A DNA stretch of 64,000 nucleotides, from NCBI GenBank assembly GCA_019638675.1, contig JAHBTE010000001.1:186001-250000 (forward strand). The letters run 5' to 3'. The translations under genes were made by a program, and so were the position numbers. How positions within the stretch are numbered: the stretch's first letter is position 1; every line of letters starts with the position of its first letter. This DNA is from Fimbriimonadaceae bacterium. GTDB lineage: Bacteria > Armatimonadota > Fimbriimonadia > Fimbriimonadales > Fimbriimonadaceae. The notes beneath the pieces were generated by a model. That model was given only the letters and a program-made list of their open reading frames with translations. It was not told the origin of the DNA and made no database searches. Positions 1 through 64,000 of the stretch are shown piece after piece.

Positions 1-873
1 GTAGAGCTTGAAGGAATCACGGAAAAAATTGCTTACAAAGAATGGCAGTCGCTGATCGCTTCCATGCCTTCGGCAAAAACCGAAAGCGTCCCCGATGTAA
101 AAAAAGTTCCGGTAGGTTCGGATGAAGCACTGCGATATATGGTCTCTTTTCTCGTTGATGCAAATAACCCTTACTCGGTTGTTTCATCCCTTGGCAAAGC
201 GCGCGAAAATGCCCGTGCAGTTTCGGAAACCATTACTTCCGAAATCACCACGAACTTAAACGAATCGCACCGCCAGCTCAGCGCGGTTAAGCCATCAAGC
301 ATCAAAGACCCTGGCATTGCCCAGGATATAGCATCTAAAACCCACACTTCCATTCTCACCACTCTAGGAGCTGTTGAACACACTCTCACTCGGGGTGAAG
401 GTTGGAACTACATGAAAATCGGCGAAGCGTTAGAGAGAACTCAGCGAACTCTATTTGTTCTCAAAACACGTCTGCCAGGCCTTAAAGAATGGGAGAAAGA
501 TTCCGAAAACCCACTGTACTACGCTTCCTGGCGAAGTTTGCTTCGATCGCTCGCTTCACAAGAAAACTACAGACTTGAGCATGGCCCGAAGTTTGAACGA
601 GATCAGATTATTCGATTCCTGCTGTTTCATCCAGCAACTCCCAGGTCAGTCTTCTGCGGTGTACGCCGGATGGTTGGGTACCTCAACGGAATGTCCGATT
701 CTGGCCCTGCTTCTCAGGAGGCAAAAAGAAGGCTTGGAAAACTCGCCGCGCAGTTGGAGTTTGAGCAAGACGAAATCGTCGCTGAAGATGCAGTTATGCC
801 GTTTCTCGACCACGCCATGTCAGAACTTTATCAAGTTCATGAATCAGTTTCAAACCCCATGAGGCTCCGTTAA
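1..873 (+). CDS. Alpha-E domain protein (DUF403), 5' end outside window
   Basis: The reading frame is open from base 1, so the ATG at 64 is internal and the true start lies upstream of the window. The visible 290 residues are helix-rich. They carry features of the alpha-E (DUF403) family: a NPYSVVSSLGKARENAR segment, an EALERTQRTL helix and a LLFHPATPRSV stretch. In many bacteria such proteins are encoded beside a circularly permuted ATP-grasp protein and a transglutaminase-like protein, and their biochemical role is unclear. Here the next gene, 4 nt downstream on the same strand, is a transglutaminase-like protein, which matches that known pairing. The expected ATP-grasp partner should lie just upstream, outside the window (inference). 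Confidence 0.85.
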   Translation, partial: VELEGITEKIAYKEWQSLIASMPSAKTESVPDVKKVPVGSDEALRYMVSFLVDANNPYSVVSSLGKARENARAVSETITSEITTNLNESHRQLSAVKPSSIKDPGIAQDIASKTHTSILTTLGAVEHTLTRGEGWNYMKIGEALERTQRTLFVLKTRLPGLKEWEKDSENPLYYASWRSLLRSLASQENYRLEHGPKFERDQIIRFLLFHPATPRSVFCGVRRMVGYLNGMSDSGPASQEAKRRLGKLAAQLEFEQDEIVAEDAVMPFLDHAMSELYQVHESVSNPMRLR

Positions 874-877
874 AAGC

Positions 878-1843
878 ATGCACCTTGATATTGAACACGA
901 CATCACGTTCGACTACAACGATTTCATTAGTGAATCTTGGGTCGAACTGCGAATGGAACCTCAGACCAACATCCGGCAAACCGTAAACCTGTTTTATCTT
1001 GCGGTTGGACCAAGAACCAAGGTCTCTCGCTATCTCGATTGGACGGGCAACGCGGTTCGGCACTTCTCTATCGCTGAATATCACAAGGAAATCAAAGTGC
1101 GAGCAAGAACGATTGTTGAAACCAAACCGACTCGAGTTCCACTGGAGACTGTCAAGGAATCTACCGCCGCCAAAGAATCACTCGGCCCGATCCTCGATTA
1201 CCTTGAATTTGGAGGGCCAATTTCAAAATCCAAAGCGTTGCTCCAGTTTGATAAAGCGCTCAAATTGGACAAAAAGAAATCGCTTGGCGAGCAGGTGCGC
1301 CAGATCGGGAATTTTGTCCACGAGAAGATCAAATACCAAGCTAACGTTACAACTTACAACTCCACCATTGACGAAGCCCTTTCAAAAAAAGCCGGAGTCT
1401 GCCAAGACATGGGTCAAATCATGATCGGTTTGCTTAGGATGCACGGCATTCCCGCGAGATACGTTAATGGTTATCTCCATGTTCCGAAGCTGGCTTCTGG
1501 AGCAGCGGAAAGCCATGCGTGGATCGAATTTTTTACTCAAGAATTCGGCTGGGTCGGTTATGATCCTACGGGCAATGTCCAGCCAGGAGAAAACCACGTC
1601 GTCGTTGCAACTGGTCGGCATTACGATGAAGTTCCGCCCAATCGTGGTGTGTACCGGGGAACCGCTGGCGAAATCCTGACCGCCACCGTTCGCACAAAGG
1701 AAATCCCGGCGCCGGAATACAGTTCCTACCGCGAAGAAATCAAAGATATCGAACTCCCTGTTTACTCAGAAATTCCCGACCGACGAATTTCCGGCGTTCC
1801 CGAAGATCAAGTGGATCAATCGAGTCAGCAACAACAGCAGTAA
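878..1843 (+). CDS. Transglutaminase-like cysteine protease family protein
   Basis: A protein of 321 residues with an N-terminal beta domain typical of bacterial transglutaminase-like proteins (residues about 1-90) and a papain-like core. The catalytic triad is visible: Cys175 in GVCQDM, His213 in SHAWIEFF and Asp229 in YDPTGN. The tail after residue 305 is glutamine- and serine-rich. No signal peptide is seen, so the protein is probably cytosolic. It starts 4 nt after the alpha-E gene, which makes co-transcription and translational coupling likely. The family is often annotated as a protease or amidase, but the substrate is unknown. The ATG at 878 gives a complete N-terminal domain, so I am confident of the start. 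Confidence 0.9.
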   Translation: MHLDIEHDITFDYNDFISESWVELRMEPQTNIRQTVNLFYLAVGPRTKVSRYLDWTGNAVRHFSIAEYHKEIKVRARTIVETKPTRVPLETVKESTAAKESLGPILDYLEFGGPISKSKALLQFDKALKLDKKKSLGEQVRQIGNFVHEKIKYQANVTTYNSTIDEALSKKAGVCQDMGQIMIGLLRMHGIPARYVNGYLHVPKLASGAAESHAWIEFFTQEFGWVGYDPTGNVQPGENHVVVATGRHYDEVPPNRGVYRGTAGEILTATVRTKEIPAPEYSSYREEIKDIELPVYSEIPDRRISGVPEDQVDQSSQQQQQ

Positions 1844-1945
1844 AAATCAGGCTTTGTCCTATCGCAAAAATTTGATGACACGTAGTTCCTGTTAACGCGT
1901 CCGAAGTCTCAAGAGTGCATTCATTTGCGCTCATTGGGGGCAGAA

Positions 1946-3391
1946 ATGAGTACAGAACTTTCACGGGCGATTCAATCGCTCAGTATCGATTTTCTCCGTT
2001 TATTGATTCAATTCGCGGTTCCGCTTTCGATAGTTGGTGGCTTGGTCGGACTCGGCTTAGTTTGGGCATCGACAACAAACCCCGAACGCACTCAGCAGAT
2101 TCTTGAGCGTTGGAAGCCGATCGCTTTCAAAGGAGCAATGCTCCTCGGCATCATCTTGCTGATCGTCACAACCACGCGAATTGTTGGCACAGTGAGCGCG
2201 ATCTCAAATGCCCGCATCCGGGCAAAACTCTCGGAAACAAGTAGTGCTCGAACGGCGCAGGATATTGGCCCGGTCTACCAATCCGGCCCGTCGGTTTCTT
2301 ACCGCGAAGAAAAGTCTTACACCCGAACATTGCGTCTTCCAAACGATATTTTTGAGCAGATAGGTCAATATGGTGCTTCAGTTCTTGCCCCGTACCTCGG
2401 TGACCCTGGTGCCGAAAACGTAACTGAACTCAAGGACGTTTTTTCACGCAGTGGCAGTGAGTTGTTCGTCACTCGAACAGTGACACGGCTTGATGAAGTT
2501 CTGGTTCCAGTAGAGAAAGCTAGGGTACAGATCACAGCCGACCGGTTAGCAGGTTCCCAACTTGCATCACGAGCCTATGAATTTAAGTTCGATGGTCAAT
2601 ACGCTTTTGAAAACACTCTATCCGAGCCCAAAATAATGCGCTTTGTATTCCCCCAACCCTATCAAAGAGGGGCACTTTCGAACTTCAGCCTCAAAGTTGG
2701 TGGAACCACCGTTACTGAGCCAAACGAAAACGGATGGCTCGTTTGGGAAGGAGAAGTACCGCCAAATCAAACGTTGACTGCTACCGTGAGTTACGTGACT
2801 CAAGGTTCACGCAACGTTGACTACAACTTCGCCAGCGACCGCCGGACGATAAAAGATTTTGAACTCGATTTCAAATCCAATATGCCGCTTAAAGTTACTG
2901 ATGGAGCTTCGATTCCTTACAAAACGAATGGCAACGTCCGCAGTTGGCATTTGGAAAACGTGCTGACTGCCTCTAATCTCGGAATCTCCTTTTTTGCAAC
3001 CGATGGCTCAGGATACGTTCTCTCGAAAATCCTTGGTTTTGCACCTATTGCCCTCGTGTTGATGGCAATCGGATTACTCATACAGCGGGTGAAGGAACTT
3101 GATATTGCCCTTGCTGTCGCTACGGTTGGCGCACAGTACTTCACGATTGCTGCTCTCGCTCCGTACGTTGAGGTGCTTTGGGCAACTGTTATCGGGGTTG
3201 CATTAACCTTGTTATTGCTCGGATTCCGCCTAAAACAGCAGGTTGTGCCAACTGCGTTGTTGGTTGCCATCTTGCCGGTCGCATTTCTCACGAAAGTCCA
3301 TGCTGGTTTGGCCGTTTCAATCATAGCCATCATCGGGCTAGCATGGCTTGTAGCGAGGGCATCGCAATCAAAAAAAACAGAAGGTAACTGA
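1946..3391 (+). CDS. Membrane protein of unknown function, 7 or so TM helices with a large extracytoplasmic domain
   Basis: I chose the ATG at 1946 because it follows the purine-rich GGGGGCAG; an in-frame TTG at 1925 would add seven residues. The protein has about 481 residues. Two hydrophobic helices lie near the N-terminus (about residues 14-36 and 51-70). A roughly 280-residue soluble, beta-rich region follows, with no recognisable motif. The last 110 residues hold four to five more hydrophobic helices, for example GLLIQR-flanked and ALTLLLLGF segments. The soluble part probably faces the periplasm. The gene lies about 100 bp downstream of the transglutaminase gene on the same strand and may belong to the same unit. 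I do not recognise the family. Confidence 0.75.
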   Translation: MSTELSRAIQSLSIDFLRLLIQFAVPLSIVGGLVGLGLVWASTTNPERTQQILERWKPIAFKGAMLLGIILLIVTTTRIVGTVSAISNARIRAKLSETSSARTAQDIGPVYQSGPSVSYREEKSYTRTLRLPNDIFEQIGQYGASVLAPYLGDPGAENVTELKDVFSRSGSELFVTRTVTRLDEVLVPVEKARVQITADRLAGSQLASRAYEFKFDGQYAFENTLSEPKIMRFVFPQPYQRGALSNFSLKVGGTTVTEPNENGWLVWEGEVPPNQTLTATVSYVTQGSRNVDYNFASDRRTIKDFELDFKSNMPLKVTDGASIPYKTNGNVRSWHLENVLTASNLGISFFATDGSGYVLSKILGFAPIALVLMAIGLLIQRVKELDIALAVATVGAQYFTIAALAPYVEVLWATVIGVALTLLLLGFRLKQQVVPTALLVAILPVAFLTKVHAGLAVSIIAIIGLAWLVARASQSKKTEGN

Positions 3392-3399
3392 ATAATAAA

Positions 3400-3488
3400 T
3401 GGCGGACAGGGTGGGATTCGAACCCACGGAGGCTTGCACCTCACCGCATTTCGAGTGCGGCGCACTAGACCAACTATGCGACCTGTCC
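3400..3488 (-). tRNA. tRNA-Ser (anticodon CGA), CCA encoded
   Basis: On the minus strand the acceptor stem GGACAGG pairs with CCTGTCC. It is followed by discriminator G and an encoded CCA. The anticodon arm is CCGCA-CTCGAAA-TGCGG, which puts CGA at positions 34-36, so the tRNA reads UCG codons. A long variable arm (around TGAGGTGCAAGCCTCC) is present, as expected for a class II serine tRNA, and the T arm contains GGTTCGAATCC. The body is 86 nt plus CCA. A TAGAAT sequence about 28 nt upstream on the minus strand is a possible -10 element. Confidence 0.95.
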
Positions 3489-3544
3489 GCTTGCCTAACG
3501 GAATGGCAATTCTATCCCAAATATCCGGCCCAAACCCGGACCTC

Positions 3545-5551
3545 TTAGAGTCTTTGCCTGAGTTCTTCAAAAGCAAGTGGCTTTGACCAATTCCCATACG
3601 TACGGATTGCATAAGAGTCTTTTTCGAGCGAATACCTAGGAACGAATTGGTAGCTAGGGAATTGAGATTCTAATTGTTGCCAATCAGCTCCTGGCGGAAC
3701 GCCTATTTGTACGCCTTTTTCAACAAACTGAATCGCGCGGGCCATTGCTCCGGCTCTAATCGGAACTTGGTCAATCACCCACCCACTTCGGTTCACGGCA
3801 ACATCAATCGCCGATCGAACTGCATTTGTTTCAGAGCTTGCACCTAGCCAGGTGGAGTAACAGTTGCCAATTCGAATTAATTCGCCAACCGCGGAGGCTC
3901 CTAATAGGTCCAGAACTTCCGGGCCGAAAACCCGGTTCCACTCGGGCGGTAACTCTTCTCTCCGACCAGCAGTGATCCCGCCTTGTTCATCGGTAAACAG
4001 ATATATCCCGCGGTTTAATACTGCCAACCCATCCCGCCCAATGCTTTCATCTTCAGCCAGCAACATCATCTCCCAAGCTGCTGCGGCGTATTGCAAGTAG
4101 CATGAAAAGCCAGCTGGTTCAGTTGATTGACTTCCTGGCCAAGCGATGACATCGTTGATTCCGCTACGCATTCTCTGTTTTAAGAGTTCGAACGCTTCCG
4201 TGCACTGAGCTTTGAGCGTGTCGTCATTCAACAATCGGGCAGTTCGGCAAAGGCTGGCAATTGCCGTTGCCTGACTCTCGTAACTCACTAAATTTCCCTT
4301 ATACTCTTCCGGAAATGCAACAGCCTCCCTGAGTTTCTCAAGAACCGTTTGGTAAGCCGCATATTTGCTCGCTACTTCAGCGCGTTTTGTAAAAAATGGA
4401 ATTGCTTGCGGATTTTTAGCGACATCCAGCCCAAGATCGTTTACAGCTAGTTCCTGCTCTCGCGGATTGAGCAAACCGCGAATTCTTCTCGGCGAAAACG
4501 AATGTCTTGGTGATCTCCTTGCATCTTTCCATTTTGCAAAGTCATTTGTACTCGAATTAGCGTCGGCAAAACGGACAAGCATATATTCAAATTGCCGTCG
4601 TGCTTCCTGCTCAAAAATTGGGCTTCCCGACATGACTGCTACTCTTGTTAATACTGACAACATTCCGGCATTGCTTTGCGCAGTTTTGGCAAATACAATC
4701 GAATGTTCATAGTTCGCACTCCAGCGTTCAAAATATCCTCCCCAAAGAGCATCATTTACGGGGTGTTTGGATAACTTTATTAGGGACTCTACAGCTAGCT
4801 CGACCCTTCCTTGGTCAAGCAGAACTTCGTACTCAATTGGTAGTAGTTCAGATTCGGTACGGCTTTTAAACCCACCAAAATCCTGATCCAAGTAGACCAA
4901 GAGCCGGTTCGCATACTCGCTTGCTGAGCCTGGCTCTGATGCGAGCCCACCACTCAACTGAAAGGCTTCTTTTACGGCTTCTTCGTGAAGTGGAGTTGGA
5001 TTCGGATCAGCATATTGGTTTAAGGTACGTCTGAGGAATACCAAAAAGCCTGAATCGCTCATTTCACTAAGCTCACCTATGCTGGGTGCTGCAATCAAGC
5101 GACCCTCAGGCGCAAATATGTACAGCGCAAAATTTGCAGAGTCACCGCGCTCATTCCGCAAAAGTTGAAGCGGGCCAGAACGCCATTTGGGTTGCATTAA
5201 TGAGTCGGCTCGAACACATACGAATTCGCGGTTCATTAATTCAGCTACTTCTGGTGTATTTGCAAGATCGTCAAATTTGGGTCTCATTTCCCCCCAAACT
5301 GTTCCCGCATAAATCAGGATTGGTCGATCACGGCGACGCGCCAATGCAACCGTTTCAGGTGACCACTTTTTCCACTCAACCGGCTGGAATCGTGCGATCC
5401 GCATAAAATCCGATGGGGATTCGGCAAGTTCTGCGTTCGCTTCCTCATCAATAAACGGGCGGAGCAAATACGCAAGTGCTGCGAGCACCACAAAAAACAC
5501 TACTACAAAAGCAGTAGCCGAGTAGCTCCCGCGGCGACCCCAAACGGACAT
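3545..5551 (-). CDS. Membrane-anchored DUF255/YyaL-like protein with degenerate thioredoxin domain
   Basis: A protein of 668 residues with one N-terminal membrane anchor (about residues 12-31) and the rest probably extracytoplasmic. Residues about 50-170 align with the thioredoxin-like DUF255 domain: PVEWKKWS, then ALARRRDRPILIYAG, then AELMNREFVCVRAD. In normal members the position after PILIYAG carries CHWCH; here it reads TVWGEM, so the redox cysteines are absent. The C-terminal 450 residues look like the alpha-helical toroid that follows the thioredoxin domain in YyaL/SPATA20 relatives. The start codon at 5551 is preceded by CATAAT eight bases upstream, consistent with a leaderless transcript. 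The function is unknown; the loss of cysteines argues against a disulfide role. Confidence 0.75.
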   Translation of the reverse strand: MSVWGRRGSYSATAFVVVFFVVLAALAYLLRPFIDEEANAELAESPSDFMRIARFQPVEWKKWSPETVALARRRDRPILIYAGTVWGEMRPKFDDLANTPEVAELMNREFVCVRADSLMQPKWRSGPLQLLRNERGDSANFALYIFAPEGRLIAAPSIGELSEMSDSGFLVFLRRTLNQYADPNPTPLHEEAVKEAFQLSGGLASEPGSASEYANRLLVYLDQDFGGFKSRTESELLPIEYEVLLDQGRVELAVESLIKLSKHPVNDALWGGYFERWSANYEHSIVFAKTAQSNAGMLSVLTRVAVMSGSPIFEQEARRQFEYMLVRFADANSSTNDFAKWKDARRSPRHSFSPRRIRGLLNPREQELAVNDLGLDVAKNPQAIPFFTKRAEVASKYAAYQTVLEKLREAVAFPEEYKGNLVSYESQATAIASLCRTARLLNDDTLKAQCTEAFELLKQRMRSGINDVIAWPGSQSTEPAGFSCYLQYAAAAWEMMLLAEDESIGRDGLAVLNRGIYLFTDEQGGITAGRREELPPEWNRVFGPEVLDLLGASAVGELIRIGNCYSTWLGASSETNAVRSAIDVAVNRSGWVIDQVPIRAGAMARAIQFVEKGVQIGVPPGADWQQLESQFPSYQFVPRYSLEKDSYAIRTYGNWSKPLAFEELRQRL

Positions 5552-5559
5552 ATAAATTC

Positions 5560-5579
5560 ATTATGGCTAAGGCTATAAT
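5560..5579. promoter_or_regulatory. Back-to-back -10 elements between the DUF255-like gene and gatC
   Basis: Only 35 bp separate the divergent start codons at 5551 (minus) and 5587 (plus). On the plus strand TATAAT occupies 5574-5579, seven bases before the gatC ATG at 5587. On the minus strand CATAAT occupies 5565-5560, eight bases before the ATG at 5551. Neither gene has a Shine-Dalgarno in the gap. The spacing from -10 hexamer to start codon leaves essentially no 5' leader, so both messages are probably leaderless (inference). Confidence 0.6.
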
Positions 5580-5586
5580 GAACCTA

Positions 5587-5877
5587 ATGTCGATTTCGTT
5601 GGATGAAGTGCGCCATGTCGCCAAATTAGCCCGCTTAGAACTCTCTGAATCAGAACTCATGTCGTTTCAGGGCAAGCTAAACGCGCTATTGGGGCACTTT
5701 GAAGATATCCAATCAGTTGACGTCACTGGTCGGTTGCCAAAACCTCACGCAGTGGCTATGCAAAATGTTTTTGGTCAAGATATTCCCATTCAGCCAATGA
5801 GCCGAGATGCCGCACTTGCTAATTCCGCGGATACAAAAGCCGGGTTGTTTATTGTTCCCACGATCATTGAGGAATAA
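5587..5877 (+). CDS. gatC: Aspartyl/glutamyl-tRNA(Asn/Gln) amidotransferase subunit C
   Basis: A small helical subunit of the GatCAB complex, which converts misacylated Glu-tRNA(Gln) and/or Asp-tRNA(Asn) to the correct amidated form. From the ATG at 5587 the product has 96 residues, normal for GatC. It begins with the typical DEVRHVAKLARLELSE segment and has the extended C-terminal half (RDAALANSADTKAGLFIVP) that wraps around GatA. The earlier ATG at 5563 lies upstream of the TATAAT box at 5574-5579 and is therefore unlikely to be used. gatA follows 6 nt downstream. gatB is not in the window. Confidence 0.93.
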   Translation: MSISLDEVRHVAKLARLELSESELMSFQGKLNALLGHFEDIQSVDVTGRLPKPHAVAMQNVFGQDIPIQPMSRDAALANSADTKAGLFIVPTIIEE

Positions 5878-5883
5878 GCGCAG

Positions 5884-7332
5884 ATGCTCCACCAACTGAC
5901 AGCATCTGAACTCTCAGAGAAACTGCACGCCAAAGAAGTCTCTGCCCGCGAAGTCACGCAAGCGTTTTTAGATCGGATTGCCACAGAAGATCAGCACTAC
6001 AACGCATTCTTGACGGTCGATGCGGATTACGCCTTGGCGCAAGCTGATGCCGCTCAATCTCAACTTGATTCTGGAACTGCAGGCGCACTCACCGGAATCC
6101 CAGTGGCTCTTAAAGACAACATGTCTACCACCGGAGTGCGGACTACATGTGCAAGCAAGATTCTAGATAACTACGTGCCCCCTTATGATGCCACGGTTGT
6201 AACAAAGGTTAAGGAAGCTGGCGCAACCATCGTCGGAAAAACAAACCTGGACGAGTTCGCTATGGGCACGACCAACGAGAACAGTGCCTATGGAGCCGTT
6301 CATAACCCTTGGGATACGGAACGGGCACCAGGCGGAAGCTCTGGCGGATCAGCAGTTGCCGTTTCAGCAGAGCTATCAGCATTGAGCCTTGGTTCTGATA
6401 CTGGTGGCTCAATTCGCTTTCCCGCTTCACTCTGCGGCATTGTCGGTTTCAAACCCACTTATGGTCGGGTTTCACGTTATGGGCTAGTGGCGTTTGCATC
6501 TAGTCTGGATCAAATTGGACCATTTGGTAAGTCGGTAGAAGATGCGGCTTTGCTCGCGCATGTGATTTCGGGATACGATAACCTCGACAGCACTTCGCTT
6601 AAGAATTCACAAATCCAAATCAATGATCTCAAGTCTGGTTCTCTCAAAGGATTAAGAATCGGTATTCCAGAAGAATTATTCGGGGATGAGATTGATCCTC
6701 AGGTTAAGGAAGTTTTTGAACTCAGTCTTGACCAATTGGTTAAAGAAGGGGCCATTGTCAAGCATCTTTCACTTCCGAGCATTCGCTACGGAGTCACCAC
6801 TTATTACCTAATCGCACCTTCCGAAGCCAGTTCCAACCTCGCCCGGTTTGATGGAGTTCGGTTCGGTCCACGTATAGAATCAACCGGACACGTCGAATCT
6901 TTCTGCGCGACCAGAGGGCAACTCTTCGGCGACGAAGTGAAACTCAGAATCATGGTGGGAACGTATGCCTTGAGTGCAGGCTACTACGACGCTTACTACC
7001 ACCGGGCACAGCAAGTGCGAGGAATGATGACCGAGGAATTTGAAAACGCTTACAAAGACCTCGATTTCATTATCTCTCCTACCAGCCCCATTGTTGCTCC
7101 GCCGCTGGGAGGGATTACTGACCAAATGGCGTTGAAGGCTTTGGATCTCTGCACGATTCCCGCAAACATGGGAGGCTTCCCGAGCATCAGCATCCCCTGT
7201 GGGCTAGCTTACGATCTCCCGGTTGGATTCCAGCTCACTGGGCCGATCATGAGCGACGAACGGCTTTTGCAGGCATCGTACGCAATTGAGCAAGCATTTG
7301 GCCGGGAATATCGAAGGCCGCCAATTCTTTAG
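5884..7332 (+). CDS. gatA: Aspartyl/glutamyl-tRNA(Asn/Gln) amidotransferase subunit A
   Basis: The glutaminase subunit of GatCAB, 482 residues, full length. The amidase-signature catalytic triad is intact: Lys77 in VALKDN, Ser152 in the glycine-serine loop PGGSSGGS, and Ser176 in TGGSIRFP. The spacing (75 and 24 residues) equals that of characterised GatA proteins. The enzyme releases ammonia from glutamine and channels it to GatB. It lies directly behind gatC and is co-transcribed with it. The downstream gene follows after 9 nt, so the operon continues into an unknown membrane protein and ispE. Confidence 0.96.
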   Translation: MLHQLTASELSEKLHAKEVSAREVTQAFLDRIATEDQHYNAFLTVDADYALAQADAAQSQLDSGTAGALTGIPVALKDNMSTTGVRTTCASKILDNYVPPYDATVVTKVKEAGATIVGKTNLDEFAMGTTNENSAYGAVHNPWDTERAPGGSSGGSAVAVSAELSALSLGSDTGGSIRFPASLCGIVGFKPTYGRVSRYGLVAFASSLDQIGPFGKSVEDAALLAHVISGYDNLDSTSLKNSQIQINDLKSGSLKGLRIGIPEELFGDEIDPQVKEVFELSLDQLVKEGAIVKHLSLPSIRYGVTTYYLIAPSEASSNLARFDGVRFGPRIESTGHVESFCATRGQLFGDEVKLRIMVGTYALSAGYYDAYYHRAQQVRGMMTEEFENAYKDLDFIISPTSPIVAPPLGGITDQMALKALDLCTIPANMGGFPSISIPCGLAYDLPVGFQLTGPIMSDERLLQASYAIEQAFGREYRRPPIL

Positions 7333-7341
7333 AGGCAATTT

Positions 7342-8193
7342 ATGGATGAAATCCGCAAACGTGACTGGGAAGTTTTCTTCGGCGAACTCTTCAGCCTCCG
7401 TACTGCGTTTGGTGCTGCCCTCGTTGTATTTATCACATGGCTTTGCGCCAATTCCCCTTGGCCAGATATGAGATTTTGGGCTATTCCCGTTGGCGGAGTT
7501 TTTTTAGGAATCTCCGTTTTTGCGTGTTTTAAAAGATCAATTCAAAAGCGTTTTCGATTTCAGCGATTCAGCTACATCTGGAAAGAAGCAGTTAATCGGC
7601 AAGAACGTCTGACGGAATCTCTAAAGCGACTCAAACGAAAAAACCAAACCGACCTCAGCGATTTGGAGGCAAACATCCGCCAAGTCCTTCCCGACATTTA
7701 CCGAGCACTCCGCAGAGCAGATTTGGTACTCCATGAAATTCAAACTAGCGAGTCGCTGGTCGGCCCTCAGCCACTCGTTCAACAACGTACAGTAAGCGAC
7801 CTACAAGCGCAAGAGCTTTACAAAGTGGCAGATCGTAACGTGGCAGAATATTCTCAGTTCTACAAACAAGCCATTGCCGGAGTGGAACGAGCCGAGGCTC
7901 AGGGGATCGTATTTTCAACCACGCTCGATACTCTTCGGATTCGCTTACTCAACTATATGCTCGCGGGCAAACCACCAGAAGAAGAAACTCGGGAATTCCT
8001 GAACATTGTCGCGGAGGCCAAAATGCAATTCTCGGCCATAGACCGAGCCTTGGAAGAAATAGAGCAAATGCCTTTCCCGGAAACAGTAACGATCCTGAAA
8101 GGTGATGACAAGCTTCTCCGCGAGCAACTCAGCGAAACACCGCCGCCCTTCACCGGCGAATTGCCTCAAGATCAATCGGAGAAATCAGATTGA
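7342..8193 (+). CDS. Unknown protein with two N-terminal TM helices and a coiled-coil cytoplasmic domain
   Basis: A product of 283 residues. Two hydrophobic segments (about 22-38 and 46-66) form a membrane hairpin. A basic stretch (KRSIQKRFRFQRF) follows, then a long, mostly helical, charged region (about 85-250) likely to form coiled coil. The C-terminus is proline-rich and acidic. An AGAGGCAATTT sequence before the ATG acts as a ribosome binding site. The stop codon overlaps the ispE TTG start (TTGA), so the two are translationally coupled. The architecture recalls 5-bromo-4-chloroindolyl-phosphate-type or phage-shock-like membrane helical proteins, but no motif fixes a family. Confidence 0.75.
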   Translation: MDEIRKRDWEVFFGELFSLRTAFGAALVVFITWLCANSPWPDMRFWAIPVGGVFLGISVFACFKRSIQKRFRFQRFSYIWKEAVNRQERLTESLKRLKRKNQTDLSDLEANIRQVLPDIYRALRRADLVLHEIQTSESLVGPQPLVQQRTVSDLQAQELYKVADRNVAEYSQFYKQAIAGVERAEAQGIVFSTTLDTLRIRLLNYMLAGKPPEEETREFLNIVAEAKMQFSAIDRALEEIEQMPFPETVTILKGDDKLLREQLSETPPPFTGELPQDQSEKSD

Positions 8194-9023
8194 TTTGCCG
8201 AACAATCTGCCCAGCAAAGATAAATTCCTTCCTCGCGGTTGATCCACCTGATCACAGCGGATACCATCCGATTCGATCTATTTTCCGGGCGATTTCGCTC
8301 GCTGATGAGTTATCGATCCAAGATTCGCATTCAGGCAAAGATGAGATTATCTGCAACTGGGGCGACCTCCCGGCAAACAACACTCTGACAAAAACATTGC
8401 GATTTTTGCGAGAACTGCTTCCCATAGCACCTCTGAGAATTGAACTAACCAAAAATATTCCGAGCGAAGCTGGGTTGGGGGGAGGCTCATCAGATGCGGC
8501 TGGTTTGTTACGGGCACTAGGAACTGTCGCGCCGCATATCGTGACCGAGCAGTACCGGCGAGAGGTTGCATTCGCGGTCGGGGCAGACGTCACTTTCTTT
8601 CTAACAGGCGGCACCGCGAAAGCTGAGGGGTACGGTCAATTCATCGAGTCTCTTGCAGATTCGGACATATGGCACTTGTTGCTAGTAAAGCCAGAAGAAG
8701 GAATCTCAACGCCACAAGCATACAAAGAACTCGACTCAACGGATCGACCCCGCAAGGAATTTCCTATGGAACTCGGAGAGCTATATAACGACTTCGAGCG
8801 GGTCGCTCCTTGTATTTGCGGCGAGATATCCGAACGACTGCAAGTCCACGGAGCTAAAGGAGCTTTGTTATCCGGTTCTGGATCGGCGGTTTTTGGAGTT
8901 TTTGAAACCGAGGCTCTTGCCCAACAGGCAGAGAAACACATAAAATCAGAAAAGTTGGGCGCAACTTACGTAGCCCGAACACTCACACGGGAGGAATCAT
9001 TAGCCACGACATTATCATCCTAG
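8190..9023 (+). CDS. ispE: 4-diphosphocytidyl-2-C-methyl-D-erythritol kinase
   Basis: IspE phosphorylates CDP-methylerythritol in the non-mevalonate isoprenoid pathway. The 277-residue product opens with the family hallmark CPAKINSFLAV and carries the GHMP-kinase ATP loop PSEAGLGGGSSDAAGLL near residues 90-106. The C-terminal GHMP motif is GALLSGSGSAVFG. The start is a TTG at 8190 overlapping the previous stop. No ATG lies in a sensible place, and the conserved PAKIN segment begins only eight residues in. dxs, the first enzyme of the same pathway, is at 28025-29947 but is not co-transcribed with it. Confidence 0.95.
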   Translation: MICRTICPAKINSFLAVDPPDHSGYHPIRSIFRAISLADELSIQDSHSGKDEIICNWGDLPANNTLTKTLRFLRELLPIAPLRIELTKNIPSEAGLGGGSSDAAGLLRALGTVAPHIVTEQYRREVAFAVGADVTFFLTGGTAKAEGYGQFIESLADSDIWHLLLVKPEEGISTPQAYKELDSTDRPRKEFPMELGELYNDFERVAPCICGEISERLQVHGAKGALLSGSGSAVFGVFETEALAQQAEKHIKSEKLGATYVARTLTREESLATTLSS

Positions 9024-9724
9024 CCGGCGGAAAACTGAAAGAGCGTGATCAAGAAGCGAGTGGTTGCACATTCCGTTCTGAATTGCCAATTGATGGCACG
9101 CCAATGGTTGATCGTGTTTATGAAGTTGCAAAAACCTTTGGCGAGCCGCTCGTGATAGGAGGGCCAATTAGAGAATCGTGGCGGCAGGCTCCGGGAGGAG
9201 ATTCGTTTGTCGAGAGTTTATCTATCGCCAACAGCCTCGCGCAGTCGGCTCAGTATCTTGTCATTTTCGCTGACTTGCCTTTCCTCAAAGCAGAATCCAT
9301 CCACTCATTTCTCAGCAACTGTGATCCGGAAGCCGGCTTTAACTACCCCGTCATTCCGGTTGAGCTCTGCATGAAGGAGTACCCGCAACTTCCCCGAACC
9401 AGCCTCAAGTTGCGTGAAGGTCACTTTACTGGCGGAAACATCTGCCTCATCGAAAGAACTGCCTGTCAATCAGCATTGCCGATTGTGGAGCGCGCCTACG
9501 CCGCCCGAAAGAGCCCGATCCAACTTGGCAAAATAGCAGGATTCAGTACGCTGATTAGAATGGTGGGGGCAAAAACCATCCCGAAAGCGGTTACGATCCG
9601 TGGATTAGAAAAATCGGTCGGCAAGTTTCTTAAAGTGCCGGTGAAAGGCGTCATCACCTACGCCGCCGATATCGGAACCGATATTGATTCATACGAACAA
9701 TATCAAGCAATTACTAGGGGTTAA
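8999..9724 (+). CDS. Nucleotidyltransferase (MobA/NTP-transferase-like fold), probable ATT start
   Basis: The first ATG/GTG/TTG in frame is the TTG at 9083, but the frame is open upstream. It encodes DIIILAGGKLKERD, the nucleotide-binding LAGG loop that every NTP-transferase domain of this kind needs at its N-terminus. The protein must therefore start upstream of 9083. GGAGG at 8990-8994 lies 4 nt before an ATT at 8999, which I take as the start; the product then has 241 residues. A later FADLPFL segment holds the metal-binding Asp. The start lies inside the last 25 nt of ispE, so the genes are coupled. The substrate is not clear from the sequence; MobA-like molybdopterin or sugar-nucleotide use are both possible. 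Confidence 0.8.
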   Translation: MSHDIIILAGGKLKERDQEASGCTFRSELPIDGTPMVDRVYEVAKTFGEPLVIGGPIRESWRQAPGGDSFVESLSIANSLAQSAQYLVIFADLPFLKAESIHSFLSNCDPEAGFNYPVIPVELCMKEYPQLPRTSLKLREGHFTGGNICLIERTACQSALPIVERAYAARKSPIQLGKIAGFSTLIRMVGAKTIPKAVTIRGLEKSVGKFLKVPVKGVITYAADIGTDIDSYEQYQAITRG

Positions 9725-9754
9725 GAAAACCCGCTTCTCACCGATAACTAGGTT

Positions 9755-10015
9755 GTGAACCTGACAGTTGTCGAGCACGAAGAGCTTAATATTGCAAAAA
9801 CCCAAGACTTTCTTTCCCAGCAACCCGGTGTTGCGGACGTGCAAGTCTGGATAAGCGGCGAAAAAATTCTCGCCCAAGTACAAATTTATGAATGGTCGAA
9901 GGTTAGTGACTTCGATTTACGATCTGCCTGCAAGCGCAAGATCGGCGCAAAACTCACTCCCGCCCTTATTCTTATGGAGCGGATTCAAGGTGAGAAGTCT
10001 ATGCGAAGCGCATAG
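9755..10015 (+). CDS. Small protein of unknown function (86 aa)
   Basis: A GTG start at 9755 gives 86 residues with an alternating beta-alpha-beta pattern (QPGVADVQVWISGEKILAQVQIYE). This resembles small ferredoxin-like or acyl-CoA-synthetase C-terminal folds, but no diagnostic residue is visible. The gene follows the nucleotidyltransferase by 30 nt on the same strand. The last codons and the stop lie inside a perfect 11-bp stem-loop (9995-10019) that probably ends the gatC-ispE operon. No family is recognised. Confidence 0.65.
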   Translation: MNLTVVEHEELNIAKTQDFLSQQPGVADVQVWISGEKILAQVQIYEWSKVSDFDLRSACKRKIGAKLTPALILMERIQGEKSMRSA

Positions 10016-10019
10016 ACTT
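9995..10019. terminator. Stem-loop overlapping the stop codon of the 9755 gene
   Basis: A perfect 11-bp inverted repeat (AAGTCTATGCG and CGCATAGACTT with loop AAG) spans the last six codons and stop of the plus-strand gene. It ends 5 bp before the stop of the minus-strand zinc-ribbon gene. It sits between convergent genes, the usual place for a bidirectional terminator, but neither side has a strong T run. Confidence 0.55.
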
Positions 10020-10023
10020 TAAA

Positions 10024-10233
10024 TCAATCCTCGTCTTCGTCGTCTTCTTCGATTTTGTCGTCTTTAGTGACTTCTTGCTTGGAATTATCTACTGGTTCAG
10101 GTGATTCCAGCTTAATTTCAGTAATGCTTTTCAGGTCTCGATCTGGGCAGTTATTGCAAACTACTTTTACGTTGACACTGCCGAGCCAATTTGGTACGTG
10201 CTCTAACTCTTTACCGCAACTGCATTTAATCAT
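10024..10233 (-). CDS. Small zinc-ribbon protein with acidic tail (69 aa)
   Basis: The N-terminal 35 residues hold four cysteines in a zinc-ribbon arrangement: Cys-x-Cys (CSCG) at residues 4-6 and Cys-x-x-Cys (CNNC) near 26-29. The C-terminal third is almost entirely acidic (KIEEDDEDED). The start overlaps the stop of the upstream membrane-protein gene by 8 nt, so the two are probably coupled. No partner is known. The zinc-ribbon call comes from the cysteine spacing only. Confidence 0.7.
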   Translation of the reverse strand: MIKCSCGKELEHVPNWLGSVNVKVVCNNCPDRDLKSITEIKLESPEPVDNSKQEVTKDDKIEEDDEDED

Positions 10234-10528
10234 TCGCTTCTTCTTCTACTCCGCTTGTCGGTTCTTGAACCGATGCCGGGACTTCGTCATCGGATAATTC
10301 ACTAAACTGCTGCATTGATTGCTGGTGGGTCATCCAGCCGTTGCCGAGCATCACAACTCCGCCAATCAAATAAAACATCACAAGGCCGGTTTCAAACTTT
10401 TGACCAGGATCGCGGATAACCGCTTCACCCTTGACTAAGCCCCAAACGGCTAATACCAAAAGAGCAAAACCAAATATGAAAAACGTATTTTTCCACCAAA
10501 CAGGAGGCTTTGCAGGTTTTTTGCTCAC
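10226..10528 (-). CDS. Small membrane protein, two TM helices (100 aa)
   Basis: The start is GTG at 10528. Two hydrophobic helices (about residues 15-31 and 49-64) are followed by a soluble, acidic C-terminal tail that ends in a run of glutamates. TATCTT nine bases upstream is a weak -10 candidate. The gene overlaps the zinc-ribbon gene by 8 nt and forms a two-gene unit with it. The function is unknown. Confidence 0.65.
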   Translation of the reverse strand: MSKKPAKPPVWWKNTFFIFGFALLVLAVWGLVKGEAVIRDPGQKFETGLVMFYLIGGVVMLGNGWMTHQQSMQQFSELSDDEVPASVQEPTSGVEEEAND

Positions 10529-10549
10529 AGAAGAAGCAAGATACCCTCG

Positions 10550-10723
10550 CTACGCCCGGATATCGACAATCTTGCCCTTTGGGTCTAGCATTTTAAGGAG
10601 TTCAGAGGCTGAATCCTTCTGTCCCTCTAGGGCTTTTTTCAAAACTTTCACCTGATAGTTCAGTTTTGCCGGATCGGTAATCGGCGCCGTAACCTGAGGG
10701 GTGGATGTCGAATTGATACGCAT
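10550..10723 (-). CDS. 57-residue protein resembling the YjfB putative motility family
   Basis: An ATG at 10723 and a TAG at 10550 define a 57-residue reading frame. The middle, YQVKVLKKALEGQKDSASELLKML, has the helical pattern of the small YjfB family (VxLLKKAxD...G..L..LL). The C-terminus reads GKIVDIRA, a tail common in such short proteins. It lies upstream of the two-gene membrane/zinc-ribbon unit, 21 bp away, on the same strand. No flagellar gene is in the window, so the motility label is only a family name here. Confidence 0.6.
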   Translation of the reverse strand: MRINSTSTPQVTAPITDPAKLNYQVKVLKKALEGQKDSASELLKMLDPKGKIVDIRA

Positions 10724-10876
10724 CGTACTTCAGTTATCGGAGGGTGGAAGTGAGAACTTTAGTATTTTTGCGAGGCTAACGGGGGGAATGCAAACTCTCA
10801 ATCGAACAGAACGCCTAGTCCCACAATTTTTTGCTCCGTTGCAATCAGCCTGACTCGTCCTATATAGTCATAAGAA

Positions 10877-11242
10877 ATGAAATTTATCCTCGTGACGAAG
10901 GATGCCGAAATAATCGCTGGCACTCAGGGCGCATTTCAGCCCGAGGATGAATTACTGATTTTTGATACTTGGCAGGCCGCGCTCGAATCTTGCGAAGACG
11001 CCGATTTACTTTTTGTTGACTTGATCGCCACGCTCATCAAGCCACATAAAATCGCAGGATACGAACAGTTCGCCGAAGCAAAAATGAGTCATCAGATTGC
11101 ATCTGCAACTCCACTCGTTCTCATCGCCCCGCCGGACGACTATGAACTAGATTTCATGGCTGGTTATCCGAACTTTGTGTTCGCCCACTTGCGGCGACCA
11201 GTCACGTATAAAATCTTCCGCCGGGCTTCTACTTGGGTTTGA
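10877..11242 (+). CDS. Receiver-like protein lacking phosphorylation signature (121 aa)
   Basis: The 121-residue product has the alternating strand/helix rhythm of a response-regulator receiver domain: KFILVTKD, then LLFVDLIA around the position of the phospho-acceptor, then TPLVLIAPP. The acidic pocket and the conserved lysine are not evident, so it would be a pseudo-receiver at best. TATAGT at 10863-10868 sits eight bases before the ATG with no Shine-Dalgarno, another leaderless-type start. The gene stands alone between the small-protein unit and the convergent recombinase gene. Confidence 0.65.
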   Translation: MKFILVTKDAEIIAGTQGAFQPEDELLIFDTWQAALESCEDADLLFVDLIATLIKPHKIAGYEQFAEAKMSHQIASATPLVLIAPPDDYELDFMAGYPNFVFAHLRRPVTYKIFRRASTWV

Positions 11243-11251
11243 TTGAAAACC

Positions 11252-12121
11252 CTACTTTTCGTTCCTGCCGCGAGGATGCGACTTAGCGACCGAATCCCGC
11301 AAGCGATCAATGCTGATATGGGTGTAGATTTGCGTCGTCGCCAAGTTCTCGTGTCCCAGCAACTGCTGGACTGATTTTAAATCAGCACCGCCATCCAACA
11401 GATGAGTAGCAAAGCTGTGCCGCAAAGTATGAGGTGACACATCCTCGGGCAAGCCAAAGGCCACTGCCCAGCGGCGGACAACGTTGTGCAAGGTGCGAAC
11501 TGAAAGGCGGTCTCCTTTAGGGTTGGTGAATAAAGCGTCGGACTTACTATCGGGAACACGCTCTGATTTGAGATATTGCTGAAGTGCCTGTTGGCATGGA
11601 TCGCCGAACATCACCATGCGTTCTTTGTTTCCCTTGCCCCGGACAACCAGCCGCTTATTTCGCCAATCAAAATCGCTCGTGTTCGCCCCTATGATTTCAC
11701 TCGCTCGCATTCCCGTTGCATAAGCGAGTTCTAGCATCGCCCGGTCACGCAAGGGAGTTTTGCTCGGCGGCTCTTGTTCTAAAAATCCCTCGGCTTGCGC
11801 CTGACTCATTGACTTGGGCAAATCTCGTCGGCGATACGGAGCATCCAAACCTTCGCTTGGGTCGGAATCCATCCACCCAGCTGATCGGCAAAACTTGATG
11901 AACGACCGAACGCATGAGAGCTTTCTCGCCCGAGTTACTGGAGTGATGCCGTATTCCCGCAAGTACTTGCGGAGAACTCCCTCTGACAAATCAAACTTGC
12001 CGTCAGTGATGAGAGCGAGTTGTGCGAGGTCGGCACCGTAACTTTTAGCCGTGAGGAGTGAACCTCGCGCAGAAACCTGATCAATAAACGCTTGAATTGC
12101 TTCATCCAGCGTTCGCGACAC
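11252..12121 (-). CDS. Tyrosine recombinase of the XerC/XerD type
   Basis: Chromosome-dimer-resolution recombinases cut and rejoin DNA at dif, usually as an XerC/XerD pair, before cell division. This 289-residue protein has the SAM-like core-binding N-terminal half. The full catalytic set is visible: Arg139 (TGMRASE), Lys164, His231 and Arg234 (HTLRHSFATHLL), His257 (LGHENL) and nucleophile Tyr266 (IYTHI). The size and lack of extra domains fit a housekeeping Xer rather than a phage integrase. It lies 3 nt downstream of fabF, at the end of the fatty-acid operon. Only one Xer gene is in the window, and C versus D cannot be decided. Confidence 0.92.
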   Translation of the reverse strand: MSRTLDEAIQAFIDQVSARGSLLTAKSYGADLAQLALITDGKFDLSEGVLRKYLREYGITPVTRARKLSCVRSFIKFCRSAGWMDSDPSEGLDAPYRRRDLPKSMSQAQAEGFLEQEPPSKTPLRDRAMLELAYATGMRASEIIGANTSDFDWRNKRLVVRGKGNKERMVMFGDPCQQALQQYLKSERVPDSKSDALFTNPKGDRLSVRTLHNVVRRWAVAFGLPEDVSPHTLRHSFATHLLDGGADLKSVQQLLGHENLATTQIYTHISIDRLRDSVAKSHPRGRNEK

Positions 12122-12124
12122 TTT

Positions 12125-13387
12125 TTACTCCTCGTAGCGAGCAAAAATCAAAGTGCCGTTGTGACCGCCGAATCCAAATGAGTTCGTCATGGTGTAGCGC
12201 AATTCTTTATCGCGTGATACATTGGGCACAACATCTAAGTCGCAGTCTGGATCAGGAGTTTCGTAGTTAATTGTTGGCGGGAGTTTGCTATCGCGCATTG
12301 CAAGAATACAGATCGCAGATTCAACCGCTCCGGCTGCCCCAAGCAAGTGACCGATCGAAGATTTCGTACTGCTGACTGGCACCTTGTAAGCGTGGTCACC
12401 AAATGCCCGCTTGATGGCAATGGTTTCAAATTTATCGTTGTACGGGGTTGAGGTTCCGTGAGCGTTCACGTAATCAATGTCTTCTGGTTTGAGCCCAGCT
12501 GACTTCAAAGCCTTCATCATAGATCGTCGAGCGCCGTCTCCATCCGGATCAGGCATCGTGATGTGGTGAGCGTCGCCGCTCATGCCATATCCAACGATCT
12601 CGGCGAGAATGTTAGCTCCTCTGGCTTTGGCGAATGATAAGTCTTCTAGAACCATTACCGCCGCACCTTCGCCCATCACAAACCCATCACGTCCAGCGTC
12701 GAACGGTCGGGAAGCTTTTGGCCCGGCTTCATTGTTGGTGGTCATGGCTCGTGCGGCACAGAATCCGGCAAGTCCAATCGGGGAAATCGGTGCTTCGGTT
12801 CCACCGGCTAGCATTGCGACCGCATCGCCCCGCTTGATAATATGATAAGCATCACCGATGGAGTTCACGCCAGTAGCACAAGCGGTGACAACACAAGTGT
12901 TCGGTCCTTTGAATCCGTTGACGATTGACACATAGCCGCTCGCCATGTCGGGAATCATGTAAGGAACCAAGAATGGAGAAACCCGGCTTGGGCCTTCTCC
13001 ATGGAGTTTCTTGGTTTGCTCGCTCATCATAATGAGTCCGCCAATCCCAGAACCGATGAGACAACCAGTTTCGAGCTTAAGCTCGTCGTTGTCCATTGGA
13101 AATTTTGCATCCTCCAGAGCCATTGCCGAAGCACCAACTGCAAACGAGATGAATCGGTCAACCCGGCGAGCTTCTTTCTTATCTAGGTAAAGCTCGGGGT
13201 CGAAGTCTTTGACTTCACCGGCGATTTTTGTTGGATAGTCGGTCGTGTCCATCAGCGTGATTTCGCCGATGCCGCTTTCACCCGCCAACATGCGAGGCCA
13301 AAATTCCGCCACGCTGTTGCCAAGGGGCGTAATTGCCCCCATTCCGGTTATGACTACTCGACCAGATGGTTCTGGAGGGAATCCCAT
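12125..13387 (-). CDS. fabF: 3-oxoacyl-[acyl-carrier-protein] synthase II
   Basis: The condensing enzyme of type II fatty acid elongation, joining malonyl-ACP to acyl-ACP. The 420-residue product contains the Cys-His-His active site: Cys170 in VTACATG, His310 in NAHGTSTP and His347 in GHLLGA, with Lys342 in STKSSIGH. The C-terminal glycine loop NSFGFGGHNG is intact. The gene follows acpP by 32 nt, and xer follows after 3 nt. Start ATG at 13387. Confidence 0.96.
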   Translation of the reverse strand: MGFPPEPSGRVVITGMGAITPLGNSVAEFWPRMLAGESGIGEITLMDTTDYPTKIAGEVKDFDPELYLDKKEARRVDRFISFAVGASAMALEDAKFPMDNDELKLETGCLIGSGIGGLIMMSEQTKKLHGEGPSRVSPFLVPYMIPDMASGYVSIVNGFKGPNTCVVTACATGVNSIGDAYHIIKRGDAVAMLAGGTEAPISPIGLAGFCAARAMTTNNEAGPKASRPFDAGRDGFVMGEGAAVMVLEDLSFAKARGANILAEIVGYGMSGDAHHITMPDPDGDGARRSMMKALKSAGLKPEDIDYVNAHGTSTPYNDKFETIAIKRAFGDHAYKVPVSSTKSSIGHLLGAAGAVESAICILAMRDSKLPPTINYETPDPDCDLDVVPNVSRDKELRYTMTNSFGFGGHNGTLIFARYEE

Positions 13388-13419
13388 GTTTAAAGTTGAC
13401 TAGCAGAGATTGCTAGAAA

Positions 13420-13656
13420 TCAAACCTTTTCTTCGATGTAGTTAACAACATCGCTGACCGCTTTCATGTTGGTAACGTCGTCATCGGGAATTTCGATTGA
13501 AAACTCTTCTTCAAGGGCCATGATGAGTTCCACCACGTCCAGCGAATCGGCGTTGAGGTCTTCTTGGAATCTCTTTTCCATGGTTACTTCACTTTCGGTA
13601 ACGCTGAGCTGCTCACAAATGACCTTTTTAACGCGATCAAAAACGGTTGCTGACAT
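13420..13656 (-). CDS. acpP: Acyl carrier protein
   Basis: A 78-residue acidic helical protein with the phosphopantetheine attachment serine in [10 protein letters not shown] (Ser near residue 38). It carries growing acyl chains between the Fab enzymes encoded on both sides. An AAGGAAAA ribosome binding site lies about ten bases before the ATG, so unlike many neighbours this message has a leader. A TAATAT element at 13702-13697 (minus) suggests its own promoter. Confidence 0.97.
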
Positions 13657-13665
13657 AATGCTGAA

Positions 13666-13702
13666 TTTTCCTTTGTCGGGGGCGTTTGCCCGCCCTATAT
13701 TA
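13666..13702 (-). promoter_or_regulatory. Probable acpP promoter and Shine-Dalgarno
   Basis: In the 94-bp gap between fabG and acpP the minus strand shows TAATAT (13702-13697) and, about 25 nt further, AAAGGAAAA before the acpP start. A dedicated promoter would allow the high ACP output usual in bacteria. The -35 element is not obvious, so the call rests on the -10 and the gap length. Confidence 0.4.
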
Positions 13703-13750
13703 CTCCCAATCGCCCAGCTAAGTTGCCAGGGCTAGTCGGGTCTTTTGCAC

Positions 13751-14494
13751 TTAAATGAACAGGCCCCCGTCTACGGTGAGCGTTTGACCGGTGATATAAG
13801 CCGCTTCACTCGAAGCTAGAAACACTACCGCCGCCGCGATATCACCGGGAGTTCCTAAGCGACCAGCCGGTGCTGTTTTCTGCACGTATTCGCGAAAATC
13901 TTCGGGCAAACCGCTGGTCATGTCGGTTTCAATGAACCCAGGGGCAACTGCATTGCAAGTGATTCCACGGCTACCCAATTCCTTTGCCGTCGCCATGGTC
14001 AAACCAATCAGTCCGGCTTTACTGGCCGCATAGTTCGCTTGTCCTGGTGCTCCGTGGAGCCCAACCACGCTTGAGATATTGATGATCCGCCCGTACCGAG
14101 CCTTCATCATTCCCTTCATCACCGCTTGTATGCAGTTGTAGGAGCCTTTGAGGTTGGTGTTCAGAACTGTGTCCCAGTCTTCGCTTTTCATGCGCATCAT
14201 CAAACCATCGCGAGTGACCCCTGCGTTGTTGACCAGTACCGAGATTTCGCCCAAGTCAGAAGAAGCGGCTTTGAATGCGCTCGCCACACTTTCTTCGCTC
14301 GAAACATCTATTGCGAAAGCCGCCGCAACACCACCTGCCTCAACTATGAGATCACGGGTCTTTGCTGCGTTGGCTTCGCTGGTTGCCATGCAAGCTACGC
14401 TTGCTCCGAGTTCGGCAAACTTCATCGCAATGGCTTGACCAATGCCCCGGCTCGCGCCAGTTACCGCTACGACTTCATCTTTAAAATTCATCAT
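13751..14494 (-). CDS. fabG: 3-oxoacyl-[acyl-carrier-protein] reductase
   Basis: The NADPH-dependent ketoreductase of fatty acid elongation, a short-chain dehydrogenase of 247 residues. The cofactor loop is TGASRGIG near residues 13-20. NNAG lies near 89-92, and the catalytic Ser-Tyr-Lys set is visible in NISSVVG and NYAASKAG. The C-terminus TGQTLTVDGG is typical of FabG. The start ATG overlaps the fabD stop (TAATG), so the two are coupled. A second ATG three bases later is equally possible. Confidence 0.95.
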   Translation of the reverse strand: MMNFKDEVVAVTGASRGIGQAIAMKFAELGASVACMATSEANAAKTRDLIVEAGGVAAAFAIDVSSEESVASAFKAASSDLGEISVLVNNAGVTRDGLMMRMKSEDWDTVLNTNLKGSYNCIQAVMKGMMKARYGRIINISSVVGLHGAPGQANYAASKAGLIGLTMATAKELGSRGITCNAVAPGFIETDMTSGLPEDFREYVQKTAPAGRLGTPGDIAAAVVFLASSEAAYITGQTLTVDGGLFI

Positions 14495-15423
14495 TATTGA
14501 TCACCGCATACGCTTTTCTGTGTTTCTTCTAAGGTTGCTACGTCGAGCACTCGCAAGCCGACCGATTCTTTGTTTATACGCCGGAGCAATCCGGTCAGGA
14601 CTTCACCGCTACCGCATTCGATAAAAGTTGTGATTCCATCGCTTATCATTTGCTGAACCGAATCAGTCCACAAAACGGGCGACTTGAGTTGCTTCTCAAG
14701 AAGGTCAGGCCAATCTGATCCAGGCTTTGTCGTTACGTTGCTGTAAACGGGAAGTTCTCCTTTTTGCCAATGCGCTTGATCGAGGGCTGTGCGCATGCTT
14801 TCCGCTGGTTCATCCATTAAAGGGCTATGGAACGCACCGCTGACCGAAAGCGGCAGAACTCGTTTCGCCCCTTTTTCGCCAAGAAGCGCAGTCGCTTCTT
14901 GAACGGCATCTAAATCTCCACTAATTACTAATTGACCAGGGCAGTTATCATTCGCCACGACCACCGTTCCGCTTTTGACGGTTTTGAGGATAGGTTCAAT
15001 TTCACTTCGATCTAACCCAAGTACCGCCGCCATGGTTCCTGGACGGAGTTGCCCGGCCCGCGCCATGATATCGCCTCGCTTTTGAACTAACTGCGCTCCT
15101 TCTTCTAGCGAAAGAATCCCCGCTGCGACCAGTGCCGCATATTCGCCGACACTATGCCCGGCCGCCGCGTTAAATTTGACCGTAGGGCAAGCGTCGTGAA
15201 ACGCATAAAATGCCGCCAATCCACATGTATATAGAGCGATTTGCGCGTTTTGGGTTTGCCGCAGAGTTTCTTCGTCGCTATTAAAGCAAAGACTAGATAC
15301 ATTAATGCCAGTGGCCTGTTCTACTTGGTCGAACACCTGGCGGGCGTACGAATTTTGCTTGTAAAGATCCTGACCCATCCCCGGTCGCTGGGAACCTTGA
15401 CCCGGAAAAACCACGGCAATCAT
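14494..15423 (-). CDS. fabD: Malonyl-CoA:ACP transacylase
   Basis: FabD loads malonyl groups from CoA onto ACP. The 309-residue product carries the N-terminal FPGQGSQRPGMG motif, the nucleophile Ser91 in GHSVGEYAAL, and a downstream SGAFHSPLM that provides the catalytic His. It is first in the fabD-fabG-acpP-fabF-xer unit. TACAGT six bases before the ATG at 15423 is a -10-like element. Divergently, queF starts 60 bp away. Confidence 0.95.
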   Translation of the reverse strand: MIAVVFPGQGSQRPGMGQDLYKQNSYARQVFDQVEQATGINVSSLCFNSDEETLRQTQNAQIALYTCGLAAFYAFHDACPTVKFNAAAGHSVGEYAALVAAGILSLEEGAQLVQKRGDIMARAGQLRPGTMAAVLGLDRSEIEPILKTVKSGTVVVANDNCPGQLVISGDLDAVQEATALLGEKGAKRVLPLSVSGAFHSPLMDEPAESMRTALDQAHWQKGELPVYSNVTTKPGSDWPDLLEKQLKSPVLWTDSVQQMISDGITTFIECGSGEVLTGLLRRINKESVGLRVLDVATLEETQKSVCGDQ

Positions 15424-15483
15424 GCCCCAACTGTACCCCTCTGAACCATGTCCCCCTTACCCTCACTGGTACATTCCATGACC

Positions 15484-15837
15484 ATGAGTCAATCAATTCT
15501 GGAAACGTTTCCCAATCCCGCCCCGCACCGGAATTACGTGATACATCATTCCACGCCAGAATTCACTTCGGTCTGCCCGATTACGGGGATGCCCGACTTC
15601 GCAACTATTGAGTTGGAATACATTCCCGACGAAAAATGTATTGAATTGAAATCACTCAAGTTCTATTACCACAGCTTCCGCAACGAAGGAATTTTCTATG
15701 AAGCGGTTACCAACCGATTGCTTGATGAGTTGAGCGGGGTCTGTAATCCACGCTGGATGCGGGTGACCGGGCGGTTTGCGGTTCGCGGCGGGATCGGCAG
15801 TGTAATAACCGTCGAAACAGGTTCTAAACCCGAATAA
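15484..15837 (+). CDS. queF: NADPH-dependent 7-cyano-7-deazaguanine reductase
   Basis: QueF reduces preQ0 to preQ1 in queuosine biosynthesis. This is the short unimodular form (about 117 residues from 15484). The catalytic Cys is in [11 protein letters not shown], and the family-defining [20 protein letters not shown] segment is split between strand and helix. ATGs at 15448, 15478 and 15484 are in frame. I chose 15484 because TACATT at 15470-15475 would then be a -10 eight bases upstream, as in other leaderless-type genes here. No preQ1 riboswitch is seen. Confidence 0.93.
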
Positions 15838-15872
15838 AAAAGGGAGTCCATTTTGGACTCCCTTTAGTTTTT
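15836..15872. terminator. Bidirectional terminator between queF and the PhoPQ-related gene
   Basis: A 10-bp perfect stem (AGGGAGTCCA and TGGACTCCCT, loop TTT) is flanked by an A run on the left and a T-rich tract on the right. It lies between the convergent stops at 15837 and 15886, so it can serve both genes. Confidence 0.85.
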
Positions 15873-15885
15873 TCAATCTGATCGC

Positions 15886-17091
15886 TTAAGCAATCTTTGG
15901 AATAATTGCGCAAGGGCTCGTCAACCGAACTGGCCCGTGGCTTCCCGCAAATTCCACTTCCAAGAATAACGCTTGATTTTGTTCGCGTTGCTTACGGATC
16001 CGCACGTTGGTTTCCGGAAGGATGTCCACGAAGAACTCACTATCGGCGAACCAGTAGTTTTCGCTCGTTGCGCCCCAAATCCGAACTGCGTTTGGATTGA
16101 CTTCTGAGTTGCAGATGAATTCCACACCTCGTTCGCCTTCGACGATTTCGAAATAAACCTCGGGGAATGCACACTTGCCCAGGCAAGCGTTGCAGAATGC
16201 AGCAACTGTGCTCAAGCGGAATTCCCACTCACCGGTTGAGTGACCCATGTTTGGCACGACGAGCAAACCAGAACCCTTCGGTAAGTTCGCATAATAGTGT
16301 CGAGCCGCGTCAACTGTCCAGAATGGATCGTTGCTTCCTGTTATGACCATTGCCGGCACTTTTTGATCAGCAAGGCCAGTCCATGGATCAACCATTTCGA
16401 CCAGCTCTTGGCCTCGTGGAGTGCTCGAAATTTCGTGGAGCTTGCGACGCGTGTAGTCATCAAGCATCGGGCTTTGTTCTGACCAAAGCTCTTCTTGCCG
16501 TTTTAATTGAACGCTGATTCCCAGGTTGTCAAAAACTACAGGCACGATTCCGGCGACTCGCTCATCACCGACTTGCGCCAGTAACCAACTTGTCCATCCG
16601 CGCTTGCTTGCACCACCGACGATGTACTTTTTGAATTTCCCTTCAAACCAGGCATCCAATGTGTCAAGTGCACAAACTGCCGACCGAACCATCGGCACTA
16701 GGAGAGGCCATTCGGCGTCGCCAGTTTCAACAAACTTTTCAAAGGAGTGTGCGATCAGGTCATCTTCGCGCATATCCCAGAGAGGCTGATTGGGAACCTG
16801 AAAAACAGTAGCGACTGGCATTCGCAACGCATCTGCCAATGCTTGACCATAACTATCATCCACTGCGCCTGCGTTGTCGCCAGTGATTTCAACGTAGCAT
16901 GCGTCCGAAACCGATTCCACCAGTGGTCGGTAAATTTTGATTTCGTGCTGCCATGTGTGACCCTGCCACACATGCGCCTTTAAATGGCATACGCCGTCGC
17001 GCACTTCCCATTGCCCCAGTCGATCAAAATTCGACACTTTTTCGACGAACATCTCTTTCATAAACTCCCGCCTCGAATATGCTTGTTCCAC
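15886..17091 (-). CDS. PhoPQ-activated pathogenicity-related family alpha/beta hydrolase
   Basis: The 401-residue product has the family features: an early WQHEIKIYRP, a PNQPLW segment, and the nucleophile elbow GGASKRGWTSWL with its Ser near residue 172. Downstream are MVITGSNDPFW, carrying a catalytic Asp, and PNMGHST with the likely His. Known homologues (PqaA) are secreted and under PhoPQ control. Here no clear signal peptide is seen, so the cellular location is uncertain. A GGGAG sequence precedes the ATG at 17091. The gene is divergent from the stalk-domain gene over a 168-bp intergenic region. The substrate is unknown. Confidence 0.85.
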   Translation of the reverse strand: MEQAYSRREFMKEMFVEKVSNFDRLGQWEVRDGVCHLKAHVWQGHTWQHEIKIYRPLVESVSDACYVEITGDNAGAVDDSYGQALADALRMPVATVFQVPNQPLWDMREDDLIAHSFEKFVETGDAEWPLLVPMVRSAVCALDTLDAWFEGKFKKYIVGGASKRGWTSWLLAQVGDERVAGIVPVVFDNLGISVQLKRQEELWSEQSPMLDDYTRRKLHEISSTPRGQELVEMVDPWTGLADQKVPAMVITGSNDPFWTVDAARHYYANLPKGSGLLVVPNMGHSTGEWEFRLSTVAAFCNACLGKCAFPEVYFEIVEGERGVEFICNSEVNPNAVRIWGATSENYWFADSEFFVDILPETNVRIRKQREQNQALFLEVEFAGSHGPVRLTSPCAIIPKIA

Positions 17092-17163
17092 ATTTATCTT
17101 GTGGATTTGATTAAATTCTCGGCTGAATTACAGAAAGTATGCGTTTTTTCCCCGGGACCAGCT

Positions 17164-17240
17164 ATTATATAGGCGGTGTAAGTCTGGCTCTTAGCCAATT
17201 TATGCCAAAAATTTGGTCATGAGCCCTAGGCTCAAGCCAA
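17164..17240 (+). promoter_or_regulatory. Promoter and palindromic leader before the stalk-domain gene
   Basis: TATTATATAGG at about 17164-17173 resembles a -10 region. About 50 nt later GAGCC-CTA-GGCTC (17221-17233) forms a short hairpin, extended by TTGG at 17214 and CCAA at 17237. It lies about 20 nt before the ATG at 17260 and could influence translation or bind a regulator. The CCTAGGCT core recurs at 62220 and 63876. Confidence 0.4.
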
Positions 17241-17259
17241 TATTTGGGACAAATACGGG

Positions 17260-18615
17260 ATGAGAAACGGAATCAAGTCCAAGCTCGCATTGTGTGCGGG
17301 GCTGTTGTTAACGGCACTTGCGGCACATGCCAGCTTTGTTGACGCGTCGATCATGATTGATCGAGCCGCCAACAACAAAACATTGACAATTAAGTACGAC
17401 GGTGCTCGTGCAAGCATGGTTGAACTTCGCATAAACGGAGTCAGCGTGCAATCGAAGCAAGTTTCAGCCGACTTCAACTCGGGCGAAACAACCTTTGACA
17501 TCGACACTGCCAACCTCGAAACTGGAAGCAACAAAGTCGAAATCCGACTTTTCGATGCTCAAGGCAAGCTTCTCGGCACTCAAAAATCTGACATCAAGAT
17601 TGACCGAAGCGGCGAAGGCCCAGTTTTCTTTGTTTCACCAAAGCCAGATTCAAATAACCAAGGCGTGGTTGAAATCAAAGTTGGTTTCCGACAGCAACTG
17701 AAAAACGTTTATGTCAGCTTCTTTGTCAACGACGAATTTAAGATTCTAAAGAACTTCCCTCCTTACAGCTATCGCTGGGATACGATGACTGTTCCTAATG
17801 GATGGCACGAAGTCCAAGCTTGGGTCGTGGATGATGCAAACGCAACATTCAAAACCGAAAAGCTTCGCTTGTTTGTCAACAATCCTGGTGGTCGCACCAA
17901 ACGGCAAAACAACGAGGAAATTCCTACAACCAAGCCAAATACTCCGGCAAAAGGCGAAGAGCAACCAGTAACGGTTCCTATGAACCCAACTGTGACCTCG
18001 GCAAAAGGTTCAACCACCAACAGCCAAGGCGAAGCAACTGGCCCTAAATCAGTTGATCCGAAAGGCACCGCTGGCAAGGTGAATGCAAACGAGCCGAAAA
18101 ACGTTACGATTACCAACGATCCTAACAAGCCAGAAGAATTGATCGCAATCAATGCGAACACAACCAAGCCAGTTGAAGGCACAGTTCCTACGATCAACCA
18201 CAACGGTCTTAAGCCGTTGAACATCACCAAGGGCCGACGACTTGCTGACGTTGAGTCGTTCGACATCTTCCTTGATGGAAACAAAGTCAACTTTGACGTA
18301 GCTCCTCGAGTCACCAACGGCGTACCACTCACTCCTTTCCGACACCTCTTTGAAGGCTACGGCGGAGATGTCAAGTGGGATAACGATACGAAATCCGTTA
18401 CTGCTGAGGCTGATTCAATGAACGTCTGGTTCAAAATCGGCGATCCAAATGCGAAGGTAGATGGACACAGTGTAATCATGGAAATGGCTCCTTTCCTTGA
18501 AAGAGGCCGATCCATCGTTCCTCTCAGCTTCATGGCTGAAGCACTCAAGATTGATGTCCAGTACGATCCAAACACTGGTCACGTATTGATTCAATCAGCA
18601 ACCAAGAAAAAGTAA
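17260..18615 (+). CDS. Secreted protein with C-terminal copper-amine-oxidase-N (stalk) domain
   Basis: A signal peptide (residues 1-25, ending AAHA-S) is followed by two Ig-like beta regions (about 26-115 and 120-210). A threonine/proline/lysine-rich linker (about 215-330) comes next, and the last 120 residues match the stalk-type copper amine oxidase N-terminal domain. That domain shows in DVAPRVTNGVPLTPFRHLFEGYGG, with the typical PLR/F and WD..T..V features, then ERGRSIVPLSFMAEAL. Such domains bind surfaces and are common in Firmicutes and Armatimonadota without any oxidase. The protein probably sits in the periplasm or on the cell surface. It is monocistronic, with a strong terminator behind it. 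Confidence 0.85.
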   Translation: MRNGIKSKLALCAGLLLTALAAHASFVDASIMIDRAANNKTLTIKYDGARASMVELRINGVSVQSKQVSADFNSGETTFDIDTANLETGSNKVEIRLFDAQGKLLGTQKSDIKIDRSGEGPVFFVSPKPDSNNQGVVEIKVGFRQQLKNVYVSFFVNDEFKILKNFPPYSYRWDTMTVPNGWHEVQAWVVDDANATFKTEKLRLFVNNPGGRTKRQNNEEIPTTKPNTPAKGEEQPVTVPMNPTVTSAKGSTTNSQGEATGPKSVDPKGTAGKVNANEPKNVTITNDPNKPEELIAINANTTKPVEGTVPTINHNGLKPLNITKGRRLADVESFDIFLDGNKVNFDVAPRVTNGVPLTPFRHLFEGYGGDVKWDNDTKSVTAEADSMNVWFKIGDPNAKVDGHSVIMEMAPFLERGRSIVPLSFMAEALKIDVQYDPNTGHVLIQSATKKK

Positions 18616-18638
18616 GTCAACTCTCATCCTGGCTTACA

Positions 18639-18680
18639 GCCCTCCGGCCCGAAAGGTTCGGAGGGCTTATTAATTTTTAA
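18639..18680 (+). terminator. Rho-independent terminator of the stalk-domain gene
   Basis: GCCCTCCG (18639-18646) pairs with CGGAGGGC (18659-18666). The stem is followed by a T-rich tail (TTATTAATTTTT). It lies 24 bp after the stop at 18615. Confidence 0.85.
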
Positions 18681-18761
18681 GTTCAAAAACCTCAACCCTC
18701 TTGAGAACCCCAGAATCAACCAAGAATAATTGCGGGGAACTCTTCCCAAACGGAGAGCACT

Positions 18762-20984
18762 ATTCAAAACAGGTCAAGGCTGGGAGTCTTTTTATCTCTC
18801 GCTGTGTTGTTCACGGCGGTGGGTGCGCTCTGCGTTTACTTAATCTATCAGTCCTCGCTGGAAACCTATCACGAGCAAAATCGAGCTCAACTCAGATCAC
18901 TTGCGGAAGTAATCGCCCTGCAGGTCAACCCCGATGCGATCAAGTCTCTGGAAGAGCCCACTCAAACCGATACAGAAGCATTTATAGAAGAAACCAAGAA
19001 GCTTGAAGCTATTTCTAGTTCGGCATCAGATATTGACCATGTTGCGGTCCTCAAGCAGATAGGGCCACAGTATCACTTCGTTGTCGATGCCTCCTTAGGG
19101 GGTCAAGAAAAATCGAAATCCAAACTCCTTGATCCAGCCGACGATATTCCAAACGAGCTTGTCGAATCGCTGACTAATCGGGTGGGAGTGGCAAGTCAAG
19201 AACCATTTGAAGATCGCTGGGGGACTTGGTATTCAGCGTTCGCCCCGGTTATCAACTCCGCTGGAAATGTTGTTGGGGTCGTCGAAGTTGATCGCGATAT
19301 CAAGAAAATCCAATTTGGCGATCAAAGGATTCTCAACAGCTTGCGGCTGACCGGATTATTGGTATTGATCCTTGGCTTAGCAACTGCCTGGATTGCGGCG
19401 GGCCCTGTTTCACGAGGATTTGAAGAAAACCTTTTCCGCGCTACTTCCAGCAAACTCAGATTGGCTACCGAAATTGCTCTAGGCGTCCTCGTACTCTTCG
19501 TCATTTTTGAAGTTGTGATGAGCCTTTCACAAGTTCAAAAAATCTCAGAGCTAACATCTAAATCACAAAGCCAAGAAAACGCTCTCACCTTAGCTATGGA
19601 AGCTCGAAACGAAGCGACTTTGCGCGGCAAGGTAACTCAAGAGCTTCATGAATCGCTGAACTCGGCTCTGCGCTTGGTTTCTATTGATTGGACAGATGAT
19701 TCTGAAGCAAATGACCTCAAACCCAATAGCGCAAACCTCAAAAAGCTAGATGAAATCATTGGCCGACTGAAATCATCTACCGTCGCCCAGCAAACGCTCC
19801 TTAAGAATGCTGAGAAGTCTCAGCAGAAGTCGATTTTGCGGCTCATGATTGGCATCGCACTCTTGGGCATCGCAGTATTTACAATTGTTCGATACAGCGC
19901 AAACCTTGACGAATCTGTTGCCCGTGCACGTTCCGAATCTAGCTCCTTCCAAGCACAGCTCACCAGCCTTATTGAAAACCTGCCAGTCGGGATGTTCATT
20001 CTTGAAAACGGCGACATCACTTTTGCTAACTCCGAGTGGCTGGAGCAAGTGAGATCGCCCGGGCAAGCCCACCTTTCCGATCTTCGCGCGGCAATTCATG
20101 AAGACGATCAAGAGAAGACGATTCACGAACTGATGGCCGCGGCCCAAGAAGCTCGCTCGTTCCGAATTCTTTATCGCCTTAACTTCGACGGTTCACAAAC
20201 TCAACACATGGAAACACGAGGCGTTCCGGTCTACGATATGGACGGAATCTGCCGACGAATGTTAGGATTTTCCATTGATATGACGCCAACCGTGGAAGCG
20301 GGTCAAGCAGTTCAGAACGCTTACCGAGAAGTCGAGCACAAAAACAAGCTTTTGGCCAATGCACTTGCTGAGCTTGAAGAAAACTTGGAAAGTGTTGTCC
20401 GCGCTCTGGTTAAAGCCGTTGAAGCTAAGGATCCATATACCGCTGGTCACTCCGAGCGGGTCATGCAGTACAGCTTAATGCTCGGCGACGCAATCGGTCT
20501 TGGCCCGTACGAAAAACGAATTCTTGAGCTCGGAACCCTGGTACACGACGTTGGAAAGATCGGTATTCCAGACGCGATCCTTACCAAGCCAGATAAGCTC
20601 ACCGAAGAAGAGTACGCGATCATTAAAAAGCACCCTGAATTCGGCGTTGCGATTATTGAAAACATCGCGATGTTCCAAGAGTGTCTTCCGATTGTTCGCT
20701 GGCACCACGAGCGATTGGATGGAAAGGGTTATCCAGATGGATTGCAAGGCGACGAACTCTCCGTGCTCGTGCGTATCTCTGCTATCGCTGACATCTTCGA
20801 CGCAATGACCTCTACACGTGCTTACCGTAAGGGTATGGAGATCGACAAGGTTCTCGACGTAATGCACGGGCTTGCGGAAAAGGGCGAAATTGATTACCAA
20901 CTGTTTTCAACTTTCTGTCACGTCATCCGAGAAAATGGATTAATTGCGCAGGACGCATTAAAAACAGACTCGAATGCGGCATAA
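18762..20984 (+). CDS. Membrane HD-GYP phosphodiesterase with PAS domain, probable ATT start
   Basis: Predicted cyclic-di-GMP phosphodiesterase of 740 residues. From 18804 (GTG) the first TM helix would be cut in half. The open frame upstream encodes QNRSRLGVFLSLAV, which completes a normal N-terminal anchor, and only an ATT at 18762, 4 nt after GGAGAG, can start it. Order: TM1, an extracytoplasmic sensor (about 30-190), TM2 and TM3, a coiled coil, TM4 near 360, and a PAS domain (about 395-510). A complete HD-GYP domain (about 540-715) follows, with HD in VHDVGKIGIPD and GYP in RLDGKGYPDG. The PilZ gene 74 bp downstream suggests a local c-di-GMP circuit. Confidence 0.9.
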   Translation: MQNRSRLGVFLSLAVLFTAVGALCVYLIYQSSLETYHEQNRAQLRSLAEVIALQVNPDAIKSLEEPTQTDTEAFIEETKKLEAISSSASDIDHVAVLKQIGPQYHFVVDASLGGQEKSKSKLLDPADDIPNELVESLTNRVGVASQEPFEDRWGTWYSAFAPVINSAGNVVGVVEVDRDIKKIQFGDQRILNSLRLTGLLVLILGLATAWIAAGPVSRGFEENLFRATSSKLRLATEIALGVLVLFVIFEVVMSLSQVQKISELTSKSQSQENALTLAMEARNEATLRGKVTQELHESLNSALRLVSIDWTDDSEANDLKPNSANLKKLDEIIGRLKSSTVAQQTLLKNAEKSQQKSILRLMIGIALLGIAVFTIVRYSANLDESVARARSESSSFQAQLTSLIENLPVGMFILENGDITFANSEWLEQVRSPGQAHLSDLRAAIHEDDQEKTIHELMAAAQEARSFRILYRLNFDGSQTQHMETRGVPVYDMDGICRRMLGFSIDMTPTVEAGQAVQNAYREVEHKNKLLANALAELEENLESVVRALVKAVEAKDPYTAGHSERVMQYSLMLGDAIGLGPYEKRILELGTLVHDVGKIGIPDAILTKPDKLTEEEYAIIKKHPEFGVAIIENIAMFQECLPIVRWHHERLDGKGYPDGLQGDELSVLVRISAIADIFDAMTSTRAYRKGMEIDKVLDVMHGLAEKGEIDYQLFSTFCHVIRENGLIAQDALKTDSNAA

Positions 20985-21058
20985 AGACTAAGGAAACTGC
21001 TTTTTTGAACCAATAAGAACAATAAGTAGTGGTGTGAACACCGGGAGCAAACAAACAA

Positions 21059-21424
21059 ATGGAACACAACCTGTCTGATCGTAGAAAACACGCTCGATTC
21101 GAGCTCATGGACTACGCAATCCTTACCAAAGATGGCAGCACGGATTCAACCCGTTCTGTAATCGTTGACATCAGCTTAGGCGGACTTCAAGTGCGATCCC
21201 GCACTCCGTTCGTTGCTGGATCAAAGTACGCAATTGAAATCGGTCGCGGAAACGCAAGCCCAGTGGTAGTCCACGGCGAGGCTCTGAACTCTATCGAAAT
21301 TGATGGTTCTGACCTTTTCTCAACCGGATTCCGATTGATCCCAACATCAGCTATGGAACGTATTGAGTGGGTGGAATATGTGCACAGCGTATTCAAAGCC
21401 CAAGGCGAAATGCTGACTGGCTAA
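21059..21424 (+). CDS. PilZ domain protein, c-di-GMP receptor
   Basis: A single-domain PilZ protein of 121 residues. The ligand-binding signature is complete: the RRKHAR motif at residues 8-13 (RxxxR) and DISLGG near residues 42-47 (D/NxSxxG). It should bind cyclic-di-GMP in the cytosol and act on a partner by contact. It follows the HD-GYP phosphodiesterase gene on the same strand, and a strong hairpin terminator lies 22 bp after its stop. Confidence 0.92.
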   Translation: MEHNLSDRRKHARFELMDYAILTKDGSTDSTRSVIVDISLGGLQVRSRTPFVAGSKYAIEIGRGNASPVVVHGEALNSIEIDGSDLFSTGFRLIPTSAMERIEWVEYVHSVFKAQGEMLTG

Positions 21425-21445
21425 AAACAACTCTCCCGATCACAC

Positions 21446-21479
21446 AAAAAAGCCTGACTCAAATTGAGTCAGGCTTTTT
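21446..21479. terminator. Bidirectional terminator after the PilZ gene
   Basis: AAAGCCTGACTC pairs with GAGTCAGGCTTT around an AAATT loop, with A and T runs on either side. It lies between the convergent PilZ gene (stop 21424) and the Fe-S carrier gene (stop 21501). Confidence 0.9.
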
Positions 21480-21500
21480 AATATGTCGTTGCTTGATTAA

Positions 21501-21878
21501 TTAGCTTGCGCAACCGCAGCTGCCGCAACCACCGCCGCCCTGACCGTCTTCGGTCTTAAAGCTGGAGCCACATCCACAGCTTCCGGTTGCGTTTGGATTT
21601 TCGATCTTGAAGCCACCGCCCATCATGTCGTCCACGTAATCCACGGTGGAACCATTCATGTACTGCAGGCTCATCGAATCAATCACAACTTTTATTCCAG
21701 ACTGTTCAAAGACATTGTCGCCTTCTTCAGGATCACCGTTGTCCAGCGCCATCCCATAAGTCAAACCAGAGCATCCACCGCCTGCGACCCATACTCGCAA
21801 AGCAGCCGACATATTCTCTTGGCTAACAATGAGTTCCTTTAACTCGCATACAGCCCGTTCTGAAAGTGTGATTGCCAT
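21501..21878 (-). CDS. A-type iron-sulfur carrier (ErpA/IscA/HesB family) with extra Cys-rich tail
   Basis: The 125-residue product delivers Fe-S clusters to apo-proteins. The three conserved ligands are present: Cys36 in GGGCSGLTYGM, and Cys101 and Cys103 in SCGCGSSF. Family members normally end soon after this last motif. Here about 18 further residues follow, rich in glycine, with three more cysteines (GGGGCGSCGCAS). The ferredoxin gene starts divergently 254 bp away. The upstream region on the minus strand shows no clear Shine-Dalgarno. Confidence 0.92.
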   Translation of the reverse strand: MAITLSERAVCELKELIVSQENMSAALRVWVAGGGCSGLTYGMALDNGDPEEGDNVFEQSGIKVVIDSMSLQYMNGSTVDYVDDMMGGGFKIENPNATGSCGCGSSFKTEDGQGGGGCGSCGCAS

Positions 21879-22132
21879 TTAGATATTCTTTGCAACTCCT
21901 ATTCCCATTTTAGGCGGAATTCGGTGTAATCGTTGCTTTGGTAGGGACCAGGTGTGAAGAACGGCCCGAATATGCACCCGAATGACCTATAAAACTGTAC
22001 TTTTCTCGCTACATTCCTATGCTGAGCATTCATAGCATTCCATTTTCTAAACAGGGATACCCAATCAAACGAAATCGCAAAACACCCTAGTTGTGAAACT
22101 CTCGGCATGAATTCTGCATAATAAAGAGGCAC

Positions 22133-22381
22133 ATGCCATACGTCGTCGCTGAACCTTGCATCGGAGTAAAAGATAAGTCCTGCATGACTGTTTGTCCGGT
22201 GGACTGCATCTATGAGGGAGATGATATGGTGTTTATCAATCCTGACGAATGCATTGACTGTGGCCTCTGCGAACCTGAATGCCCCGTCTCAGCTATTTTC
22301 GTTGATACAGACGTGCCCGATAACTGGCGTGACTTTATAGATAAGAACGCAGTAGAAGGCCGTCGCCTTGCAGATGCCTAA
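22133..22381 (+). CDS. 7Fe-type ferredoxin ([3Fe-4S][4Fe-4S])
   Basis: An 82-residue electron carrier. Eight cysteines lie at residues 9, 17, 21, 25, 40, 43, 46 and 50. Cys9, Cys17 and Cys50 fit the 3Fe-4S site. Cys21, Cys40, Cys43 and Cys46 fit the 4Fe-4S site, as in Azotobacter FdI. The opening [14 protein letters not shown] is typical of FdxA proteins. CATAAT and AGAGG lie just before the ATG, so the start could use either a short leader or a Shine-Dalgarno. The redox partner is unknown. Confidence 0.93.
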
Positions 22382-22384
22382 TGC

Positions 22385-23044
22385 TTAGCTAAGATCGCGC
22401 AGGAATCTTTCCCAGCGCGGTTTTTCCATGCGGCCCAAATCGGTAAACATAATTCCGCATCGCATCATGCCGGCCCGATCGGGGTCTTTCCGGCAATACC
22501 GCACGCATCCTGCCGCGTTGACGGCTCCCAGACGAGTTTCGACGGTCACATCAACCATTGCGTGGTGAGGAAGTGGCTCTCGTAAAATCACACCTATTCC
22601 TTGCGGCCCAACATCAATAGTAAACGTTTCTATTGTCCGCCCTTCAAAATCAATAGTTGTATAGATTTCCGGCATCTGCATTCGCACGCTTTCGTTTGAT
22701 GCGGCAAACCGGATTGGGCTTGTTACAGTGAAATCGAACGTGGTTCGGCAGGCTTCAATGACTTGCACATTTGAACCTTCTATCTGGCTGACCATTGCAC
22801 CCGCGGCACCTAAATCCAACTGACCAATATGATCTAGGCGAGCATTAAACACAACCGAGATGTGATGTCCGAAGCCTTCAAAACGAAACTCATCGCCTAA
22901 CTCGACCGCATGTTGGTTATGCGTTGAAATAGATAGCCGGTTTCCGGAGAAATCCTCAATCCACCCATTAAAAAACTTAGCATCGCGCAACCGCTGAAAA
23001 CGAGCACGGGTTCCGATGAAGCTACGGGCAGAAATCCTTGACAT
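22385..23044 (-). CDS. PilZ-like protein, paralogue of the 23105 gene
   Basis: The 219-residue product has an N-terminal domain (about 1-95) beginning with the shared SFIGTRARFQRLRDAKFF segment. A C-terminal PilZ-like domain (about 105-215) follows, in which the DxSxxG signature reads DVGPQGIGV. The arginine motif is degenerate (SVRMQMP instead of RxxxR), so cyclic-di-GMP binding is doubtful. The tandem gene at 23105 is a clear paralogue with the same layout. It is convergent with the ferredoxin gene, 3 bp away. Function unknown; possibly a divergent c-di-GMP effector. Confidence 0.7.
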   Translation of the reverse strand: MSRISARSFIGTRARFQRLRDAKFFNGWIEDFSGNRLSISTHNQHAVELGDEFRFEGFGHHISVVFNARLDHIGQLDLGAAGAMVSQIEGSNVQVIEACRTTFDFTVTSPIRFAASNESVRMQMPEIYTTIDFEGRTIETFTIDVGPQGIGVILREPLPHHAMVDVTVETRLGAVNAAGCVRYCRKDPDRAGMMRCGIMFTDLGRMEKPRWERFLRDLS

Positions 23045-23104
23045 GCTTAACGATTGGTCTCCATCTATTTATCGGTTTTATTCACCTCAATTAGAGGTTC
23101 AAAA

Positions 23105-23767
23105 CTAAAATCCACTCACCTGGATGAGGCGGTTGATCTGAGCCAAAGTACTGCGACTGAGATCTGAAAACTTAATTCCGCACCGGTGCATCCCGTTCAG
23201 CAGTTGGTCTGGTCGGCAGTAAACAACGTCTCCCGAAACAAGGATTTCGCTTACTTTTGAATCGATGACAACGTGAACTTCGCTTGATGTTGGAATCGGC
23301 ATTGGGCTGATGACTCCAATTCCGCCAGTGCTGATATCAATAGCGTAGCCTTCTACTTGTTGCCCACGAACCGTCACAGTTGTCGGGATTTCGGGCAACT
23401 TCATCCGCACTACTTCGCTGTTAGCAACGTACTCAATCAACCCTTCAACTTTCAGTTCAAACGTGGAGCGATTGACGGCAGTAATTTTTAGTGCTGAGCT
23501 ACCTTGAGTAACATCAACTGTCTCAACAAGATTTGCCGTAGGAAGCCAGACTTCCGAGAGGGATGCCTTAAACACTGCCGACGAATCGCGACCACAACAT
23601 TCAAAGCGGAACTCGTCGTTGGCAACCACCGGATAGTGGTTCTGAGTGGTCACGCGCAAATAGTTGCCTGAAAATTGCTCCACCCATCCGTAAAAGAATT
23701 TTCCGTCACGGAATCGTTGGAATCTAGCGCGTGTGCCAACAAAGCTTTCTTGAGAAGTCAATGCCAT
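23105..23767 (-). CDS. PilZ-like protein, tandem paralogue
   Basis: A 220-residue product with the same two-part architecture as its neighbour. The N-terminal domain contains GTRARFQRFRDGKFFYGWVEQFSGN (split by strands). The C-terminal PilZ-like domain has DISTGGIGV, which restores a proper D-x-S-x-x-G, while the arginine motif is again reduced (VVRMKLPE). It is upstream of the 22385 gene by 60 bp, same strand, and likely co-transcribed. The pair arose by tandem duplication (inference from shared order and motifs). Confidence 0.72.
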   Translation of the reverse strand: MALTSQESFVGTRARFQRFRDGKFFYGWVEQFSGNYLRVTTQNHYPVVANDEFRFECCGRDSSAVFKASLSEVWLPTANLVETVDVTQGSSALKITAVNRSTFELKVEGLIEYVANSEVVRMKLPEIPTTVTVRGQQVEGYAIDISTGGIGVISPMPIPTSSEVHVVIDSKVSEILVSGDVVYCRPDQLLNGMHRCGIKFSDLSRSTLAQINRLIQVSGF

Positions 23768-23905
23768 AGCAAGGCCTCAGCCACCTAACAGTATCGGCTT
23801 TAATTGCATCCAGAATTAGATGAGGAAATGTATCGGTTTTCTGCGAATTCTCGCATTGAACTCAAATACACGAATTCATTTTCAAAAAACCCGTAAAATA
23901 TCGGA

Positions 23906-24472
23906 GTGTCTCAATCATCACCCGATCCCACTCCGCAAACGATGCAAGCGCAAGAGCGTTTTGTGATGGAATGGGGGCGTATGAGCTCTAGTTGGGGAAT
24001 CAACCGCACCATGGCGCAACTCCATGCCCTGCTACTGATTACGGGCCAATCGCTGACGATGGATGAAATGATTGAGCGCCTGCATATCAGCCGAGGCAAC
24101 GCCAGCATGAATCTCCGCGATTTGCACGAATGGGGCGTGATCAGCCGTTACCGACACCCTGGCAACCGGAAAGATGTTTACCATGCCCCTGACGACATTG
24201 TTCAGATGTTTGCCCATGTTGTGCGAGAGCGCAAACGCCGGGAAATTGACCCTACAGTTTCAGCGATTCGAGACTGCATGGCTATGGTTCCTGAGTCCGA
24301 CCAATCACAGGAGGCAGAAATCCTACGTAATCGGCTTGCGGTACTTCTAGAGTTATTTGAAATATTCGATGAAATTTTCAAACAAATTTTTGCTTCCAAT
24401 GAATCTGTGAAAACGATGTTCGAATCATTTTCTCAACCAAAATCAAAAACACCGGAAGACTCGCCAGGTTAA
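23906..24472 (+). CDS. GbsR/MarR family transcriptional regulator
   Basis: A 188-residue DNA-binding protein. The winged helix lies at about residues 30-95 (NRTMAQLHALLLITGQSLTM, then LHISRGNASMNLRDLHEWGVI), typical of GbsR-type regulators. These often control osmoprotectant or membrane genes. A helical dimerisation tail follows. The start is GTG at 23906, with TAAAAT six bases upstream and no Shine-Dalgarno, again a leaderless pattern. lon begins 34 bp downstream on the same strand and may be co-expressed. Confidence 0.85.
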   Translation: MSQSSPDPTPQTMQAQERFVMEWGRMSSSWGINRTMAQLHALLLITGQSLTMDEMIERLHISRGNASMNLRDLHEWGVISRYRHPGNRKDVYHAPDDIVQMFAHVVRERKRREIDPTVSAIRDCMAMVPESDQSQEAEILRNRLAVLLELFEIFDEIFKQIFASNESVKTMFESFSQPKSKTPEDSPG

Positions 24473-24506
24473 TTTTGGTGCGGCCTGCGGTAAGGTTCAG
24501 TCAGAT

Positions 24507-26858
24507 ATGGCACGAACGGCAAAGCCGAAACCCACTGAGGATATAAAAACCAAACGAGTTTCTCCCCGGATACCCGTTCTGCCCGTTCGTGGCACTGTGC
24601 ACTTCCCTGGCGTGATTCAAACCTTGCTCGTCGGTCGTGAAATGTCAGTTCGGGCATTGCAAGATGCACTCAACAAAGACCGTGAAGCTATTGTTGTCGG
24701 TCAGAAAGATCAGCTCGTTGAAGAACCAGAATCATCGGACTTGTACTCAGTAGGAACACTCAGCGAAGTGCTTCATGTTTTGCCATTGCCGGACGGCACG
24801 ATGAGAGTTGTTTTGCGCGGCATGGCGCGGGTCGAAATAGATAAATTTGTCTTCCGCTCTGGTGCCTTTTCCGCCGAATACACGGTTTCAACCGAAATCA
24901 ACCCGACCACAAACTCCACCGAAGCCTTGATGCGGGAGGCGATTTCGATTTTCCAGCAAGCGGCAAACTTAGGAATTCAGATTCCTCCCGAAGTAAGCGA
25001 AACCATCACCGCGATAGATGATCCTGGTCATTTGGCAGACACGATCGCTCACCATATGCCGACTTCCAGCCAAGTCAAGCAATCGATGCTGGAAATCATG
25101 AACACAGAAGAGCGGCTTGCGGAACTTGTGAACGTTCTCAGCCGCGAACTGCAGGTTCTTGAGCTTCAAGTTCAGCTCAGAACTAAAGTTGAAAATGAAG
25201 TCGGTCAAACACAGCGCGAATACTACTTAAGAGAGCAACTCAAGGCGATTCAGCAAGAACTCGGCGGCGAGGAATCACTCAGCGACGAAGGGGAAACCTA
25301 TCGCACCAAACTAGAAGCCTGCGGCATGCCGGAAGAAACTCTTGACAGAGCAATGCAAGAAGTCCGCCGGCTCGACCGCTCGCCCAGCAGTTCACCCGAG
25401 GGAATGGTTATCCGTAACTACTTGGATTGGCTCCTCGCCCTGCCGTGGGATACGGTGACCGAAGATTCGATTGATGTGCGTAAGGCAGTTTCGATCTTAG
25501 ATCGCGATCACTACGGCCTAACTCAAGTAAAAGACCGCATAGCCGACTTCCTAGCGGTTCGACAGGTTTCCCATTCGCTCCGTGGACCGATTCTCTGTTT
25601 TGTTGGCCCTCCCGGGGTCGGTAAGACATCACTTGGTCGCTCCATTGCCGAAGCACTCGGGCGAAAATTCCACCGCATTTCACTGGGCGGACTTCGCGAT
25701 GAGGCAGAAATTCGGGGGCACCGCCGAACCTACATCGGCTCCATGCCCGGACGTTTGATTCAGGGCCTCAAGCAGTGCGGCACGAAAAATCCTGTGTTCA
25801 TGCTTGATGAAATCGACAAAATGACGATGGATTTCCGAGGCGATCCGACATCTGCCTTGTTAGAAGCTCTAGATCCAGAACAAAATGCGAATTTCAGCGA
25901 CCATTATATCGAGGCACCGTTCGATTTAAGTGCCGTTATGTTTATCTGCACGGCTAACCTATTGGAGAATATCCCCGCCCCACTACGCGACCGGATGGAG
26001 GTCATCCGCTTTCCTTCGTACACGGAACGCGAGAAAATGCAGATTGCTAAGCAATACCTTCTTCCTGAGAAAATCAGTGAACACGGATTGAAGAAATCCC
26101 AGTTAAAAGTTCAGCCGAAAGCGATGGAGGCGATTATCCGCGAATACACGCGAGAAGCAGGAGTACGTTCCCTCAACCGAGAGATTGCCACTGTCTGTCG
26201 AAAGACTGCGCGTAAAATCGCCGAGCTGGGAGAAACCAAAGTTGATGTCACCACTGAGAACCTTTCGGATTTCCTTGGTCGTTCCAAATACCGATATGGG
26301 CTCAAAGGCAAAAAGAACGAAATCGGGCTCGTTACCGGGCTGGTTTATAGTGAGTACGGCGGGGACATCATTGCGATTGAAGTCGCCCTCACTGAACCAT
26401 ACGCAGAACAACCGACTATTCAACTGACCGGATCACTTGGCGACGTGATGAAAGAATCGGCGTACGCCGCAATGAGCTACGTGCGGGCGAACCAGCGGCA
26501 ACTCTCTAGTGAAGAGTTCCGCTACGATGTTCACCTGCATGTGCCCGAAGGCGGAGTTCCAAAAGATGGCCCAAGCGCAGGCGTTGGCATATTCACTGCC
26601 ATCGTAAGTGCATTTACCAAAAAGCCAGTGCGATGCGACATCGCGATGACGGGCGAAATCACTTTGCGAGGAAAAGTTTTACCAGTTGGTGGAATACGGG
26701 AGAAAGTTCTTGCCGCTCACCGCTCGGGAATCAGGACAATTATTCTCCCTACGGAAAATGAGCGCGACTTAGATGACCTGCCAGAAATTGTTCGAAACCA
26801 AATCAAATTCCACTTTGTCGAGAATGCAGAAGATGTTTTAGAACTTGCGTTGGCTTAG
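24507..26858 (+). CDS. lon: ATP-dependent protease Lon
   Basis: Full-length bacterial Lon, 783 residues: the N-terminal substrate-binding LON domain (about 20-215), a coiled-coil linker, the AAA+ module and the protease domain. Walker A GPPGVGKT lies at residues 367-374 and Walker B in PVFMLDEID. The catalytic dyad is Ser690 (DGPSAGVG) and Lys733 ([10 protein letters not shown]), 43 residues apart as in E. coli Lon. It degrades damaged and short-lived regulatory proteins in the cytosol. Its last 4 bp overlap the end of the convergent nadA gene. Confidence 0.97.
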
Positions 26859-27967
26859 TCGCGGACGGTAGCGCCAATATCCAACATTCTCTTAAGAGCC
26901 ACTTTCGCCCACTTGGCGGTTTCCGGTGGCACCTGAATATGATTGACAATATCGCCTTCGACCAGCCGTTCCAGCACCCAGCATAGGAAGCTGGGATGGA
27001 TTCGGTACATCGTACTGCAAGGACAGATTTCTGGATCAAGGCAGAAAACGGTTCGGTCGGGAAACTCCTTCGCTAAGCGATTGACCAAATTGATCTCGGT
27101 GCCTATCGCCCAACTTGAACTTGGTTCCGCCCCAGCAACTTTATTGATGATGTATTCAGTGCTACCGGCGAAATCTGAGGCTTGTACCACTTCCAGAGGA
27201 CACTCTGGGTGTACAAGAACATTGATTCCAGGAAATTCTTTTCTCGCTTTTTCGATCTGCTCAACCGTGAACCGCTTATGAACAGAACAATGCCCTTTCC
27301 ATAGAATAAACTTAGCCTCACGCAGTCGCTCGGCACTGTTTCCACCTAATGGTTTAAACGGATCCCAGACTAATGTATCTTGGTCTGCATCGAATCCCAG
27401 CTTAACCGCCGTGTTACGACCCAGGTGTTGATCTGGGAAGAACAGCACTTTGTTCCCTTGTTCCAAAGCCCACTCTACTGCCCCGGGTGCGTTAGTCGAA
27501 GTGCAGACGGTTCCACCATGCTCTCCCACGAACCCTTTCAAATTCGCCGCGGAATTGATGTAAGTGACCGGAATCACTCCACTCAGGTCATCTCCAAGCA
27601 CTTCATTTAATTGTTTCCAGCAAGAGCGCACTTGGAATAAGTTCGCCATATCCGCCATGCTGCAACCGGCGGCCAGATTTGGCAATATAACCTTTTGGTG
27701 AGGCTCGGTGAGGATGTCTGCCGATTCTGCCATAAAATGCACGCCGCAGAAGACGATGAATTCAGCTTCCGGGTGAGAGCCAGCATCCTTAGCAAGTTTG
27801 TAACTATCGCCTCGGTAATCCGCAAATGCGATGATCTCATCGCGCTGGTAATGGTGTCCAAGAATCACCAGCCGCTTTCCCAGCTTAGCTTTTTCGGCGT
27901 GGATTCGCTCCGCTAAAGCGTCATCGCTGAGTTCTGTGTAGATTGCCGGAAGTGGTGCCTGATACAT
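26855..27967 (-). CDS. nadA: Quinolinate synthase A
   Basis: NadA condenses iminoaspartate with dihydroxyacetone phosphate to make quinolinate for NAD synthesis. The 370-residue product has the LGHHYQRDEI opening and three cysteines suited to the [4Fe-4S] cluster: GGTVCTSTNA, HPECPLEV and PEICPCSTMYR. I chose the ATG at 27967, seven bases after AAGG; a TTG just before it is also in frame. Its partner nadB is at 32959-34458 on the other strand, so the pathway is split here. Confidence 0.95.
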   Translation of the reverse strand: MYQAPLPAIYTELSDDALAERIHAEKAKLGKRLVILGHHYQRDEIIAFADYRGDSYKLAKDAGSHPEAEFIVFCGVHFMAESADILTEPHQKVILPNLAAGCSMADMANLFQVRSCWKQLNEVLGDDLSGVIPVTYINSAANLKGFVGEHGGTVCTSTNAPGAVEWALEQGNKVLFFPDQHLGRNTAVKLGFDADQDTLVWDPFKPLGGNSAERLREAKFILWKGHCSVHKRFTVEQIEKARKEFPGINVLVHPECPLEVVQASDFAGSTEYIINKVAGAEPSSSWAIGTEINLVNRLAKEFPDRTVFCLDPEICPCSTMYRIHPSFLCWVLERLVEGDIVNHIQVPPETAKWAKVALKRMLDIGATVRD

Positions 27968-28009
27968 CAATCAACCTTAACTAGATTGTACGGGAGCATT
28001 TTCTTAGAC

Positions 28010-28029
28010 CTTAGGCTGGAAAACCTAAG
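28010..28029 (-). terminator. Weak stem-loop at the end of dxs
   Basis: CTTAGG and CCTAAG form a 6-bp stem (extended by flanking G-C pairs) that includes the dxs stop codon. No long T run follows on the minus strand, so read-through into nadA is possible. Confidence 0.35.
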
Positions 28030-29947
28030 CCAGTCCCCGCTTCATCGCACTGCTTTTTACTACGTTTACAATTCCCTCGGCATCCAAACCTTGCTCTCCG
28101 CGAATAATCGGTTGAGCACCGTGATGAACCCAGCTATCCGGTAAACTCATAATCTTAAACTTAGGAATCGTGACATCATTTTCCACCAGAAGGTCAAGGA
28201 GTTGCTGTCCAAAACCACCAGAGCGGACATTTTCTTCAATGGTGACGAGCAAAGTTGAAATGGTGAGGTACTGAGCAACCGTTTGCCAATCAATAGGTTT
28301 GCACCAGCGAGCGTTGATCACCAATGCCGTTTTTCCTTCATCCGCAAGTTTTTGCGCCGCCGCCCATGCTTCGGTAACCATGGAACCGACCGCCACCAAA
28401 ACCACATCTAATTTGCCTTCTTCTCCTCGCGGAACTCCTGGCACACCGAGAACCTCTGCCTTGCCGAATTCAATGGAAGTTCGCGATTCTGGCAAGTTAT
28501 CCGGCGTATTGCCACGCGGGTAACGAACTGCGATTGGCCCTCGGTCGTAGCCAGCCATAAACTGCATCATTTCCCGGAGTTCTGTGGCATCACGTGGCGC
28601 ACAAAGAGAGATATTGGGAATATGCGTAAGGAAACTGATGTCAAACGAACCATGATGAGTTGGCCCATCGTCTCCGACTAATCCCGCGCGATCCATCGCG
28701 AACCGCACCGGGAGATTTTGAATACAAACGTCGTGCAGAACTTGGTCGTAGCCGCGTTGCAAGAAAGTGGAATAGATGGCAACAAACGGCTTCATCCCCG
28801 CCGCCGCCAAGCCCGCCGCGAATGTGACACCGTGTTGCTCAGCAATGCCGACATCATAGTATTGAGAAGGAAGTTTTGTTCTGAAGCCGTTTAATCCAGT
28901 TCCATCCGGCATCGCCGCGGTTATTGCGAGAACCTTTTGGTCAGCTTCGCCGATTTCCGTCATAGCGTCGCCAAAAACAGAAGTGTAGTTACTGACAGCG
29001 GCTTTGCTCGGCAATTCACACTTTTCTAGTTCAAACGGAACAACACCGTGCCATTTTGTCGCGTCTTCCTCAGCAACGTCGTAACCCTTGCCCTTCACTG
29101 TAATCGCGTGGATAAACACGGGATACCGGACTTCCTGAATGTTTCGGAAGATCTCTAGCAGAGTTGGAAGATCGTGACCATCCACGGGCCCGATGTACTC
29201 GAAACCCATTTCCTCAAAAATCGTCCCTGTCTGTTCAGGAGCAAAGTAGTGGGTCACACCGTGACGTAAACCAGCGGCGATCCGAGGTGCTGGACCAGGA
29301 ATCTTCTCAATAACTCGTTTTGCCGTTTGTGCCATGTTCTGCACATAAGGGCGAGACCGCAATCGGTTGAAGTAATTCGTAAGCGCGCCAACGTTTGGCG
29401 CAATGCTCATGCGGTTGTCGTTCAAAACGACGTGAAGATCCGTACCAAGTTCTCCCGCGTGGTTGAGAGCTTCCCAACTCATTCCCGCGCAGATTGCGGC
29501 ATCGCCAGTGACGGCGACAACTTTTTCTTTCCCGCCGACTTGATCTCTCGCGGCGGCAAATCCTAGTGCGGCAGAAATCGCAGTTCCTGCATGACCCGCC
29601 CCAAAGTAATCAAGTTCGTGTTCATCTCGCTTGAGGAACCCGCTCAAGCCTTTGTGTTTGCGGAGGGTTTCAAACCGTGGTAATCGCCCAGTGAGCAATT
29701 TGTGCGGATAAGCCTGGTGACCCGTGTCCCAAATCACTTTGTCACCCGGAATGTGGTAGCTGGCGTACATCGCCACGGTGAGTTCAACTGTCCCCAAATT
29801 TGAACTGAAGTGACCACCGGTTTGGCTCACTTTTTCCAGAATCGCTCGCCGAACTTCTTTTGCGACCTCCGCCAGTTCCTTGTCACTCAGTTTGTGCAAA
29901 TCCAGCGGATTCACAATCTGATTCAAGAATGGGAAATTTGAGTCCAT
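28025..29947 (-). CDS. dxs: 1-deoxy-D-xylulose-5-phosphate synthase
   Basis: The first and flux-controlling enzyme of the non-mevalonate isoprenoid pathway, thiamine-diphosphate dependent, 640 residues. Visible hallmarks are DTGHQAYPHKLLTGR near the N-terminus, the TPP-binding GDAAICAGMSWEALNHAG with LNDNRMSI, the catalytic-Glu region DVGIAEQHGVTFAAG, and DRAGLVGDDGPTHHG. A purine-rich AGGTGA precedes the ATG. It lies 54 bp downstream of the GAF-domain gene and 57 bp upstream of nadA on the same strand. Confidence 0.97.
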   Translation of the reverse strand: MDSNFPFLNQIVNPLDLHKLSDKELAEVAKEVRRAILEKVSQTGGHFSSNLGTVELTVAMYASYHIPGDKVIWDTGHQAYPHKLLTGRLPRFETLRKHKGLSGFLKRDEHELDYFGAGHAGTAISAALGFAAARDQVGGKEKVVAVTGDAAICAGMSWEALNHAGELGTDLHVVLNDNRMSIAPNVGALTNYFNRLRSRPYVQNMAQTAKRVIEKIPGPAPRIAAGLRHGVTHYFAPEQTGTIFEEMGFEYIGPVDGHDLPTLLEIFRNIQEVRYPVFIHAITVKGKGYDVAEEDATKWHGVVPFELEKCELPSKAAVSNYTSVFGDAMTEIGEADQKVLAITAAMPDGTGLNGFRTKLPSQYYDVGIAEQHGVTFAAGLAAAGMKPFVAIYSTFLQRGYDQVLHDVCIQNLPVRFAMDRAGLVGDDGPTHHGSFDISFLTHIPNISLCAPRDATELREMMQFMAGYDRGPIAVRYPRGNTPDNLPESRTSIEFGKAEVLGVPGVPRGEEGKLDVVLVAVGSMVTEAWAAAQKLADEGKTALVINARWCKPIDWQTVAQYLTISTLLVTIEENVRSGGFGQQLLDLLVENDVTIPKFKIMSLPDSWVHHGAQPIIRGEQGLDAEGIVNVVKSSAMKRGLA

Positions 29948-30001
29948 TAAATCACCTAACGTATCGTACGTCGTTTTTGAGCCAGCGGTTGTCCATTCGG
30001 C

Positions 30002-30457
30002 TTACCATCGTTTGGTCAACACCTCTGCCAATTCTTCTAAAAACCTCTCGTCTTCCGCATCAAATGCGCCGACCGTGTGACCGTCAATGTCAATCTGGCC
30101 AATGATTTCGCTCTCCTTGCGGATCAATACAACTATTTCGCTCCGCGTGAATGCACTGCAGCTCAGGTAGTTACTGAGTTCGCGCACATCATCAATTAAT
30201 TGGTTTGTATCTTCTGCGACCGCAGTGCCGCAAACCCCGCGTCCAACCGGAATCTCTGTGTGATCTGTCGCCGCGCCAGTGTATGCATCCAGGTAAAGCA
30301 TCTCGCCTTCCAAACGGTAGATGCCACTCCAATCGTAAGTGGGCAGAGTATCGAGCTGATCCATGGCGAATTGCCGCAGATCGAATCCATTCAGTTCGCT
30401 TTCGCTAACTGCACCCAAAATGCGAGCAAAAGCCATGTCTTTTTCAGTCTGATTCAC
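30002..30457 (-). CDS. GAF-domain protein, probable free-methionine (R)-sulfoxide reductase type
   Basis: A single GAF domain of 151 residues. The central stretch matches the fRMsr (MsrC/YebR) group: YDWSGIYRL, then IPVGRGVCGTAV with a cysteine at the resolving position, then LSCSAFTRSEIVV with a cysteine at the catalytic position. This chemistry would reduce free methionine-R-sulfoxide with thioredoxin. The first cysteine of the classical trio is less clear, so a plain sensory GAF role cannot be excluded. The start overlaps the upstream gene by 14 nt; it is last in the HTTM operon. Confidence 0.75.
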   Translation of the reverse strand: MNQTEKDMAFARILGAVSESELNGFDLRQFAMDQLDTLPTYDWSGIYRLEGEMLYLDAYTGAATDHTEIPVGRGVCGTAVAEDTNQLIDDVRELSNYLSCSAFTRSEIVVLIRKESEIIGQIDIDGHTVGAFDAEDERFLEELAEVLTKRW

Positions 30458-31352
30458 GAACCCACCTTACTAGAACGGTGTTTACGTCCTCAGTTCCTTG
30501 GGGTATGAGTTCGTAGGTCTCTACCCCTTGCCAAATCGATTTATCGAGCCCGCCATGTGTGACCTGAAATTGGCGTTCTTTGTTTGCGCCTAAAGTGTTG
30601 CCAACTTCCACTCCTGCCCCATTTAGCGAAAGTTGAGCAACGTTGAGCAAAAATGTAACTGCCAAGGCATGGTTTACAGGGTTGATGCCTTGGATTTCCA
30701 ACTCGGAAAGGCCAAATTTTTGAAGACCCAAAGTAAAAATATGCAATCTGCCGTCAGTCACCTTGTGACGCATATGAACCACATCTGCAACGTTGAGATG
30801 GGCGTTTTCTGGGGGAGCCGAGATCAATTCGCCCGGCATTTTGTAAACTTGGCTGACCGGGTCGGCAACTAATCCTTCGGTGAGTAGCGCGATCCGTTCC
30901 GCGACCGCTAGAGCGAACAAAACTGCCGGATAAATCTCTGGATCAAAGCTTTCAAAAGTGATCTGAACTAGCGTCCAAGTGGCCCGCATACGAGCCTTCA
31001 TTTCGTCGCTGAGTTCTGACGCCAACTCGCTCCGCAAGAATGGCTCCGGGTCAAAACCGGCTTCTTCTTTACTAATCACGGTAGCGCGCAAAACCGTTTT
31101 GCGATCCATGCTTGCAATCGCATAGACTCCACGCTCCATCGGTCTCTCTAAGTCTTCCTTGTTGCCGGCGAGAGGAACACCAAAGCCTTTGATCGCTCCA
31201 TTTTCGCCTTGAGGCTCAACTACTTGCCTGATGCTTGGTAGTGGCATTTTGGCCGCCATCACCGAAAGATAGAAAGTTGGCTTGATTTCAAACCCTGGCC
31301 CTTTACTTGGTTTAAATTTCAGCAATTCTCGAAGCGAAGTCTTACGCCGCAT
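30444..31352 (-). CDS. Unknown protein in the HTTM operon (302 aa)
   Basis: A soluble, apparently cytosolic protein without signal peptide. The N-terminus is basic. The middle has long helices (FDPEPFLRSELASELSDEMKARM). The C-terminal half contains HIFTLGLQKFGLSELEI, a pattern seen in DUF4261-type proteins, but I cannot confirm the family. It overlaps the HTTM gene by 11 nt and the GAF gene by 14 nt, so the four genes are tightly coupled. No catalytic motif is visible. Confidence 0.65.
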   Translation of the reverse strand: MRRKTSLRELLKFKPSKGPGFEIKPTFYLSVMAAKMPLPSIRQVVEPQGENGAIKGFGVPLAGNKEDLERPMERGVYAIASMDRKTVLRATVISKEEAGFDPEPFLRSELASELSDEMKARMRATWTLVQITFESFDPEIYPAVLFALAVAERIALLTEGLVADPVSQVYKMPGELISAPPENAHLNVADVVHMRHKVTDGRLHIFTLGLQKFGLSELEIQGINPVNHALAVTFLLNVAQLSLNGAGVEVGNTLGANKERQFQVTHGGLDKSIWQGVETYELIPQGTEDVNTVLVRWVRESD

Positions 31353-32274
31353 TTTCGACCTGCTCCTGTGTAAATTTCTGGGCCAACTTTTTGCGATTCC
31401 ACCAACCTAAGATTTCTTCGCCCGAGTAGTGGCAAATGTACGCGCTGACGATCACCCACTGGAACAAGGGAATGTTCATTGAGTATTCGATATAGCCATG
31501 CATACCCAAACCCGCTAGCAAAATCCACTTTCGTAATGGCTTAGAAAACACCAGCGTAGCCAAAGAGAGTTCGACAATAAGTGTTCCCCACGTTGCGATA
31601 TGAGTTACGAACATCGTGTCCATAAACGGTGGGATCGGAAACCTCTTGAACTCATTTAAATGCTGGGAGTAGTAAGTTGCGGTTCCGTTACGCCATAAAT
31701 CACCGCTCCATTTGAGCCAAACAGTGTTGAAGTACAGAATGCATAATTGGAAAACAACTAGCCGCTGAGGCCACAGCGAGACTTCTTCTAACTCAGCCGG
31801 GGCAGTACCTTTGCGCTTTTTTAACCATCGATCAACCGAAAGTGCCGCTCCACTTGGCCCAACTGCAACGGCAAATACCCAAAGGCGGAGTAGCCAGTCC
31901 CCCGAGTGAAGAATGTCTCCGCTCCGGTGGTGCAAGGTGACCATGAGAACAAAAAGTCCAATGCTCGCGACTCGCGTCCATAGGCCGATCATAGTCAGAA
32001 TCGAAGCAACCACAGCCAGACCGAAAACAACCATAGTTACTCGCTCATCGGTTACGCCAGCTAAAAGGTTAAAGCGGGGAATTCCTTCTGTGTATCTCTC
32101 CGACATCCACACAGGGAACAACCCTTTCTCCGTGTAAATGTCCTTAAAAACAACCATGAGAATCAGCAAATTGATAAATGAAAGCAACCCGACAAATATC
32201 CTAAACACACACATCGGTAGTGGCGAACCGTAGCCAAAAATCGCCTCGTTGGCGTCAGCGAAAAACTTTTTCAA
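31342..32274 (-). CDS. HTTM-domain membrane protein
   Basis: A product of 310 residues with about seven hydrophobic helices. The pattern matches the HTTM (vitamin-K-dependent gamma-carboxylase-like transmembrane) family: LPMCVFRIFVG near the N-terminus, LTMIGLWTRVASIGLF, then HRSGDILHSGDWLLRLW with the conserved His and Asp pair. Members of this family are poorly characterised apart from the eukaryotic carboxylase, and an enzymatic carboxylase role is unproven in bacteria. The start ATG overlaps the upstream gene stop by 4 nt. Confidence 0.85.
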   Translation of the reverse strand: MKKFFADANEAIFGYGSPLPMCVFRIFVGLLSFINLLILMVVFKDIYTEKGLFPVWMSERYTEGIPRFNLLAGVTDERVTMVVFGLAVVASILTMIGLWTRVASIGLFVLMVTLHHRSGDILHSGDWLLRLWVFAVAVGPSGAALSVDRWLKKRKGTAPAELEEVSLWPQRLVVFQLCILYFNTVWLKWSGDLWRNGTATYYSQHLNEFKRFPIPPFMDTMFVTHIATWGTLIVELSLATLVFSKPLRKWILLAGLGMHGYIEYSMNIPLFQWVIVSAYICHYSGEEILGWWNRKKLAQKFTQEQVENAA

Positions 32275-32900
32275 CGCTTCATCGCCTCCAATTCTTTGAA
32301 GTTAATGATTTCAGAATAATATTCAATCGTGTTGTAGTCGGTTGGTACACGATTTCCAGGCGGCAACACACGGTAAAAGTGCCGTCGCAGCTTCACAAAA
32401 ACGGGAGGATTCTCTGGATCAGTCCAGGCGCGAGCGGCAAACCAGTTGGCAATGTGCGGCCATTTCCAAGAATATCCATTGCTATAAATTCGCTCAGCGT
32501 ATTTGCGATAGCGTTCGTTTAGGTACTTATCAAATAAGTTCATATCGGCAATACGCGGGTAACGAACAACCTTTTCGGATCCGTCTTGAAACTGCACCAC
32601 CGCATCTAGCCAAATATCTTCTTGCGCTGGGTTGGGGGCGAACATATCCCAGTACTGCCAAAATCCGAGAGTTTCTGTATAAAGTAACCCGCCGTACTTG
32701 GTGTTGCGGACGGTATTTGTGTTCAGCACTTTGATGCTGCTTGCGAGTTTTCCAATCGAAAAGCCTGGCTGAGCCGCGATTTGCCGATCAACCTCGCTGG
32801 GCAAAGGCAATGCTCGGCAGATCACAAAAAAGCAGTGAATCGCAAGCCAAACTTTGATCCCCCAATGCACACTGCGTTTTTTTACCGGCTCATCTGCCAC
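32271..32900 (-). CDS. Membrane-anchored HTTM partner with MFAPNP motif
   Basis: A product of 209 residues: a single N-terminal TM helix (about 14-30) and a soluble domain carrying FWQYWDMFAPNPAQED. That motif is also found in the C-terminal part of longer HTTM proteins and in DUF5819-type proteins. The start is GTG at 32900, with CATACT six bases before it. I infer that this protein supplies the soluble half that is fused to the TM half in other HTTM proteins. First gene of the operon, divergent from nadB. Confidence 0.7.
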   Translation of the reverse strand: MADEPVKKRSVHWGIKVWLAIHCFFVICRALPLPSEVDRQIAAQPGFSIGKLASSIKVLNTNTVRNTKYGGLLYTETLGFWQYWDMFAPNPAQEDIWLDAVVQFQDGSEKVVRYPRIADMNLFDKYLNERYRKYAERIYSNGYSWKWPHIANWFAARAWTDPENPPVFVKLRRHFYRVLPPGNRVPTDYNTIEYYSEIINFKELEAMKR

Positions 32901-32958
32901 ACCTCAAGTATGACGCAATCCCCCTTAATAGACTCAGATCGAATACACTCGGCATACA

Positions 32959-34458
32959 GTGAAGAAAGAGCAGACTGACTTTTTGGTGATCGGCAGCGGA
33001 CTTGCCGGTCTCGCGTTTGCTCTGGAAGCAGCCAAACACGGCAAAGTGGTTGTGCTCACCAAGGCAGGAGTTCAAGAATCCAACACCAGTTGGGCGCAAG
33101 GTGGAATTGCCGCGGCAATCGGAGAATCCGATGACTGGCGCCTGCACGAGGAAGACACTCTCATTGCCGGGGCTGGCCTTTGTGACCCAGATGCTGTCAG
33201 GATGCTCGTACAAAACGCTCCGCAAGCGATTGAATGGTTAGGAAGGCTTGGAGCCCGCTTTGACCTTGGAGCGAGCAATGAGCTTGATTTAGGGCGAGAA
33301 GGAGGCCATTCCCGTAACCGCATCGTCCACCATGCCGATAAAACTGGCTGGGAAGTGGAAAGAGCAGTCAGTGCGGCGGTTCAGGCTAACCCAAATATCG
33401 TTGTCTATCAGTTCTGCTTTGTAACCGATCTTCTCATGAGCGGCGGTCGCTGTGTGGGAGCAACAGGCATGATTCCCGATGTCGGGCAAGTGATGTTTAC
33501 CGCTCGAGCGACAATGGTTGCGACTGGAGGAGTCGGCAAAGTCTACGACAGCACAACTAATCCCCGGGTCGCGACGGGAGATGGCGTAGCTTTAGCTCAA
33601 AAAGTCGGAGCAAACGTTGCCAATATGGAATTTCAACAGTTCCACCCAACCACGCTCCACCACCCTCAACTCAATGGATTCCTGATTACCGAAGCCATGC
33701 GCGGTGCAGGCGCAACGCTACGCAACCACAACGGTCGCCGGTTTATGTTCGACTATGATTCTCGCCTAGAACTTGCTCCACGGGATGTCGTTGCCCGCTC
33801 CATCGCGCGGGAAATGCAAAAGCTGGAAACATGGTGCGTTTATCTCGACCCGACTCACTTGTCTTCGGAGCTTCTGCAAGAAGAATTCCCAACCATCTGG
33901 CAACGGCTCTCCGATATCGGACTTTTGATAGACCGGGATTGGATTCCGGTTGTACCGGCTCAACACTATTCATGTGGAGGGGTTGTGACCGATCTGAACG
34001 GCAAAACCAACGTGCCGGGGCTCTTTGCGAGTGGCGAAGTTTCTTGCACGGGCGTTCATGGGGCAAATCGCTTAGCAAGTAACTCACTACTCGAAGCGAT
34101 TGTGTTCTCGTTCAAAGCGGCGGAGGTTGTTCACGATGAGCCTGCAGTGATAGAAGAAATTTCAGAGCCCAAAGCTCCACACTGCCTTCCGGAGAACGAG
34201 GCTATCTTGCTTCGGCACGCTTTGCAAAAGCTGATGTCCGCACAGGCAGGAATTTTTAGGACGACGGCAGGATTGCAAGAAGCTTCGGACAAAATTGCGT
34301 CTGCACTGACCCAATACGACGCGCAAGCAACGGCGGGATTCAGTGCTTACTCAGCCGAAACAAGAAACCTACTAATCAACGCACAGTTAATTGTCAACGG
34401 GGCACTGGCGAGAACAGAAAACGTGGGCTTGCACTACAACGCTGATTTAGCCAAATGA
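32959..34458 (+). CDS. nadB: L-aspartate oxidase
   Basis: NadB oxidises L-aspartate to iminoaspartate, the substrate of NadA. The 499-residue flavoprotein begins with the FAD fold GSGLAGLAFALEAA. It has SNTSWAQGGIAAA, the active-site EFQQFHPTTLHHP, the capping-domain Arg region APRDVVARSIAREM, and HYSCGGVVTDLNGKT. The start is GTG at 32959, with TACACT about nine bases upstream. It is convergent with the secreted-protein gene at 34461, only 2 bp apart. Confidence 0.96.
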   Translation: MKKEQTDFLVIGSGLAGLAFALEAAKHGKVVVLTKAGVQESNTSWAQGGIAAAIGESDDWRLHEEDTLIAGAGLCDPDAVRMLVQNAPQAIEWLGRLGARFDLGASNELDLGREGGHSRNRIVHHADKTGWEVERAVSAAVQANPNIVVYQFCFVTDLLMSGGRCVGATGMIPDVGQVMFTARATMVATGGVGKVYDSTTNPRVATGDGVALAQKVGANVANMEFQQFHPTTLHHPQLNGFLITEAMRGAGATLRNHNGRRFMFDYDSRLELAPRDVVARSIAREMQKLETWCVYLDPTHLSSELLQEEFPTIWQRLSDIGLLIDRDWIPVVPAQHYSCGGVVTDLNGKTNVPGLFASGEVSCTGVHGANRLASNSLLEAIVFSFKAAEVVHDEPAVIEEISEPKAPHCLPENEAILLRHALQKLMSAQAGIFRTTAGLQEASDKIASALTQYDAQATAGFSAYSAETRNLLINAQLIVNGALARTENVGLHYNADLAK

Positions 34459-34460
34459 GC

Positions 34461-36254
34461 TTATTCCGAGTACTTTGGTGGGGGCATTGCGTTAGGCAAC
34501 TCCTGCGCCCATGGCGGCAACCGAAGTAAGAACGAGCATTTACCAATGGCTTTTGGTACGACTTTTAGTTGTGTTTCCGCTAAAAACGTGCTGGGAACAA
34601 TTTGACTGACGTTGTCACCTGCTTCGACTTCTAGCGGGAATGCCGCGATCAAAGTCATTTCTGCAGCCTTGCCTTCTAGATGATCCCAACTCACCAGGTA
34701 TCCGTTGGCTTTCCGTTCAACCAGGATTTTGATGTCACCAATGATCCGCACTGGGCTCATCAATGATTCAGCAAATCCGTTCTCTTCCACGTCTACCGCT
34801 TGGTCAGCATAGATGGCTCGCCTTAGATCCTGGATAGGATTTAATACGGTGACATCGGCAAGAGGTAAATCCCGCTTGCGACGATAGTCGGGCAAAACAG
34901 ACTCGGCCGCGCATGCCGCTTGAGCCATTGCCGCTTTTGCTCTGGTAACTAAATCAGGTGCCGACGCCCCAGCCGCGGCGAAGATTGCCGTCGCCCTCAT
35001 TGAGGTGTTGTAATTGTTGGCCCAGATTCTCCAACTCCACGGATCCCAACGATCTTCTACTGAACTGAGGAATTCATTTTTCCCAGCTAAACTGTTACTC
35101 TGTAGCGATGCCTGAAGTAGAGCGTGAGCGGCTAACAAATCTGCACCGGATCCGTTGGCTGGTATTGGCGAGCGTTTCCCGGTGACCAGATCAAGTTGCG
35201 TAACCATCGCTCGCAGGAATTCTTCGCTCGCCGTTGCGGCCGCATCGCGGGTCAGATAATCTGGAGCAGCCGCCATGTGCATGAGTGCCAGTTCTACAAC
35301 GCTTGGAACATCAAAGGCGCTCGCCGAACTGATAGATTGTTCAACCGTTCCGACACTGAGGCTCCGTCCAACGGCGATTCGGCGCAAAGGAAATCGAACG
35401 ACAATTCTTGGCTCAGCTGAAAAAGCGATTGGCCCCTCAACTTCCTCTAAGATAGTTTTGCTGATGCCCGTCAGTATTCGAGTAGCAAAACCACCTTGCT
35501 TGCATAGAAGCAAAGCTGGAGGGATTTCCGCGCCCGGACGGTCGAATGTCCAAATTGCTGTTAAACCACCCGCATCAGACCGAACAGTGAAATCTTGAAG
35601 TATTGGTGTTGGCTGACTCAGCTTTTCCGCCAAGGGCTTTACACGCTGAACAGCTTCGCCGAGTGCTCCCACTGAGCTTCCGATCGGCTTTGGCCCAAGT
35701 GGAGCCAGGATTCGCATCCAACCTTTGAATTTGGTTGTTGTCTGCAGAATCCAGTTGCCAGTTTCGCCACCAACGATGAGTTGCACTGGCTCTTCAAACA
35801 CTAGCATAAGCGGAGCCTGACCGTCTCGGAATGAAACAAGATGCCATTTAGAAGGTGCGCTTGGAACCTCTGCCCCCACACTGCCTTCCGCCCAAGTAAG
35901 GAACGGGCTAAGGTCGGTGGTCATTCGCAAACGGAAATCTAACGGGAAATAGAATTCTGCCCCTGGCCGCCAAGCCGAATACTTAATTGCTCCCGGCGTG
36001 TAGGCGAAATCTCGACCCTGAAAAATTGCTTCGCTTTCATTTAATCGCTTAGGAGCTAAATCTGGGATGGGGGAATAAAAGTGAACTGTATCGGCTACGG
36101 AATGGGCGACACGAACCCCACCGCGCATGATTTCAATGCCAGGAACCTGCGGAAGCGAATTGTAAGCAAATCGTCCGGTAGAAGCAAACGACGACGCGGC
36201 GAGGCATAGCCACGCTGCGCTAATCGATACTGGTGCCCAAAATTTCAATCCCAA
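34461..36254 (-). CDS. Secreted protein of unknown function, partner of the LptD-like barrel
   Basis: A product of 597 residues with a clear signal peptide (MGLKFWAPVSISAAWLCLAAS, cleaved near residue 25). The N-terminal half is beta-rich. The region about 320-470 is alpha-helical and alanine-rich, resembling an alpha/alpha toroid as in some polysaccharide lyases and glycosidases, but without a recognisable catalytic motif. The C-terminus is again beta-rich. The start lies inside the last 35 nt of the upstream LptD-like gene, so translation is coupled and a shared envelope role is likely. I do not recognise the family. Confidence 0.7.
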   Translation of the reverse strand: MGLKFWAPVSISAAWLCLAASSFASTGRFAYNSLPQVPGIEIMRGGVRVAHSVADTVHFYSPIPDLAPKRLNESEAIFQGRDFAYTPGAIKYSAWRPGAEFYFPLDFRLRMTTDLSPFLTWAEGSVGAEVPSAPSKWHLVSFRDGQAPLMLVFEEPVQLIVGGETGNWILQTTTKFKGWMRILAPLGPKPIGSSVGALGEAVQRVKPLAEKLSQPTPILQDFTVRSDAGGLTAIWTFDRPGAEIPPALLLCKQGGFATRILTGISKTILEEVEGPIAFSAEPRIVVRFPLRRIAVGRSLSVGTVEQSISSASAFDVPSVVELALMHMAAAPDYLTRDAAATASEEFLRAMVTQLDLVTGKRSPIPANGSGADLLAAHALLQASLQSNSLAGKNEFLSSVEDRWDPWSWRIWANNYNTSMRATAIFAAAGASAPDLVTRAKAAMAQAACAAESVLPDYRRKRDLPLADVTVLNPIQDLRRAIYADQAVDVEENGFAESLMSPVRIIGDIKILVERKANGYLVSWDHLEGKAAEMTLIAAFPLEVEAGDNVSQIVPSTFLAETQLKVVPKAIGKCSFLLRLPPWAQELPNAMPPPKYSE

Positions 36255-38262
36255 GTCTCTTCGTCCGATGCGAATAGCTCAGGCCAAGCTCTCTGTATCC
36301 CAACCGATAGCTGAGAATGTACGACTGATCCAAGAAAGAATCTGGCCCAAACTGGTCAAAGTAGTAGCCGTAAGAAACGCGCCACAACGGCCCCAATTTG
36401 TACCTCATCCGGGCGCTTGCACTCATACGATCAACATCTAAACTTTGCAAATAAAATCCCGAAAAACTCACAAGCCCTTTGTTGTACAAACCTTCGAAGA
36501 TCACTTTGTGCTTGCCAAGCAGTTCAGAGGAAAAACCGTCGTCCGTGAATTCATAGGTGGTGTTGAGGAATGCGCCATCAAATGGGTTCATCGCAAGGTT
36601 TAGGCTGGCCAGTTGGCTAAGGCCCTGGGAGACGTTGTGCCCGCTGAGGTGCGAGATTGAATATGAGAAATTCAGCATATTTCCCATCCCCACCCGCACT
36701 GGGTTAGCTACAAATCTCAAACGGGCGCCAGCGCTCTGCTGGTAGTAGCTGTTTCCTTCCCCAGTTAGTCGGGATTGGTTTGCTGTGAATCCCAGGTAGA
36801 TGCGCCCCGGTATCAGCCCAGTCTTAATTGCATCTTTTTCAACGACAAGGCTGTTTCGATCTGAAGTGAATCGCGTGCCTTGCAGGCTTTGCCCATAAGA
36901 CGAATTGAGGTTAGTGGTGAACCCAGGAAACTGTCGAGACAAGTTGCTTGACGCAAACATGCTTTTGTGCGCCGGGAAATCTACTTGTGCGGAAAGAATA
37001 GTCGAGTCGCTACTGCTCCAGGTTTGCCGTAAGCCCAATCCCCAATCGTCCCGACCAATTCCGCCGACGATCAGACCACCATCGAAATAGGTGCCGCGAT
37101 TCCAGTTAAGTTCGTAATCTAGGAACGTGCCCGTGCCGCCTCCGGTACCTGTACCGTAGCTAGCTCCATATTTAAATCTCAGTAAGCTAGTTTCACCCGG
37201 TTTGAGTGACAAATAATGTGGATAATTCAGCGCAAAGCTGTTGTTAGAAACATTCACCCATTGCTCAGTAATTACAGGTGTGGCAGTGTTTACATTGACT
37301 CTAAACAATGGCACCTGCATGATGCGCTGATTTGCCATCTGCACATCTGCCTTGTGGAATTGCACTTCTTTTCGGGGGTAAGCAACAGCTTTCTTAGCTG
37401 AAATCATAGAAACTGATTCGCTAATATCTTGGAATTTCAGCATCCGAATATCTGGCTGAGCATCCGGAATTCTTATCGATTTACCTTTAATCTCCACCAT
37501 TCCAAAGTAAGGACGTAATGGTGGTTCGGTGCTGGAATAAGAGACTTTTTGAAGCTCTTGATTGAGTATGTCGGCACTTGTTTGCGCCCGATCATCTTCA
37601 ATCATGATCGTAGCTGTACCAAATCCATCTTTTCGGTTCAGTCGGAAATACAGCGTTTCAAACTCTTGTTCCCACTTTCCGATGCGTACAAGCGCTTTTC
37701 GAGCTCGGACTTCGTAGGTTTGCACTTGAACTTGCAAATCGTTTGCTTCGATTTCAATGTTTTGGAATTTGAGTTTTGCGCCTCGATCTGCACCAGTTGC
37801 TGAAAGAACTCGATCTTGAACGCTGTACCAAAGGGTCTCTGCCCCAACAACCTCTATATAATCTTGAGCAGTGCTCAGTTGAGCGCGACTGGCAACCAGT
37901 TCGACATCAAGTTCTGCGGCGGCATTGAATCTGAGGGCGGTAGCGCGAATTCGAGCCGTTCCCGGAATATCACCTGCGACCAGAATGGCTCTCGCAAAAC
38001 CGTTTGCAGTTTCTACGATCTTTTCTCGGAATGAACCCAGGCTAGAATCAAAAACGACTTGGGTTCCATCAGGGACCAAGCTGCCGTTACTATCGCGCAA
38101 CTGCGCCGTTACGGTCAGAGTGCTTCGACCATCGGCGACCATAACCGCGGGATAACTTTCTAACTGAAAAACACCGTTTTGGGCAAAAGAAAGGGCGGCC
38201 GCTACAAGTAGCAACCAGACGAACGCAATTCGCAAACCTTCCAATCTGCACACTGATTTCAT
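36220..38262 (-). CDS. Outer-membrane beta-barrel protein with Ig-like and LptA/LptD-like domains
   Basis: I chose the ATG at 38262, which gives a good signal peptide (MKSVCRLEGLRIAFVWLLL..., cleaved after SFA). The 680-residue product has a bacterial Ig-like domain (about 25-115: VMVADGRSTLTVTAQLRD, PDGTQVVFDSSLG). A region of repeated short strands follows (about 120-290), as in OstA/LptA (LSATGADRG, FQNIEIEANDL). From about 360 the pattern is amphipathic strands with aromatic girdles, as expected for a large barrel. LptD-like LPS transport is plausible; the Ig module is not part of standard LptD. The final residue is Asp, not an aromatic. Confidence 0.7.
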   Translation of the reverse strand: MKSVCRLEGLRIAFVWLLLVAAALSFAQNGVFQLESYPAVMVADGRSTLTVTAQLRDSNGSLVPDGTQVVFDSSLGSFREKIVETANGFARAILVAGDIPGTARIRATALRFNAAAELDVELVASRAQLSTAQDYIEVVGAETLWYSVQDRVLSATGADRGAKLKFQNIEIEANDLQVQVQTYEVRARKALVRIGKWEQEFETLYFRLNRKDGFGTATIMIEDDRAQTSADILNQELQKVSYSSTEPPLRPYFGMVEIKGKSIRIPDAQPDIRMLKFQDISESVSMISAKKAVAYPRKEVQFHKADVQMANQRIMQVPLFRVNVNTATPVITEQWVNVSNNSFALNYPHYLSLKPGETSLLRFKYGASYGTGTGGGTGTFLDYELNWNRGTYFDGGLIVGGIGRDDWGLGLRQTWSSSDSTILSAQVDFPAHKSMFASSNLSRQFPGFTTNLNSSYGQSLQGTRFTSDRNSLVVEKDAIKTGLIPGRIYLGFTANQSRLTGEGNSYYQQSAGARLRFVANPVRVGMGNMLNFSYSISHLSGHNVSQGLSQLASLNLAMNPFDGAFLNTTYEFTDDGFSSELLGKHKVIFEGLYNKGLVSFSGFYLQSLDVDRMSASARMRYKLGPLWRVSYGYYFDQFGPDSFLDQSYILSYRLGYRELGLSYSHRTKRLGIEILGTSID

Positions 38263-38302
38263 GCCCAACATATTGTAGACGACTTTCGACTCCAAATAAT
38301 TG

Positions 38303-38340
38303 CGAAAGCCAACCTGATTTTCAGGTTGGCTTTCGTTTTT
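38303..38340. terminator. Strong stem-loop between two secreted-protein genes
   Basis: A 15-bp perfect stem (38303-38317 with 38321-38335, loop TTT) lies 15 bp after the stop of the 38355 gene and upstream of the barrel gene. The T run is on the plus-strand side, so on the minus strand it may work as a weak terminator or as an mRNA-stabilising hairpin. Confidence 0.65.
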
Positions 38341-38354
38341 CTATAGACGTGCCC

Positions 38355-41183
38355 TTATCGGATCACGTTGACCGGGACGATCTTTCGAACTCGCTCACCG
38401 TTTGGAGTTTCTGCCAAGATTTCTACTTTGTAGGTTCCTGGAGCAACTGCTCGGTTGGCATTATCTTTAAGAGTCCATGTTGCACTGTTTTCGCCAGCAT
38501 TGTCAGATCGGCTTCGAGTGACCGTATAGACTTCCTTACCAGTTGAGGAAAGGATGCGGACGGTAACCAAAGCATCTGCCGAGAGCGAGTAGTTAATAAC
38601 CATTGGGCTATTGTTTTCGCGGCTCGAAGGCTGGACGATTACGTTGCCGATGACTGGCCGGCTGTTGCCGCTCGGTTCGACTGCAACGGTGAAGGAACGA
38701 GTTCCTGGTTGATCCATTCGGAATGTGTATCCGCTGGATGCTCGCATATCTCGCTTGTCACCAGTCAGGTCGTCAATCAGCTTCACACGAAGGTTTCGTG
38801 GAATTGATGGCAGGTTTGGCCAAGTGACCGTGACGTCTCCAGTGGTTTCGGATTTTACGAGTAGCTTGTATTCTTGCTTGCCTTGTCGGTCAGCAATGCT
38901 TTGAGCCATTCGAGTTTCTTGGCCTTGGAAGTCTGCAATAACTGCAAGTTCAAGCTGTGAACCAGGAGCTTCAGGAGCCTTAGGCAACTGAAGGAGCTTG
39001 GCCTTGTTTCGGTCTGTTACGACACCAACATAGTTTTCTGCATCGAATCCAGCGTTGGATCGGGCGGAAAGTTGGAGTCTCCACTCTCGGTCGTTTTGAG
39101 CAAACGAGGAGAGGTTTGATCGAACTGCATTTGGCAGGGTTTCTTGGAAGAGCGGAGGCCAGATCAACCTAATCGGTTTAGAAGCACTCACAAACATCCA
39201 GTAAGCCTTGTGTGGCTCCATAACAGGATTGCTAGATGTGATTACATAGCTACCACCGCCAGGCAGAGCACTGTTGGGTTGGAAGTATGTAAGGGAGCTA
39301 GCAACGAATTGGCTTTGAACCATTTGCTGCCAAGTCATTGAATCAACATTGTTGTCTTCTGGTACGCCGAATAATTGGGCTACAGGAACACCATAGTTAT
39401 ATGGGTTACCGACCAAGTTCCAGCCTGGCTTCAAGTTGACAAAGGTTCCACCAGTGTCAATATCAGCTGGCAAGTTTGCGCCTGGAAGGTTGTAGGAATT
39501 AATCGCATTGTTAGGAATGACCCATGTACCAATACCGCGTTGCACGTTCGTTGTTGGAACATAAGCTCGCAACGTTGGATCCCATCCGTAAGCTACGTAA
39601 TCTACGCCTGCAGTTAATCCAAGGATGCTATCTAGCGATGAGCTTCCGAAGGTATACGGGAAGGTAACCATGTTAGGGCCAGCAACAAAACTCATTGTTG
39701 GTTTTGCAGCGATTCGAATCTTTGAATTGATTGTCTTAGATGGCCCAGGAGTTGAGTTGACCGTGATGCTGTAAGGAAGATCGCCGTAAGTTTCGCCATC
39801 GCTAACCACGTTCCAGTCAATCGACTGCAAAGCATTAGGAGCGATAGTGGCAAAGTTCTTTACTTGGGTTTCACCAGGGCCAAGTGTTAGCCCAGCAGGA
39901 AGGTCAATCCGAACGCTTACGTTAACCAGAGGCACCTCTTTATCAATAGTCGCGTATTGGTTATCAATCCATGCGCGAACCTGCATTGGCTCGGGTCCAA
40001 GTGTGGTTGAACCACTTGCATAATGGACAGCTCGCGGAGCATCCAAGATAACTGTGTAAGGATCGGTGTAGGAACCAACGCTCCAAGGTCCTCGGATGTA
40101 ATGAACGATATCAGCAGTTCCACCAGCTTGCACGAGAACGTTTGAGAATCGTTGCACAATTTGCGCCCCACCGTGCGGTGAACCATTTGACAGCAACCAG
40201 TCGTTGTCATCTACAGTTCCAGTTGGGTCGAAGTAAAGGTTAAAGTTAACCTGGTTACTTTGACCAGTTGCAAACCATGAGCCAACCTTTACAAAGTCAG
40301 CAATTGAAGCATCAGGAGTACTTGCAGTTGGCCCATTGTCCAACCGGATACCGTACGCTTCGGTTTGTCCGAACAAAGCCTTAACCGACTGCGGGAAATT
40401 AGGATCGGTTTGCTCACGCTTCTTTTCAGTGCGGATTGGGAAACCATCATCAAAAGTGATGTAACCCATGTACCGATCTATATCTTTGGCAATCCCAGTT
40501 GCAGAAGCAATATTTGTATTTGCTTGTGTAAAACCAAAGTGATCTGGGCCATTAGAGGTTCTCAGCCAAGGGCAAAGCACCCAAATCAATCCATAGCTGG
40601 TTGTTGTCGCTTGAGTGTTCAGGAAGCGCCATCGCAAGCGCGCAACATCGGCAAGAATCTTAATTTCAAGGGTTACCTGTCCAGAGGGTGCGCCGCCTTG
40701 AGTAATGTTTGTTTGGAAAAGAGCGTATCGCTTACTTGCTCCGCCAAAGAATCCGATAGCATTAGTACCGAAAAGCTCAGCAGTTGCAGGGTTACCATCT
40801 GGCCCGGTGATCATCGCATAGTTGTAGTCACCTACTGGCTCATCCGGCCAACCCATGGTTAAGGCCATTCCGTCATCAAAACCATCTTGAACGGTTCCAA
40901 AACCAGGAACACCGAATGCAAATCTTCCGCGGTTTTCTTGCGACCTAGTTGCGGGATAACAAAAACCGTTCGTACTTCCGTACTGAACCGTACCACCCAG
41001 CCCCACAACTGCACCGATCATCGGTGTGACAGGAGGGCCGTTCAACAAAAACGGAGTTGAATAGAGGGTTGATGGATCCATGACCGTTGGGTCAAGACAT
41101 TCACCGCTCCATTGCGCAAAAGCACCTGCAGTTAAAACTGCAATTGCGCTTACTGCGATACTGCTTCTCAAAATCATGTTCAT
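38355..41183 (-). CDS. Large secreted protein with C-terminal FlgD-type Ig domain
   Basis: The ATG at 41183 gives MNMILRSSIAVSAIAVLTAGAFAQ, a clean signal peptide; the longer frame starting at 41237 runs through a hairpin and is unlikely. The product has 942 residues. The first 500 are beta-rich with many aromatic and glycine residues. A repeated GWNLVGNPYNYG-type module lies near 600. The last 85 residues form a FlgD-like Ig fold (VTVRILSSTGKEVYTV, TWTLKDNANRAVAPGTYKVEI). In other phyla this fold marks surface-exported proteins. No enzymatic motif is visible. Probably an abundant surface or S-layer-type protein (inference). Confidence 0.75.
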   Translation of the reverse strand: MNMILRSSIAVSAIAVLTAGAFAQWSGECLDPTVMDPSTLYSTPFLLNGPPVTPMIGAVVGLGGTVQYGSTNGFCYPATRSQENRGRFAFGVPGFGTVQDGFDDGMALTMGWPDEPVGDYNYAMITGPDGNPATAELFGTNAIGFFGGASKRYALFQTNITQGGAPSGQVTLEIKILADVARLRWRFLNTQATTTSYGLIWVLCPWLRTSNGPDHFGFTQANTNIASATGIAKDIDRYMGYITFDDGFPIRTEKKREQTDPNFPQSVKALFGQTEAYGIRLDNGPTASTPDASIADFVKVGSWFATGQSNQVNFNLYFDPTGTVDDNDWLLSNGSPHGGAQIVQRFSNVLVQAGGTADIVHYIRGPWSVGSYTDPYTVILDAPRAVHYASGSTTLGPEPMQVRAWIDNQYATIDKEVPLVNVSVRIDLPAGLTLGPGETQVKNFATIAPNALQSIDWNVVSDGETYGDLPYSITVNSTPGPSKTINSKIRIAAKPTMSFVAGPNMVTFPYTFGSSSLDSILGLTAGVDYVAYGWDPTLRAYVPTTNVQRGIGTWVIPNNAINSYNLPGANLPADIDTGGTFVNLKPGWNLVGNPYNYGVPVAQLFGVPEDNNVDSMTWQQMVQSQFVASSLTYFQPNSALPGGGSYVITSSNPVMEPHKAYWMFVSASKPIRLIWPPLFQETLPNAVRSNLSSFAQNDREWRLQLSARSNAGFDAENYVGVVTDRNKAKLLQLPKAPEAPGSQLELAVIADFQGQETRMAQSIADRQGKQEYKLLVKSETTGDVTVTWPNLPSIPRNLRVKLIDDLTGDKRDMRASSGYTFRMDQPGTRSFTVAVEPSGNSRPVIGNVIVQPSSRENNSPMVINYSLSADALVTVRILSSTGKEVYTVTRSRSDNAGENSATWTLKDNANRAVAPGTYKVEILAETPNGERVRKIVPVNVIR

Positions 41184-41207
41184 GGCCAAAATCTTTTTTT
41201 TCTTAAG

Positions 41208-41239
41208 ATGTGGGCTTGGTGTTTGCACCAAGCCCACAT
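41208..41239 (-). other. 14-bp perfect stem-loop in the leader of the FlgD-Ig gene
   Basis: ATGTGGGCTTGGTG (41208-41221) pairs with CACCAAGCCCACAT (41226-41239). It lies 31 bp after the stop of the upstream CsgG-like gene and 24 bp before the start at 41183. On the minus strand it is followed by A-rich, not T-rich, sequence, so it may be a processing or stabilising hairpin rather than a terminator. Confidence 0.7.
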
Positions 41240-41270
41240 GTGGGACGTGTTTAGGAACGCTATTAGTTCC

Positions 41271-43193
41271 TTAGCGATTCAGTCGTCGGGCACCGCTCCA
41301 TACGTAGCGCTTACCAGATGCATCAGCAACAGGACCTGGCACGTCGGCAACGTTGCGAGCACCTATTCTCCAATAGATGGTTGTCGCTGACGGGAACAGT
41401 GAACCAGTGTTCACAGCACCTGACGCCAACGTTTGACCAGTTGCAGTTGAGGTATCGACGAATGCATTGACTGTGACTGATTGGCTTCCAAACAGCACGT
41501 CTGGAGACAGCTGAACTACATACTCAATAGGAATCGTAGGATCAAGCCCACGGACTGATTGGAATGAGAAGTTCGTTGAACCAGAGTCGTTCGAAGGATC
41601 AATCGGCGAGATCAAGTTAGCCTTTTGCAGCGGAGTTGCTTGACCAGTTGCAGGTACTCGAACCGATACGAAGTAGCAGTATTGCTGCCCACCTGAAGTA
41701 CCAGTTGTGCCTGAAGTACCAGTGGTACCAGATGTGCTGGTTGTACCAGTCGTACTGGTTGTACCAGTTGTGCTGGTTGTACCGGTTGTACTTGTCGTAC
41801 CAGATGTACTGGTTGTACCGGAGGTACCAGTGGATCCTGTTGTGTTTGGCGGGAATGGGAGGGAGTTTGGATCAACTCGGTAAACCATTTCCACGCTGTA
41901 TGTCATTGGAACACCTGGTTGCAACGCAGGAACAGTTGGAGTTCCACCACCTGGAGGTGAACCATTGGTACAGCTATTTCCACCAGTTATGCCACCAAAG
42001 TCATCCCATGATTGGCCATTGGCTGGAGAATAGGTTCCAACTGTATCGTCTATCACTGAGCTTGCAGGAGCAAGGACAGTCGCAACTGGGTTCGTATTAA
42101 CACCCTGTCGCCACACTTGCCATCGGTATGGCCCCTCGTTATTTCCTCGAGTAAATGCGTCAAGAGTCCAGCTCACCTTAACCCCTGGTGAAGTACCTGG
42201 AGTAAATGATTCTGCTGTAACGTTTCCAATTGGTGTATTGTCGCCAGCTCGTCCACCCAAGAGCAAGAAGCCCAGGATGACGAGAAGAATCAGCATTGAG
42301 AATAAGCCTTGGTTTCCACCAGATGAACGGCGAGTGCTCGTTTTAGCTCCACCATCAGCGTTGAATACGCCACCTCTTAATTCTGGCAAGTCAACAATCG
42401 CTTGGATTTTATCGCCAGGCTGAACGCCTTTAATTCCACGGGTGATGCGAACAAATGAAGAATCTGGATCAACGCTTGTAACAACACCTTCAGAAACTTG
42501 GTCTCGACCTCGCATGAAAATAACCTTCATGCCACTTTTGAAACCAGAGCGCGCACCTTTATTGACAAGCACTTGCTCATCTAAGGTGTTCAAAACTGTA
42601 GCACTTGGCAAAATGTTCGACTCCATTTCGGAAGTCGCGTGGAATGCGCCATCTACAAGTGCATCCGCAAGCATCGTTGCCACGCTAGTATCGTCAGCAC
42701 GTGGTGCAGATCGACCAGTAACGATTGCGCCGTTTACCGGAACGCCGCCGCTTACCGTGCGAACTTGAACGGACATGATGACTTGGGCTTGCTTTCCACC
42801 AGGAACTTCAACCACACGCCAGTTTGCAACTTCACCAGTTACGATGAAATTAGCATCCACAGCATCGCCAAGTCGAAGCAAATCGGCTGGGCGGGTAACA
42901 GGTGGGATTAAACCAAGATCGCGCATAGCCCTCGCGACTTGATCTGACGGAACTGTTTCTCGGTTCCGTGCAAAAACCTGACCGAGAGCATCGCGTACCT
43001 TATCGCCCGCTTCCGTACCAAGATTAAGTTCTTGGCTAGGAACGCGTACACCAAAAGGCGTTACCGCATATCGCTCGGTTTCTTGAATCTGGGCATTAGC
43101 CTTTCCGGCAATACCAATCGACACGGCTGCTAATAATAGCGCGCCAATTCGGGCGAGTTGCCCACTTATTCCAGACATCGTTGACAGTTTCAC
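41271..43193 (-). CDS. Secreted CsgG-like N-terminal protein with Thr/Ser/Gly repeat linker
   Basis: I chose the GTG at 43193 because AGGAGGA lies nine bases upstream and it yields a proper signal peptide ending GKANA. The 640-residue product has an N-terminal CsgG/LpoB-like fold (about 35-190: FGVRVPSQEL, ADLLRLGDAVDANFIVTGEV). A beta domain with SGMKVIFMRGRD follows (about 200-270), then a lone TM helix (about 290-305, FSMLILLVILGFLLLGG). Then comes a fibronectin-like region, a low-complexity repeat (six-residue units) and a C-terminal beta domain. It probably spans or lines the envelope. The function is unknown. Confidence 0.7.
   Translation of the reverse strand: MKLSTMSGISGQLARIGALLLAAVSIGIAGKANAQIQETERYAVTPFGVRVPSQELNLGTEAGDKVRDALGQVFARNRETVPSDQVARAMRDLGLIPPVTRPADLLRLGDAVDANFIVTGEVANWRVVEVPGGKQAQVIMSVQVRTVSGGVPVNGAIVTGRSAPRADDTSVATMLADALVDGAFHATSEMESNILPSATVLNTLDEQVLVNKGARSGFKSGMKVIFMRGRDQVSEGVVTSVDPDSSFVRITRGIKGVQPGDKIQAIVDLPELRGGVFNADGGAKTSTRRSSGGNQGLFSMLILLVILGFLLLGGRAGDNTPIGNVTAESFTPGTSPGVKVSWTLDAFTRGNNEGPYRWQVWRQGVNTNPVATVLAPASSVIDDTVGTYSPANGQSWDDFGGITGGNSCTNGSPPGGGTPTVPALQPGVPMTYSVEMVYRVDPNSLPFPPNTTGSTGTSGTTSTSGTTSTTGTTSTTGTTSTTGTTSTSGTTGTSGTTGTSGGQQYCYFVSVRVPATGQATPLQKANLISPIDPSNDSGSTNFSFQSVRGLDPTIPIEYVVQLSPDVLFGSQSVTVNAFVDTSTATGQTLASGAVNTGSLFPSATTIYWRIGARNVADVPGPVADASGKRYVWSGARRLNR
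41695..41840 (-). repeat. 18-bp minisatellite coding for (S/T)GTT(S/G)T units
   Basis: About eight to nine imperfect copies of an 18-bp unit encode successive six-residue blocks of Thr, Ser and Gly. Because 18 is a multiple of three, gain or loss of units keeps the frame. The nucleotide copies vary at a few positions (gtaccagttgtgctggtt versus gtaccggttgtacttgtc). Confidence 0.85.
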
Positions 43194-43438
43194 TGTGACA
43201 AGTCCTCCTCGTACCACTTCGTGTTTCGCATGTTCACGTTCCCAAAACCGGCTCGTCCCATATGAGTCCGCTTTCGTGGGCCTATTACCCATCTTAGCCG
43301 ATGTACACCGCGCAACGCAACGGCAGACAAAGGAATTTGCCTGACGAAGCGCGAGCAGTCTTCACCAACTCCCGGGGAGTATAGCACGGCTCCTGCGAGA
43401 ATATCCCGCAGAATTTCCAACGAAATTAGAAAAGTTCC

Positions 43439-43977
43439 TTAAAAAAGAGCATTGCCAATTTCGCGGGCTGATTCCAAGACGGCTGATAACTCACCATTCG
43501 TTCGGATGACGTGATCCGCGAAACAGAGGCGTAAATCTGGAGAAACCTGGCTTGAAACTAGCCCCCGAGCATCACTCTCATTCAATCCGCGTTCAAATAA
43601 GCGCTGCGCGACAATATCTATGGGGCACCACGTAACAACTAAAGTACGCCCGCGATCCCAAAGGCAGGCTTCAATTGCCAGCGGGATTTCTATTGCTTGT
43701 GCCTGAGAATCTTCAATTTCCTTAAGAATCAAAGGATGAGTCAATTTATTCAAGAAACTTCTAAAATTTGAGTCCGTGGCTACTAATGTACGAACTTGAT
43801 CCCGAGAAATATTTTCGATTCCCGACTTATCTGCTATCGCTTGTTGCACCGATTCTCTAGAAAATACTTCTTTAGAAATTTCGTCGGCGAAGCGACTTGC
43901 ACTCCCATGTCGCGCCATACATTAAGCACGGTGCTTTTTCCGCTTGCAATTCCTCCGGTGATAATAACTGGCTTCAT
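43439..43977 (-). pseudogene. coaE: Dephospho-CoA kinase, interrupted by a single-base frameshift
   Basis: CoaE performs the last step of coenzyme A synthesis. From the ATG at 43977 the frame reads MKPVIITGGIASGKST, the expected P-loop, and continues to RDMGVQVAS. It then runs into a premature TAG. The rest of CoaE (ADEISKEVFSRESVQQ onward, with the HPLI and CoaE-type C-terminus) lies in the -1 frame. The junction is near 43888, where VAS and ADEI would join perfectly to the family consensus if one base were inserted. The downstream frame alone (43918-43439) lacks the P-loop. Since coaE is normally essential, an assembly error, a recent mutation or recoding must be considered; no slippery heptamer is visible. 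Confidence 0.85.
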
Positions 43978-43989
43978 ATTTGTGGATTA

Positions 43990-44030
43990 GCAAAATAATA
44001 ACGCCTTTCCCAAGTTATTGGGAAAGGCGT
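43990..44030 (-). terminator. Terminator of the ribosomal protein S1 gene
   Basis: ACGCCTTTCCCAA (44001-44013) pairs with TTGGGAAAGGCGT (44018-44030). On the minus strand the stem is followed by the T-rich TATTATTTTGC. It lies 21 bp after the S1 stop. Confidence 0.85.
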
Positions 44031-44051
44031 CGTTTCAATCAAGAGGCGTTC

Positions 44052-45686
44052 CTACTCGGCAGATTCTTCAGTGCTAGCTTCTTCTTTCTTCGAAGCTTTT
44101 GCTTTGGTTGCCTTTGGCTTTGCTTCTTCAGCACCATCGTTATCGCGCATCAGACCCTTGAGCAAGCCAAGTCGCTCACCGATGGTTGCGCCACCGCTTG
44201 CGGTTCGGTTTGCCGGAGTCGTGTCTGCTTCTGGCTGTCGGAACTTACCGCCGCCGGAACGTCGTTTGCCTCCGCCCTGACCGTAGCCTCCTTGGCCTCC
44301 GCCATAGCCGCCTTGACCGCCGCCTGGTCGCATTTGAGCACCAACGCTCGGATCCATTCGGTATCCACCCACTTGTGGGTTGGATCGCAGGCTTAAAACC
44401 ATACGGCGCTCATCTGGGCGAAGATCAATAATTGTTGGTTCAATTGCTTGACCATCTTCCAAAACGTCGTTCGGCTTCTTAACTCTTTCGTCAGATACTT
44501 CGCTGATCGGCAGGAATGCTTCTGCACCTTCTGGCAATCGAACAAAGGCACCGGCTTGAACCATGCGGCTCACGGTGACATTAATCTTTTGACCAAGCTT
44601 GTAGTTTTCGCGGATCAGGTTCCAAGGATCTGGCAAAACTTGTCGAAGACCGAGACTAATTCGTCCGCCGCCTTCATCCAGTCGCAGAACCATAACCTTG
44701 ATATCTTCGCCTTCCTTAAGAACTTCCTTAGGATGGTCGATGCGAATCCAGCTCATTTCACTGATGTGAAGTAATCCGTCTACACCACCGAGGTCAATAA
44801 ACGCACCGTAATCTGTTAGCCTTCGGACAGTGCCTTCAAGCACTTCGCCGGGTTTGACTTCGGAGAAAAGCTTTTCGCGGACTTCGTCGCGTCGTTCATC
44901 TTCCGCTGATTTGTTGCTGAGAACAACTTTCTTTCGCTCTTTGTCAACTTCGATGATTTTGACGGGCATGGTTTGTCCGACATACTTTTCGATGTTGCGA
45001 AGTTTGCCACTCCCAACGTGAGTTGCCGGAACAAATCCGCGGACTCCGATATCAACGACCAATCCGCCTTTAACGCGGTCAATAACATTTGCATCGAATA
45101 CAGTGCCAGATTCAAACGAATCCAGGATTCGTTGCCATTGGACGTCAAAATCTGCTCGTCGCTTACTAACAACTGGGTTGCCTTCCGCGCTGTGGGTTTT
45201 CAAAACGATGACTTCAAAAGTATCGCCTGGCTTAACATGGCCAATAGCGGACTCGATTTTTTCGCTTGAAAGCTCTGCTAGGGGTACCACCCCTTCTGCT
45301 TTTGTACCGAGGTCAACAAAAACGCGATCGTTTTCAACCTGAATAACCTTAGCTTCAATGCGTTCACCCTTTGTGAGTGATCCTGATCCGCCGCCGCCAC
45401 GCTCGTTATTGGCTTCTTCGCTTGCCAAACTTGCCATAGCTGCTTCGAAAAGCATTTCGTCTTCGGTCTTTCCTGATGCGGTAGCGGCTGGCTTTTCGGC
45501 CTTTGCAGCTGGTGCGGCAGGGGTTTCAACCGGAGCAGGTTCTGCTGGCGCTTCTTCTGCGACTACTTCAGCTTGCTCTGGTTCACTCGGCGCGACTTCT
45601 GCTTCAGGAGTTTCTGTAGCAACTTCCGCAGTTTGCGCGGTTGCTTCAGCCTCTGCTTCAGGAGTCTGTTTCTCGTCGGTCATCAT
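44052..45686 (-). CDS. rpsA: 30S ribosomal protein S1 with extended acidic N-terminus and Gly-rich C-terminus
   Basis: I chose the ATG at 45686, preceded by AGGA at a normal distance; a TTG at 45701 is also in frame. The 544-residue product begins with about 95 residues rich in Ala, Glu and Pro (AEVVAEEAPAEP). Four S1 RNA-binding domains follow (about 105-175, 190-260, 275-345, 362-435), for example GTVRRLTDYGAFIDLGGVDGL (split after YGAF). The C-terminal 100 residues include an RGG-like stretch (GGQGGYGQGGGKRRSGGG). It recruits mRNAs to the 30S subunit. S1 may matter for mRNAs without a Shine-Dalgarno, which seem common here (inference). Confidence 0.93.
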   Translation of the reverse strand: MMTDEKQTPEAEAEATAQTAEVATETPEAEVAPSEPEQAEVVAEEAPAEPAPVETPAAPAAKAEKPAATASGKTEDEMLFEAAMASLASEEANNERGGGGSGSLTKGERIEAKVIQVENDRVFVDLGTKAEGVVPLAELSSEKIESAIGHVKPGDTFEVIVLKTHSAEGNPVVSKRRADFDVQWQRILDSFESGTVFDANVIDRVKGGLVVDIGVRGFVPATHVGSGKLRNIEKYVGQTMPVKIIEVDKERKKVVLSNKSAEDERRDEVREKLFSEVKPGEVLEGTVRRLTDYGAFIDLGGVDGLLHISEMSWIRIDHPKEVLKEGEDIKVMVLRLDEGGGRISLGLRQVLPDPWNLIRENYKLGQKINVTVSRMVQAGAFVRLPEGAEAFLPISEVSDERVKKPNDVLEDGQAIEPTIIDLRPDERRMVLSLRSNPQVGGYRMDPSVGAQMRPGGGQGGYGGGQGGYGQGGGKRRSGGGKFRQPEADTTPANRTASGGATIGERLGLLKGLMRDNDGAEEAKPKATKAKASKKEEASTEESAE

Positions 45687-45865
45687 GTGGTTCCTAGTCA
45701 AGGGTGGGGTACTGGAATAAAGAGTTAGCCCTCACCAAAGTTTTGTGAGCCATATTGTAGCCCAGTCAACAAAACTGAAAGGGACTCTTATTCAGGTTCA
45801 AAGCACTAAGGCCCAGCGGTTATATCGATCTCGTTCTTAGCTACCCAAGTAGACTGGACATTGCG

Positions 45866-46786
45866 ATGATTAAGGCCGTTATTGATGTGGGTTCAAATTC
45901 CACACTTTTACTTGTCGCACAAAAGCATCAAACCGGTTGGAAAACTATCTACGAATCGAGCGTTATTACGGGACTCGGTGCGGGAACCAAAAAGACTCAC
46001 CTGCTCAACGAAGACGCACAGTTAGCTACTCTTGTAGCAATAAAAAAAGCTTTTGAATCTGCAAAGAAACTTGGAGCCGAAGAAATCATCTGCGCGGGAA
46101 CCATGGCCTTGCGAATTGCAAATAACTCGCAACAGTTTTTAGTACGAGCCCTCGAACAACAAACTCCCACATTGATTTTAAGCGCAGAAGATGAAGCCCA
46201 CTTTGGATTTCTGGCGGTTGCCGACGACCCTCTCTTTGCAAACGAAAAGAGGATTACGATCATCGACCCAGGCGGTCACAGTACTGAACTTCAGACCGCT
46301 GAGCGCTCAGATGCTGGTTGGAAAACCTTGCTCCGAAAATCGTTCTCAGTCGGTGCGCTTGGCCTGATTGATGGCCCAATGCCATCTGAGAGTCCAGGAT
46401 TTGCCGAGCGGTTAGCAGGAGTTGATCTGATTGATTCAACGATTGGACTGGAATATCTGCCTCATCAATGCGGTACATGCGTTGTTCTCGGCGCAACTGG
46501 TACGAACATGATTTCCATACGCGAAAAACTGGCCACCTGGCAACCAGAGCAAGTACACGGAGCAGCTTTAGACTTTGAGGAAGTGTCGCGATCTGTAAGT
46601 TGGCTTTGCGATATGACAGAAGCCCAACGCCGATCTCTTGTCGGTATTGAGCTCGGTCGTGAAAAAACGATCCATCTTGGAAATCTGATCCTTGAGCGTT
46701 TCATGCAGTGCGTTCATGCTCTAGAATGTCGCGTAAGCGTTCGTGGGTGGCGATACGCTTTGCTTGATCACGAACCAACGTCATGA
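45866..46786 (+). CDS. Ppx/GppA-family exopolyphosphatase/pppGpp phosphatase
   Basis: The 306-residue product has the actin-like ASKHA fold. The first phosphate loop is AVIDVGSNSTLLLVA at residues 4-18. The second glycine loop, IDPGGHSTEL, lies near residues 133-142, where family members read DIGGGSTE. The length matches single-domain Ppx/GppA proteins. It hydrolyses polyphosphate or pppGpp in the stringent response. TAGACT ten bases before the ATG is a weak -10. Its stop overlaps the start of the next gene by 4 nt. Confidence 0.85.
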   Translation: MIKAVIDVGSNSTLLLVAQKHQTGWKTIYESSVITGLGAGTKKTHLLNEDAQLATLVAIKKAFESAKKLGAEEIICAGTMALRIANNSQQFLVRALEQQTPTLILSAEDEAHFGFLAVADDPLFANEKRITIIDPGGHSTELQTAERSDAGWKTLLRKSFSVGALGLIDGPMPSESPGFAERLAGVDLIDSTIGLEYLPHQCGTCVVLGATGTNMISIREKLATWQPEQVHGAALDFEEVSRSVSWLCDMTEAQRRSLVGIELGREKTIHLGNLILERFMQCVHALECRVSVRGWRYALLDHEPTS

Positions 46787-48246
46787 CTTCCCTGCTCCGC
46801 CGCTACTGGTATCTGCTTTGTGTGATTCCCTATCTCGGTTTTTGGACTTATGGACTAACTGATCTTGATGAAGGATTCTACGGTGCGGTTACGATGGATA
46901 TGCTCCGCCGAGGAGATTGGATCACTCCTACTCTCAACGGCGTGCCATGGTTTGAAAAACCCATCCTGGCCTACTGGCTTTCCATGCCTTTTGTGAGCGT
47001 AATGCCTAACGAATTTGGTGCGCGGCTTCCTTCGTTTATCTGTACTTTAGCTACAGCCTGGGTTTTGTACCGATTTGTAAAAAAACAATTCTCCGAAGAT
47101 ACAGCAATTCTTTCAACCCTAATTTATAGTACGAGCCTTCTCACCGTTGCCATTGGTCGAATGATGATGACGGATGCACCTCTTGTGCTCTGCCTGACCA
47201 TCGCATTCACTACTTTTTATGAAAGCCTGCAAGGAAATCAAAAACTCCGGTTAATCACTGCGACTGCACTAGGGTTTGCAGTTCTAGCCAAGGGGCCAGT
47301 GGCTTTAGTTATTTTTGGACTGATTGGTATTTTCACTTTCTGGCGACTACCAGATACCCGTTCAAATTGGAATAAACATTGGATTACCGGAACGGCGATT
47401 CTTGCGGTTATCATCGCGGCTTGGTATGTGCCCTGCTACCTTGCCAATGGTCAGACTTTTATTCAGCAGTTCTTAATCGAACAAAATATCGGGCGTTTCA
47501 GGGGCGGTGACACAGCCCACGCGCTGAAAGATACAGACCCCCTGGCTTGGCTGAAAATCCCGTCGTATTTTCTATTTTATCCGCTTGTGATTGCTTTGTC
47601 CAGTTTGCCTTGGATTGTCGGAGCATTCCGATCTAAGTGGTGGAAGACTACTGATACTGATCAGTCAAAAAATCCAGTAGCAACATTCTTACTGATCTGG
47701 TTCAGCGTTGTACTCGTGTTCTTTAGTATTTCAGGAACAAAGCTCGTTCACTACGTGCTTCCGTGCATTCCCCCTCTCTCCATTCTTATCGCCAATGCTC
47801 TTCTCAGTCGGCATCCAAAACCACGGCAAATTGATTCTTGGATTTCACAATCTGCCGTGGTTTCGGTAGCGATTTTCGGAATTGCTCAATACGCCTTCTA
47901 TTCGGATTGGCAAAAGCGGTTCAAAGATGTGCAGTCGTTCGCAATCGAAGCGCGAGAAAAGAACCTGCAATTAGTTGAGGGAAATCTTGGACGATCCGAG
48001 GATGCTTCTGACGAAGTTAACTTGAGCCTCAACGACACGGGTCACCCATCTCTTGGATTCTATTACCGAAAGCCCATCGTGGACGGCTCAGCTGGCATTT
48101 TAGAGGCCCTTCCAGTCAACAGTCTGGCCATTTTCCGCGAGGTAGAACTTGCGTTTGATAGCGAGCCCCAAAAGTTGAGCAATGGCAACACAATGAGGGT
48201 GGAACCAAGAGGCCGTTATATAGGCATCTACATTACAAAAGATTAG
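46783..48246 (+). CDS. ArnT-like glycosyltransferase (GT39/PMT superfamily)
   Basis: A 487-residue integral membrane protein with about ten to twelve TM helices. The first extracytoplasmic loop has the catalytic DLDEGFYGAVTMDMLRRGDW and the acidic pair typical of GT-C glycosyltransferases, followed by GVPWFEKPILAYWL. Such enzymes move a sugar from polyprenyl phosphate to lipid A or protein on the periplasmic side. The acceptor cannot be told from the sequence. Coupled to the Ppx gene by an ATGA overlap. Confidence 0.88.
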   Translation: MTSLLRRYWYLLCVIPYLGFWTYGLTDLDEGFYGAVTMDMLRRGDWITPTLNGVPWFEKPILAYWLSMPFVSVMPNEFGARLPSFICTLATAWVLYRFVKKQFSEDTAILSTLIYSTSLLTVAIGRMMMTDAPLVLCLTIAFTTFYESLQGNQKLRLITATALGFAVLAKGPVALVIFGLIGIFTFWRLPDTRSNWNKHWITGTAILAVIIAAWYVPCYLANGQTFIQQFLIEQNIGRFRGGDTAHALKDTDPLAWLKIPSYFLFYPLVIALSSLPWIVGAFRSKWWKTTDTDQSKNPVATFLLIWFSVVLVFFSISGTKLVHYVLPCIPPLSILIANALLSRHPKPRQIDSWISQSAVVSVAIFGIAQYAFYSDWQKRFKDVQSFAIEAREKNLQLVEGNLGRSEDASDEVNLSLNDTGHPSLGFYYRKPIVDGSAGILEALPVNSLAIFREVELAFDSEPQKLSNGNTMRVEPRGRYIGIYITKD

Positions 48247-48821
48247 TTGAACCTGATCAACTGCCGGATTTCTTGAATGACATGCTCAGAAATCCCTTCG
48301 ACTTTCAGCAAATCTTCTTCTGAAACAAAATTCCCGTGTTCATCGCGGTAACGAATAATTCTTCTCGCGATCACTGGACCAATGCCGGGCAACTGCTCAA
48401 GCTCAGGCTGACTCGCTTCGTTAATTGAGATCGGGAAAATGCGGTCGTCGAACTGCTGGCGTTCTTTTTGATGCTTGACTTCCACCTGGTCGCCGTCTTT
48501 GAGAATTCGCGCCAAGTTCACAGAATCGATATCGGCATCTGGAGCCCTTCCGCCCGCAAGTTGAATGGCGTCCATCACTCGACTCCCCTCCGGCATTTCG
48601 TAAACTCCCGGTTCCATCACTGCGCCCGAGATATGAATGACGATCAGTTTCTTTTCTGTATGAGTAGGCTCGGGTGCACCGGTTGGAGATTCAATCTTTT
48701 CGATTTTGGGTTCTTGCGCTGGTCTTTGTGCTACTCCCAACCAATAACCACCCGCTAGCAGAACTAACCCCAAAAGGCTGAAAATCCCTACTTTTTGGCG
48801 GTTAGAAAGTTCACTCCACAT
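48243..48821 (-). CDS. ComEA-like DNA-binding protein (SLBB plus helix-hairpin-helix)
   Basis: A product of 192 residues with an N-terminal membrane anchor (about 11-29), a SLBB domain (about 58-115: IHISGAVMEPGVYEMPEGSRV) and a C-terminal helix-hairpin-helix pair (about 130-192: SQPELEQLPGIGPVIARRII). This is the layout of ComEA, which binds incoming DNA in the periplasm during natural transformation. No other com gene is near. The start overlaps the hydrolase stop by one base (TAATG). Confidence 0.88.
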   Translation of the reverse strand: MWSELSNRQKVGIFSLLGLVLLAGGYWLGVAQRPAQEPKIEKIESPTGAPEPTHTEKKLIVIHISGAVMEPGVYEMPEGSRVMDAIQLAGGRAPDADIDSVNLARILKDGDQVEVKHQKERQQFDDRIFPISINEASQPELEQLPGIGPVIARRIIRYRDEHGNFVSEEDLLKVEGISEHVIQEIRQLIRFN

Positions 48822-49681
48822 TAGTTCACCTGCGGCAGTTTGGAAATCATATCGCCAATCATCTCATCAACCCGCTCTGCCTCATCTTGAAATATTTCAG
48901 CGTGCTTATATCCTTCAAACCAAGTGACCCGCGAATTCGTCGCTTGAGCAATAGAATCGCAGTGTCTCGCTCCAAACATGATATCGCCATGGCTCTGCAT
49001 AATGATGCTTGGCCCCTTGAATTTAGCCGCAGCTTGAGCGGGAGAAACCTCGCTACCCTTGATTCCAACTTTACGTTCGGCAATCCAGATAATCGGGCGG
49101 AAAAGCCGCGCTCCTCCCGGAACGTTCACGCTCAAAAAGTCATCCGATCCCCAGTCAAGTTGGGCAAAGGAGGCCTCACTGGTAACGCTGGAAATCAAAT
49201 CAGGGCGGTCACCAGCGGCGAGCCAAGTAGCGGCACCACCCATGCTGACGCCAAGTAAGTGAATTCGGGCGCTTGAATCCTTAGCTCGGATCGCTTCGGC
49301 TATCGCAATAATCTCGCTTGATTCACCCTTGCCGAATCCAACTTGCTTCGCCGGGCTTTCGCTCTGACCCATCGTGGAAGGAATATAAACCGTTCCGCGA
49401 CCAGCAAGCAATGGAGCGATGTCTCGCCAGTACCCACGCGTCCCGCCATAACCATGAACCAAAATAAAGTAGTCGTTGGTTTGGCTCCCGCCTACCCAAG
49501 TAGGAATCTGATAGTTTTTGTAGGCGATATTTTGTTCAGTGAATCCATCAAATATGTCGCCACTTTTAAGCCGGATCGGCGAAACATAACCTTGAGCCAT
49601 GGAAGCACAACCCAACCAGTAAGCTATTACCAAGCCAGCTAAAACAAAACCCACTCTAAACCAAACTTTTTTCCGCCGCAT
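48821..49681 (-). CDS. Membrane-anchored alpha/beta hydrolase
   Basis: A product of 286 residues with an N-terminal anchor or signal (about 8-25). A conserved hydrolase fold follows: FILVHGYGG (oxyanion region), nucleophile elbow LGVSMGGAATW with the Ser near residue 146, and a late FEGYKHAEIF that may supply the His. Similar proteins are annotated as extracytoplasmic esterases or lipases of the BD-FAE/YheT type, but the substrate is unknown. It overlaps the folD end by 26 nt. Confidence 0.8.
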   Translation of the reverse strand: MRRKKVWFRVGFVLAGLVIAYWLGCASMAQGYVSPIRLKSGDIFDGFTEQNIAYKNYQIPTWVGGSQTNDYFILVHGYGGTRGYWRDIAPLLAGRGTVYIPSTMGQSESPAKQVGFGKGESSEIIAIAEAIRAKDSSARIHLLGVSMGGAATWLAAGDRPDLISSVTSEASFAQLDWGSDDFLSVNVPGGARLFRPIIWIAERKVGIKGSEVSPAQAAAKFKGPSIIMQSHGDIMFGARHCDSIAQATNSRVTWFEGYKHAEIFQDEAERVDEMIGDMISKLPQVN

Positions 49682-50522
49682 CTACTGTGTTTGCTAACAG
49701 GCTTGCAACTGTCATCGGGCCAACTCCGCCAGGAACGGGTGTGATGGCACTTGCAACTGCCGCACAACTTTCATACTCGCAGTCGCCCACGTCGGTTGCT
49801 CGGCCTTCGACTTTATTGTAACCCGCATCAATTACAACCGCACCAGGCTTGAGCCAATCCCCTTTCACCATTTCGGCTCGCCCAACAGCGGCGACAATGA
49901 TATCCATTTCCCGGCATATTTCGGCGAGATTTTGAGTTCGAGAGTGCGCGATAGTCACCGTGGCATTTTTTTCGAGAAGCATCAGAGCCATGGGTTTGCC
50001 GAGAATATTTGACCGACCGATCACCAGCGCATTCTTACCTTGGCATTCAATATCGTATGCATCCAGAATCTTAGTAATGCCAAGGGGAGTGGCACACCGA
50101 AATCCAGGGAGCCCAGCCGTAAGCAAACCCAAACTATGCGAAGTTATCCCGTCAGCATCTTTTTCCGCGCCAAGCGATTCCAGCACTAAATCTTCATCAA
50201 TGTGGCTCGGCAAAGGGTGCTGAATCAAAACCCCATGAACCTTAGAATCGGCATTTAATTTTGCAACGTGATCCATCATTTGGTTCTGAGAAATATCGGC
50301 GGTCACTAAATATTCACCGCTTTCGATTCCAACCCAACCAGCCCACTTCTTTTTCATTTCGACATAGGCAAGGCTTGCCGGATCTTGAGCCGCAACCACT
50401 GCCTCTAAACGGGGGTTAACGCCTCTCGCTTTTAAGTTTGCTACCCGAACCTTGAGTTCCTCTCGCAATTCTCGAGCAAGGGCTCGTCCATCTAAAATAA
50501 TCGGGCCTGCGTCGGCGGTCAT
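49656..50522 (-). CDS. folD: Bifunctional methylenetetrahydrofolate dehydrogenase/cyclohydrolase
   Basis: FolD interconverts one-carbon folates for purine and formylmethionine supply. The 288-residue product carries the catalytic Tyr-Lys region (SLAYVEMKKKWA), VLIQHPLPSHI, the NADP-binding VIGRSNILGKPMALML and the C-terminal PGGVGPMTVASLL. It lies 8 bp behind purE, consistent with a purine one-carbon unit. Confidence 0.95.
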   Translation of the reverse strand: MTADAGPIILDGRALARELREELKVRVANLKARGVNPRLEAVVAAQDPASLAYVEMKKKWAGWVGIESGEYLVTADISQNQMMDHVAKLNADSKVHGVLIQHPLPSHIDEDLVLESLGAEKDADGITSHSLGLLTAGLPGFRCATPLGITKILDAYDIECQGKNALVIGRSNILGKPMALMLLEKNATVTIAHSRTQNLAEICREMDIIVAAVGRAEMVKGDWLKPGAVVIDAGYNKVEGRATDVGDCEYESCAAVASAITPVPGGVGPMTVASLLANTVDAAEKSLV

Positions 50523-50530
50523 GCCTCAAT

Positions 50531-51028
50531 TTACTCGGATGATCGGCGAGTGACCTGGTCTTTCGCCAGCACGTTTTCGGTTTGACTTTGATGAAATCCG
50601 TCCATCATTTCTGCCAGGTTCGCGTCTTCCACAGCCAAAATGCGCACCGCGAGTAATCCGGCATTGCGAGCGTTGCCGATAGCAACCGTAGCAACCGGTA
50701 TCCCCGCTGGCATCTGAACAATGCTGTGCAGACTATCCACGCCTTTTAGAACTTTGCTTTCAACTGGAACACCAATAACGGGCAGTCTAGTGAGCGAAGC
50801 GACCATCCCTGGTAGATGCGCAGCCCCACCTGCTCCAGCAATAATGACCTTGAGCCCCCGCTCCACCGCACTTTTTGCATAGTCATACATTAAATCCGGC
50901 GTCCGGTGCGCGCTCACAATTCTGAGTTCATAAGGAACCCCGAATTCCTGCATGACTGCTTCTGCCGCTTCCATTGTGGGTAGATCACTATCCGACCCCA
51001 TGATGATCCCAACAACCGGATTTCCCAT
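50531..51028 (-). CDS. purE: N5-carboxyaminoimidazole ribonucleotide mutase
   Basis: A step of de novo purine synthesis. The 165-residue product begins [17 protein letters not shown] and has the signature [13 protein letters not shown] and [17 protein letters not shown]. It is first in a purE-folD-hydrolase-comEA unit. TATCAT six bases before the ATG is a -10-like element, again leaving no leader. purK is not in the window. Confidence 0.96.
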
Positions 51029-51123
51029 GCGCTAATGATACTCCCGCAATGAATGTGGAAAAGTCGGTCAAATTTTTACTGGGCACCGATGCTTTCCTGA
51101 CGAACCCTCCGTCCGTTTTACAA

Positions 51124-51135
51124 GACCAATTGGTC
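51124..51135. promoter_or_regulatory. Perfect 12-bp palindrome upstream of ftsZ
   Basis: GACCAATTGGTC reads the same on both strands. It ends 13 bp before the ftsZ ATG at 51149, where a core promoter or operator would sit. TTTACA lies just before it (51115-51120). It could be a dimer binding site; no regulator can be named. Confidence 0.45.
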
Positions 51136-51148
51136 AAAACACTTTCTC

Positions 51149-52291
51149 ATGGATTTCAGGATGGACGATATGACGCCAATCAATCTTTTTGAATCCCAAG
51201 CCGTCATCAAGGTGATCGGAGTGGGTGGCGGTGGTTGCAATGCAGTAAACCGCATGGTAGAAGCTGGAGTTTCTGGCGTTGAATTCGTAGCCCTGAACAC
51301 AGATAAGCAAGCACTTGAACAAAGTCTTGCCGACACAAAGCTCTGCATCGGCGAAATCTCTACTCGCGGTCTTGGTACAGGCGGCGACCCAAGCCGTGGA
51401 GCAGAAGCCGCCAGAGAATCTGAGCGCGCCATCCTAGATATCCTTGATGGTTGCGATATGGTTTTTATCACCGCCGGAATGGGCGGTGGAACTGGCACTG
51501 GCGCCGCTCCGGTAGTCGCAGAACTTGCACGGCGGCTTGATATCCTCAGTATTGGCGTAATCACCAAGCCGTTCATGTTTGAAGGGCCAAAACGAAAGAA
51601 CCTCGCGGTCACCGGCGCAAGCAACCTCAAGGCTCAAGTTGATACGCTCATCATTGTTCCTAACGACAAGATTCTTGAAGTCGTGGATAAAGGCGCACCG
51701 ATGTCGGCCGCTTTCCGCGCCGCCGATGACATTCTCCGCCAAGGCGTGCAAGGTATCAGCGACATCATCACCAAGCCTGGCCTCATCAACGTGGACTTCG
51801 CCGACGTGAAGAGCGTGATGAAGGATGCGGGAATTGCATTGATGGGTATGGGGCGAGGTATCGGCGACAGCCGTGCGCGCAATGCCGCCGAAGCCGCCGC
51901 AAACTCTCCACTGCTTGAAACCAAAGTGCAAGGCGCAAAGAAAATCCTTGTCAACATCACTGGCGGCCCAAGCTTCTCAATCGGGGAAGTTCGCGAAGCT
52001 ATGGAATACGTCAATCAGCTTGCTGATTCTGAAGAAGCAGAAATCTTCATGGGTCACGTAACCGATCCAAACCTCAGCGACGAAGTGTATATCACCTTGC
52101 TTGCGGCGGGAATGGAGCAAACCACAAGGCGTGCTCCTGAACAAACAGTATTTGAGCAGGCTCCGCCTATCCCGCGAACTGTGGTTGAACAGCCTCAAGA
52201 GCTTGTCGCTCCAAGGGCGAACGCAAAGCCGATCGAACTCGCCGAAATTGATCTCGATATTCCGAGTTTCTTGCGGCGACAGAAAAAGTAA
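51149..52291 (+). CDS. ftsZ: Cell division protein FtsZ
   Basis: The tubulin-like GTPase that builds the division ring. The 380-residue product has the N-terminal GVGGGGCNAVNRM loop, the tubulin signature GGGTGTGAAPV, the T7-loop synergy region FADVKSVM, and a short conserved C-terminal peptide LDIPSFLRRQKK that binds partners. In-frame ATGs at 51161 and 51170 are alternative starts. It stands alone, without ftsA, ftsQ or mur genes on either side, and ends at a strong terminator. Confidence 0.97.
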   Translation: MDFRMDDMTPINLFESQAVIKVIGVGGGGCNAVNRMVEAGVSGVEFVALNTDKQALEQSLADTKLCIGEISTRGLGTGGDPSRGAEAARESERAILDILDGCDMVFITAGMGGGTGTGAAPVVAELARRLDILSIGVITKPFMFEGPKRKNLAVTGASNLKAQVDTLIIVPNDKILEVVDKGAPMSAAFRAADDILRQGVQGISDIITKPGLINVDFADVKSVMKDAGIALMGMGRGIGDSRARNAAEAAANSPLLETKVQGAKKILVNITGGPSFSIGEVREAMEYVNQLADSEEAEIFMGHVTDPNLSDEVYITLLAAGMEQTTRRAPEQTVFEQAPPIPRTVVEQPQELVAPRANAKPIELAEIDLDIPSFLRRQKK

Positions 52292-52328
52292 CGATTTAAA
52301 TCTAAGCAACGTACTGGTCCAACGAATG

Positions 52329-52357
52329 GCCCCGTCTCAATGGCGGGGCATTTTTTC
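52329..52357 (+). terminator. Terminator after ftsZ
   Basis: GCCCCG pairs with CGGGGC around TCTCAATGG. A run of six T follows. It is 37 bp downstream of the ftsZ stop. Confidence 0.85.
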
Positions 52358-52401
52358 TAAATGAAGGAACCTAATAACTACTCAATATAAGTACTTTGTC
52401 T

Positions 52402-53268
52402 ATGCTCGTACAAATCCTGTGTTCGGTTCTTCTTGCCCGATCGAACGATCCAATCATCCACCCAGTTCTCGAAGAAGATCGACCAGATATCTCGGCATTT
52501 AAGAAGTACCCATTCTGCTATACCACCGGCTTCGGCTACGTTTACGCCCGTACCGAAGACGGCGCTAAAGAGTTCGCCGAAGAAATTAACCGTGCCGGCA
52601 ACACCTACCGAAAATATTTCGGCTCAACCGTACCAAACGGAACTGCCGTTGAAGTTAACTACGGCGAAAGCCCAGAAAGCCCCTCTAACCTCGCTTCAAA
52701 CAAGCTCTTCTGGCTATTCCCTGTCATCGACGCGAGAAACTCCTCCGAACCCACAATCCCCTATCCCGTCGCGCACGAACTCGGCCATCTCTGGTACTAC
52801 GGCGTTCAATGGAAATACCGACCACACAGCGCGACAGCTGTAGACCCATATGGCTCGCCAGCTGAAGATTATCTTGATGAGATCGCCGCCATTCTCCTTG
52901 AACCTGATCGGGAAAAAGAAACGCGACGGATTTACCTCCTCAACCAGATGGCTGCCCGGCCATCGGAAAACCTCACCTGGCCGCTCAAAGAATTCACGGT
53001 ATTGCACCACCCCAATAGCACCGAACAAAGAAAGGATGTCAACCTTGTCGTTCGGTTCTATTCCCAGTGCCTTCTGTTCTCCGACTACCTGATCGAAACC
53101 ACGAAAAACGAAAAAATCTTCGCTGCGATCACGGAAGCATCTACAAAAGGCAAAGGGTTCGCTGTATGGCTCAAAGAAGAAGGCGAAAAATACGATTTAC
53201 CAAGCGACTTAGAACAACTCGACAAAAACTGGGTTGCTTGGATCAAGTCTAAGCACGGCTCGAACTAA
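52402..53268 (+). CDS. Secreted HExxH zinc metallopeptidase-like protein
   Basis: Starting at the ATG at 52402 gives 288 residues with a short hydrophobic N-terminus (MLVQILCSVLLARS), a possible signal peptide. The zinc motif HELGH is near residue 128 (PVAHELGHLWYYGV). An acidic DYLDEIAAILLE lies about 30 residues later and may give the third ligand, as in gluzincins. The preceding gene is ftsZ, and the convergent neighbour is a nitroreductase overlapping by 4 nt. The family is not recognised more closely; the peptidase role is inferred from the motif alone. Confidence 0.7.
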   Translation: MLVQILCSVLLARSNDPIIHPVLEEDRPDISAFKKYPFCYTTGFGYVYARTEDGAKEFAEEINRAGNTYRKYFGSTVPNGTAVEVNYGESPESPSNLASNKLFWLFPVIDARNSSEPTIPYPVAHELGHLWYYGVQWKYRPHSATAVDPYGSPAEDYLDEIAAILLEPDREKETRRIYLLNQMAARPSENLTWPLKEFTVLHHPNSTEQRKDVNLVVRFYSQCLLFSDYLIETTKNEKIFAAITEASTKGKGFAVWLKEEGEKYDLPSDLEQLDKNWVAWIKSKHGSN

Positions 53269-54071
53269 TGCAGATCAAGTTGCTGATCAGCTAGAAATTG
53301 TTTGATAACTTCGCGCCCAGTCATTTGCGATCCGTTCACGCGCCGACCACTCCGCATGCTCCAAGTGACGTCTCCCTTCATTCCTTGAGTTTCGTAGAAT
53401 TCAGTCATGCGCTTGTCGTAGTCGCCAATTCCCCGATTGCTGTCGTAAACATCTTCAAACCAAATGGATTCCTGACTCAAACGAGGTTTGATTTCCGCCT
53501 GAACGTTTTGAGCCGGAAAACCCAAACACAGCCCGAAAACACCAAAACATCGATCTGGCAACTTTAAGAGCTCTCGTATCCCATAAGCGTCGTTTCTCAA
53601 CGCGCCGATATAGCAACCAGAGATCCCGATGCTCTCTGCGGCGGAGAGCATTCTTTCTGCCGCCAGAGCGGCATCTACGCATCCCATAGTATAAAACTCC
53701 GCAGTGCTTAGGGCCGCTGGATGCTCACCTACTGTTTCAGCAGCTTGGGCGACCCGGTTCAAATCTACTATAAATGCCAAAAACCAAGGTGCATTATGAA
53801 CCTGATCTTGGTCGCCGCACATCTTGGCAATTGTTGCGCGTCGCTCTGGCTCTTGAACCGAAATCACCGACCAAAGCTGCAGATTAGAGCTTGTAGCCGC
53901 GCTTTGCCCGCAGGCAATTAATGAACTCATCAACTCACGTGAGATGGGCTGATCTGTGTATTTGCGAACTGAACGGTGAGTTAAAAATTTTGCCAGACGG
54001 TGTTCAACGTCTGGCAAAGCCTCCGTTCCGTAGCGCAATTTCCAGGCTTCGGAGAACGATTCCTCAAACAT
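53265..54071 (-). CDS. NfsA-like FMN nitroreductase
   Basis: I chose the ATG at 54071, which overlaps the upstream stop (TAATG); the longer frame has no conserved sequence. The 268-residue product opens with HRSVRKYTDQPI, the FMN-binding start of nitroreductases. SAATSSNLQLWSV then follows, with a middle GISGCYIGALRNDA and a C-terminal FGLCLGFP. This group (NfsA/FRP) uses NADPH to reduce quinones or nitro compounds. Last gene of a three-gene minus-strand unit. Confidence 0.88.
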   Translation of the reverse strand: MFEESFSEAWKLRYGTEALPDVEHRLAKFLTHRSVRKYTDQPISRELMSSLIACGQSAATSSNLQLWSVISVQEPERRATIAKMCGDQDQVHNAPWFLAFIVDLNRVAQAAETVGEHPAALSTAEFYTMGCVDAALAAERMLSAAESIGISGCYIGALRNDAYGIRELLKLPDRCFGVFGLCLGFPAQNVQAEIKPRLSQESIWFEDVYDSNRGIGDYDKRMTEFYETQGMKGDVTWSMRSGRRVNGSQMTGREVIKQFLADQQLDLH

Positions 54072-54658
54072 TAGCGAGCCATATCGGAAAGAAGCTCGTA
54101 GCTGGCTCGGTCGAGCATCACTTCTCGAATCCAAACTCTGAGTTTTTCTTCCTGAGATACCGAGTCGATTTCTCGACCCGGAAACATCGAAGCAGGAACT
54201 GCTTTGGCTGCCGCCGTCCGTTGTCCATCGTTGAGAACTTTCTTCATTTCGTCGTAAACCGCTCCGGTGGACATACCAATTAAAACAGTGCGGCCAGTGT
54301 GGAATTGCGCAACAATCTTTGCATACTCGGCATTGAACTCCGCCGAAGTCAGCATTTGCTTTTTGATTCCGTTTTCAAGTTCTTTATCAACTAAAGGCTC
54401 TAAATCCTTGAGGATTCCCAACTCTTTTTTCTGCAGGTCGACTTCCATTTGCCGAGCTCTTTCAACAACTGGTAAAAGTTTCTTGATTTGATCTTTTGTC
54501 ATCAAAACCGGAAGCAGTTGGTCAAGAATTTCAACTCGCCTGATTTTCAGATTGATTCTAGTTGCAACAGGGTCTTCTTTCATTAACTGAGGTGCGGGTG
54601 CTTCCGCTAACGATGTTCCAAATACGGCAAATGCCATGAATACTGCCAACCACTTCAT
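54071..54658 (-). CDS. Exported helical protein of unknown function (195 aa)
   Basis: A signal peptide (MKWLAVFMAFAVFGTSLA) is followed by a helix-rich, charged region (RINLKIRRVEILDQLLPVLMTKDQIKKLLPVVERARQ, given here only in part). This resembles the LTxxQ-type Spy/CpxP periplasmic chaperones but lacks the exact motif. It overlaps the upstream small membrane protein gene by 4 nt and the nitroreductase by one base. The periplasmic location is inferred from the signal peptide. Confidence 0.7.
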   Translation of the reverse strand: MKWLAVFMAFAVFGTSLAEAPAPQLMKEDPVATRINLKIRRVEILDQLLPVLMTKDQIKKLLPVVERARQMEVDLQKKELGILKDLEPLVDKELENGIKKQMLTSAEFNAEYAKIVAQFHTGRTVLIGMSTGAVYDEMKKVLNDGQRTAAAKAVPASMFPGREIDSVSQEEKLRVWIREVMLDRASYELLSDMAR

Positions 54659-54999
54659 AATTCTCGTTCCTGCGATTTTGACGCCTCATTATTCTTACCG
54701 GTTTCGCCGCCGACAACACTCCGCAAGACCCAAACCGCTCCCAGCGCTTGACCACCCACAAAGATGCACCCAAGAAGCAAAGCTGCGACCCAAGCCCAGC
54801 CTGTGAGCTTGCCATCGGATAAGCCTCCCATTGTGCCAACTAACCACATTCCGCCAAACATAACGACGGTGGCGGCGATCATAGCCAAGATTCCTGCTCC
54901 AGGCTTACGCGGAAGGTCTAGTCTCTGAGACTGCCTCCCCGCCCAATAGCCCACTAACAGCCAGATAAGTAAGCAACCGCTTGCTTGTGCCCAAATCAC
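54655..54999 (-). CDS. Small membrane protein (114 aa)
   Basis: Three hydrophobic helices (about 5-20, 35-58 and 68-90) with short loops; GTG start at 54999. TAGATT lies six bases before the start with no Shine-Dalgarno. The divergent PfkB gene starts 41 bp away with its own -10 box, so the two promoters face each other. The function is unknown. Confidence 0.7.
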   Translation of the reverse strand: MIWAQASGCLLIWLLVGYWAGRQSQRLDLPRKPGAGILAMIAATVVMFGGMWLVGTMGGLSDGKLTGWAWVAALLLGCIFVGGQALGAVWVLRSVVGGETGKNNEASKSQEREL

Positions 55000-55039
55000 A
55001 CTCGCAATCTACCTGTCCAAACGGCTAAAATCTGCGACC

Positions 55040-55963
55040 ATGATTCTGGTATTTGGCACGATTTGCCTTGACCGTATCCACCGGGTGCCGCGACTGCCGA
55101 AAGCAGGCGGCTACGTTGAGATATCAGAATCAACAACTGGGCTAGGAGGCGAAGCAGCCAACACCGCATTTGCATTACAGAAATGGAAAGCGAATTTCAA
55201 GCTGATCGGGAATTCGCTTGGAACCGGCATCACTTCTGAACTCATTTACTCCTATCTCAAAAACTGCCACCTGCAACACGCGATCACGCCAAAGATGGCG
55301 AATCCCTCGCCCATATGCGAGATCATGGTTACGCCGGATGGGCAGAGAACGATGTTCGGGTTGGGATTTGCCCACCTTGACAAATTTTCCGATCCTCACT
55401 TGGTACAAGACCATTCCGCAAGTTGGTTAACAGTTGACCCAAATTTAGGCGATTCAAGTATTCAAGCTGCCACCTTGGCTCGAGAATCTGGCGCAAAGAT
55501 TTATTGGATGGACTTCCCGATTCCCGGCGCAAAGAATGCTCCGTCTTATCAACAAAGCGATGTGTGGCAATCTTCCACCGACCAGTTCGGAGAATCACAG
55601 AACGCCGTTAAGAATATCGAATTTGTCAATCAGTTTCATGAACAAACGGGGGCTTTGATTATCTTGAGTGACGGAAAGTTTGGGTTCTACGCTTGCGGCA
55701 AAAATCTTTCAGCGAGACACTTCCAACCGTTTCACGTTACTCCACAAATAGATTCGACCGGAGCTGGCGATTGCTTTAGGGCCGGAATGATTTATTCGCT
55801 TGACCTCAAAAAACCGTTAAGTGAGTGCTTTGCTTTTGCCGCCGCCGCCGGATCGCTAGCTTGCCGGGGGTTAGGGGCAACTGCTTCGATACCTGACCTA
55901 GAGGAAATAGAATCCTTGCTGGCTTCCCAACCAGAAATCGTAGCGAGCTACCTGCCAGAATAG
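55040..55963 (+). CDS. PfkB-family carbohydrate/nucleoside kinase
   Basis: A ribokinase-fold enzyme of 307 residues. The N-terminal FGTICLDRIHRVPRLPKAGG and GGEAANTAFALQKW bind the sugar. The C-terminal signature DSTGAGDCFRAGMIYSL contains the catalytic Asp of the anion hole. It phosphorylates a sugar or nucleoside; the substrate is not evident. TAAAAT at 55026-55031 is eight bases before the ATG. The mntR-like gene overlaps its stop. Confidence 0.88.
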   Translation: MILVFGTICLDRIHRVPRLPKAGGYVEISESTTGLGGEAANTAFALQKWKANFKLIGNSLGTGITSELIYSYLKNCHLQHAITPKMANPSPICEIMVTPDGQRTMFGLGFAHLDKFSDPHLVQDHSASWLTVDPNLGDSSIQAATLARESGAKIYWMDFPIPGAKNAPSYQQSDVWQSSTDQFGESQNAVKNIEFVNQFHEQTGALIILSDGKFGFYACGKNLSARHFQPFHVTPQIDSTGAGDCFRAGMIYSLDLKKPLSECFAFAAAAGSLACRGLGATASIPDLEEIESLLASQPEIVASYLPE

Positions 55964-56376
55964 TTGCCATCGCAGATTCAAAACGATTCAGCCGCACGAG
56001 ACAAGACCATAGCCGAGAAATCGCCGAAGACTATGTTGAACTCGTCGATACACTTATTCAGGAAAAAGGCGAAGCCCGCATCACTGACCTAGCTGAACGC
56101 CTCGGCGTAAGCAAAGTTAATGTTTCAAAAATCATCCAGCGACTTGCTAAAGAAGGATTGGTTCACGCTGAGCCTTACCGAAGTATCTTTTTGACTCCGG
56201 AGGGCGAAGCTCTCGCTTCCGAATCACGGGCGAGACATCAAATCGTTGTCCAGTTCCTTGTCGCCCACGGGATATCCATTGCTACCGCCGAAGTTGACGC
56301 TGAAGGAATTGAGCATCATGTCAGCCAAGAAACGCTGAACGCGATGCAAAAATTTATCAAGAAACAGTCGTCTTGA
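55960..56376 (+). CDS. mntR: MntR-type manganese-responsive regulator (DtxR family), non-AUG start
   Basis: The frame from 56158 (TTG) would begin in the middle of the DNA-binding domain. Upstream the frame is open and encodes TRQDHSREIAEDYVELVDTL, ARITDLAERLGVSKVNVSKIIQRL, the complete winged helix. So the protein starts upstream, yet no ATG, GTG or TTG occurs. ATA at 55960 overlaps the pfkB stop (ATAG), and ATC at 55969 is the other option. The C-terminal half (LTPEGEALA, AEGIEHHVSQETL) supplies the metal site with Glu-His-His. It probably represses manganese transport when Mn is high. A 138-residue product fits the family length. Confidence 0.85.
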   Translation: MVAIADSKRFSRTRQDHSREIAEDYVELVDTLIQEKGEARITDLAERLGVSKVNVSKIIQRLAKEGLVHAEPYRSIFLTPEGEALASESRARHQIVVQFLVAHGISIATAEVDAEGIEHHVSQETLNAMQKFIKKQSS

Positions 56377-57199
56377 GCAGTGCCGATTCAGGGACAAGAG
56401 CTTTACCGAAAAATAGCTCCTCCGGGTCGCACTCGACTGAAATGGGCAAATCCCATCGCTCAATATCAACGGTAATCACGCCGCCAAGGCTTTCGACTTC
56501 AATTCGGCCGGTCATGTTATGTTTGCGACACCATGCGCTAGCGGCGGCCGTCGCTCCCGTTCCACAACCAAGAGTTTCGCCGACGCCTCGTTCCCAAATT
56601 CTCATATACAAATGGCGATCTGTAATCGCGTTGGTCCACATCACGCTAATCCGCTCGGGGAAAATCGGATCGTTTTCGATCAACGGGCCGAGACGGAAAA
56701 ACTCTTTGTCACCCGGGAGTTCATCGCAAAATGTTATCAGGTGCGCGCTACCGGTTGTTAGCGCCGTGCCAACCACACCATGAATTTCTTGATCTAAAAA
56801 CTCTTCGGTTCCCACAAATGGAACTCCCTGCGGGCTGTAATCCGCCGCAGGCATAAGTGCCTTGACCCGTCCGGCGGGATTTATGGTCATATGAATGACT
56901 TGTCCAAGTTGGTGAATTGCAAACTCTAACCCAGTCCACCCTTGTCGATAGCTGTACCACGCGGCGCAACGCAATCCGTTTCCGCAAAAATCCTCGCTGC
57001 CATCGGGATTAAAGAATCTGAGATGGATTTCGTCGCCTTCGCGCCAAATCACCATCAAGCCGTCCGAGCCAATCGAAAACCTTCGCTCACACAAAATTCG
57101 AGCCAGCTCCGGCCAATCTCCGTGAGGAACATCGGATCGATCCAACAAAACAAAGTCGTTGCCAACCGTTTCTAATTTGCAGAACGGGATTTCGACCAT
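56357..57199 (-). CDS. dapF: Diaminopimelate epimerase
   Basis: DapF converts LL- to meso-diaminopimelate for peptidoglycan and lysine. The ATG at 57199 overlaps the upstream stop (TGATG), and the 280-residue product starts VEIPFCKLETVGNDFVL. The two catalytic cysteines lie in FCGNGLRC (thiol 1) and LGCGTGATAAA (thiol 2). The earlier in-frame start at 57229 adds non-conserved residues. The 3' end overlaps the convergent mntR gene by 20 bp. Confidence 0.94.
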   Translation of the reverse strand: MVEIPFCKLETVGNDFVLLDRSDVPHGDWPELARILCERRFSIGSDGLMVIWREGDEIHLRFFNPDGSEDFCGNGLRCAAWYSYRQGWTGLEFAIHQLGQVIHMTINPAGRVKALMPAADYSPQGVPFVGTEEFLDQEIHGVVGTALTTGSAHLITFCDELPGDKEFFRLGPLIENDPIFPERISVMWTNAITDRHLYMRIWERGVGETLGCGTGATAAASAWCRKHNMTGRIEVESLGGVITVDIERWDLPISVECDPEELFFGKALVPESALLKTTVS

Positions 57200-59208
57200 C
57201 ACGACTTGAGAAGCGGCTCCAAACGACATTCAGTTTTCATCATCGTACTGCGGAACCAAGTTCCATCTGGGCATACCAGCGGGAACCACCAGGCGGCTGG
57301 CCTATAGCCTGCCTTCTCTAAGCCTGCGCTACTCACCACCGCTTCACGAATCAACTTTGCCCGCATAAGCTCTGCTTCTAACGCGATGTTGAAGCGTCGC
57401 TCGCGTATTCGAGTGACGGTGTAACTGGTCACGATTTGGTTTTGGTGGGATTCCAATTTTTCGTAATCTGACTTTAAGTTGTATCGGTCTTGATCTAATT
57501 GCTTAATTTGAGAAATGATCTGCTCTCGTTTTGCCCAATCCTTGTCACTCGGAGATTTCTCAAAAATCGCCTCTCGCCAGTGGCGCCCTTTTTCATCTTG
57601 TAAGTCGTTCCGCTGTTGATTGGCTGATTTGAATTCAGCAAGCACGGCTCGTTTTTGATCTTTTACCGACTTAATCTGCTCGCCTAGTTGTGCAAATTCT
57701 TGTTGAATCGAGCCATATTCGTGGGCTAAACATTCCCATTGCCCGCCCAATTCTCTTTGCAGATATCCCAACAACGCGAGCGGGCGCCGGACTTCAGCGA
57801 GTTCTGACAACCTTGCCCGCTGGGCTTTTGCAACTTCCCTCCACCGCAACGCAAATGTAGGAGCACTCAATTCGTCGGTACCGAAAGCACGATGCATCGT
57901 TTCTGGCAGGTGCAGCCAGGCGCAACAGTCATCCATCGCATCCCATGGATTGAGTTTTGTCCTCAAAATCGGATGCCACTTTGCTCGAACTCCTGACTTA
58001 ACAAGCGATTCCGCCATTTGCGCGGATCGCCACACGTATCCGCTTGCTCCTTCGTGAAACACGAATACAAATTCGGCACTCAGCATCAAAATCAACGAAA
58101 CTGCCTTACCGACCAGAACGCAGTCCGGGCCAAATTTGGCCTCAATCACATCAGCAAGTTGCTGAATAGATTCTATTGACTTTTTAAATGAAAAACCGAT
58201 TGGATTATCGGTCATCACGACCCCACCCCGATTGCCCAGCCTCAGCGTCCCTCGCCCAACGCCAGGAATGTACAAGTCGAACGGAAGTGTGCCGCTACCA
58301 AATCGGTCTAATGTGTAAATTTCTGAACCAGCCACAGCGTCATCATAAGCGGCGCGAGCAATTGGCTTAGTTTTTGGGTTCAAGAACAAATCTACAATCT
58401 TAAATCGATCTAGCCCACAAGTTTCTCGATTGAATTTCAACAGCCGTGTTGTCCGAGTTGTTTCGATATCCAACTTCCGCCCGGCAACGAGTTGATAGAA
58501 CTCAGGAATTAAAGCCTCGTAATATGCCGCAAGACTAGGATCAGCCGATGATTCAGCGGTCTCGCAGATCAACTGCACCAAGTGATCGCGCATTTTTTCC
58601 GATTCAGAGTGATGCCGACCAGAAATCAAACGCAGGCTTTCATCCACCGCCCAAGTGAACGTATCAAAAATTTGCGGCAACATCCGGCTGAGTTCTTTTT
58701 CCGCTGTGATTTTGGATTCATCACTTAAGGAAACCACCCCACGCCATCCGTAAGCCTCGGTAATTTCATCTAAGAAACCAGGGCGATGCTCTTCCAGCAT
58801 CGAAATTTTTGCCCCAGCGGAGGAAAGCTTTTCCTTGGTAACTACTGTTTCACTTCCAAAGAGATGGCTGAATTCACCTGCTGCGCTCCACAAATCTTTC
58901 GTGGAAGTATCGTTATGCGGTAAGGCGGCGAATCCTTTTCCGCTCCCTTTAAACTTAGCAAAATAATCTGTGTCGTGGACACCTGCGATACAGGGACGAG
59001 GCTGACCACACTCTTGAAAAGCGGCGAAGATGCCCGACTTCATGGGCTCATCCCAGAATACGGTTTGACCAAGAGCAAGTAAAGGAACACCCGGAGAAAC
59101 TCGATCAAGTTCCTCGACTACTGAACGGAATTTCGGACAGTCGGAATTCATTCCTTTATCCGCATATTGTAATTCAACCAGCACCCTTTCACCACGCGTG
59201 TGACCCAA
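57199..59208 (-). CDS. Large unknown protein with C-terminal coiled coil (669 aa)
   Basis: No signal peptide or TM helix, so probably cytosolic. The N-terminal part contains ALGQTVFWDEP and AGVHDTDYF. A middle stretch has ALPHNDTSTKDLWSAAGE and later ARAAYDDAVAG. From about residue 480 to 620 the sequence is coiled coil, rich in Glu, Lys and Gln (EYGSIQQEFAQLGEQIKSV). The N-terminus is uncertain: TTG at 59208, GTG at 59184 and ATG at 59151 are all in frame. It is coupled to dapF by TGATG. I know no characterised homologue; a link to cell-wall precursor supply is only a guess from position. Confidence 0.7.
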   Translation of the reverse strand: MGHTRGERVLVELQYADKGMNSDCPKFRSVVEELDRVSPGVPLLALGQTVFWDEPMKSGIFAAFQECGQPRPCIAGVHDTDYFAKFKGSGKGFAALPHNDTSTKDLWSAAGEFSHLFGSETVVTKEKLSSAGAKISMLEEHRPGFLDEITEAYGWRGVVSLSDESKITAEKELSRMLPQIFDTFTWAVDESLRLISGRHHSESEKMRDHLVQLICETAESSADPSLAAYYEALIPEFYQLVAGRKLDIETTRTTRLLKFNRETCGLDRFKIVDLFLNPKTKPIARAAYDDAVAGSEIYTLDRFGSGTLPFDLYIPGVGRGTLRLGNRGGVVMTDNPIGFSFKKSIESIQQLADVIEAKFGPDCVLVGKAVSLILMLSAEFVFVFHEGASGYVWRSAQMAESLVKSGVRAKWHPILRTKLNPWDAMDDCCAWLHLPETMHRAFGTDELSAPTFALRWREVAKAQRARLSELAEVRRPLALLGYLQRELGGQWECLAHEYGSIQQEFAQLGEQIKSVKDQKRAVLAEFKSANQQRNDLQDEKGRHWREAIFEKSPSDKDWAKREQIISQIKQLDQDRYNLKSDYEKLESHQNQIVTSYTVTRIRERRFNIALEAELMRAKLIREAVVSSAGLEKAGYRPAAWWFPLVCPDGTWFRSTMMKTECRLEPLLKS

Positions 59209-59331
59209 CCCACACGGTTTCTACGCATAAATGAACACAAAACGTCGAATAGACCCTCGTTTTTTTGCTAGGTCGTGCCGAATATCTCTTTGGGAGTCAA
59301 TCCCACGCCACATCGGCATGGCCTATCAAGC

Positions 59332-59598
59332 ATGAGCTTACGAAGGAAGAAAAGCGATAAGGGAGTCAGCATCAGCCTGGCAAGCCAGATTACGGGAGTG
59401 GAAGTTCATACCCTCCGGTACTGGGAAAAAGAATTTGCTGGCTATCTGAACCCAATCCGCACAAATGGTGGTCAACGACGCTATCGCGCCGAAGACATCC
59501 AAGTTGTGTTAGAACTTCGTAAATTGCTCCGCGATGAGATGTTCAGCATCGCAGGTGCCCGCCGTCACCTAGCTCGGTATTACAAAGAAGCGGCATAA
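59332..59598 (+). CDS. MerR-family transcriptional regulator
   Basis: From the ATG at 59332 the 88-residue product consists of a helix-turn-helix with the family signature GVEVHTLRYWEKEF and the wing NPIRTNGGQRRYRAEDI. It ends soon after a short dimerisation helix (DEMFSIAGARRHLARYYKEA). No metal- or ligand-binding domain follows. A GTG at 59275 is in frame but adds unconserved residues. Its stop is directly followed by the thyX fragment on the other strand. Target genes are unknown. Confidence 0.85.
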   Translation: MSLRRKKSDKGVSISLASQITGVEVHTLRYWEKEFAGYLNPIRTNGGQRRYRAEDIQVVLELRKLLRDEMFSIAGARRHLARYYKEAA

Positions 59599-59714
59599 TT
59601 ACTGCGGCTGTACGACCGCTTGCTCGATTTCTTTAGCTGGCTCGGCCGCCTGAATTTTAGATAACTTCTGTTCAAATATCGCCAATGAGCGACCTTCCAG
59701 CGTATTCTCTAATC
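59599..59714 (-). pseudogene. thyX: Detached duplicate of the thyX 3' end
   Basis: On the minus strand this segment encodes GRSLAIFEQKLSKIQAAE and continues to EIEQAVVQPQ-stop, the same C-terminus as the intact thyX at 60097. Over the last 33 codons the two copies differ at 11 codons, of which 10 are synonymous and one is Ser for Pro. The match ends near 59714, just before the ATG of the orphan ORF. There is no start codon and no rest of the gene, so it is a remnant. Confidence 0.9.
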
Positions 59715-59719
59715 GCGAG

Positions 59720-60091
59720 ATGAAATATCCTCGAACTACACATATTCAGTATGAGCGTGATAGCGACGGGCAAGCTGCTACTTTCAAAATAATTCGTACT
59801 TGCAAAAATCTTTCGGGAGGAACTGTACTTCTTGCCCGCTATGTTTCGAATGATGTCAACTGGCTTGAGTCCGGGATGCTTTATTCTTTTTCTCCCCGAT
59901 TTGTCGGGCATGACTTTGAGGATATCAATTCGTTGCTAATGCCCGAGGGGAGCAGTCTTTCTCAAAAAATGAATGCTCCGGTTAATTTGGTTAAATTGAA
60001 ACCACATTGCATAAATGCAGATTTCATCCAAAGTGGTGATTGGGAACAGGTCAGCATCGGAATCATTACGGAGTTGCCGGACTTAACCTGA
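59720..60091 (+). CDS. Orphan protein between two thyX 3' ends (123 aa)
   Basis: An ATG-started frame of 123 residues that fills nearly all of the 382 bp between the thyX fragment and intact thyX. The sequence is mixed alpha/beta with two cysteines (RTCKNLS and LKPHCINA) and no signal peptide or TM helix; no motif is recognised. It is convergent with thyX and ends 5 bp before the thyX stop. The flanking duplication suggests that it arrived as a unit (inference). It may be an accessory gene of narrow distribution. Confidence 0.6.
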   Translation: MKYPRTTHIQYERDSDGQAATFKIIRTCKNLSGGTVLLARYVSNDVNWLESGMLYSFSPRFVGHDFEDINSLLMPEGSSLSQKMNAPVNLVKLKPHCINADFIQSGDWEQVSIGIITELPDLT

Positions 60092-60096
60092 GAATT

Positions 60097-60975
60097 TTAT
60101 TGAGGCTGAACAACTGCTTGCTCAATCTCTTTAGCTGGCTCGGCCGCCTGAATCTTAGATAGCTTCTGTTCAAATATCGCTAATGGGCGACCTTCCAGCG
60201 GATTTTCTTTGCCAGCCATCAAGGCGGCGACTGCCTCGCATTCTGCGCGTGAAAGTTTGACTGAACCCAAAATATGTTCCTCAAACGCTTCGTAAGCGCA
60301 TGGAGCAACTGCTTTTGCACACTGGGCCATTGCCTCGGCAAAAACCCGAATCTCGTATTGGGCATGGCTATCCATACGGAGTTGCAGGAACCGAAAGAGA
60401 TTATGGAGATCAATCTGCCAATACCATTCTGTGTAGAGTGAGTTCGGCAAGTTTGCTCGCGCTATTTCCCGTGCTAACCCTTTTTCGATCATTTGCGTGT
60501 AGTGATCGTAAATCGCGCGTTGATCGGCTTCCATTTCGGCGATCATTGCGCGGGCGGTGGCATCGTCCAGACATTCTTCACCGCGAGCTTGCTTATTATC
60601 TTCGCTTTGAACTCGCATTTGGTCGAGTTCTGGCAAGTAGAACTCATCCCGCATGATTGAATACCGACCACTGATTTCGTTTAGTCGAGCCGTGCGGTGG
60701 CGCACCCACTGGCGAGCAACAAAAATCGGCATTTTGCAGTGGAAAGTCAAGACCACTTGCTCAAACGGGCTCGTGTGCTCGTTTCGGAGCAAGTAGTGAA
60801 TCAATCCGCGATCTTGGCGGTAGCTCTTTGTTCCTGCACCATAACTCACCCGCGCAGATTGAACAATTCGGTCGTCCCCGCCCAGATAATCCACCAGCCG
60901 CACAAACCCTTTATCAAGGACTTTAATCTCCTGGTCTAGGAGTGTTTCTGCTTCTGGAACGACCGTTCTCGCCAT
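60097..60975 (-). CDS. thyX: Flavin-dependent thymidylate synthase
   Basis: ThyX makes dTMP from dUMP with FAD and methylenetetrahydrofolate. The ATG at 60975 gives 292 residues, somewhat longer than the common 230-260 because of a C-terminal tail. The family signature RHRTARLNEISGRYS is intact, as is the HTSPFEQVVLTFHCK region near the flavin site. CAAAAT lies six bases before the start. The last about 110 bp are duplicated at 59599-59714. Confidence 0.95.
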   Translation of the reverse strand: MARTVVPEAETLLDQEIKVLDKGFVRLVDYLGGDDRIVQSARVSYGAGTKSYRQDRGLIHYLLRNEHTSPFEQVVLTFHCKMPIFVARQWVRHRTARLNEISGRYSIMRDEFYLPELDQMRVQSEDNKQARGEECLDDATARAMIAEMEADQRAIYDHYTQMIEKGLAREIARANLPNSLYTEWYWQIDLHNLFRFLQLRMDSHAQYEIRVFAEAMAQCAKAVAPCAYEAFEEHILGSVKLSRAECEAVAALMAGKENPLEGRPLAIFEQKLSKIQAAEPAKEIEQAVVQPQ

Positions 60976-61080
60976 GCTTTTATTTTGGCTGGTTTGGCCA
61001 AGCGGTCTTGCGCCGATTTCCACACCCTTCACACACTAGGGAGCGGGGAATTTTTTACCGAAAATAAGAATGAAATTTTC

Positions 61081-61536
61081 ATGAATACGGGCTTCAAGGT
61101 AGGGATTCTAGTGATGGGTGTGCTCATGCTCGCCTGTTGTGGCGGCGTTATGCTGACCCTTAGCCCCGTAAGTGCAGTCGTCGATAAGCGAGAAAAAGAA
61201 GCTCGTGATTATGGCGATGCTTACACAAAGCAGATTCTCAAGAACTGGGATGCCAAGCAACTCGTGAGTCTCAGCACTCCCAAATACCGCGACGAATTTT
61301 CTGAAGAGCAATTCGCCAAAACCCTCGCGGGAAATAAAAAAGCTCTTGGTACTTTTCTTTCTGGTAGAGGCCGGGCGTCACTGGTTAACGCTCAACGTAC
61401 GAAAGATTCCTCTACTATTCTCGCTAAATATGAAAGCCGTGCCTCATTTGAACGCGGAAAAGCTAAAGTCAGACTGAACCTGCGATTAGAAAACAATAAG
61501 TGGGCAATTGAACTGTTTTCTATTGAGCCGCTGTAA
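61081..61536 (+). CDS. Exported or membrane-anchored small protein, NTF2-like (DUF3887/4019 type)
   Basis: From the ATG at 61081 the product has 151 residues: one N-terminal hydrophobic helix (about 5-30, with CCGG that could act as a weak lipobox) and a soluble domain (about 45-150). The soluble domain has a KQLVSLSTPKYRDEFSEEQF segment and a final WAIELFSIEPL, typical of small NTF2-like export domains. The frame from 60985 adds no plausible signal. Its last 17 bp overlap the convergent trpG gene. The function is unknown. Confidence 0.7.
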   Translation: MNTGFKVGILVMGVLMLACCGGVMLTLSPVSAVVDKREKEARDYGDAYTKQILKNWDAKQLVSLSTPKYRDEFSEEQFAKTLAGNKKALGTFLSGRGRASLVNAQRTKDSSTILAKYESRASFERGKAKVRLNLRLENNKWAIELFSIEPL

Positions 61537-62128
61537 TTTGACGGCAGGATTTTAAGAAGTTCTCAACTATCGTCATTCCCACTTCTGTGAGAATGGATTC
61601 CGGATGAAACTGCACTCCTTCAATCGGCAGTGACTCGTGGCGGATGCCTTGAATCTCGCCATCATCCAAGCTCCGAGCCGTAACAAAAAAGCCTTTAGGC
61701 ATTGCGGATTCTTCAATGACCAACGAGTGGTACCGGATCGCGGAAAATGGATTTGGCATTCCGGCAAACAACCCTTTGCCATCGTGCTCTACTTTACTCG
61801 CCTTACCGTGCATCATCGTTTTCGCTTGCCGTACTAATCCTCCGCCGCAGTCCCCTAGTGTCTGATGGCCCAAACAAACGCCAAATAGGGGCACTCCTCG
61901 CTTGGCATAGTGACCGCTAATCGCGGCATTGCTGATGTCTCGGCAGATTCCTGATTCCTTCGGGGAGCAAGGGCCTGGAGAAAGCAAGATGCCGTCAGGA
62001 TCAAGTTGATCGATCTCCGCCAGTGTGATTTCGTTGTTGCGCTTGACAACAACATCAGCACCTAACTGGGCAAGATATTGCACTAAGTTGTAGGTGAAGC
62101 TATCGAAGTTGTCGATGACTAGAATCAC
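61520..62128 (-). CDS. trpG: Anthranilate/aminodeoxychorismate synthase glutamine amidotransferase subunit
   Basis: A class I glutamine amidotransferase of 202 residues. The N-terminal VIDNFDSFTYNLVQYL is typical of TrpG/PabA, the nucleophile Cys is in GVCLGHQTLG, and His and Glu are in VQFHPESILT. It supplies ammonia to TrpE (tryptophan) or PabB (folate); neither partner is in the window, so the pathway cannot be decided. The start is GTG at 62128, with CAAAAT eight bases upstream and no Shine-Dalgarno. Confidence 0.92.
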   Translation of the reverse strand: MILVIDNFDSFTYNLVQYLAQLGADVVVKRNNEITLAEIDQLDPDGILLSPGPCSPKESGICRDISNAAISGHYAKRGVPLFGVCLGHQTLGDCGGGLVRQAKTMMHGKASKVEHDGKGLFAGMPNPFSAIRYHSLVIEESAMPKGFFVTARSLDDGEIQGIRHESLPIEGVQFHPESILTEVGMTIVENFLKSCRQITAAQ

Positions 62129-62213
62129 GGATTCCTATTTTGGCGATTCCAACTGGCCCACCTTAGTCCTAGGTTACAAATCTCTTAACAATTCACTTTC
62201 AAAATTGTCAATC

Positions 62214-62315
62214 ATGCAACCTAGGCTGAAGCAACTTACACTTGTCGACATCCTTTTGGGGCTGTCTATTATCTCAATGATTCTTGTACTGGTGATCCCA
62301 TTCGTGATTCATTGA
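62214..62315 (+). CDS. 33-residue peptide resembling a type IV prepilin N-terminus
   Basis: ATG at 62214, TGA at 62313-62315. The peptide has a short basic leader (MQPRLKQ) followed by LTLVDILLGLSIISMILVLV, which closely imitates the prepilin helix (FTLIELLxVxxIIxIL) with Asp in place of Glu5. The usual Gly before the cleavage site is Gln here, and the protein stops right after the helix. It may be a small membrane peptide, a pilin remnant or a chance frame. The longer frame from 62094 is less likely because it lacks the leader pattern. Confidence 0.45.
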   Translation: MQPRLKQLTLVDILLGLSIISMILVLVIPFVIH

Positions 62316-63748
62316 TCAGCTTTATCTAAGGCCTCTTTCACTTTGTCTAAGGCATCTTTGATCTCTTTCGCTTTGTCGATCCTAGCCTGAGCATCGGATA
62401 TTTTGTTATATTCCTCTACGAGTTTCTCGGCCTTCTCAATCGCTTTGATCACATCCGGGAACTTGCTAGCAAACGCTTTTGCTCCCTTGAGAACCGCCCC
62501 TACGCCAGGAATCGGCAAGCCAGAATAACCCAGCATATCCGCGGCGATAGTTATCAGATCCGCCGCGACACTGAAGAAATTATCAACCGCCAAAGCTCGA
62601 TCAACTGCCGTTTTTGCGGAATCAAACATCTGCCCCGTGGGTGAACGGAACGTTTTCAAAGTTTGAAGATTTGCTTCTCGCCGCTGAATGTTGAGTTGAA
62701 GCCCACGATTGTTTGGATCATTTGCAAGCTCCTTTTTAAGCTCGGCAATTTTTGCTTCGTAAATCGCAATCAGACCTCCCACCCAGTCTTTGAACTGCCT
62801 CATAGACATGAGCTTCTTGGCTTCGTGAAGTGAGACTCTGAACAGCACACCCTTGATTTGAAATGCGCCGTTCATCTTTGCTACGACTTTAGTATTGAAG
62901 TTAAATTGACCGTTTTGAACCTGCGACTGGGTGATGCCCTGACTGATGCGGTTCCCCGTTGCCCCTTCTAACTGAATAATTGATGGTGTTTGATTTGTGA
63001 GTTCGATTGGAATCGGATAAGCGTCCTCGCCCAATCCTTCCAATCCCGTCACACGAACTCGTAGTTCTGTACTTTCACCCCGGAGCAAATCCGTTTTCGG
63101 CGCAGAAAGCTGAATGCTCAAAACATGAGTTTTGTGCTCGGACGTCGTTCCGTTTTCGTTAACAGTCACGTTGAGCGGCCCATTTTGCTGAGGGGTAGTG
63201 GCAACCACGCAAGAGCGTGGAGATTCCGCAATCACCGCCGTTGGACTTCCTGAACCAAGCGAGACTTTTGAGTTACCCGCATTGCCATCAAATGGCCCGC
63301 AAATTTGGATTGGCTTACCTGATTGGATAATCGGGTCTACAGCAAACGGCGAAGTACTTGGCCCTTCGGCTCCGTAGTTCAGCGGAATTAATGCAGTGCT
63401 GATCTGCTTACCCGCTTTATCGCGCAATGCGACTTCGACGGTTGTCGAAAGTGATTCTAACAAAATCCACTTTTCATGATCCTTGTCAGTTGTCGAATTG
63501 CTACCCCCGAGGCTAATGACCATGCCTTCCAAGACATCGCTATTCTTTTGCTTTTGTTGGCCAGAGCCGATTGGCTCGGTGCTCACCGTGCCAGAAATAA
63601 TGTCGCCCGCACAAAGGTCATCCGGCAGAAGCACCTTGATTTTCCCTTCTGGTACAGAGAATTCGATGGTTTCCAACCCGTTGGCTCGGGTGCGAATTCC
63701 TTCACTTGGCTGATTGATCAGCGACGCCATCAAGATTGCGGTAATCAT
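62309..63748 (-). CDS. Secreted protein of unknown function with helical C-terminus (479 aa)
   Basis: A short hydrophobic start (MITAILMASLI) may be a signal peptide. The region about 15-270 is beta-rich with Ig-like strand patterns (LSIQLSAPKTDLLRGESTEL). The region about 290-479 is helical, ending in a Lys/Asp/Glu-rich coiled coil (KIKDALDKVKEALDKA-like). TAAGGAC lies about ten bases upstream of the ATG. The C-terminal end overlaps the prepilin-like peptide gene by 7 bp. No family is recognised. Confidence 0.65.
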   Translation of the reverse strand: MITAILMASLINQPSEGIRTRANGLETIEFSVPEGKIKVLLPDDLCAGDIISGTVSTEPIGSGQQKQKNSDVLEGMVISLGGSNSTTDKDHEKWILLESLSTTVEVALRDKAGKQISTALIPLNYGAEGPSTSPFAVDPIIQSGKPIQICGPFDGNAGNSKVSLGSGSPTAVIAESPRSCVVATTPQQNGPLNVTVNENGTTSEHKTHVLSIQLSAPKTDLLRGESTELRVRVTGLEGLGEDAYPIPIELTNQTPSIIQLEGATGNRISQGITQSQVQNGQFNFNTKVVAKMNGAFQIKGVLFRVSLHEAKKLMSMRQFKDWVGGLIAIYEAKIAELKKELANDPNNRGLQLNIQRREANLQTLKTFRSPTGQMFDSAKTAVDRALAVDNFFSVAADLITIAADMLGYSGLPIPGVGAVLKGAKAFASKFPDVIKAIEKAEKLVEEYNKISDAQARIDKAKEIKDALDKVKEALDKADQ

Positions 63749-64000
63749 GCTGATTGTCCTTATCAGTCAGATTGCCGGAAATCCTCGTTGTTCGCAAATA
63801 TTTTCCAACGAAACTACTTTTATGCTCCTTAGTCACGGAAATAGTCCCCAAATCAACTAATTATCTTAATCCAGTCCTAGGCTAAAGCAATTTCTTAACA
63901 ATTTGAGCCGATTATATAAGTGGATCGCGACGCAACGGCCTTTGGAGGAACGAAGAGGGCTTAAAACAACTGATCATAGAATCGGAGCGGCGCAGATGAT
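63749..64000. other. Terminal intergenic region with a likely promoter and gene start at the window edge
   Basis: TATATAAG at about 63914-63921 resembles a -10 element. GGAGGA near 63951 and GGAG near 63985 are purine-rich, and an ATG at 63996 may begin a plus-strand gene that runs out of the window. A partial copy of the 62163-62192 element (AGTCCTAGG...TTAACAATT) lies at 63873-63903. No ORF of useful length is visible here. Confidence 0.35.

Follow-up and report, generated by a model that had tools for sequence, protein, structure and literature searches.

A thyX 3′ end duplicated around a single orphan gene in a Fimbriimonadaceae genome, and the same scar at two other genes

Single-gene insertions that lack visible mobility machinery abound in pan-genomes, and the routes by which these genes entered are mostly guessed. 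The locus described here poses this problem in miniature. Within a 64,000-nucleotide window (the whole stretch of DNA that was analyzed) of a Fimbriimonadaceae genome (Armatimonadota; 2.85 Mb in three contigs, labelled G000), the 3′ end of thyX occurs twice, once on each side of an open reading frame (ORF) that resembles nothing else we could find. How did the ORF come to lie between the two copies?

Anatomy of the thyX locus

The locus comprises the following features:
59332–59598, + strand: merR-family regulator gene (Pfam MerR_1, E 1.3e-17), in relatives the convergent neighbor of thyX
59599–59710, − strand: copy A, an orphan thyX 3′ fragment of 37 codons including the stop
59720–60091, + strand: inserted orphan ORF of 123 amino acids, convergent with thyX
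60097–60208, − strand: copy B, the 3′ end of the intact thyX and repeat partner of copy A
60097–60975, − strand: intact thyX, encoding a flavin-dependent thymidylate synthase (Pfam Thy1, E 9.9e-57)

Copies A and B form an ungapped 112-nt direct repeat that is 88% identical, with a spacing of 498, and both run to the thyX stop codon and no further. Copy A is severed from any thyX body and adjoins merR, the stop codon of which abuts it (an alternative GTG start for merR lies at 59275). Copy B belongs to a gene whose product has 99% amino acid identity to that of the nearest sequenced relative; its start codon was taken at MARTVVPEA, and the GTG at 61032 is an alternative start. The ORF fills the space between the copies, with a 5-bp gap between its stop codon and that of thyX. 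The sequence-only reading of this DNA had described a thyX end duplicated around a single ORF, which these features bear out, and had aligned the copies without gaps from 59599 to 59714; the alignment is indeed gap-free, but the homology stops at 59710. Because this is the only direct repeat of at least 40 nt within 5 kb in the window, besides one array of 9-bp units, chance was excluded as its origin. The array, at 41691–41852, consists of coding-type short repeats. No inverted repeat bounds the insert at thyX. We considered and rejected a transposon insertion, given the lack of terminal inverted repeats and a direct repeat of 112 nt, 12% diverged, rather than a short exact target duplication.

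The ORF has a GC content of 0.427 and a GC3 of 0.41, versus 0.495 for the genome stretch. Its stop-to-stop frame spans 145 codons and, because this frame continues uninterrupted into copy A on its upstream side, the N terminus may be truncated and the start is uncertain. Searches of Pfam, NCBIfam and PHROGs returned no match at a meaningful E-value, those of plasmids, phages, viral contigs and genome contigs returned no significant match, and no significant relative was present in 84 other genomes of the family (the nearest relative among them), in keeping with the initial impression that the product has no recognized family. A sigma-70 promoter scan around the ORF found none and was uninformative, and AlphaFold run on the single sequence gave a mean pLDDT of 36.5, too low for use.

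An empty site in relatives, and divergence of the two copies

The nearest sequenced relative, ACE_ARM8 (CP075366.1, hereafter G003; ~87% nucleotide identity), has an empty site: a single thyX end lies against merR, the two stop codons being directly adjacent (0 bp apart). In seven further genomes with the thyX–merR pair, the stop-to-stop distance is −4 to +2 bp. A DNA search with the whole region across ten genomes recovered, outside G000, only the single thyX end of G003 and a weak thyX match in a second genome (G007), and neither the ORF nor a second thyX tail was found elsewhere in the genus. The arrangement is thus seen in G000 only among the ten genomes rather than being common to all relatives, and lineages lacking the ORF have a single thyX end adjoining merR, both as expected if the insertion were recent. 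Because G003 has an empty site and the other relatives keep the gene ends touching, the insertion is most simply read as a gain in the G000 lineage after its split from G003.

Among ~110 other thyX loci, one alone, L068 from another Armatimonadetes genome, shows a clear nucleotide-level repeat of the gene tail, and its boundaries differ: a 46-bp copy, 98% identical, lies 185 bp downstream (3829–3874 and 4014–4059). Three family members (L040, L046 and L052) have different single genes inserted at the same thyX–merR junction, and no tail copies were detectable at these insertions.

Across the 37-codon block, copies A and B differ at 13 codons, 11 of them synonymously and 2 not (Pro/Ser and Pro/Thr); over the last 33 codons, the codon table agrees exactly with the 11 differences first reported (10 synonymous and one Pro/Ser). 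When changes were polarized using G003 as the outgroup, copy A had 4 synonymous and 2 nonsynonymous private changes and copy B had 6 and 0. If A had been decaying freely, neutral expectation would be for about three quarters of its changes to be nonsynonymous and for its total to exceed that of B severalfold; neutral decay gave p of about 0.04–0.06 for the types of change and 0.04–0.06 for their numbers. The proposal that both copies evolved as functional thyX ends is therefore reasonable, with modest support from each of the two tests, although neither is decisive. The divergence between the tails (~12%, mostly synonymous in both copies) equals the G000–G003 distance, and a source of the second tail would therefore be a lineage of that rank. 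Nowhere do the copies match exactly for more than 26 bp, and the 26-bp run is bounded by mismatches at either end. The order of private changes along the repeat places no crossover: in a switch-point test, the best split accommodated 9 of the 12 informative sites (permutation p 0.24), and the corresponding p for the lipoprotein-like gene described below was 0.66.

The same scar at two other genes

We compared 1.38 Mb of G000, from a single strain, against 1.40 Mb of G003, in both cases roughly half the genome. The collinear chain consisted of 131 blocks separated by 122 gaps of at least 250 bp, among which 45 were clean insertions in G000 and 36 were clean insertions in G003. With some 45 such insertions in 1.38 Mb, several of them in the window, the earlier view of the thyX ORF as the window's best candidate for a recently acquired cassette proved too narrow.

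Two other protein genes of G000 had the scar seen at thyX, each consisting of an intact gene, a convergent inserted gene, and an orphan copy of the last 47–66 host codons:
G000:C1:133694-134104: lipoprotein-like gene, then an inserted 279-aa gene and a 143-bp tail copy at 135068-135210
G000:C1:1357523-1358458: hydroxypyruvate-isomerase-like gene (named by eye, without a profile), then an inserted 201-aa gene and a 198-bp tail copy at 1359159-1359358

All three loci share two features: the orphan tail terminates with the host gene's stop codon, and the inserted gene lies in convergent orientation to its host. The lipoprotein-like and isomerase-like gene ends are each single in G003, in which the corresponding sites have 48–175 bp behind the host gene. 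The comparison yielded these two further 3′-end duplications, each with an inserted gene of its own; the thyX insertion remains lineage-specific but is no one-off.

The lipoprotein-like tail copy is 84% identical over the last 47 codons, with 13 synonymous and 7 nonsynonymous codons, and the isomerase-like tail copy is 74% identical, decayed, and interrupted by a stop. The three tails plausibly form an age series in which thyX is the youngest (88% identical) and the isomerase the oldest. The 279-aa protein is also an orphan, present among 85 family genomes in G000 only, and none of the three units was seen to contain an integrase- or transposase-like ORF. An independent scan for local direct repeats in the 1.38 Mb of G000 returned nine pairs, three of which were these scars; other local repeats in G000 and G003 were Rhs-like, pilin-like, ABC-transporter or intergenic. 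The compared 1.40 Mb of G003 had no scar of this kind at a protein gene. It did have a 4.6-kb insert at tRNA-Ala (L118; G003:C1:2382387-2377633), in which 82 bp of the tRNA 3′ end are duplicated. The insert has no visible integrase and holds three genes, for products of 714, 457 and 203 aa (the shortest is PEP-CTERM-like); this site is empty in G000.

Because the same scar occurs at two other G000 genes, the thyX locus points to an entry route for new genes in which shared gene ends, not a transposon, anchor the incoming DNA. Ranging from near-intact to stop-containing, gene-tail scars of different ages would then physically record homology-anchored gains of genes in an uncultured phylum, and they can be counted, dated, and compared across genomes, tying orphan genes to a testable route of entry.

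Several other features were observed in the same comparison. The 5′ end of the 279-aa gene, together with upstream DNA, is repeated in decayed form (75% identical) inside the same 3.2-kb insertion (L125:8791-9078 and 10186-10497). The gap containing the isomerase tail also holds a DNA-cytosine-methyltransferase-like gene and a restriction-partner-like neighbor, both recognized by eye (L201:9425-11220; G000:C1:1359425-1361220). Elsewhere in G000, a 7.6-kb metal-efflux-type cluster (CzcCBA-like by eye) lies between two degenerate tRNA 3′ fragments (L129:9095-16705; G000:C1:319095-326705), in a region whose surroundings have little in common with G003, and a 31-bp repeat, 87% identical and single-copy in G003, flanks a two-gene, 1.8-kb insertion (L197:6966-6996 and 8770-8800; G000:C1:1276966-1278800).

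Routes of entry

Immediately beside the thyX scar, a 366-bp tract that spans most of merR together with its upstream region (59190–59555) is ~98.9% identical to G003, against a background of 87%. The 1.38 Mb contain 23 such tracts, and this one probably records a recent homologous exchange between the G000 and G003 lineages. It stops 44 bp before copy A, an adjacency that we noticed post hoc; indel boundaries near high-identity tracts were weakly enriched overall (11 of 244, versus about 6 expected). G000 also has ComEC and DprA family genes, which are consistent with competence without being proof of it.

We think it fairly probable that the G000 lineage gained this one accessory gene by homology-anchored recombination with DNA from a diverged relative. 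The donor fragment would have come from a relative diverged from G000 to roughly the same degree as G003, in which the orphan gene lay directly behind the thyX end, and the thyX tail on the fragment would have paired with the resident thyX end. Integration could then have occurred through a single crossover of a recircularized, tail-trimmed fragment, or through homology-facilitated illegitimate recombination (HFIR), with homologous joining at thyX and an illegitimate junction at the far end; HFIR would lead to a comparable product if that junction fell within the resident gene. Either event would leave thyX whole with one tail, the new gene convergent behind it, and a 5′-truncated second tail against merR.

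Four things that we observed directly (the scar anatomy, the empty site, the recurrence at two more genes, and the ComEC and DprA family genes) anchor this reading; the donor, the type of crossover, entry through transformation, and any role for the ORF are inferred. We favor homology-anchored gain because the insert is flanked by resident-gene homology and the site is empty in relatives, because three unrelated genes were targeted by units with no integrase- or transposase-like ORF, and because the tails have diverged to the G000–G003 level, an exchange tract lies 44 bp away, ComEC and DprA are present, and there is precedent in Escherichia coli. Counting against it, no donor genome was found, and local divergence along the thyX body was unremarkable, with nothing to mark a donor tract.

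In the E. coli lacZ-end experiments, a fragment with one homologous gene end produced a duplication in 56 of 60 integrants, which was ascribed to single crossover of a fragment that had been partly degraded and recircularized, and the gene-end duplication measured 109–950 bp in 14 sequenced clones (PMC3240628). As at the G000 loci (duplications of 112–198 bp), the integrants had foreign DNA flanked by a partial gene-end duplication and no recombinase in the insert. They differ in that a laboratory plasmid and selection were used, whereas the G000 cases are natural, number three in half a genome, and have single orphan genes as cargo. A point against single crossover at thyX is the small size of the circle required, only 498 bp. 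HFIR is known from natural transformation in Streptococcus pneumoniae, Acinetobacter baylyi and Pseudomonas stutzeri (summarized in PMC3240628), and it resembles our cases in requiring homology on one side only and in yielding insertions of about gene size. However, HFIR usually deletes a similar length of resident DNA rather than duplicating it (PMC3240628), which we count against it here, the resident gene end in G000 having been duplicated.

The position of the scars may also reflect what a genome tolerates. Because the merR and thyX stop codons abut or overlap in relatives, an insert would spare both genes only if it fell exactly between them or brought a gene end of its own, and tail duplications would accordingly be a natural class of survivors among inserts. 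Tight packing is not the sole cause, since the lipoprotein-like and isomerase-like sites have room behind the host gene.

The main rival, which we regard as unlikely, is site-specific integration, which yields the same layout: a tiny or decayed integrative element would have used the thyX 3′ end as its attachment site, with the recombinase acting in trans or since lost. Integrative elements reside in gene 3′ ends, as prophage e14 does in icd and as tRNA-borne islands do, and they share with our units both a duplicated gene end and a functional tail supplied by the element, with mainly synonymous differences; an element bringing a replacement gene end would thus account for the synonymous differences at thyX. 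In each of the three protein cases the block finishes precisely at a stop codon, and the G003 tRNA-Ala insert has the classical layout, likewise with no integrase in view. Nonetheless, the G000 units differ from such elements in having no recombinase in any unit, a size of ~0.5 kb with one gene, and three unrelated protein targets. The thyX copies also present no unambiguous identical core, the longest shared run being the mismatch-bounded 26 bp, and the non-Xer tyrosine integrases (one full-length, one partial) and two serine recombinases of G000 all lie far away.

Less probable again is local duplication, in which a second thyX end was generated on the spot, the ORF entered or originated between the two ends, and A has simply been decaying. 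Partial gene-end copies do arise locally, as the L068 repeat illustrates, and copy A has six private changes, two of them nonsynonymous. However, a neutral copy A should have accumulated an excess of mostly nonsynonymous changes, whereas the copies have 6 private changes each, those of A at a ratio of 4:2, and local duplication leaves unexplained why a single foreign-looking gene lies between the copies in three cases. We see a slimmer prospect still that the units belong to an unrecognized class of integrase-less, single-gene mini-cassettes (0.5–1.1 kb) that use host-gene 3′ ends as addresses and move orphan genes between related Armatimonadota with a recombinase supplied in trans. It is very improbable that the assembly is a chimera joining two co-occurring strains, only one of which has the ORF: G003 is a MAG and G000 probably is also, and two co-occurring species would show the 12% tail divergence, but the shared exact runs (at most 26 bp) are too short for the usual assembly overlaps, the contig spans 2.8 Mb, and the evolved, stop-containing isomerase tail copy indicates that this type of scar is real.

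The thyX scar can also be set beside the displaced C-terminal tips of Rhs/YD-repeat proteins, in which orphan gene tails lie behind an inserted module of a polymorphic protein. Rhs-like cases occur in both G000 and G003. The thyX locus differs from these in that the host gene encodes a metabolic enzyme, the tail of which is nearly unchanged at the protein level.
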